Below are positions 1 to 24,198 of a DNA stretch of 24,198 bases, piece by piece. The DNA is from a bacterium (GTDB lineage: Bacteria; CAIWAD01): NCBI GenBank assembly GCA_030429345.1, contig JAUIFJ010000044.1:1-24198 (forward strand). Direction: 5' to 3'. Position 1 is the first letter of the stretch. Each line of letters begins with the position of its first letter. The position numbers were made by a program, and so were the translations under genes. The notes below the pieces were generated by a model, which was not told where the DNA came from, searched no databases, and saw only the letters and a program-made list of their open reading frames with translations.

Positions 1-312
1 CCTTGGCACTGTCCTTGGCACGGTCCCTGGCACCGTCCCTGGCACCGTCCCTGGCACCGTCCCTGGCACCGTGCCTGGCACCGTCCTTGGCACCGTCCCT
101 GGCACCGTCCCTGGCACCGTGCCTGGCACCGTCCCTGGCACCGTCCCTGGCACCGTGCCTGGCACCGTCCTTGGCACCGTCCCTGGCACCGTCCCTGGCA
201 CCGTGCCTGGCACCGTCCTTGGCACCGTCCCTGGCACTGTCCTTGGCACTGTGCGTGGCACTGTCCCTGGCACTGTCCCTGGCACCGTGCCTGGCACCGT
301 CCTTGGCACTGA
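1..312. repeat. 12-bp tandem repeat array, 26 units (left end)
   Basis: Twenty-six head-to-tail 12-bp units fill the first 312 bases without interruption. Three main variants alternate: CCCTGGCACCGT, GCCTGGCACCGT and CCTTGGCACCGT. The hexamer TGGCAC is present in every unit; variation is confined mostly to unit positions 1 and 3 and to the base after CAC (C, T or once G). From unit 7 on there is a loose 48-bp order (GCC, CCT, CCC, CCC types). All six frames are open because 12 is a multiple of 3, so the apparent Leu-Ala-Pro-Ser or Gly-Thr-Val-Pro tetrapeptide proteins are not evidence of coding. The array runs off the left edge, so its true length is unknown. A second array of the same family ends the window. 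Confidence 0.97.
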
Positions 313-435
313 CCCGCACTGCCCGACTCCCCTCGCGAATCCCTACCTTGGCGCGCTTTCCTGCCGGTCCGCGCCCCGGGAAAAAGACCAATCCGGGATG
401 GCTGCGCGGTATGCTTCCCACAAGACAGGCAATCC
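313..435 (+). promoter_or_regulatory. Leader between the 12-bp array and the helicase gene
   Basis: These 123 bases separate the end of the array from the helicase start codon and must hold its promoter unless transcription comes through the array. A TATGCT hexamer at 409-414 is a possible -10 element, but no convincing -35 is visible at the right distance. The ribosome binding site is weak (AGG about six bases before the ATG). No gene or strong hairpin is seen. Together with the array, this makes a 435-base stretch without a credible gene. Confidence 0.3.
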
Positions 436-2196
436 ATGTCCACGACAACCGAATCGACGAGCCTGACCCCCTTTTCCGAGATGGGGCTCAACAAGCGCGT
501 GCTCAAGGCCCTGGAGCGCGTCGGCTACGAGACACCGACACCGATCCAGGCCCAGGCCATTCCCCTGCTGCTGCAGGGCAGGGACCTGCTGGGGCAGGCG
601 CAGACGGGCACGGGCAAGACCGCGGCCTTTGCACTGCCCCTTCTGAGCCGGCTCAACCTGAAGCGGCTCGATCCCCAGGTGCTGGTGCTGGCCCCGACGC
701 GCGAACTGGCGATCCAGGTGGCGGAGGCCTTCCAGACCTATGCTCACGAACTCAAGGGCTTCCATGTCGTCCCTGTATACGGCGGGCAGGAGTACTACGG
801 GCAGACCCGGGCCCTGAAACACGGCGCCCAGGTGATCGTCGGAACCCCGGGACGCGTGATGGATCACATGCGTCGCGGTACCCTGGACCTGGGCGGGCTC
901 TCGACCCTGGTGCTCGACGAGGCCGACGAGATGCTTCGCATGGGCTTCATTGACGATGTCAGCTGGATTCTGGAACAGACTCCGCCCGAGCGGCAGACAG
1001 CGCTCTTTTCGGCGACCATGCCCAAGCAGATCCGCCTGATCGCCCAGAAGCACCTGCGGGATCCGGAACAGGTCACGATCCAGGTCAAGACGACGACGGC
1101 GGACACGATCCGCCAGCGCTTCTGGCCCGTCAGCGGCCTGCACAAGCTGGATGCACTGACACGGATCCTAGAGGCCGAGCCCTTCGAGGCCATGCTGGTC
1201 TTCGTGCGCACCAAGACCGAAACCGTCGAACTGAGCGAACGCCTGGCGGCACGCGGCTTCACGGCAGCCCCGCTCAACGGGGATTTTCCCCAGCGCCAGC
1301 GCGAACGGACCGTCGAGCAGTTCAAGTCCGGAGCCGTAGACATCCTGGTGGCGACCGATGTGGCCGCGCGCGGGCTGGATGTGGAACGCATCAGCCATGT
1401 GCTCAACTACGACATCCCCTACGACACGGAAGCCTATGTACACCGCATCGGTCGCACCGGTCGCGCAGGGCGCAAGGGGGACGCGATCCTCTTTGTATCA
1501 CCGCGGGAAAAGCGCATGCTCTTCGCCATCGAGAAGGCGACCCGCCAGAAGATCATGCGCATGGAGCTGCCTTCGACGCGGGAGGTCAACGACCTGCGCA
1601 TCCACAAGTTCAAGCAGGGGATCCTGGAGGCATTGGGGGGAGAAGGACTCGCCTTCTATTCCGGCCTGGTCGAGGACCTGATGCGCGAACACGATGTCCC
1701 GGCCCTCGAGGTCGCCGCCGCCCTGGCAAGGAAGCTGCAGGGCGATGAGCCCTTCCTGCTCGAGAACAAGCCCGCCCCCCGGACTCCCCGGGGTTGGGAG
1801 GAATCACAGAAGGGAGCGCCTGACAGGTCCGCCCGAGGCCCCCGTGGCCGGGGCCCCGAAGAAGGCATGGAGCGCTACCGGGTGGATGTGGGGCACAACC
1901 ACAAGGTTACGCCGGGACACCTGGTGGGAGCCATTGCCAACGAGGCGGGCATCGACGGGGCGCACATCGGGCGGATCCGGGTGCACGACGAGTACTCCAC
2001 GGTCGAGCTGCCCGAGGGCCTGCCGGCGGACGTCGCTGCAGGGCTGAGAAAGCTGCGCGTCCTCGGCCATGCCCTGGGCCTGACGCTGATCCGTGATACC
2101 AAGCCGCTGCGCAGGGGCAAGCGCGGCGGAACCCACACCCAGGGCTTCCGCAAGTTCATGCAGAAGAAGCGCAAGGGCGGACCGCGGCAGGGCTAG
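436..2196 (+). CDS. deaD: DEAD-box ATP-dependent RNA helicase with DbpA-type RNA-binding tail
   Basis: 586 residues. The ATP-dependent RNA-unwinding core is complete: Q-motif region PTPIQ at 34-38, Walker A AQTGTGKT at 55-62, PTREL at 87-91, GTPGR at 136-140, DEAD at 161-164, SAT at 192-194, ARGLD at 311-315 and HRIGRTGR at 336-343. A basic, Gly/Arg/Pro-rich linker (about 447-475) leads to a DbpA-like RNA-binding domain (about 478-550) and a Lys/Arg-rich tail. This architecture fits the DeaD/CsdA family, which acts in ribosome assembly and mRNA turnover at low temperature; DbpA is the alternative, since it shares the last domain. The start was chosen because the Q-motif lies at the expected distance. 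The stop codon shares the CTAG at 2193-2196 with the convergent msrB. Confidence 0.95.
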
Positions 2197-2612
2197 GCCG
2201 GGTCGTTCCCCGGCCTGAAGCTGAGACAGACCGAATTGATGCAGTAGCGCTTGCCCGTCGGCGGCGGGCCGTCGTCGAAGACGTGTCCCAGGTGGGCGTC
2301 GCAGGCCGCGCAGCGCACTTCCGTGCGCGACATGCCATGGCTGTGATCCGCCAGGTAGCGGATCGCCCCTTCCGGCGAGCGGAAGAAGGAGGGCCATCCG
2401 CAGCCGCTGTCGAACTTGGTGTCCGATTCGAAGAGGAAGCTCTCGCAGCAGACGCAGTGGTAGCGGCCCGCGGCCTTGTTTCCGAGCAGCTTTCCGCTGA
2501 AGGGGGCTTCGGTGCCGCCTTCGCGTGTCACGCGGAAGGTTTCCGGGTCAAGCCGCTCCCGCCAGTCCTCGGGGGTGAAGTCCGCGAAGTCTTTCGGGTC
2601 GATCGTGCTCAT
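2193..2612 (-). CDS. msrB: Peptide-methionine (R)-S-oxide reductase MsrB
   Basis: 139 residues, a usual length for stand-alone MsrB, which reduces methionine-R-sulfoxide in oxidised proteins using thioredoxin. Two zinc CxxC pairs are visible (C53/C56 and C101/C104), the family motif CGWPSF is at 71-76, HLGHVF at 107-112, and the catalytic cysteine is C124 in RYCINS. The start at 2612 is preferred over an in-frame ATG 24 bases upstream because GGGAGG sits just before it, whereas the upstream ATG has no good ribosome binding site. No signal peptide, so probably cytoplasmic. It converges on the helicase gene, and the two stop codons overlap within one CTAG. Confidence 0.96.
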
Positions 2613-2668
2613 CCTGCCTCCCCCGTCTTTCGCCATGCCGCTCTTGCATGCAGTGTTTCCCCAGCCCT

Positions 2669-2813
2669 TTCAGTCGCCCCCGCGAAGGCGGGGGCCCATC
2701 TTCAGTGTGAGCCAGAAGCGACGCACCGACGCTCTGGATCTGGATCTCAACCGATGAACTTGTCAGACTGGCTTCTCCCAGCGTGGGCCCCCGCCTTCGC
2801 GGGGGCGACTGAA
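2669..2813. repeat. Inverted pair of REP-like palindromes (REPIN/MITE-like element)
   Basis: A 30-base sequence at 2669-2698 recurs as its perfect reverse complement at 2784-2813, with 85 bases between. Each arm is itself a hairpin: GCCCCCGC, loop GAAG, GCGGGGGC. Two REP-type hairpins facing each other define the REPIN layout, and the 145-bp size and lack of any reading frame fit a non-autonomous element. It lies between rhodanese and msrB, both on the minus strand, and could also end or buffer transcripts there. No transposase is present in the window, and target-site duplications are not obvious. Confidence 0.85.
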
Positions 2814-2831
2814 GAGGAGACAAGCCCGGCG

Positions 2832-3197
2832 CTATTCCCCCATCTCAAGCGGCAGGTTCATGGCGGTCCAGGCCGCCAGTCCACCGAGCATGTTGTATGC
2901 GGTCTCGTGTCCGATGGAGCGAAGGTAGGCCACGGTCTGGCCCGAGCGCGCGCCCGTGTGACAGAAGACCAGGTAGCTCACATCCTTCGGCAGGGCGTCG
3001 AGCCTGCCCTGGAAGCCGGGCGCATAGTAGTCCAGCGGCTCCATGCCCAGGATATGCCCGTCACGGATCTCGGCGGCCGTGCGCACGTCGAGAAGGGTGA
3101 AGCCCGGCTTTCCGCGGTGAGCCTGGATCAGCTCCCAGGCTTCGCTGGCTGCTACCTGGGCCTTGTCCAGGGTGAATGCGGGGTGTTTGTCGCTCAT
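2832..3197 (-). CDS. Single-domain rhodanese-like sulfurtransferase
   Basis: 121 residues forming one rhodanese domain. Visible landmarks are LLDVRTAAE at 35-43 (the substrate-site Asp-Val-Arg), the active-site loop CHTGARS starting at C79, and the closing segment MLGGLAAW at 103-110. The catalytic cysteine is present, so persulfide-carrying activity is expected; the physiological donor and acceptor cannot be told. No signal peptide or membrane segment. GAGGA about eight bases upstream supports the start. It follows the MurA-like gene after 62 bases on the same strand, so co-transcription is likely. The REP pair begins about 20 bases beyond its stop codon. Confidence 0.93.
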   Translation of the reverse strand: MSDKHPAFTLDKAQVAASEAWELIQAHRGKPGFTLLDVRTAAEIRDGHILGMEPLDYYAPGFQGRLDALPKDVSYLVFCHTGARSGQTVAYLRSIGHETAYNMLGGLAAWTAMNLPLEMGE

Positions 3198-3259
3198 TGC
3201 TTGTCCTCATCGGGGCGGGCGATGCCGAATGCAGCCGCCAACCGTGCCGGATTCCGGAT

Positions 3260-4555
3260 CTACGCTTCCCGTACCACATCCGCTCCCAGAGCCCGAAGCC
3301 GCTCGTCGATGCGTTCGTAGCCGCGGTCGATCTGGTGGATGTTGTGGATCTCCGTCTCGCCCTCGGCGCGCAGGGCGGCGATCAGCAGGGCCATGCCGGC
3401 GCGGATGTCGGGGCTCGAGAGCCGTGTGCCATAGAGCGGGGCACCCCCGTTGACCAGCACGCGGTGCGGATCGCATTGCGTGATGCGCGCGCCCATCGAG
3501 ATCAGCGAATCGACCCAGTAGAGCCGGCTCTCGAACATCCACTCGTGGATCAGCACGCTGCCCCTCGCGCAGCAGGCCAGCACGACCGTGATGCTGCTCA
3601 GGTCCGCAGGAAAGCCCGGCCAGGGGGAATCGTGGATGCGCGGCACCTCGCCGAAGCGGTCGGTCTGCACCTCCAGGGTCTGTCCCGCGGGCACGTGGAG
3701 CACGCCTTCGTGCAGGGAGAACTCCACGCCCAGTCGCCCGTATACGCTGGAGATCATGCGGTAGTTCCCCGCCTCGATTCCCGGAATGCGCAGGTCGCTG
3801 TCCGTGGCGGCGGCCAGGGCGATCAGGCTGCCGACCTCGATGTGATCCTCGGCCACGCGGTGCACCGGGGAGCGCTCGGGAACCGCGCCTTCCGTCCCGC
3901 GGATCTCGAGCCTATTGCTGCCGATGCCGCGGATCTCCGCTCCCAGCTCCTGCAACAGGTGACACAGCTGTTGGACATGGGGCTCGCAGGCGGCGTTCTC
4001 AATGGTTGTCACACCTTCGGCCAGGGCGGCGGCCATCAGGGCGTTCTCGGTGGCCATCACGCTGGCCTCGTCCAGGAAGAGCCGGCCGCCGCGGAAAGGA
4101 CCGTCCAGTTTCATCCGCACGTCCTGCGGACCCGTGGCCACCCGGGCGCCCAGGCTCTCGAAGACGGAGAGGTGCGTGTCGATGCGTCTGCGGCCGATGC
4201 GGTCGCCGCCCGGCCGGGGCAGCACCACCTCGCCGCGGCGGGCCAGCAGGGGAGCGGCCAGCAGCAGGCTGGCGCGAATGCGCCCGCAGAGGGCGGGATC
4301 CGGTTCTCCGGAGGGTTCGTCCCCGCCGTGGATCACGGCCGTGTGCCCCTCGTCCTCCCGGTCGACACGCAGGCCGAGGCTTTCCAGGATCGAAAGCATG
4401 GCGCGCACGTCGAGAATGTCGGGCAGGTTCTCCAGCCGTGTCACGCCGCGATTGAGCAGCGCGGCGGCGATCACGGGCAAGGCCTCGTTCTTGTTTCCCT
4501 GTGGACGGATCTCGCCCTTCAGGTTGCGCGATGGACGAATGCGCAGTCGTTCCAT
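3260..4555 (-). CDS. murA: UDP-N-acetylglucosamine 1-carboxyvinyltransferase (MurA-type) with Cys-to-Asp active site
   Basis: 431 residues, close to E. coli MurA (419). This enzyme moves enolpyruvate from PEP to UDP-GlcNAc, the first committed step of peptidoglycan synthesis in the cytoplasm. K22-N23 of the QGNKNEALP motif match the family's substrate-binding Lys-Asn, FPADLSS carries the general-base Asp, and the C-terminal IRAGMAL and HQIDRGYERI match the conserved end. The loop normally reading PGGC is PGGD here (D118), followed by IGRR with the conserved Arg. Cys-to-Asp at this position occurs naturally in mycobacterial and chlamydial MurA and gives fosfomycin resistance. The start is supported by AGGAGGT four bases upstream, which overlaps the stop codon of the preceding gene. 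A related paralogous enolpyruvyl transferase cannot be fully excluded. Confidence 0.9.
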   Translation of the reverse strand: MERLRIRPSRNLKGEIRPQGNKNEALPVIAAALLNRGVTRLENLPDILDVRAMLSILESLGLRVDREDEGHTAVIHGGDEPSGEPDPALCGRIRASLLLAAPLLARRGEVVLPRPGGDRIGRRRIDTHLSVFESLGARVATGPQDVRMKLDGPFRGGRLFLDEASVMATENALMAAALAEGVTTIENAACEPHVQQLCHLLQELGAEIRGIGSNRLEIRGTEGAVPERSPVHRVAEDHIEVGSLIALAAATDSDLRIPGIEAGNYRMISSVYGRLGVEFSLHEGVLHVPAGQTLEVQTDRFGEVPRIHDSPWPGFPADLSSITVVLACCARGSVLIHEWMFESRLYWVDSLISMGARITQCDPHRVLVNGGAPLYGTRLSSPDIRAGMALLIAALRAEGETEIHNIHQIDRGYERIDERLRALGADVVREA

Positions 4556-4563
4556 GGGACCTC

Positions 4564-5235
4564 CTAGTAGCGGTAGCCCAGGGTCAGCAGCAGGGCCAGG
4601 CCGCCCATGTCCGCCTCCGGGGCCTCCGCCAGTTCGCTGTCGCCGTTGATCTTCCAGGTGTCCTTGCTGAAGTGCCCTTTCCAGGACACGAGCACGCCCA
4701 GCGTGAGCCAGGAACCCGTGTCCATGTTGGGCAGTTGGGTCCGCATGTCAGCGCCCAGGCAGCCCTCGTATGCCGGTCCGGCGAGGCTGAGGCGGCTCTG
4801 CGTGTAGCTTCCGTCGAGGGCATCGTTCCAGGAGGCGCGCACGGGCTCCTGGACGAGCAGGAACTGGCTGTGCATCCAGCCGACACCCACGCTGCCCCAG
4901 ATGTGATACATGGAGCCCAGGTCCCCCGCCTTGCCCAGGTGGAGAAAGAGATCGGCATCGAAGCGCTTGATGTCGTACAAGTCGTAGTCGCGCGACTGCC
5001 AGCCCACATCCCCCTTGAAGCCGACGATGCCGGCGCCCGTGTGATTGAAAGCGTGGAAGCCCCATTGCCAGGGATTCTCCTCCATGGACGCCAGCTGGGG
5101 CGCGCTGTCACGAAGATTTCCCAGGTCCTGCGACAGGCGGCCGAAATGGAGGCCGCCGAAATCGCCGACGGGATTTTCCTGCGCGAGGGCGCAGAGGGGC
5201 AGGGTCATCAGAAGGGGAAGCAGGCGCAGAATCAT
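4564..5235 (-). CDS. Predicted exported outer-membrane-type protein, function unknown
   Basis: 223 residues from the preferred start. The N-terminus MILRLLPLLMTLPLCALA is a clear signal peptide with likely cleavage after ALA. The mature part is rich in Gly and aromatic residues in alternating patterns (for example GSVGVGWMHSQFLLV and WLTLGVLVSWKGHF) and ends LTLGYRY, a terminal aromatic as in many beta-barrels. A small outer-membrane barrel is therefore plausible, but no family was recognised. An upstream in-frame start at 5301 would bury the signal peptide behind 22 extra residues and was not chosen. Its stop lies within the ribosome binding site of the MurA-like gene, so the two are probably co-transcribed. 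Confidence 0.72.
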   Translation of the reverse strand: MILRLLPLLMTLPLCALAQENPVGDFGGLHFGRLSQDLGNLRDSAPQLASMEENPWQWGFHAFNHTGAGIVGFKGDVGWQSRDYDLYDIKRFDADLFLHLGKAGDLGSMYHIWGSVGVGWMHSQFLLVQEPVRASWNDALDGSYTQSRLSLAGPAYEGCLGADMRTQLPNMDTGSWLTLGVLVSWKGHFSKDTWKINGDSELAEAPEADMGGLALLLTLGYRY

Positions 5236-5319
5236 CGTGAGGTTCCAGGAGCTTGACGGGACGCGGATGCCGAAGTGCTGAATATATCCTTCGCGCCGCA
5301 CACAAACTGCTCCTGCGCG

Positions 5320-5337
5320 GTCATCCCGCGGCTTGAC
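5320..5337 (+). repeat. Dispersed repeat GTCATCCCGCGGCTTGAC, copy 1 (half hairpin)
   Basis: An 18-base sequence identical to 6225-6242 in the same orientation. This copy lacks the complementary right arm, so it reads as a decayed REP-like half. It lies in the 216-base gap between the divergent outer-membrane-type protein and the methyltransferase gene. Confidence 0.75.
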
Positions 5338-5451
5338 AGTGGACGTGTGGAACAGTTGCGGTGGAAGGATTCGCCCGTACTCTCATCCTCCATCTTCCCT
5401 CCGACTGCCTTACCTTCCATTCAAACGCTTTCCCCTTTGATCGATCCACCC

Positions 5452-6195
5452 ATGCAACTGGCCGATTTCAGCAATCACTTCGACTCGCTTGCCTCGCGCT
5501 GGGACCAGTCCGCCTGGCTGGCCGAGGAACGGGACCTGGAGCAGGCCCTGCGTCTGCTGCAGCCACGACGCCGCGAAACCGGCCTGGACCTGGCCTGCGG
5601 ACCGGGGCACCTGTCGACGCGCCTCGCCGCCGAGGGCAGCCGCGTGCTGGCGGCCGACATCAGCCCGCAGATGCTCAAGTTCTGCGCCCATCGCAGCACG
5701 GAGGCCGGCCAGAAGAACCTGACCATCGCCGTGCAGGACGCCCATCGCATGGAGTTCGGCGACGGCATGTTCGACTGGATCTCCTGCCGCCTGGGCTTTC
5801 GCTACTTCGAAGAGCCGCGGCGCGTGCTGGCGGAACTGAAACGGATTCTGAAGCCCTCGGGGCGGATCTGGCTCAGCGACTGGATCCGCGATCTTCCGGG
5901 CGGCAAGACGCTCACCCTGAGCGAGATGCTGCGAAGCCTTCATGCGGCCCAACAGACTGTCCATTCCATGGAGGAGTGGGAGAAAGCGGTTCGGGAGAGT
6001 GGATTCCGCATGCTGCGCCAGACTCCGCGTCCCGACCGCCTGGACCCCGTCGAGCTCGCGCATCTGGGCGGCACGGACAGCGAGGATGCGGTCGCCGCCA
6101 GCCGCGAACTGGCCGGCCCCGACGCCCGCTGGCTGGAGCTGGAAGGCCGTTCCTACCTGCTGGTGCAACGGCTGGATCTGCTGCTGGGGATTTAG
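5452..6195 (+). CDS. Class I SAM-dependent methyltransferase (UbiE/Methyltransf_11-like)
   Basis: 247 residues. Motif I is LDLACGPGH at 45-53, the acidic residue that usually binds the SAM ribose is D69 in AADIS, and the downstream motifs are FDWISCRLGFRYF (107-119) and LKPSGRIWLSDW (133-144). These define a Rossmann-fold small-molecule methyltransferase; the substrate cannot be inferred. ATG 5452 was chosen because family homology begins directly after it; an upstream in-frame start at 5275 would run through the dispersed repeat. No ribosome binding site is visible before 5452, so the start is somewhat uncertain. The gene stands alone, with one copy of an 18-base repeat on each side. Confidence 0.88.
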   Translation: MQLADFSNHFDSLASRWDQSAWLAEERDLEQALRLLQPRRRETGLDLACGPGHLSTRLAAEGSRVLAADISPQMLKFCAHRSTEAGQKNLTIAVQDAHRMEFGDGMFDWISCRLGFRYFEEPRRVLAELKRILKPSGRIWLSDWIRDLPGGKTLTLSEMLRSLHAAQQTVHSMEEWEKAVRESGFRMLRQTPRPDRLDPVELAHLGGTDSEDAVAASRELAGPDARWLELEGRSYLLVQRLDLLLGI

Positions 6196-6224
6196 TCCTC
6201 CATCCCAGTTCCCCACACACGAGT

Positions 6225-6250
6225 GTCATCCCGCGGCTTGACCGCGGGAT
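6225..6250 (+). repeat. Dispersed REP-like hairpin, copy 2 (complete)
   Basis: Perfect 9-bp arms ATCCCGCGG (6228-6236) and CCGCGGGAT (6242-6250) enclose the loop CTTGA. The first 18 bases from 6225 are identical to 5320-5337. It lies between the convergent methyltransferase and radC genes and could also serve as a transcription end, although no T-run follows. Confidence 0.82.
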
Positions 6251-6297
6251 CTTTCTCCGCGCCGCAGGCCGGAGGACTTCAGCTAGCGCCCCCTATT

Positions 6298-6951
6298 CTA
6301 TTCCACCAGCAGCCCGTTCTCCTGGAAGCTGAACCAGCCTCCCGGGGCGATGATCAGGTGATCGAGAATGCCGATGCCCATTACGCGGCTGACAGCGAGC
6401 AGCTGGCGGGTCAGGGCGCGGTCCTCGGAACTGGGCTGTGTGCCGCCGCCGGGGTGGTTGTGCGCCAGGATCATCGCCGCGGCGCTGTACTGGATCGCGT
6501 AGTGGAAGACCTCCCGCGGGTGTACCAGGCTGGCGTTGAGCGTGCCGATGCTGATCACCTCTTCGCGGATCACCCGGTTCTGGGTGTTCAGATACAGGCA
6601 GCGGAACTGCTCGCGGGCCAGGCGGCCCATCGGCTCGAGGAAGCTGGCGCAATCGGCGGGACTGCGCAGAATGGGAAACTCGCGGCTGCCCGGATCATAG
6701 AGGCGCCGGCCCAGTTCCAGGGCCGCCCCCAGCTGGCAGGCCCGCGCCCGCCCGATGCCGTAGCTGCTCATCAGCTCGCGCACGCTTCCGCGCGAGGCAA
6801 TGCCTTCGGCGCCATAGGAACCGGCAATCCTTCGGCCCAGCTCGAAGACGTTCTCCCGGCGGCTGCCGCTGCCCAGGACGACGGAGATCAATTCCGGCAG
6901 GCTCAGTTCGCCGGCTCCCTGTGTCATCATTTTCTCGCGCGGTGATTCCAT
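6298..6951 (-). CDS. radC: RadC family protein (JAB/MPN metal-binding domain)
   Basis: 217 residues, normal for the RadC/UPF0758 family. The N-terminal half (about 15-85) carries the helix-hairpin-helix-like part (YGIGRARACQLGAALELGRR), and the C-terminal half carries the JAMM metal site: a glutamate at 130/131, H164-N-H166-P, then S174-x-x-D177. The metal residues look intact. The biological role of RadC remains unsettled; the historical link to repair is weak. ATG 6951 with GGAAGGGAG upstream was preferred over a TTG 15 bases further upstream, which lies within that ribosome binding site. It is divergent from tatD, with about 200 bases of shared upstream DNA. Confidence 0.94.
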   Translation of the reverse strand: MESPREKMMTQGAGELSLPELISVVLGSGSRRENVFELGRRIAGSYGAEGIASRGSVRELMSSYGIGRARACQLGAALELGRRLYDPGSREFPILRSPADCASFLEPMGRLAREQFRCLYLNTQNRVIREEVISIGTLNASLVHPREVFHYAIQYSAAAMILAHNHPGGGTQPSSEDRALTRQLLAVSRVMGIGILDHLIIAPGGWFSFQENGLLVE

Positions 6952-7155
6952 GACGCTCCCTTCCAAGGCAATCTAGCCTCATCCCGGACAGGGGCGAAGC
7001 CTTTTCCCGGGGCGGACGCCGGCACCCTTCCGGAGTGTCCAGCCCGCCTGGCAGATGGCGCGAAGTGAGCGCCTGTCCAGCCCCTTGTGCGGGTGCGCAC
7101 TTCCTATATTCCGGCAGGCGGGCGCTGGCGCCCACAGGTCTTGTCCGGAGAACAC

Positions 7156-7938
7156 ATGCTGATCGACACGCACGCACATCTGGATTTTCCCGGCTTCGAC
7201 GAGGACCGCGAGCAGATGCTCGAGCGCTGCTGGCAATCCGGCCTGCGGGCCGTGATCCAGGTCTGCTTCAATCGCCAGACCATTGCGCGCGGCTTTCCCC
7301 TCTTCGAAGAGGACCCGCGCATCTGGTTCGCGGTCGGCCTGCACCCCCAGGCCGCCGACGAGTACGACGAAGAGACCCTGGCCCTCGTGGAGGAGAAGAG
7401 TACTCACCCGCGCGTGGTCGCCATCGGCGAGTGCGGCTTCGACCGTTTCCGGGACTATGCCAAGGTGCCCAACCAGGAAGCCTGCTTCCGCGGGATGATC
7501 CGCCTGGCCAGGCGGCGGAAGCTGCCCCTCGTGATCCACAGCCGCGACGCGAAGGAGGACACCCTGCGTGTCCTGCGGGAGGAGCATGCCGAAGAGGTCG
7601 GCGGCGTGATGCACTGTTTCTCCTATGACCTGGAGACGGCGCTCGAGGCGATCGAGCTGGACTTCTGCATCAGTTTCCCCTGTTTCGTGACCTATCCCAA
7701 GCGCAACCAGGCGGAGGTTGTCGCCGGCCTGCCCCTCGACAGGATCCTGCTGGAGACGGACAGCCCCTTCATTCCGCCCCAGCGTATACGCGGCAAGCGC
7801 AACGCCCCGACGGGCATCATCGATTCGGCGGAGGCCATCGCCGCCATGCGGGGCATCCCAGCGGAGGAGGTGATCCAGGCGACGGGACGGAATGCCTGTC
7901 GCCTCTTCGGCATCGCTCCGCCGGAAGGCCCGGCCTGA
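7156..7938 (+). CDS. tatD: TatD family metal-dependent hydrolase / DNase
   Basis: 260 residues, the usual length. All expected metal ligands are visible: H6 and H8 in DTHAHLD, E92 in GECGFD, H128 in VIHSRD, H153 in MHCFS and D202 in LETDSPF. Known TatD proteins act as magnesium-dependent 3'-5' exonucleases in DNA repair or fragmentation; YcfH- and YjjV-like relatives are alternatives. ATG 7156 is supported by GGAG six bases upstream. Before it lie a TATATT hexamer (7105-7110, possible -10) and a small hairpin GGGCGC-TG-GCGCCC (7120-7133). The last base of the stop codon is the first base of the rsmA start (TGATG), so translation is probably coupled. Confidence 0.95.
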   Translation: MLIDTHAHLDFPGFDEDREQMLERCWQSGLRAVIQVCFNRQTIARGFPLFEEDPRIWFAVGLHPQAADEYDEETLALVEEKSTHPRVVAIGECGFDRFRDYAKVPNQEACFRGMIRLARRRKLPLVIHSRDAKEDTLRVLREEHAEEVGGVMHCFSYDLETALEAIELDFCISFPCFVTYPKRNQAEVVAGLPLDRILLETDSPFIPPQRIRGKRNAPTGIIDSAEAIAAMRGIPAEEVIQATGRNACRLFGIAPPEGPA

Positions 7939-8786
7939 TGCCGGCCAAGTCCTACAAGAGCCTGCAGCCCAAGAAGAGCCTGGGGCAGAACTTCCTGACG
8001 GATCCCTGGTGGATCCAGCGCATCGTCAGCGCCATCGGCCTGGATCACGACGAGCGCGTGCTCGAGATCGGACCGGGCAAGGGCGTGCTCACCGAGCCGC
8101 TGCTGTCGCACGCGAACCAGGTCTTCGCCGTCGAGATCGACAGCCGCATGGTGGGCCACCTGGAAGAGCGTTTCGCCGACGCGCCCAACCTGCGCATACT
8201 GCACGAGGATTTCCTCAAGCTGGACCTGGCCGGGCAGATCGGTCCCGGCCCGCTGCGCATTGTCGGCAACCTGCCCTACCACGTGACCAGCGGGATCATC
8301 GGGGCCGTGCTCGACGCCATCCGGCGAAACCACGAGGGAGCCGAAGACGGTCCGCGTATCACGGGCTTTGACATCATGATCCAGAAGGAGGTCGGGCAGC
8401 GCATCTGCTCCCCGCACGGCAACAAGGTATACGGCGTGCTCTCCGTCCTGGCCAACCTGCTGTGCGACGTGCGCATCGCCCTGGATGTTCCGCCCAAGGC
8501 CTTCAGCCCGCCGCCCAAGGTGCAGTCGAGCATCCTGCACTTCCACCCCCTGCCCGCCATGCGCTACCCGCTTGCCGACTGGGACCTGTTCCGCGCCATC
8601 GTGCGCTGCGCCTTCAACCAGCGCCGCAAGATGCTGCGCAACAGCCTGGCAGGAAGCGCGTCTCCCCTGCGGGACGGCGAGCTGGAACACATCGGCAGCG
8701 ACCTGCTGGAACGGCGGCCGGAATCCCTCAGCCCCCGCGAGTTCGCCGAACTGAGCAACCGGATCCACGGGGGCCGCGGTGAGTGA
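7938..8786 (+). CDS. rsmA: 16S rRNA (adenine-N6) dimethyltransferase RsmA (KsgA)
   Basis: 282 residues. This enzyme dimethylates two adjacent adenines in the 3' terminal hairpin of 16S rRNA (A1518 and A1519 in E. coli numbering) late in small-subunit assembly. Visible motifs are SLGQNFL at 14-20, the SAM site LEIGPGKGVLT at 42-52, the catalytic NLPY at 111-114, and the C-terminal FSPPPKVQS and RRKMLRN segments. The start overlaps the tatD stop by one base, and the end overlaps mgtE by eight bases, placing it inside a tightly coupled operon. Confidence 0.97.
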   Translation: MPAKSYKSLQPKKSLGQNFLTDPWWIQRIVSAIGLDHDERVLEIGPGKGVLTEPLLSHANQVFAVEIDSRMVGHLEERFADAPNLRILHEDFLKLDLAGQIGPGPLRIVGNLPYHVTSGIIGAVLDAIRRNHEGAEDGPRITGFDIMIQKEVGQRICSPHGNKVYGVLSVLANLLCDVRIALDVPPKAFSPPPKVQSSILHFHPLPAMRYPLADWDLFRAIVRCAFNQRRKMLRNSLAGSASPLRDGELEHIGSDLLERRPESLSPREFAELSNRIHGGRGE

Positions 8787-10134
8787 ACACGGCGAAAGCC
8801 TGGACCCCGCCCTGAGCCGCGAGGACTTCGAGGACTACGAGCGCGCGGAGCTGGAAGAGCTCATCGGCCAGCATCGTCCCGGCGACCTGGCCCTGCTGCT
8901 CAACCGCGTCGACGACGAGGCGGCGGCGGCGCTCTTTGCCGTCATGTCTCACGAAGTGCGGGCGGAGGTGCTGCCGGACCTGGACGAGCGCCGCCGGGAC
9001 TCGCTGATCGCGGAGATGCCTGCCAGCGAGATCGGCGAGATCGCCGGGGAGATGGATTCCGACGACGCCGCCGACCTGGTCCAGGACCTGCGCGAGATCG
9101 ACGAGGCGCGTGCCGAGGACGTGCTTTCCGGCCTGGACGAGGAACAGCGCAGCGATGTCGAGAGCCTGCTGCTCCACGAGGAGGACACGGCGGGCGGAGT
9201 CATGGCCAGGGAGCTGGCCTGGGGGGCGCTGGACGAGAGCGTCGAGGACGTGATCGGGCGCATCCGCGAGCTGTCGCGGGACCGCGAGGTCGACGATCTC
9301 TACGTGGTCTACGTGGTCGACAAGGGCCATCGCCTCGTGGGGTGGATCAGCCTGCAGGGCCTGCTGCTGGCGCCCCGCGGGCAGCGGATGGAGCAGCTGC
9401 AGAACCCCGACGTGGTCTCGGTCCCGGTGACGCTGGACAAGGAGGACCTGGCGGCGGTCGCCATGAAGCACGACCTGCCTTCCGTCCCCGTCGTGGACGC
9501 CGAGGGGGTGCTGCTCGGCCGTGTCACAATGGACGACGTCTACGACATCGTCGAGGAGGAGGCCGCCGAGGACATCGGCCGCATTTCCGGCACCGACGAG
9601 GACGTGCTCGAGCACAGCAGCCTGGCCGTGATCCGCCAGCGCCTGCCCTGGCTGCTGGTCGGCCTGGGCGGCGGGCTCTGCGCGGCGATCGTCATGTCGG
9701 CCTTCGAGGCCACCATCAGTCGCAGCCTGCAGGCGGCCTACTTCGTGCCGATCGTCATGGGCATGGGCGGCAGCGCGGGTATCCAGTCGAGCACGATTGT
9801 CGTACGCGGCCTGGCCACCGGCGAGCTCCAGGTGGAGGACCTCTGGCTCCGGCTCTGGCGCGAGCTCAAGGTCAGCCTGGCCGTCGGCCTGGTCTGCAGC
9901 CTGGTGCTCGGCGCCATCGTGCTGGCCTGGTTCGGAGAGGCGCGGGACGCGCTGACCGTCTCGCTGAGCCTGCTCTGCGTGATCCTGCAGGCCACGGTGC
10001 TCGGCGCGGCCACGCCCCTGCTGCTCAAGCGCACGGGCGTCGATCCGGCGATCGCCACGGGGCCCTTCATCACGACGGGCAATGACATTCTGGGCGTGGG
10101 CCTCTACCTGGGCCTGGTCCACCTCTTTCTCTAG
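8779..10134 (+). CDS. mgtE: Magnesium transporter MgtE
   Basis: 451 residues, normal for MgtE, a Mg2+-gated inner-membrane magnesium channel. Order of parts: an acidic N-terminal superhelical domain (about 30-130, with repeats such as LADDL-like helices), paired CBS domains (about 135-255, ending VTMDDVYDIVEEEAAED), then a membrane domain from about 290 with roughly five hydrophobic spans. GMGGSAGIQSSTIVVRGLA corresponds to the signature usually written GGNAGxQSS; Ser replaces the common Asn. An Asp in TTGNDILG fits the pore-lining aspartate. The start is GTG at 8779, eight bases inside rsmA, with GGGGG upstream. The stop is followed directly by the next gene's ribosome binding site. Confidence 0.95.
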   Translation: MSEHGESLDPALSREDFEDYERAELEELIGQHRPGDLALLLNRVDDEAAAALFAVMSHEVRAEVLPDLDERRRDSLIAEMPASEIGEIAGEMDSDDAADLVQDLREIDEARAEDVLSGLDEEQRSDVESLLLHEEDTAGGVMARELAWGALDESVEDVIGRIRELSRDREVDDLYVVYVVDKGHRLVGWISLQGLLLAPRGQRMEQLQNPDVVSVPVTLDKEDLAAVAMKHDLPSVPVVDAEGVLLGRVTMDDVYDIVEEEAAEDIGRISGTDEDVLEHSSLAVIRQRLPWLLVGLGGGLCAAIVMSAFEATISRSLQAAYFVPIVMGMGGSAGIQSSTIVVRGLATGELQVEDLWLRLWRELKVSLAVGLVCSLVLGAIVLAWFGEARDALTVSLSLLCVILQATVLGAATPLLLKRTGVDPAIATGPFITTGNDILGVGLYLGLVHLFL

Positions 10135-10141
10135 GAGAACC

Positions 10142-10447
10142 ATGAACACGCGTATACGGGAGCTGCTGACGCCGAGCGAGACCCACCTGGCCATCGTCTG
10201 GGAAGACGGCGCGCAGTCCTTCTTCAGCTGGTGCGAGTTGCGCCGGGCCTGCCGCTGCGCGACCTGCGTGGACGAGATCACCGGCAAGCCGCTGCTCGAC
10301 CCGACCACGGTGGCGGAGGACCTGGGTTGCCGCTCGATCAGTCGCGTCGGCAACTACGGCCTGCAGTTCGAGTTCGGCGACGGCCACGGCACCGGCATCT
10401 ATCCTCTCGAGCGCCTGCGCGAGATGGGCGACGCGGCGCAGGGCTAG
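10142..10447 (+). CDS. DUF971 / gamma-butyrobetaine hydroxylase-like N-terminal domain protein
   Basis: 101 residues. The order of features fits DUF971: a short strand HLAIVWEDG, then FSWCELRRACRCATCVDE with closely spaced cysteines, then GNYGLQFEFGDGHGTGIYPLERL near the end. The same fold occurs at the N-terminus of gamma-butyrobetaine hydroxylases and fused to Mrp-type ATPases; stand-alone copies have no settled function. The cysteines suggest zinc or Fe-S binding, but this is not proven. AGGAGA before the ATG overlaps the end of mgtE, and recO begins nine bases after the stop, so it is part of the same operon. Confidence 0.85.
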   Translation: MNTRIRELLTPSETHLAIVWEDGAQSFFSWCELRRACRCATCVDEITGKPLLDPTTVAEDLGCRSISRVGNYGLQFEFGDGHGTGIYPLERLREMGDAAQG

Positions 10448-10455
10448 GGCAGGCC

Positions 10456-11226
10456 ATGCCCCCGGTCCGCGACGAGGCCCTGTTGCTGCGGCGCCTGCCC
10501 TATGGTGATACAAGCCTGGTCTGCCACTTCTTCACGCGGAGGGGCGGCCGCATCGGCATGATGGCCAAGGGCGCGCGCCGGCCGAACTCGAGCCTGCGCG
10601 GCACGCTGCAGCCGGGCAACCTGCTGGAGATCGTGTACTACAACAAGGAATCCCGCGACCTGCAGCTGCTCAAGGAGGCCGACCTGCAGGAGGATTTCCG
10701 CTCCGCCGACGACCGCTACGCCCGCCTGCTGGCGCGCGGCGGGATCTGCGAGATCCTCGAGCGCAGCCAGCCCGGAGAGCATCCGGACGAGGGGCTTTTC
10801 GCCAGCGCCCGCGACAGCCTGCGAAGGGCGGCCGATTGTCCCTATCCGGTCAACCAGATATATTGGTTCCTGATCTTCTGCCTGGCCCGGGGAGGCTATT
10901 ACCTGGACCTGGCCCGCTGTGGCGACTGCGGGCGCGAGCTGCGCTCCTTTGGCACACGGGGCGCCCTGCTGGATCGGCGCGGCGGCCAGCTGCGCTGTCC
11001 GGATTGCCGGCAGCGGGATGGCGGGGCCCAGGGCCTGGAATGCTCGCCGCGCCTGTTGCGCGTGTTGTCCTTCCTGCATCGCAGCGACCCGGAAGAGGTC
11101 GGGCAGCGGGAGATCACGCCTGCGACACGCGCCGAGCTGGGCGAGGCCCTGGACAGCCTTCTCAAGGCGCACATGGAGGTCGGCAGGAGCCTGCGCTGCC
11201 TGGAAGAGGCGGCCGAGATCGAGTAA
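10456..11226 (+). CDS. recO: DNA repair protein RecO
   Basis: 256 residues. RecO works with RecF and RecR to load RecA on SSB-coated single-stranded DNA. The N-terminal OB-fold is recognisable from EALLLRRLPYGDTSLVCHFFTRRGGRIGMMAKGARR through the early residues. The helical C-terminal part contains a four-cysteine zinc site, CGDCG (about 155-159) and CPDC (about 181-184). ATG 10456 follows the preceding stop by nine bases, with AGG nearby. The end lies 46 bases before glyS. Divergence from model RecO proteins is normal for this poorly conserved family. Confidence 0.93.
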   Translation: MPPVRDEALLLRRLPYGDTSLVCHFFTRRGGRIGMMAKGARRPNSSLRGTLQPGNLLEIVYYNKESRDLQLLKEADLQEDFRSADDRYARLLARGGICEILERSQPGEHPDEGLFASARDSLRRAADCPYPVNQIYWFLIFCLARGGYYLDLARCGDCGRELRSFGTRGALLDRRGGQLRCPDCRQRDGGAQGLECSPRLLRVLSFLHRSDPEEVGQREITPATRAELGEALDSLLKAHMEVGRSLRCLEEAAEIE

Positions 11227-11272
11227 CACCACACGACCGGCGTGTCCGGTATACAATGCGAGGAACACCCCT

Positions 11273-12595
11273 ATGGCGGCCAAGAAACCCGCGAGCGACC
11301 AGACGATGGAGAAACTGATCAGCCTCTGCAAGCGGCGCGGCTTCATCTTCCAGTCCAGCGAGATCTACGGAGGCCTGGCCTCCTGCTGGGATTACGGCCC
11401 GCTGGGGGTCGAGCTGAAGAACAACCTGCACCAGCTCTGGTGGCACGAGATGACACGGCGCCACGAGAACATCGTCGGCATCGACGCCGCGATCCTGATG
11501 CGTCCCGAGGTCTGGAAGGCTTCCGGACACGTGGACGGCTTCGTCGATCCGCTGGTCGACTGCAAGGAGTGCAAGTCCCGTTTCCGCGAGGACCAGCTGC
11601 CGGAAGACGCCAACGGCAAGTGTCCCAGCTGCGGCGGCGAGCTGACCGAGCCGCGCTCCTTCAACCTGATGTTCAAGACCCACATGGGCCCCATGGAAGA
11701 CACGGCCAGCGAGATCTACATCCGCCCCGAGACCGCCCAGGGCATCTACGTGAATTATCTCAATGTGCAGGCCTCGGCGCGGCTGCAGGTGCCCTTCGGC
11801 ATCGCCCAGGTGGGCAAGGCCTTCCGCAACGAGATCAAGCCCGGCAACTTCATCTTCCGCACCTGCGAGTTCGAGCAGATGGAGATGCAGTACTTCGTCA
11901 AGCCCGGAACGGACGAGGAAGAGATGGAGGCCTGGAAGGAGAAGCGGATGGCGTACTACAAGCGCCTGGGCATCCGCGAGGACCACCTGCGCCTGCATGA
12001 GCACGGCCCCGGAGAGCTGGCGCACTACGCGCGCAGTGCCTGGGACGTGGAGTACAAGTTCCCCTTCGGCTGGCAGGAGGTGGAAGGCATCCACAACCGC
12101 ACGGACTTCGACATCCAGCGCCACATCGAGCACAGCGGCAAGAAGATGGAGTACATCGACAGCGGCCGTGGCGAGCGTTTCGTGCCCTACATCATCGAGA
12201 CCTCCAGCGGCCTCAACCGTTCCCTGCTGGTCTTCCTGTGCGACGCCTACCGCGAGGACGAGATCGACGGCGAGCAGCGCGTCCTGCTGGCCTTCCACCC
12301 CAAGGTCGCCCCGATCAAGGCCGCCATCCTGCCCCTGGTCAAGAAGGACGGCATCCCCGACATCGCCCGCTCGCTCTTCGAGGAGTTGAGCGAGAACTGG
12401 AACTGCTTCTACGACCAGGCCGGCGCCATCGGCCGCCGCTACCGCCGCATGGACGAGGTCGGCACGCCCTATTGCATCACGATCGACTATGAGACCAAGG
12501 ACGACCAGGCCGTCACGATCCGCGACCGTGACACACTGGAGCAGCAGCGCATCCCGCTGAGCGGCGTGAAAGCCTGGCTGGCGGAAAGGCTGTAA
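11273..12595 (+). CDS. glyS: Glycyl-tRNA synthetase, single-chain (alpha2) type
   Basis: 440 residues. This class II enzyme charges tRNA-Gly with glycine. GFIFQSSEIYGG and YGPLGVELKNN open the catalytic core. A zinc-binding insert CKEC...CPSC lies at about 94-125, class II motif 2 is FRNEIKPGNFIFRTCEFEQMEM, and motif 3 is SSGLNRSLLVFL. A C-terminal anticodon-binding domain follows (VAPIKAAILPLVKK through YETKDDQAVTIRDRD). It is the single-chain form, also found in archaea, eukaryotes and many bacteria, not the GlyQ/GlyS heterotetramer. GAGGA lies about ten bases before the ATG. GTATACAAT at 11249-11257 could supply a -10 element for an extra promoter inside the operon. The AT-rich island begins directly after its stop. 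Confidence 0.96.
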   Translation: MAAKKPASDQTMEKLISLCKRRGFIFQSSEIYGGLASCWDYGPLGVELKNNLHQLWWHEMTRRHENIVGIDAAILMRPEVWKASGHVDGFVDPLVDCKECKSRFREDQLPEDANGKCPSCGGELTEPRSFNLMFKTHMGPMEDTASEIYIRPETAQGIYVNYLNVQASARLQVPFGIAQVGKAFRNEIKPGNFIFRTCEFEQMEMQYFVKPGTDEEEMEAWKEKRMAYYKRLGIREDHLRLHEHGPGELAHYARSAWDVEYKFPFGWQEVEGIHNRTDFDIQRHIEHSGKKMEYIDSGRGERFVPYIIETSSGLNRSLLVFLCDAYREDEIDGEQRVLLAFHPKVAPIKAAILPLVKKDGIPDIARSLFEELSENWNCFYDQAGAIGRRYRRMDEVGTPYCITIDYETKDDQAVTIRDRDTLEQQRIPLSGVKAWLAERL

Positions 12596-12677
12596 GGGGA
12601 GATGATCGTATTGTTCACGACCAATCAGGTGTCCGAAGACTGCTTGCGCTTGGATCCAGGAGGCTGGCTCTACTAGA

Positions 12678-12692
12678 CCTAGAAGTTCTAGG
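12678..12692. promoter_or_regulatory. 15-bp perfect palindrome CCTAGAAGTTCTAGG
   Basis: Seven-base arms CCTAGAA and TTCTAGG flank a single G. It lies in the 137-base gap between the ends of the convergent glyS and LamG-protein genes, at the boundary where base composition changes. The short loop rules out a stable RNA hairpin, so a protein-binding site or a mobile-element scar is more likely than a terminator. No partner copy was seen in the window. Confidence 0.45.
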
Positions 12693-12732
12693 CGATGATT
12701 TCCAGTGGATTGATGGGTACCGATTGTGGATA

Positions 12733-13674
12733 TCAACCACCACTGCCCTGGAGATAAAGTGAACGGACCTCTACGAGTGTGAGGGCCCTGGTGAAGAACT
12801 TCAATTCATCAATTGCGCCGTGAAAGTATCCATTCGGCGTTCCCCATCCTTGTATGTAAACACGTCCTATGGAAAGGGGCGCAGATCCAGATAGTCCGCC
12901 GATATCTCCTTGTCCTTGGCCAGAGATGTTTCCATTGACGTAGAGTCTTGTATTACGATCTACACCATCCAATGTTCCGACAAGGTGCGTCCACTCTTCA
13001 AGTGGAATTGTTTCGTCATGGGAAATGCCTACGTGCTCACCTCCGGAGTCGCGAACCACCCAACCTGGAAACCCATTGTTGATTGGGATATGATACATGG
13101 ACAAACTTTGATTATTGCAAGGGTTTACAATGCCACAGTTGTACCAAGAAGCAATAAACTGCTGACCCTCCAGAGACTCCGCTTTTACCCAAACGGAGAT
13201 TGTCCATCCATTGCTTGGATCAAAATGTGGATATGTCGGTCTCTCAAGATAGCTGGACTCGCCGTTCAGTGCTACCGCTTGGCCTGTTAATCCATCTATG
13301 TAGCTACAGTTGTAATTTGACAAGTGAAACAGATTTCCAGTGCTGTCCTCTGTGTTTCCTTCAAACGAGTATGCTGCATAGGCATCTGAGGGTATGTTGA
13401 ATAAATCGCAATCCTCCGACAGTTGAATCTTAAGCAGTGTAGCCCCCAATTGATTCGAACTCAGTGTATACGAGTTGATGGTTGGAGCAACGCTGCTTAT
13501 CCACTCGTACGGATTAACACCAACCTGTCTATATATGTCAATGCATGTACTCGCACTGGCAGACTCCCATGTAAGAAGGATGGTACTATCACTTGAAACT
13601 TGGATACCTAGCTCGAGTGGTTCGCAAATGGTAGCAGAGACAAATGTTAGTATTGCTAAGGCGACAGTTCTCAT
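12733..13674 (-). CDS. Secreted LamG/concanavalin-like domain protein in an AT-rich island
   Basis: 313 residues. The N-terminus MRTVALAILTFVSATIC is a signal peptide; Cys17 follows Thr-Ile, so a lipobox is doubtful. Residues about 20-80 resemble a fibronectin type III fold (STILLTWESASAS, IDIYRQVG). Residues about 98-310 are a LamG/concanavalin A-like jellyroll: AYSFEGNTEDSTG, GWTISVWVKAE, EEWTHLVGTLDG, TRLYVNG, and FHGAIDELKFFTRAL near the end. Such domains bind carbohydrate or act as adhesive modules; the ligand is unknown. AAGGGAG upstream supports the start. No C-terminal sorting domain follows, unlike the other two large secreted proteins here. G+C is visibly much lower than in the neighbours (some 60-base stretches are below 40%), indicating recent acquisition. 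Confidence 0.85.
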   Translation of the reverse strand: MRTVALAILTFVSATICEPLELGIQVSSDSTILLTWESASASTCIDIYRQVGVNPYEWISSVAPTINSYTLSSNQLGATLLKIQLSEDCDLFNIPSDAYAAYSFEGNTEDSTGNLFHLSNYNCSYIDGLTGQAVALNGESSYLERPTYPHFDPSNGWTISVWVKAESLEGQQFIASWYNCGIVNPCNNQSLSMYHIPINNGFPGWVVRDSGGEHVGISHDETIPLEEWTHLVGTLDGVDRNTRLYVNGNISGQGQGDIGGLSGSAPLSIGRVYIQGWGTPNGYFHGAIDELKFFTRALTLVEVRSLYLQGSGG

Positions 13675-14008
13675 GCATTGACTCCCTTATCCCACCATTT
13701 CTCGAGCACGGCATGGTTCCTGCGCAAGCCGCACTTTTGAATAGTTGAGTTGTTCCCACAAATGGTATTGAACAATAGAGGCTTGTAAGAAACAAGCTGA
13801 ATCAAATAGATCTTGCAGCCTGTATACTGGAATATTGAAAGAGATCTGAGCAGGCGTTGATTTCAGCAGTAGGAGGGTGCGCGAAGGCGCGCTTTCACTT
13901 CTAACAAGAAACCTGGCTTTCGCCAGAAACGGAAATGCAATGTAGCGACTTGCGCTTGTCCTGATCATGTGACAATATTAACAGGTCAATCGCAGCCAGA
14001 GATTCCGC
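13675..14008. other. AT-rich intergenic region between the LamG gene and rex
   Basis: These 334 bases separate two divergently transcribed genes. The left part shares the low G+C of the LamG gene. A hairpin GCGCG-AAGG-CGCGC lies around 13879-13892. A 93-codon open frame on the minus strand (13968 to 13687) has no family resemblance and no good ribosome binding site, and is not called. The right edge holds the candidate Rex operator. Nothing else was recognised; it may be a remnant of the inserted segment. Confidence 0.6.
13968..13983. promoter_or_regulatory. Candidate Rex operator upstream of rex
   Basis: TGTGACAATATTAACA reads as two half-sites, TGTGAC and TTAACA (reverse complement TGTTAA), around a 4-base centre. 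This resembles the well-known Rex consensus TTGTTAANNNNTTAACAA and its TGTGA variants. It begins 41 bases before the rex start codon, where autorepression would be expected. Confidence 0.7.
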
Positions 14009-14656
14009 ATGAACCGACCCTCGCCCCGGGGCAAGCGTATTCCGCCCTTTACCGTCCTGCGCTTCGCGCGCTACCTGAACTTCCTCTGCAACCTGCCGGA
14101 GGAGGTGCGCGAGATCTCCAGCGCGGAGATGGCGCGGACCATCGGCATCAAGGCCACGCAGCTGCGGCAGGACTTCTTCACCCTGGGCGGCTTCGGGAGG
14201 CAGGGGCGCAAGTACGACACGCGGGTGCTGGAAGAGCGCCTGCGCGAGGTCCTGGCCCTTCAAGGCAGCCAGCATATGGTGCTGGTCGGCGCAGGCAACC
14301 TGGGCCAGGCCCTGGCCAACTACCAGGATTTCGAGCGCTTCAACCTCTACCTGCGCGGCATCTTCGACACCAACCCCAAGCTGATCGGTCTGCGCTTCCG
14401 CGGCATCGAGGTCATGGGCCTGGAGCACATGCAGGACTTCATCCGCGAACAGGGCATCGAGCTGGGGATCATCTGCGTGCCGCACTCGGTGGCGCAGCCG
14501 GTCTGCGACGCCCTGGTCGAGGCGGGCATCAAGGGCATCTGGAACTTCAGCCCGGAGAATGTGCTCGTGCCGGAAGGGGTTGTCGTACAGAACGAGAACC
14601 TCAGCGTCGGCATCATGAACCTGAGCTACCAGCTCAGCATCGCCCGCGAAGACTGA
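14009..14656 (+). CDS. rex: Redox-sensing transcriptional repressor Rex
   Basis: 215 residues. Rex senses the NADH/NAD+ ratio and represses fermentation and respiration genes when NADH is low. The N-terminal winged helix covers about 12-80 (PPFTVLRFARYLNFL, then ISSAEMARTIGIKATQLRQDFFTLGGFGRQGRKYD). The Rossmann domain follows with VLVGAGNLGQAL at about 91-102. The C-terminal helix region (NLSVGIMNLSYQL) fits the domain-swapped dimer. The start has only a weak AGAGA upstream but begins at the normal distance from the DNA-binding domain. A Rex-like operator precedes it, so autoregulation is likely. Its direct target genes are not evident in this window. Confidence 0.96.
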   Translation: MNRPSPRGKRIPPFTVLRFARYLNFLCNLPEEVREISSAEMARTIGIKATQLRQDFFTLGGFGRQGRKYDTRVLEERLREVLALQGSQHMVLVGAGNLGQALANYQDFERFNLYLRGIFDTNPKLIGLRFRGIEVMGLEHMQDFIREQGIELGIICVPHSVAQPVCDALVEAGIKGIWNFSPENVLVPEGVVVQNENLSVGIMNLSYQLSIARED

Positions 14657-14693
14657 CCCGCCGAATCCGCATCCCGTGCCCTTGAAAGATTGA

Positions 14694-14722
14694 GCGGGAG
14701 AAGGCGAAGCGCCTCCCCCCGC
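14694..14722. terminator. Hairpin between convergent rex and repeat-protein genes
   Basis: Thirteen-base arms at 14694-14706 and 14710-14722 pair except for two A-C mismatches, around the loop AAG. Placed 38 bases after the rex stop and 27 before the end of the opposing gene, it could stop transcription from both sides. There is no U-run, so a classical intrinsic terminator is not certain. Confidence 0.55.
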
Positions 14723-14749
14723 CCCTTGGGTCAGGATTGGCTGTGCCGG

Positions 14750-17134
14750 CTATTTCACCAGCAGCAGTTTTCGTGTATCACGACGGTTTCCTTCTTCCAG
14801 CACGACCAGGTAGAGGCCGCTTGCCGATTTGCCGCCGGAGAAGACGAACTCGTGCCGACCGGCGGAAAGCCTGCCGCTGTGCAGTTCGCGGACCAGCGCT
14901 CCACGGCTGTTGTAGACGGCCAGGCGTGCCTCGGCATCCCGGTCCATGGCCACCTGCAGGGTGGTCGTCGGATTGAAGGGGTTGGGCCAGGCGCGCTGAA
15001 TGCCGAAGGCCTGCGGCAGTTCCTCGTGTTCCACGCCGATGCTGGCCAGGGCGCTGACGCTCCCGTCCAGCCCGATCTCGAGAATCGTATACTGGATCAC
15101 GCCGGCCGGCGGATCCTCGTCGACCCAGAAGTAGCTCGCGCCCTCCGCGCCGCCGGTCGCCGGCACCACGCCGGAGACCGTCTGGTTGCCGCGCTGGATC
15201 ACGAAACCGCTGATGCCGGATTCGCCCAGGGTGCTCCAGTCCAGGCGCACGGTGCCCAGCTCCGTGCTGACTCCGTTCAGGCTCTGCAATTCGACCGCGG
15301 CCGCCACCTGCTCCTCGATGCAGCTCTCGGCCGTGGCGCTGACCTGCTGCCCGCTGTCGCCGGTATCATGCAGCAGTTCGCCTTCCTGGGCGACGCTGAA
15401 AACCGGACCGTAGGCACCATCCAGCCAGAAGCGCAGGTTTCCCATGCCTTCCACCAGCACCGTCGAATAGTTCCCTTCCGCATTTCGCTGCAGGGTCGCG
15501 CGCCAGCTGTTGCCCTGGTAGAGGCGGGCCTGCGAGGGGCCGTTCTCGACCTGAAGCGTGACACGGGGAGCGCAGACGCGCAGGTCGTGCAGCTCGCCAT
15601 TCGCCGGCTGGACGCTTTCGGTGAAGACGCCGATGCCGTGGCGGACCAGGTAGGCGCGCACCGTGGCTCCGGGGACGACATCGTGATGCAGTTCGCTCTG
15701 CGGATTCGCCAGCGGGAAGTTGCTGCGCCAGCTGTTGCCCTGGTAGAGCCGCACCTGGTCGAAGGAGACCGGATCGCAGCTTTCCGTGTCGAGGGCGATG
15801 TCGAAGTCGACCAGGTCCATGCGCGTGTCCGCTCCCTCCGCATCTGCCGGGCGGCAGGTCTGCGTGTAGGCGCCGATGCCGTTGAGGATCACGTAGGCCC
15901 GCAGGTCGACCCCGTCCACCACATCGATGTGATACTTGCCCGCATCGCCCGGCAGCCCGAGGTTCGAGCGCCAGGAGGTGCCCTGGTAGAGCCGCACCTG
16001 GTCGACGTTCCGGCGATTGCCTCCCTGGACCGGGCTGGCATGGACATCCACCCGGTAGTCGACCAGGTCGTAGCGCAGGTCGGTCTGCTCCGAGTCGGCG
16101 GGCAGGGCGCTTTCCGTGTAGGCGCCGATGCCGTTCTTGATCACATAGGCGCGCAGGTCCACCCCGGGCACCACATCGATGTGATACTCCTTCAGCACCT
16201 CGTCGAGACTGAAGGTGCTTCGCCAGGAGCTTCCCTGGTAGAGCCGCACCTGGTCCACGCCGCGCTTCCCGCCTCCGGCGAAGGGACTGGCGTGGACATC
16301 GACGCGGAAATCCACCAGCTGCAGCTGGCCGTCCACCTGGTCGCTGTCCGCCGGTCGTAGCGCCGCCGCATAGGCGCCGATGCCGTTCTGGATCACATAG
16401 GCGCGCAGGTCGACTCCGTCGACCACATCCACATGATAGGAGCTGTCGGAAGCCTGGAAGCCGAAATTCGTGCGCCATGAGCTTCCCTGGTAGAGGCGGA
16501 CCTGGTCCACGGAACGCGGATGGCCGCCGGCGCGGGGACTGGCCAGCACCTGGAAGCGGAAGTCGACCAGGTCGTAGTCCACGTCCACCTGGTCGCTGTC
16601 GGCAGGGCGCACGGTGGATGTATACGCGCCTATGCCGTTCTTGATCACGAAAGCGCGCAGGTCGACGCCGTCGACCACATCGATGGAATAGGAGCTGTCC
16701 GCCTGGTTGTAGGCGAAGTTGGATCTCCACGAGCTTCCCTGGTAGAGCCGCACCTGGTCGACGGAGCGCGGCAGGCCGCCGGCCTGGGGGCTTTTGTTCA
16801 CGCGCATGCGGAAATCGATCAGCTGCACGCTGCCGCCCAGGGCTTCATTGGAACCGGAGATGCCGTCCTTGATCACTCGGGCGCTGCTGACCGCCGGCTC
16901 GTCGAACTCGAAGAGCCCGTTGCCCAGGAACACCGCCGTGTCGACCCAGGAGCTGCCGTTGTATCCGCGCACCTGTATTCCGTCGGCCGCCTGGATCGGC
17001 GTGCCGTCCGAGAGCAGCACCTCGATCTGGTTCGCTTCGAGGGCCCATGCGGCAGGCGCCGACAGGAAGAGGTAGGGCAGCGCCCACCACAGGGCGAGTC
17101 CGGATCTATCGAGTGTGATTCCTCCGCGCTTCAT
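14750..17134 (-). CDS. Secreted protein with ~84-residue RLYQGxSWR repeats and C-terminal sorting domain
   Basis: 794 residues. Residues 1-31 form a signal peptide (APAAWA). The motif RLYQG recurs at 129, 213, 297, 381, 462 and 537, with a diverged RGYNG at 56; the spacings are 73, 84, 84, 84, 81 and 75. Typical units read VDQVRLYQGSSWRSNF, then HIDVVDGVDLRAYVIKNGIGAYT, a PADSxQ turn and LVDFRVDV. Residues about 610-705 look like a fibronectin type III segment (VRLDWSTLGESGISGFVIQRG). Residues 715-794 are the AWPNPFNPTTT plus FlgD-like tail used for type IX-style sorting. The start at 17134 has GGGAG about eight bases upstream and places the signal peptide at the N-terminus. I do not recognise the repeat family; surface display or adhesion is only a guess. 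Divergent from citF. Confidence 0.88.
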   Translation of the reverse strand: MKRGGITLDRSGLALWWALPYLFLSAPAAWALEANQIEVLLSDGTPIQAADGIQVRGYNGSSWVDTAVFLGNGLFEFDEPAVSSARVIKDGISGSNEALGGSVQLIDFRMRVNKSPQAGGLPRSVDQVRLYQGSSWRSNFAYNQADSSYSIDVVDGVDLRAFVIKNGIGAYTSTVRPADSDQVDVDYDLVDFRFQVLASPRAGGHPRSVDQVRLYQGSSWRTNFGFQASDSSYHVDVVDGVDLRAYVIQNGIGAYAAALRPADSDQVDGQLQLVDFRVDVHASPFAGGGKRGVDQVRLYQGSSWRSTFSLDEVLKEYHIDVVPGVDLRAYVIKNGIGAYTESALPADSEQTDLRYDLVDYRVDVHASPVQGGNRRNVDQVRLYQGTSWRSNLGLPGDAGKYHIDVVDGVDLRAYVILNGIGAYTQTCRPADAEGADTRMDLVDFDIALDTESCDPVSFDQVRLYQGNSWRSNFPLANPQSELHHDVVPGATVRAYLVRHGIGVFTESVQPANGELHDLRVCAPRVTLQVENGPSQARLYQGNSWRATLQRNAEGNYSTVLVEGMGNLRFWLDGAYGPVFSVAQEGELLHDTGDSGQQVSATAESCIEEQVAAAVELQSLNGVSTELGTVRLDWSTLGESGISGFVIQRGNQTVSGVVPATGGAEGASYFWVDEDPPAGVIQYTILEIGLDGSVSALASIGVEHEELPQAFGIQRAWPNPFNPTTTLQVAMDRDAEARLAVYNSRGALVRELHSGRLSAGRHEFVFSGGKSASGLYLVVLEEGNRRDTRKLLLVK
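15335..16984 (-). repeat. Tandem 252-bp coding repeats inside the secreted repeat protein
   Basis: This stretch encodes residues about 51-600. Three consecutive intervals between RLYQG motifs are exactly 84 codons (252 bp), with diverged copies at both ends. The inner copies keep QVRLYQGSSWR, DVVDGVDLRAYVI and NGIGAYT almost unchanged, whereas the stretch after the SWR motif varies freely. This is the pattern expected of duplication followed by selection on a structural core. Confidence 0.9.
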
Positions 17135-17321
17135 GCCTGTCTCCCTGGTCGTGGCTTCCCTTGCGGACAGAGCGGTCGCTCTATGCCCGCCCCGTTTCTG
17201 GCAAGCGCCGTGCCGAAAGCGAACTGCAACAGGAACAGCCATCTCGGCAGGATTGACGGCGGGCCACTCTTCATCAAATGGCCCGAAGCGGGGCTTTTCC
17301 CCCGAAATTGCTCTCGCGCAA

Positions 17322-17359
17322 TCTGTCTGACAGACTCACATCATTACATTCTGTGAGTC
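17322..17359. promoter_or_regulatory. Two overlapping palindromes upstream of citF (operator candidate)
   Basis: TCTGTC-T-GACAGA (17322-17334) overlaps by two bases a second inverted repeat, GACTCACA (17333-17340) and TGTGAGTC (17352-17359), with an 11-base spacer. A TACATT hexamer in that spacer (17345-17350) could be a -10 element. The site ends 48 bases before the citF ATG, in the divergent region shared with the repeat-protein gene. A regulator binding site is more plausible than a terminator here. Confidence 0.55.
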
Positions 17360-17407
17360 GTGCCGCGCAAAGCAGGCGCGGTCCTATTCAGTCAGCAGGA
17401 GTCCGTG

Positions 17408-18958
17408 ATGAAGCTGATCGAGAATTCCCTGGGACGTCTAGTCCCGACGGAAGTCAATGGAAAGCCCGCCCGTCCCTTTGCCGGACTGGGGAAGACGCCG
17501 CCCACCGGGCGCAAAAGCGGCCCGCCGATTCGCCACGGGGCCGATTACGGCGACAAGAGCCTGAAGAACCTGGAGGAGGCCGTCGAGGCCGCGAACCTGA
17601 AGAACGGCAGCGTGATCAGTTTCCATCATCACCTGCGCAACGGCGATTTCCTGCTCAACCGGGTCATGGAGATCGTCGCCGCGAAGGGCCTCAAGGACCT
17701 GGTGGTCGCCCCCTCGGCGCTTTTTCCCTGCCACGAGCCTCTCTGCGATCACATCCGCAATGGGGTCGTGTCTCACATCGAGGGATCGATGAACGGGCCG
17801 GTGGGTCGCCTGTGTTCCACCGGCGGCTTCTCGAAGACGGCCATCCTGCGCAGCCACGGAGGCCGCTACCGGGCGATCCAGGACGGAGACCTGCACATCG
17901 ACGCGGCCTTCATTGCCGCGCCCACCGCCGACGCGCACGGCAACGCCACCGGCGATCGCGGGCCCAGCGCCTGCGGCCCCCTGGGCTTCGCGCTCGCCGA
18001 CAGCCTCTACGCCGACTGGGTCACGGTGGTCACCGACAACCAGGTGCCCTTTCCGTGTTACCCCTGGATGATCGAGGGCGGCAACGTGGACCGCGTGGTT
18101 TGTGTCGAGCAGCTCGGAGACCCGGAGAAGATCATCAGCGGCACGACCCGTGTCACGGACGATCCGGAGCGTGTCCGCATTGCGGAAATGGCCGCGCGCC
18201 TGGTGCTCGACAGCGGCCTGATGGACGAGAGCGGCTTCAGTTTCCAGGCCGGCGCAGGCGGCGTCAGCCTCAAGTTCGTCGAGTTCATGGGCAACTTCAT
18301 GCGCGAGAAGGGCGTCGTCGCCGACTTTGCCCGCGGCGGCAGCACGGAACTGCTGGTGGCGCTGCTGAACGAAGGCCTGGTGAAGTACATCCTCGACGGC
18401 CAGAGCTTCGACCTGCACGGTGTGCGCAGCCTGGCCGAGAACCCGCGCCACATCAACACCAATCCCTTCGTGTCCTACAATTACCACACAAAGGGATGCT
18501 TCGCCCCGCGGGTCAAGGCCAGCGTGCTCGGGGCGACGGAGATCGATTTCGACTTCAATGTCAATGTCAACACGCACAGCGACGGCTGGCTGCTGCACGG
18601 CATCGGCGGTTTCACCGACGCCGCCGACGCGGAGGTGACGATCATCACCGCGCCGCTGACCCGCAAGATCCACTCGATCGTCATGCCCCGTGTGACAACG
18701 GTTACCGCTCCCGGCGAATCGATCGATGTCTTCGTCTGCGAGTACGGCGTCGCCGTCAACCCGCGGCGCGGGGACCTGGTCGAGCGCCTGAAGGGCAGCG
18801 CCCTGCCGATGACCACCATGGAAGACCTCTACGCCAAGGCCATGGAGCTGACCGGCAACCACCGCACGGAGGCGAAGACGGCGGAGGAGATCGTCGCCGT
18901 CATCGAGTACCGCGACGGCACGCTGATCGACTCGGTACGGCGGGTGATCCCCGAATAA
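17408..18958 (+). CDS. citF: Citrate lyase alpha subunit / citrate CoA-transferase (CitF)
   Basis: 516 residues, the normal length for CitF, the subunit that exchanges acetyl for citryl on the acyl carrier protein in citrate lyase. Family landmarks include ISFHHHLRNGDFLLN (72-86 region), GVVSHIEGSMNGPVG, FAARGGSTELL-like FARGGSTELLVALL, INTNPFVSYNYHTKGCFAPRV, GATEIDFDFNVNVNTHSDG and VAVNPRRGDL near the end. AGGAG lies seven bases before the ATG. No citC, citD, citE, citG or citX is adjacent, so either the rest is encoded elsewhere or this is a related CoA-transferase working alone. A strong hairpin follows the gene. Confidence 0.93.
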   Translation: MKLIENSLGRLVPTEVNGKPARPFAGLGKTPPTGRKSGPPIRHGADYGDKSLKNLEEAVEAANLKNGSVISFHHHLRNGDFLLNRVMEIVAAKGLKDLVVAPSALFPCHEPLCDHIRNGVVSHIEGSMNGPVGRLCSTGGFSKTAILRSHGGRYRAIQDGDLHIDAAFIAAPTADAHGNATGDRGPSACGPLGFALADSLYADWVTVVTDNQVPFPCYPWMIEGGNVDRVVCVEQLGDPEKIISGTTRVTDDPERVRIAEMAARLVLDSGLMDESGFSFQAGAGGVSLKFVEFMGNFMREKGVVADFARGGSTELLVALLNEGLVKYILDGQSFDLHGVRSLAENPRHINTNPFVSYNYHTKGCFAPRVKASVLGATEIDFDFNVNVNTHSDGWLLHGIGGFTDAADAEVTIITAPLTRKIHSIVMPRVTTVTAPGESIDVFVCEYGVAVNPRRGDLVERLKGSALPMTTMEDLYAKAMELTGNHRTEAKTAEEIVAVIEYRDGTLIDSVRRVIPE

Positions 18959-18983
18959 CTTCCGCGAGACGGAGTACAAGAGA

Positions 18984-19013
18984 AAAGGCCGCTTCCGAAT
19001 GGAAGCGGCCTTT
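18984..19013. terminator. Bidirectional intrinsic terminator between citF and rpsD
   Basis: Perfect 13-base arms, AAAGGCCGCTTCC (18984-18996) and GGAAGCGGCCTTT (19001-19013), around the loop GAAT. A-rich on the left and T-rich on the right, it suits termination in both directions between two convergent genes, 25 bases after citF and 22 bases after the end of rpsD. Confidence 0.93.
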
Positions 19014-19035
19014 CGCGTTTCGGGATGTCCCGGGA

Positions 19036-19656
19036 CTAGCGGCTGTAGTACTCGACCACCAGCTGCTCGTTGAAGTCTCCGGGGAAGGGGACCTCGTGGC
19101 GCTCGGGGAAGTGCTCCAGCGTGCCGGTGAACTTGTCGTTCTCGATGGTCACGTAGGGCGGCGGGGAGATCTTGCTGCCGAAGAAATGGTGCATGATCAC
19201 CGGAATGCGGCGGCTGCGCGGACGCACGCTCACCTTGTCGCCGGTCTTGACTTCGTAGGACGGAATGTTCACGCGGCGGCCATTGACCTGGATGTGTCCG
19301 TGGGTCACGATCTGGCGCGCGGCCCAGATGTTGGGGGCGAAGTTCATGCGCACGCACATGGTGTCCAGCCGGCTCTCGAGCATGCCGACGAAGACCTCGC
19401 CGGTCACTCCCTTGCGGGCGCGGCGGGCGCGCTCGAAGGTCGAGCGGAACTGCTTCTCGGAAATCATTCCGTAGAAGGCGCGGAACTTCTGCTTCTCGTC
19501 CAGGTGCAGACCGTATTCGCTCTTCTTGAAGCGGCGGTTCTGACCGTGCTGGCCGGGCGCGTAGCCCTTCTTGTCCAGCGGATTCTTCCGGTAACCGTAG
19601 AGGTTCACTCCGAAGCGACGGCAAAGACGCTTCTTCGGGCCACGGTAACGAGACAT
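19036..19656 (-). CDS. rpsD: 30S ribosomal protein S4
   Basis: 206 residues, full length. S4 binds 16S rRNA directly, starts assembly of the small-subunit body and helps proofreading. Recognisable parts are YRGPKKRLCRRFG at the start, YAPGQHGQNRR, YGLHLDEKQKFRAFYGMISEKQFR, the S4 RNA-binding domain LESRLDTMCVRMNFAPNIWAARQIVTHGHIQVNGRRVNIPSY, and the end EQLVVEYYSR. There is one N-terminal cysteine and no zinc-knuckle cluster, so it is the zinc-free type. AGGAGGAGA before the ATG is strong. It is not next to rpsM, rpsK, rpoA or rplQ. Two hairpins precede it and could mediate autoregulation. Confidence 0.98.
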   Translation of the reverse strand: MSRYRGPKKRLCRRFGVNLYGYRKNPLDKKGYAPGQHGQNRRFKKSEYGLHLDEKQKFRAFYGMISEKQFRSTFERARRARKGVTGEVFVGMLESRLDTMCVRMNFAPNIWAARQIVTHGHIQVNGRRVNIPSYEVKTGDKVSVRPRSRRIPVIMHHFFGSKISPPPYVTIENDKFTGTLEHFPERHEVPFPGDFNEQLVVEYYSR

Positions 19657-19676
19657 GATTCTCCTCCTGAAAGTGA

Positions 19677-19715
19677 CCGCCTGATGGCGGATTCAGTGCC
19701 CCGGCTGCTCCGGGG
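19677..19715 (-). promoter_or_regulatory. Two hairpins in the rpsD leader
   Basis: Read on the plus strand: CCGCC-TGAT-GGCGG (19677-19690) and CCCCGG-CTGCT-CCGGGG (19699-19715). Both lie between about 20 and 60 bases upstream of the rpsD start and would be in its 5' untranslated RNA. S4 is known to repress its own operon by binding leader RNA in E. coli and Bacillus; an analogous role here is an inference. Confidence 0.45.
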
Positions 19716-19954
19716 AGCTACCAACTGTTTCAACAAACGAACCGGCCAACCTAGCGCTTTCCACTCGATCCTGCAAAGAAGTCCCCGGCAGGAAGTGGCG
19801 GGGCCCTACGGCTCTTCAGGATTCTGATAAAAGCGACTCCTCCCTGATTCTCTCATGCCCTTCCCTTTCCAGGTCCTTGTTTCTGCGAGGCTTCAATTCG
19901 GCACTGCTCTTGCCGGATGTCCCGGCGACTCTCTTCGGACGCCAAGGAGAAGCA

Positions 19955-19987
19955 ATGAGCGACAAGCCCTGGGATCATCCTCCCTAG
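19955..19987 (+). CDS. Possible 10-residue leader peptide MSDKPWDHPP
   Basis: ATG at 19955 follows AAGGAG by about seven bases, a better ribosome binding site than that of many real genes here. The frame stops after ten codons with TAG. It is followed 24 bases later by a strong hairpin and then by the lamin-tail gene, in the same frame. This resembles a leader-peptide arrangement, but the peptide is not rich in one amino acid, so simple attenuation is doubtful. It could also be the broken start of a former longer gene. Confidence 0.25.
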   Translation: MSDKPWDHPP

Positions 19988-20011
19988 GAGCCCTCGATTT
20001 CGGGAACGGGG

Positions 20012-20037
20012 GGGCGGCACCCCTGTGGGTGCTGCCC
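20012..20037 (+). terminator. Strong hairpin ahead of the lamin-tail gene
   Basis: GGGCGGCACCC (20012-20022), loop CTGT, GGGTGCTGCCC (20027-20037); eleven pairs with one G-U. No U-run follows. It lies 31 bases before the next start codon, so it may be an attenuator, an mRNA-stabilising structure or a terminator for read-through from upstream. Confidence 0.45.
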
Positions 20038-20068
20038 TGATTCACTCAGCAATCGGAAAGGAAAGAAC

Positions 20069-21175
20069 ATGCAAGGCATGAAAGCTGTTGGACTGGGTCT
20101 GCTGGCTGCGTCGATCGCGCAGGCCGAGATCCGCATTTCGGAAGTCTTTTACGATCCCGCCGGATCCGATGGCGGCGGGGAATGGATCGAACTGAGCAAC
20201 CTGGGGCAGGAAGCCGTGGATCTGGAAGGGTGGGTGCTCGACGCCTCGGGACCGAACCTGGTCCTGCCCGCGCTGGTCCTCCCGCCGGGACAGGTCGCCG
20301 TGATCCACAGCAACGCCGCGGAAAGCATCGCGCCCCAGGGCCTGTCCCTGTGGTTCGGGAATGGCACCAACATGGGCAACACCCACGGTTTCGTCGGTCT
20401 CTGGCGCGCCGAGCCGCAGAACCTGGACAACCTGGTGGATTACATGGAGTACGGTTCCGGCGGCCACAGCTGGGAAGGCCTGGCCGTCGAGGCCGGCCTC
20501 TGGCCGGAGGACGGTTTCGCCCCGGATGTGGACTCCGGGAGCAGCCTGGTGCGCCTCTTCGGCGGAGAGGGGCCGCAGGACTGGATTCCGGAGTCCGAGC
20601 CCCAGGCGGGCAACGGCGAGACGGCGGTGGGGGAACTCTTCCAGCCCGGCCTGAGGCTGGAGAACGGGCAGGTCCTGCTGGAATGGCGATTCCAGGGCGA
20701 GGCCCTCTCCTTCGAAATCCATGGAGCGGAGCGGGGCGATCTGCCGACCCGGCTGCAGCAGGTGCCCGCCAGGGAGGATGGCGACTACCGCTTCCGTGAT
20801 GCAAGGCCGCGGCCGGAGGGCTGGAGCTACTGGCTGCATGTGCGACGCCCCGGCGGTCGGCTGGAAGAGCTGGCGGGACCCTTCTCGCTGAGCGAGGCCG
20901 CCGTGATGCCGACAGGCACTCGCATCGTGGGCGCCTGGCCGAATCCCTTCAACCCCGAGACGAGGCTGGGCTTCGACCTGGCGCGCGCGGGCAAGGCGGA
21001 GGTCGAAGTCTTCGACCTGGCCGGACGCCTGGTCCATCGCCAGGGGACGGCGACCCTGGAGGCCGGACGCCACAGCCTGAGGCTCAACCTGGAGGACAAG
21101 GCCGGAGGCCCCTACTTCGCCCGCCTGAGTTCGGGCGGGCAGCAGTCCGTGGTCCGCATCCTGTTGATCAAGTAG
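20069..21175 (+). CDS. Secreted lamin-tail-domain protein with C-terminal sorting domain
   Basis: 368 residues. MQGMKAVGLGLLAASIAQA is a signal peptide. Residues about 20-140 form a lamin-tail (LTD) domain: IRISEVFYDPAGSDGGGEWIEL, then LEGWVLDASG and LPPGQVAVIH. A middle part (about 195-280) looks like a beta-sandwich (VLLEWRFQGEALSFEIHG). The end (about 285-368) is AWPNPFNPETRLGFDL plus a FlgD-like fold closing with RILLIK, the same kind of sorting tail as in the repeat protein. GGAAAGGAAAG precedes the ATG. LTD domains are often linked to extracellular nucleases or surface proteins, but no nuclease domain is present here, so the role is unknown. A clear terminator follows. Confidence 0.88.
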   Translation: MQGMKAVGLGLLAASIAQAEIRISEVFYDPAGSDGGGEWIELSNLGQEAVDLEGWVLDASGPNLVLPALVLPPGQVAVIHSNAAESIAPQGLSLWFGNGTNMGNTHGFVGLWRAEPQNLDNLVDYMEYGSGGHSWEGLAVEAGLWPEDGFAPDVDSGSSLVRLFGGEGPQDWIPESEPQAGNGETAVGELFQPGLRLENGQVLLEWRFQGEALSFEIHGAERGDLPTRLQQVPAREDGDYRFRDARPRPEGWSYWLHVRRPGGRLEELAGPFSLSEAAVMPTGTRIVGAWPNPFNPETRLGFDLARAGKAEVEVFDLAGRLVHRQGTATLEAGRHSLRLNLEDKAGGPYFARLSSGGQQSVVRILLIK

Positions 21176-21179
21176 CCCC

Positions 21180-21209
21180 GTAGGCGGCCGGCATGAGCCG
21201 GCCGCCTAC
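21180..21209 (+). terminator. Hairpin terminator after the lamin-tail gene
   Basis: Perfect 13-base arms GTAGGCGGCCGGC and GCCGGCCGCCTAC around ATGA, four bases after the stop codon. The following bases CGCTTCC are not a strong U-run, but position and strength suit a transcription end. Confidence 0.8.
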
Positions 21210-21259
21210 GCTTCCAACTGCTAGATTCGGGCGCCAAATGGTGATGCAAGGCAAGCCCG

Positions 21260-23950
21260 ATGCGCGCTGCAAGGAGAGGAGGGAACCGGAGCCTGGCGAT
21301 GTCTGCCATCGCGAGCCTGTTCTCCCTGCTGCTCGCCCTGGCGGCGATTGCTAGCGAACCAGCGGCGGCTGGCCTCGAGCTGCTCGAGTTCAGTCTGCCC
21401 CATGTGGACCAGCAGGAGTTCCTGGGGGCATCCGCTCTTCCACCTGCAGCTTCCTCCGACAACGGGCAAGCGCTCGGCCTGGTCCTGACCGGCGGCGGCG
21501 GCCGCGGCTTCTTGCAGATCGGGGCCCTGAAGGCTCTCGACGAGGCCGGCATACCCCTGCACTGCATCGTCGGCACCTCGATGGGCGCCGTGATCGGCGG
21601 GCTCTACGCGGTCGGATATGCGCCGGACCAGATCCAGGAAGAGCTGACCCGCTACACCTGGGGCGAGCTCTTCAACGACAGCCCGGATCGCCTGGACATG
21701 TATACCGGCACCAAGGAGATCGTCGACCGGCACCTCTTCCAGCTGCGCTTCCGCAAGGGCCTGCCAGAACTCAAGCGCAGCTTCTCCAGCGGTCAGCGTG
21801 TCACCCAGATTCTTTCGCGCCTGATCCATCGCGCCCCACGCCGCGGCTTCGGCCATTTTGACGAACTCCTCGTGCCCTACCGGGCCATGGCGACCGACCT
21901 GGTCACGGGCCGGTCCGTGGCCCTCGAGCGGGGCGACCTTTCCAGCGCCATGCGCGCATCCATGTCGATCCCCCTGCTCTTCAGTCCCGTGGTCCGGGAC
22001 AGCATGCTGCTGATCGACGGAGGGATCACGGCCAATATTCCTGTCCAGGCCGCCCGCGCCCTGGGGGCCGAACGAGTACTCGTCGTCGATGCCACCAATC
22101 CCTTGAGGCGCGCCGAGGAGATCCGCGAGGCCTGGGAAGTGGCCGACCAGGTGATCGGCATCATGCAGGAGCGGAAGAACCGGGAGGCCCTGGCCAAAGC
22201 GGATCTCGTCCTGCGGCCCGAGATGGGACACAGCACGCTGGGTTCCTTCGACAACCTCGGGGAGGTGGTCGAAGAGGGCTACCGGGCCATGCGTGAAGCC
22301 CTGCCGCAATTAAAACAGCTGCTGGAAGAGGAAAGCCCGCCGGACACCCTTCTTCCCGGGTGGGACCTGGTGCGCATCGAGGGCGATCCGGCGCCCTTCC
22401 GCCGCCTGCCTCCTCGACAGGAGCCGATGGGGAAGCGCGCGCTGCGCCAGATGCTGATCGAAAGCTGCGACTGGGGCACCTTCCAGTCCGCGCGCTGCGA
22501 CCTGCTGCGGGAGGTGGAGGGCGGGGGCGACACGCTCGTTGTATTACGCATCCGTACTCGAAGCTGGCCCCAGGTGGAAGAAAGCCGCCTGCATTTCCGC
22601 GGCACGCGCCCGGAAGTGGAGCTGCCCGGGCTCGAGGACCTGAAGGGCGTACTCAACCGGAACCGGCTGCAGGACAAGCTGCAGTCGCTCCTGGGAATGC
22701 TGCGCTCCGAAGGCTACAGCCTCTGCACCGTGGACAGCCTGAGTCTTGCGATGGGTCGCCTGAACATCTACCTGGATCCGGGCCGCATCGAGGAGCTGCG
22801 TGTCGAGGGCCTGCGCCGCGTGAGCCGCCGCCGGGTGCTGGCCGAGTTCCGACCGGGCGAGGGGGAGCTCTTCCGCCTGCCCGTCGCGGAAGCGGGAGTG
22901 CGCCGCCTGCACGGCACCAATCTCTTCGAAAGCGTGAGCATGGCTCTTTCGCGCGAGCCGCGGAAGACCGTCGTGATCCATGTGGAGGAGAAGAGCAATC
23001 CTGTCCTGCGCTTCGGCCTGCGCTGGTCGAGCGCTCGGGAAGGGCAGGGCTTCGTCGAACTGGATCACGAAGCGCTGCTGGCGGGCTACATGAGAGGGTC
23101 GTTGTATACTTCCTATGGAGCCTACGACCGGCGGAACAGCCTGACCCTGAACAGCGATCGCATCCTGAGCAGCCTCTGGACTGTGCGCCTCGAACTGATC
23201 GACGATCAGCATGTGCGACACTGGCGCGGCATGGCCCCGGCAACCGCGCCCCGCCGTGTCGAGCGCATGGAGCAGAAAGCCCTGCTCAGTTTTGGCCGCC
23301 AGTGGCAGGGCCTGGGGACCGTCTATGTCGATCTGGGTCTGCGTCGCATCTCGGAGGAGTACGCCGGCAGCCGGCAGGACTGGCTGGCGCACGCTCTTTC
23401 CCTGCGCAGCATTGTCGACAGCCGGGACCGGATCGGATTGCCGACTCATGGCGAACTGCATGTGGTGGAGCTGAGCAATGTGCTCGAGGCCCTGGGAAGC
23501 GACGACAGCTACCTGGGCCTCAAGGCACGTTTCGATTCCTGGCGCACGCTGATGCGCCTCACCCTGCACAGCACCTTCCTGTGGAACTACCAGGACAGCC
23601 CGCCTCTTCTCGATCGCACTCGCCTGGGCGGGGGCGACCTGCTCCGCAGCCAGGATCTCGAAGCGCTTCAGGGGGCGCAGGCCGGGGCCATCGGGCTGGA
23701 GGCGCGCTGGCGACTGGCAGACAGCGATCTAGGCCCCTGGTACCTGGGCTGCGCCTGGCGCATGGTGGCCCTCAACGATCGTCCCCAGTTCGAGTGGCGC
23801 GCCGAAGACCTGCGGCAGGACTTCAGCGCGGCCCTGTCCGTACACACCCTCGCCGGCCCCCTGGAAGCCGGCGCCGCCCTGGCCAGCGAGCGCCGCCCGG
23901 GCGATTCCCGCTGGCGGCTGTGGGCGGAACTGGGGTTTGTTTTTCCGTAA
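21260..23950 (+). CDS. Patatin-like phospholipase with POTRA domains and outer-membrane barrel (type Vd secretion)
   Basis: 896 residues. The Arg-rich N-terminus and [13 protein letters not shown] form a signal peptide, which favours ATG 21260 over an in-frame ATG at 21299 that would lack the basic residues. The patatin domain (about 70-320) has the oxyanion segment GGGGRG (78-83), nucleophile S107 in GTSMG and partner D253 in DGG, so lipase or phospholipase activity is expected. Two POTRA-like modules follow (about 440-505 and 508-580; the second runs from [13 protein letters not shown] to [13 protein letters not shown]). The rest (about 580-896) shows alternating barrel strands and ends ELGFVFP. 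This matches PlpD/FplA-type Vd proteins, which export their own lipase, but it is longer and appears to have two POTRAs. The target lipid is unknown. Confidence 0.92.
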
Positions 23951-24010
23951 AGCTAGTAGGCTCCTTTTACCTTCACATTCATACCTATCCCTTGAGGTGC
24001 CATGCGGAAC

Positions 24011-24198
24011 GCTTGGCACCGTCCTTGGCACCGTCCCTGGCACCGTCCTTGGCACCGTGCCTGGCACCGTCCTTGGCACCGTCCCTGGCACCGTCCTTGG
24101 CACCGTCCTTGGCACCGTCCTTGGCACCGTGCCTGGCACCGTCCTTGGCACCGTGCCTGGCACCGTCCCTGGCACCGTCCATGGCACCGTGCCTGGCA
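24011..24198. repeat. 12-bp tandem repeat array, at least 15 units (right end)
   Basis: Fifteen full units and eight bases of a sixteenth run off the right edge. The unit family and orientation are those of the left-end array, and TGGCAC is again invariant. The mix differs: the CCTTGGCACCGT type dominates and one unit reads CCATGGCACCGT. The array begins 60 bases after the patatin gene stop. Minus-strand frames through it, such as Thr-Val-Pro-Gly repeats running back into the patatin gene, are open only because the period is a multiple of three. Confidence 0.97.

Follow-up and report, generated by a model that had tools for sequence, protein, structure and literature searches.

Fibrillar adhesins consist of tandem stalk domains combined with an adhesive domain (PMC8286594). 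In the fibrillar proteins of Gram-positive organisms, which carry a sortase signal, CnaB and SpaA domains serve as stalk domains (PMC8286594, PMC12617251). The CnaB isopeptide domain is characterized by a conserved Lys in the first strand, an Asn or Asp in the last strand, and a Glu (PMC12617251). The periscope proteins (SasG, Rib and Sgo_0707) are surface proteins with near-identical DNA repeats, and the number of their tandem domains differs among relatives (PMC8201768). A further domain to be considered is CarboxypepD_reg (PF13620), which belongs to the transthyretin clan (CL0287).

We describe here a gene of an uncultured bacterium, from a window of 24 198 nucleotides (the whole stretch of DNA that was analysed). 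As in fibrillar adhesins, its product is built of tandem units, seven in number, which could themselves bind; however, no known adhesive family, nor any known enzyme or adhesive module, was found in the 794-residue protein with Pfam and NCBIfam. Like the CnaB/SpaA proteins, it appears to be an exported array of predicted β-sandwiches, and CnaB is among the structural neighbours of the unit, but it ends in a type IX (T9SS) tail instead of a sortase signal. Further, no position is occupied by Lys in all of the units R1–R4 (Table 1), which argues against an isopeptide cross-link. The number of units differs among relatives (seven versus four) as in periscope proteins, yet R1–R4 are only 63–73% identical in pairwise nucleotide comparison (62–72% at the protein level), and the number differs between genera rather than between strains. 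The change has therefore been slow, with no sign of rapid recombination. The CarboxypepD_reg domain is of similar length, resembles the β-sandwich of seven strands that is predicted for the unit, aligns with the unit end to end and in register, and also occurs in tandem in another T9SS-tailed frame of this genome. Nevertheless, neither the complete protein nor any of 11 units matched PF13620 in Pfam, and the CarboxypepD_reg rows that we compared do not have the QxRLYQGxSWR signature of the units.

Gene layout and repeat units

The gene is complete, and its features are listed in Table 1. An alternative in-frame ATG is located upstream at 17242 and would add 36 residues ahead of the signal peptide; a start at this codon is less likely. 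An earlier note on this DNA had proposed an exported protein with a signal peptide and a type IX-style tail. The tail was recovered as a match to TIGR04183 over its cut-off, and sprA is present in the genome, so that the type IX export route is genuine; a putative signal peptide is clear by eye. Scores of the tail against the Pfam families PF13860 and PF18962 were slightly below cut-off. Residues 612–705, which we take to be an Fn3-like linker of the type customary ahead of T9SS tails, did not match any entry in Pfam.

Table 1. Features of the repeat gene, with positions in the window and residues of the encoded protein.
Feature	Residues	Length	Position	Strand	Basis or remark
Complete gene, one open frame		794 aa	14750..17134	minus	codes for the seven units, preceded by the putative signal peptide and followed by the linker and T9SS tail
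Putative signal peptide	1–31		17042..17134	minus	read by eye from the sequence: basic N terminus, then hydrophobic LALWWALPYLFLSAP and a cut site at AWA
Unit R0	34–105	about 72 aa	16820..17035	minus	diverged; profile E 5.9e-16; groups with first G002 unit, support 0.98
Unit R1	106–189	84 aa	16568..16819	minus	alignment and profile
Unit R2	190–273	84 aa	16316..16567	minus	query of structural model
Unit R3	274–357	84 aa	16064..16315	minus	alignment and profile
Unit R4	358–441	84 aa	15812..16063	minus	alignment and profile
Unit R5	442–522	81 aa	15569..15811	minus	profile E 7.6e-34; pairs with third G002 unit, support 0.87
Unit R6	523–597	about 75 aa	15344..15568	minus	profile E 1.1e-21; pairs with last G002 unit, support 0.87
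Fn3-like linker	612–705		15020..15301	minus	sequence pattern, by eye
T9SS type A sorting domain	716–791		14762..14989	minus	TIGR04183, 24.3 bits (cut-off 23)

The RLYQG motif lies at residues 129, 213, 297 and 381, with a spacing of exactly 84, and recurs at 462 and 537. One diverged copy, RGYNG, starts at residue 56. Self-alignment of the protein gave a score of 885 at offset 84, compared with a best score of 46 in 40 residue shuffles (offsets 20–299), so that the repeat is far beyond chance. By alignment and profile searches, seven tandem units were delimited. The diverged copies that the note had placed on both sides of the regular repeats correspond to R0 before them and to R5 and R6 after them.

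No sequence family covering the unit was found in Pfam, NCBIfam, PHROGs or the PDB sequences. Marginal matches to Qn_am_d_aII, CPSase and sortase were short and spanned part of one unit only. The repeat had been regarded as undescribed, and indeed no significant profile match extends across the full 84 residues. The unit family is thus new in sequence, being absent from the libraries searched, and the kind of protein is ordinary.

Several candidate relatives were rejected. A phage origin of the gene was dismissed upon finding no match among phage records or viral contigs. Loci from Zixibacteria and Bacteroidetes match the linker or tail only, not the units. For the YYDGSW repeat family, a candidate relative, real members were found, but the profile comparison stayed at the level of shuffled columns. 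The YYTGTW-type repeats of another genome (locus L041, on G063:C34) also consist of units of about 80 residues and show a look-alike [RY][LY]Y.G.W motif; however, the profile comparison of the L041 repeats with the units was no better than with shuffled columns. As judged from these comparisons, the YYTGTW resemblance may be convergent, or the relationship may be too distant to show. When the profile of the YYTGTW array (L041, 1–2364) was compared with CarboxypepD_reg, it scored better than all 50 of 50 column shuffles.

Predicted fold and variable segment of the unit

AlphaFold predicted a seven-strand β-sandwich for a single unit (12-row alignment; pLDDT 79.9, pTM 0.70). Prediction of the whole array from a single sequence gave a pLDDT of 33 and no usable model. 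The best Foldseek match of the unit model was 4v4c_B (E 1.7e-3, TM 0.53). In the structural comparison, the top rows were SleC and a chain of the hydrazine dehydrogenase complex (Z 7.3). Transthyretin, 5-hydroxyisourate hydrolase (HIUase), CnaB and the C-terminal domain of carboxypeptidase N scored at Z 6.0–6.5, rows of the Ig type at Z 5.8–6.5, and the carbohydrate-binding modules CBM41 and CBM20 appeared with weak scores. As no row is outstanding and all Z values are below 8, the model is taken no further than a β-sandwich that is probably transthyretin-like, the fold class being suggestive only. The unit profile was also compared with one built from 23 real CarboxypepD_reg domains of these genomes. 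It aligned in register with a score of 12.07, which 3 of 100 column shuffles equalled or exceeded, so that the link in sequence is weak.

The segment following SWR had been described as different in every copy, as in binding repeats with a variable face. The first part of this description applies to unit positions 36–43, which differ in nearly every unit and fall in a loop predicted to join strands three and four. The second part found no support: loops (18 of 36) and strands (25 of 48) contain invariant positions about equally often, so that the variability has no loop bias, and mean pN does not exceed mean pS in the variable segment (about 0.40 and 0.49, compared with about 0.24 and 0.48 elsewhere in the unit). 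Positive selection was not seen in the variable loop, pN not being consistently higher than pS. The sequence comparisons thus point to a relaxed segment shaped by ordinary loop drift rather than by diversifying selection, and they provide no evidence of binding.

T9SS exports, distribution of the gene and evolution of the units

The sprA gene for the SprA/Sov translocon (TIGR04189 over cut-off) was identified in each of the phylum's five genomes, the genome of the window (G000) and four relatives. In G000 it is a frame of 2313 codons. About 150 places in this 4.2-Mb genome match a T9SS-type tail, and its T9SS export repertoire is very large. A frame of 1325 residues (G000:C22, minus strand, about 5395–9258) contains at least seven CarboxypepD_reg matches and a T9SS tail, and hence sets a precedent for such an architecture in the organism. 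The repeat protein adds a domain family with a predicted fold to the T9SS cargo of a little-sampled phylum that is rich in such exports.

The unit profile matched 2 of roughly 430 genomes, G000 and G002, which represent different genera of one family. There was no match in the other 288 of the 290 genomes in the relatives search, nor in 132 genomes of the phylum to which the Zixibacteria locus belongs, and no paralogue of the gene was found in G000 itself. The G002 copy is located between rex and a citF-like gene, at the same site and in the same orientation as in the window. It comprises four units, with a frameshift inside the second unit and a TAG codon at the end of that unit, both of which could be assembly errors. 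In G003 and G004, which belong to the same genus as G002, rex is followed directly by citF with no gene between them. The gene is therefore accessory, as a single family includes one genome with it, one in which it seems broken and two without it. In G003, an unrelated, apparently exported protein of 588 residues is encoded after citF (L030, 4775–6541); the window shows no such gene between citF and rpsD. The spot after citF is perhaps an insertion site for exported genes.

In a tree of the units, R0, R5 and R6 each pair with one G002 unit (Table 1) and are thus positional orthologues of these. The second G002 unit has its best match to R1–R4 (42–46%). From the tree and this match it follows that either the central unit multiplied here from one copy to four or its number was reduced in G002. 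Pairwise comparison of R1–R4 yielded pS values of 0.41–0.55 and pN values of 0.20–0.32. Hence the duplications did not happen recently, and purifying selection acts on the units.

Candidate roles of the array and coordinated residue changes

The gene most probably encodes a lineage-specific, T9SS-exported fibrillar surface protein which acts as a stalk and/or a multivalent binder. The signal peptide, as read from the sequence, would send the protein through Sec, and the C-terminal type A domain would direct it to the cell surface via the SprA translocon. A seven-strand β-sandwich is predicted for each unit. The chain appears to enter and leave the unit at opposite ends, so that the seven units would form a rod, perhaps 25–30 nm long, standing off the cell. 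By analogy with fibrillar adhesins, this rod may serve as a stalk, bind a polymer or neighbouring cells in a multivalent manner, or do both. Its length would change by duplication of the central unit, of which there is one in the sister genus and four here. The unit has been kept under selection, as pN is well below pS over it. No operon partner suggesting a function was found. The gene is dispensable, since G003 and G004 lack it and the G002 assembly carries a broken copy, and this counts against the surface rod.

Four unit positions differ between the two genera in a coordinated manner. Trp occupies position 31 throughout the seven units here, whereas the four units of G002 have His, His, His and Tyr. 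Position 62 is Gly in 7/7 units here, and Tyr, Tyr, Tyr and Ala in G002. Gln-22 and Arg-24, likewise invariant in the seven units, are kept by none of the four units of G002 in this alignment. Given the positional orthology of R0, R5 and R6, separate units either acquired identical replacements in parallel or received them by conversion.

These changes are what a change of ligand would predict, and it is possible, though doubtful, that each unit is a small ligand-binding domain, for instance a carbohydrate-binding one, with the array providing avidity for a polymer and a patch of Q22, R24 and W31 on strands B and C forming the site. The invariance of these residues and of G62 over all seven units would fit, as would the structural neighbours CBM41 and CBM20. 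However, transthyretin- and CnaB-type domains score equally high or higher, a Pfam search with the protein and the units yielded no CBM profile match, the conserved positions may be plain core or interface residues, and in G002 the gene may be in decay.

Cargo of the T9SS may be released from the cell or anchored to it. A secreted matrix or structural protein, associating side by side with itself through a conserved face instead of forming a stalk, would agree with release, and the high similarity between units and the gene-wide uniform residues fit homotypic packing; but the tail and the architecture suit anchored proteins equally, and we regard such a protein as improbable. That the gene is a non-functional remnant or a mis-assembly, a repeat expansion in a gene under loss, is suggested by the G002 frameshift and stop and by the absence from G003 and G004, but is very hard to reconcile with a window copy that is intact over 794 codons with all units in register, pN well below pS and intact export signals.

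Returning to the fibrillar surface protein, the predicted strand order places residue 31 just past one loop pole of the unit and residue 62 in a turn, presumably at the other pole. In such a rod, residues 31 and 62 of neighbouring units could meet. A gene-wide code, in which positions 22, 24, 31 and 62 change together in every unit through contact of residue 31 with residue 62 of the next unit or through a shared ligand, is a tentative idea that we consider unlikely. If true, it would provide a small natural system in which an inter-domain interface evolves in concert, within a T9SS surface fibre made of a new domain family. As the sample is small, with seven units from one gene and four from the other, the coordinated change is an observation, not a tested pattern. 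It poses a concrete question on the evolution of tandem surface domains; apart from it, the protein is a typical lineage-specific surface protein.

Elsewhere in the window, a lamin-tail-domain protein with a T9SS tail is encoded at 20069–21175, and G004 and G002 have similar proteins close to this locus. A patatin-like phospholipase with a weak match to an Omp85-type barrel (PlpD-like) is encoded at 21260–23950, and such a protein is likewise seen near the locus in G004 and G002. Shortly before rex, on the minus strand at 12733–13674, lies the gene for an apparently exported protein with a LamG/concanavalin-like domain, for which Pfam reports no T9SS tail. At both ends of the contig (window positions 4–309 and 24012–24198), the same 12-bp tandem array is found, consisting of TGGCACCGTCCC and variants in 25 and 16 copies respectively. 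The assembly therefore broke at this repeat family, which may be dispersed in the genome.
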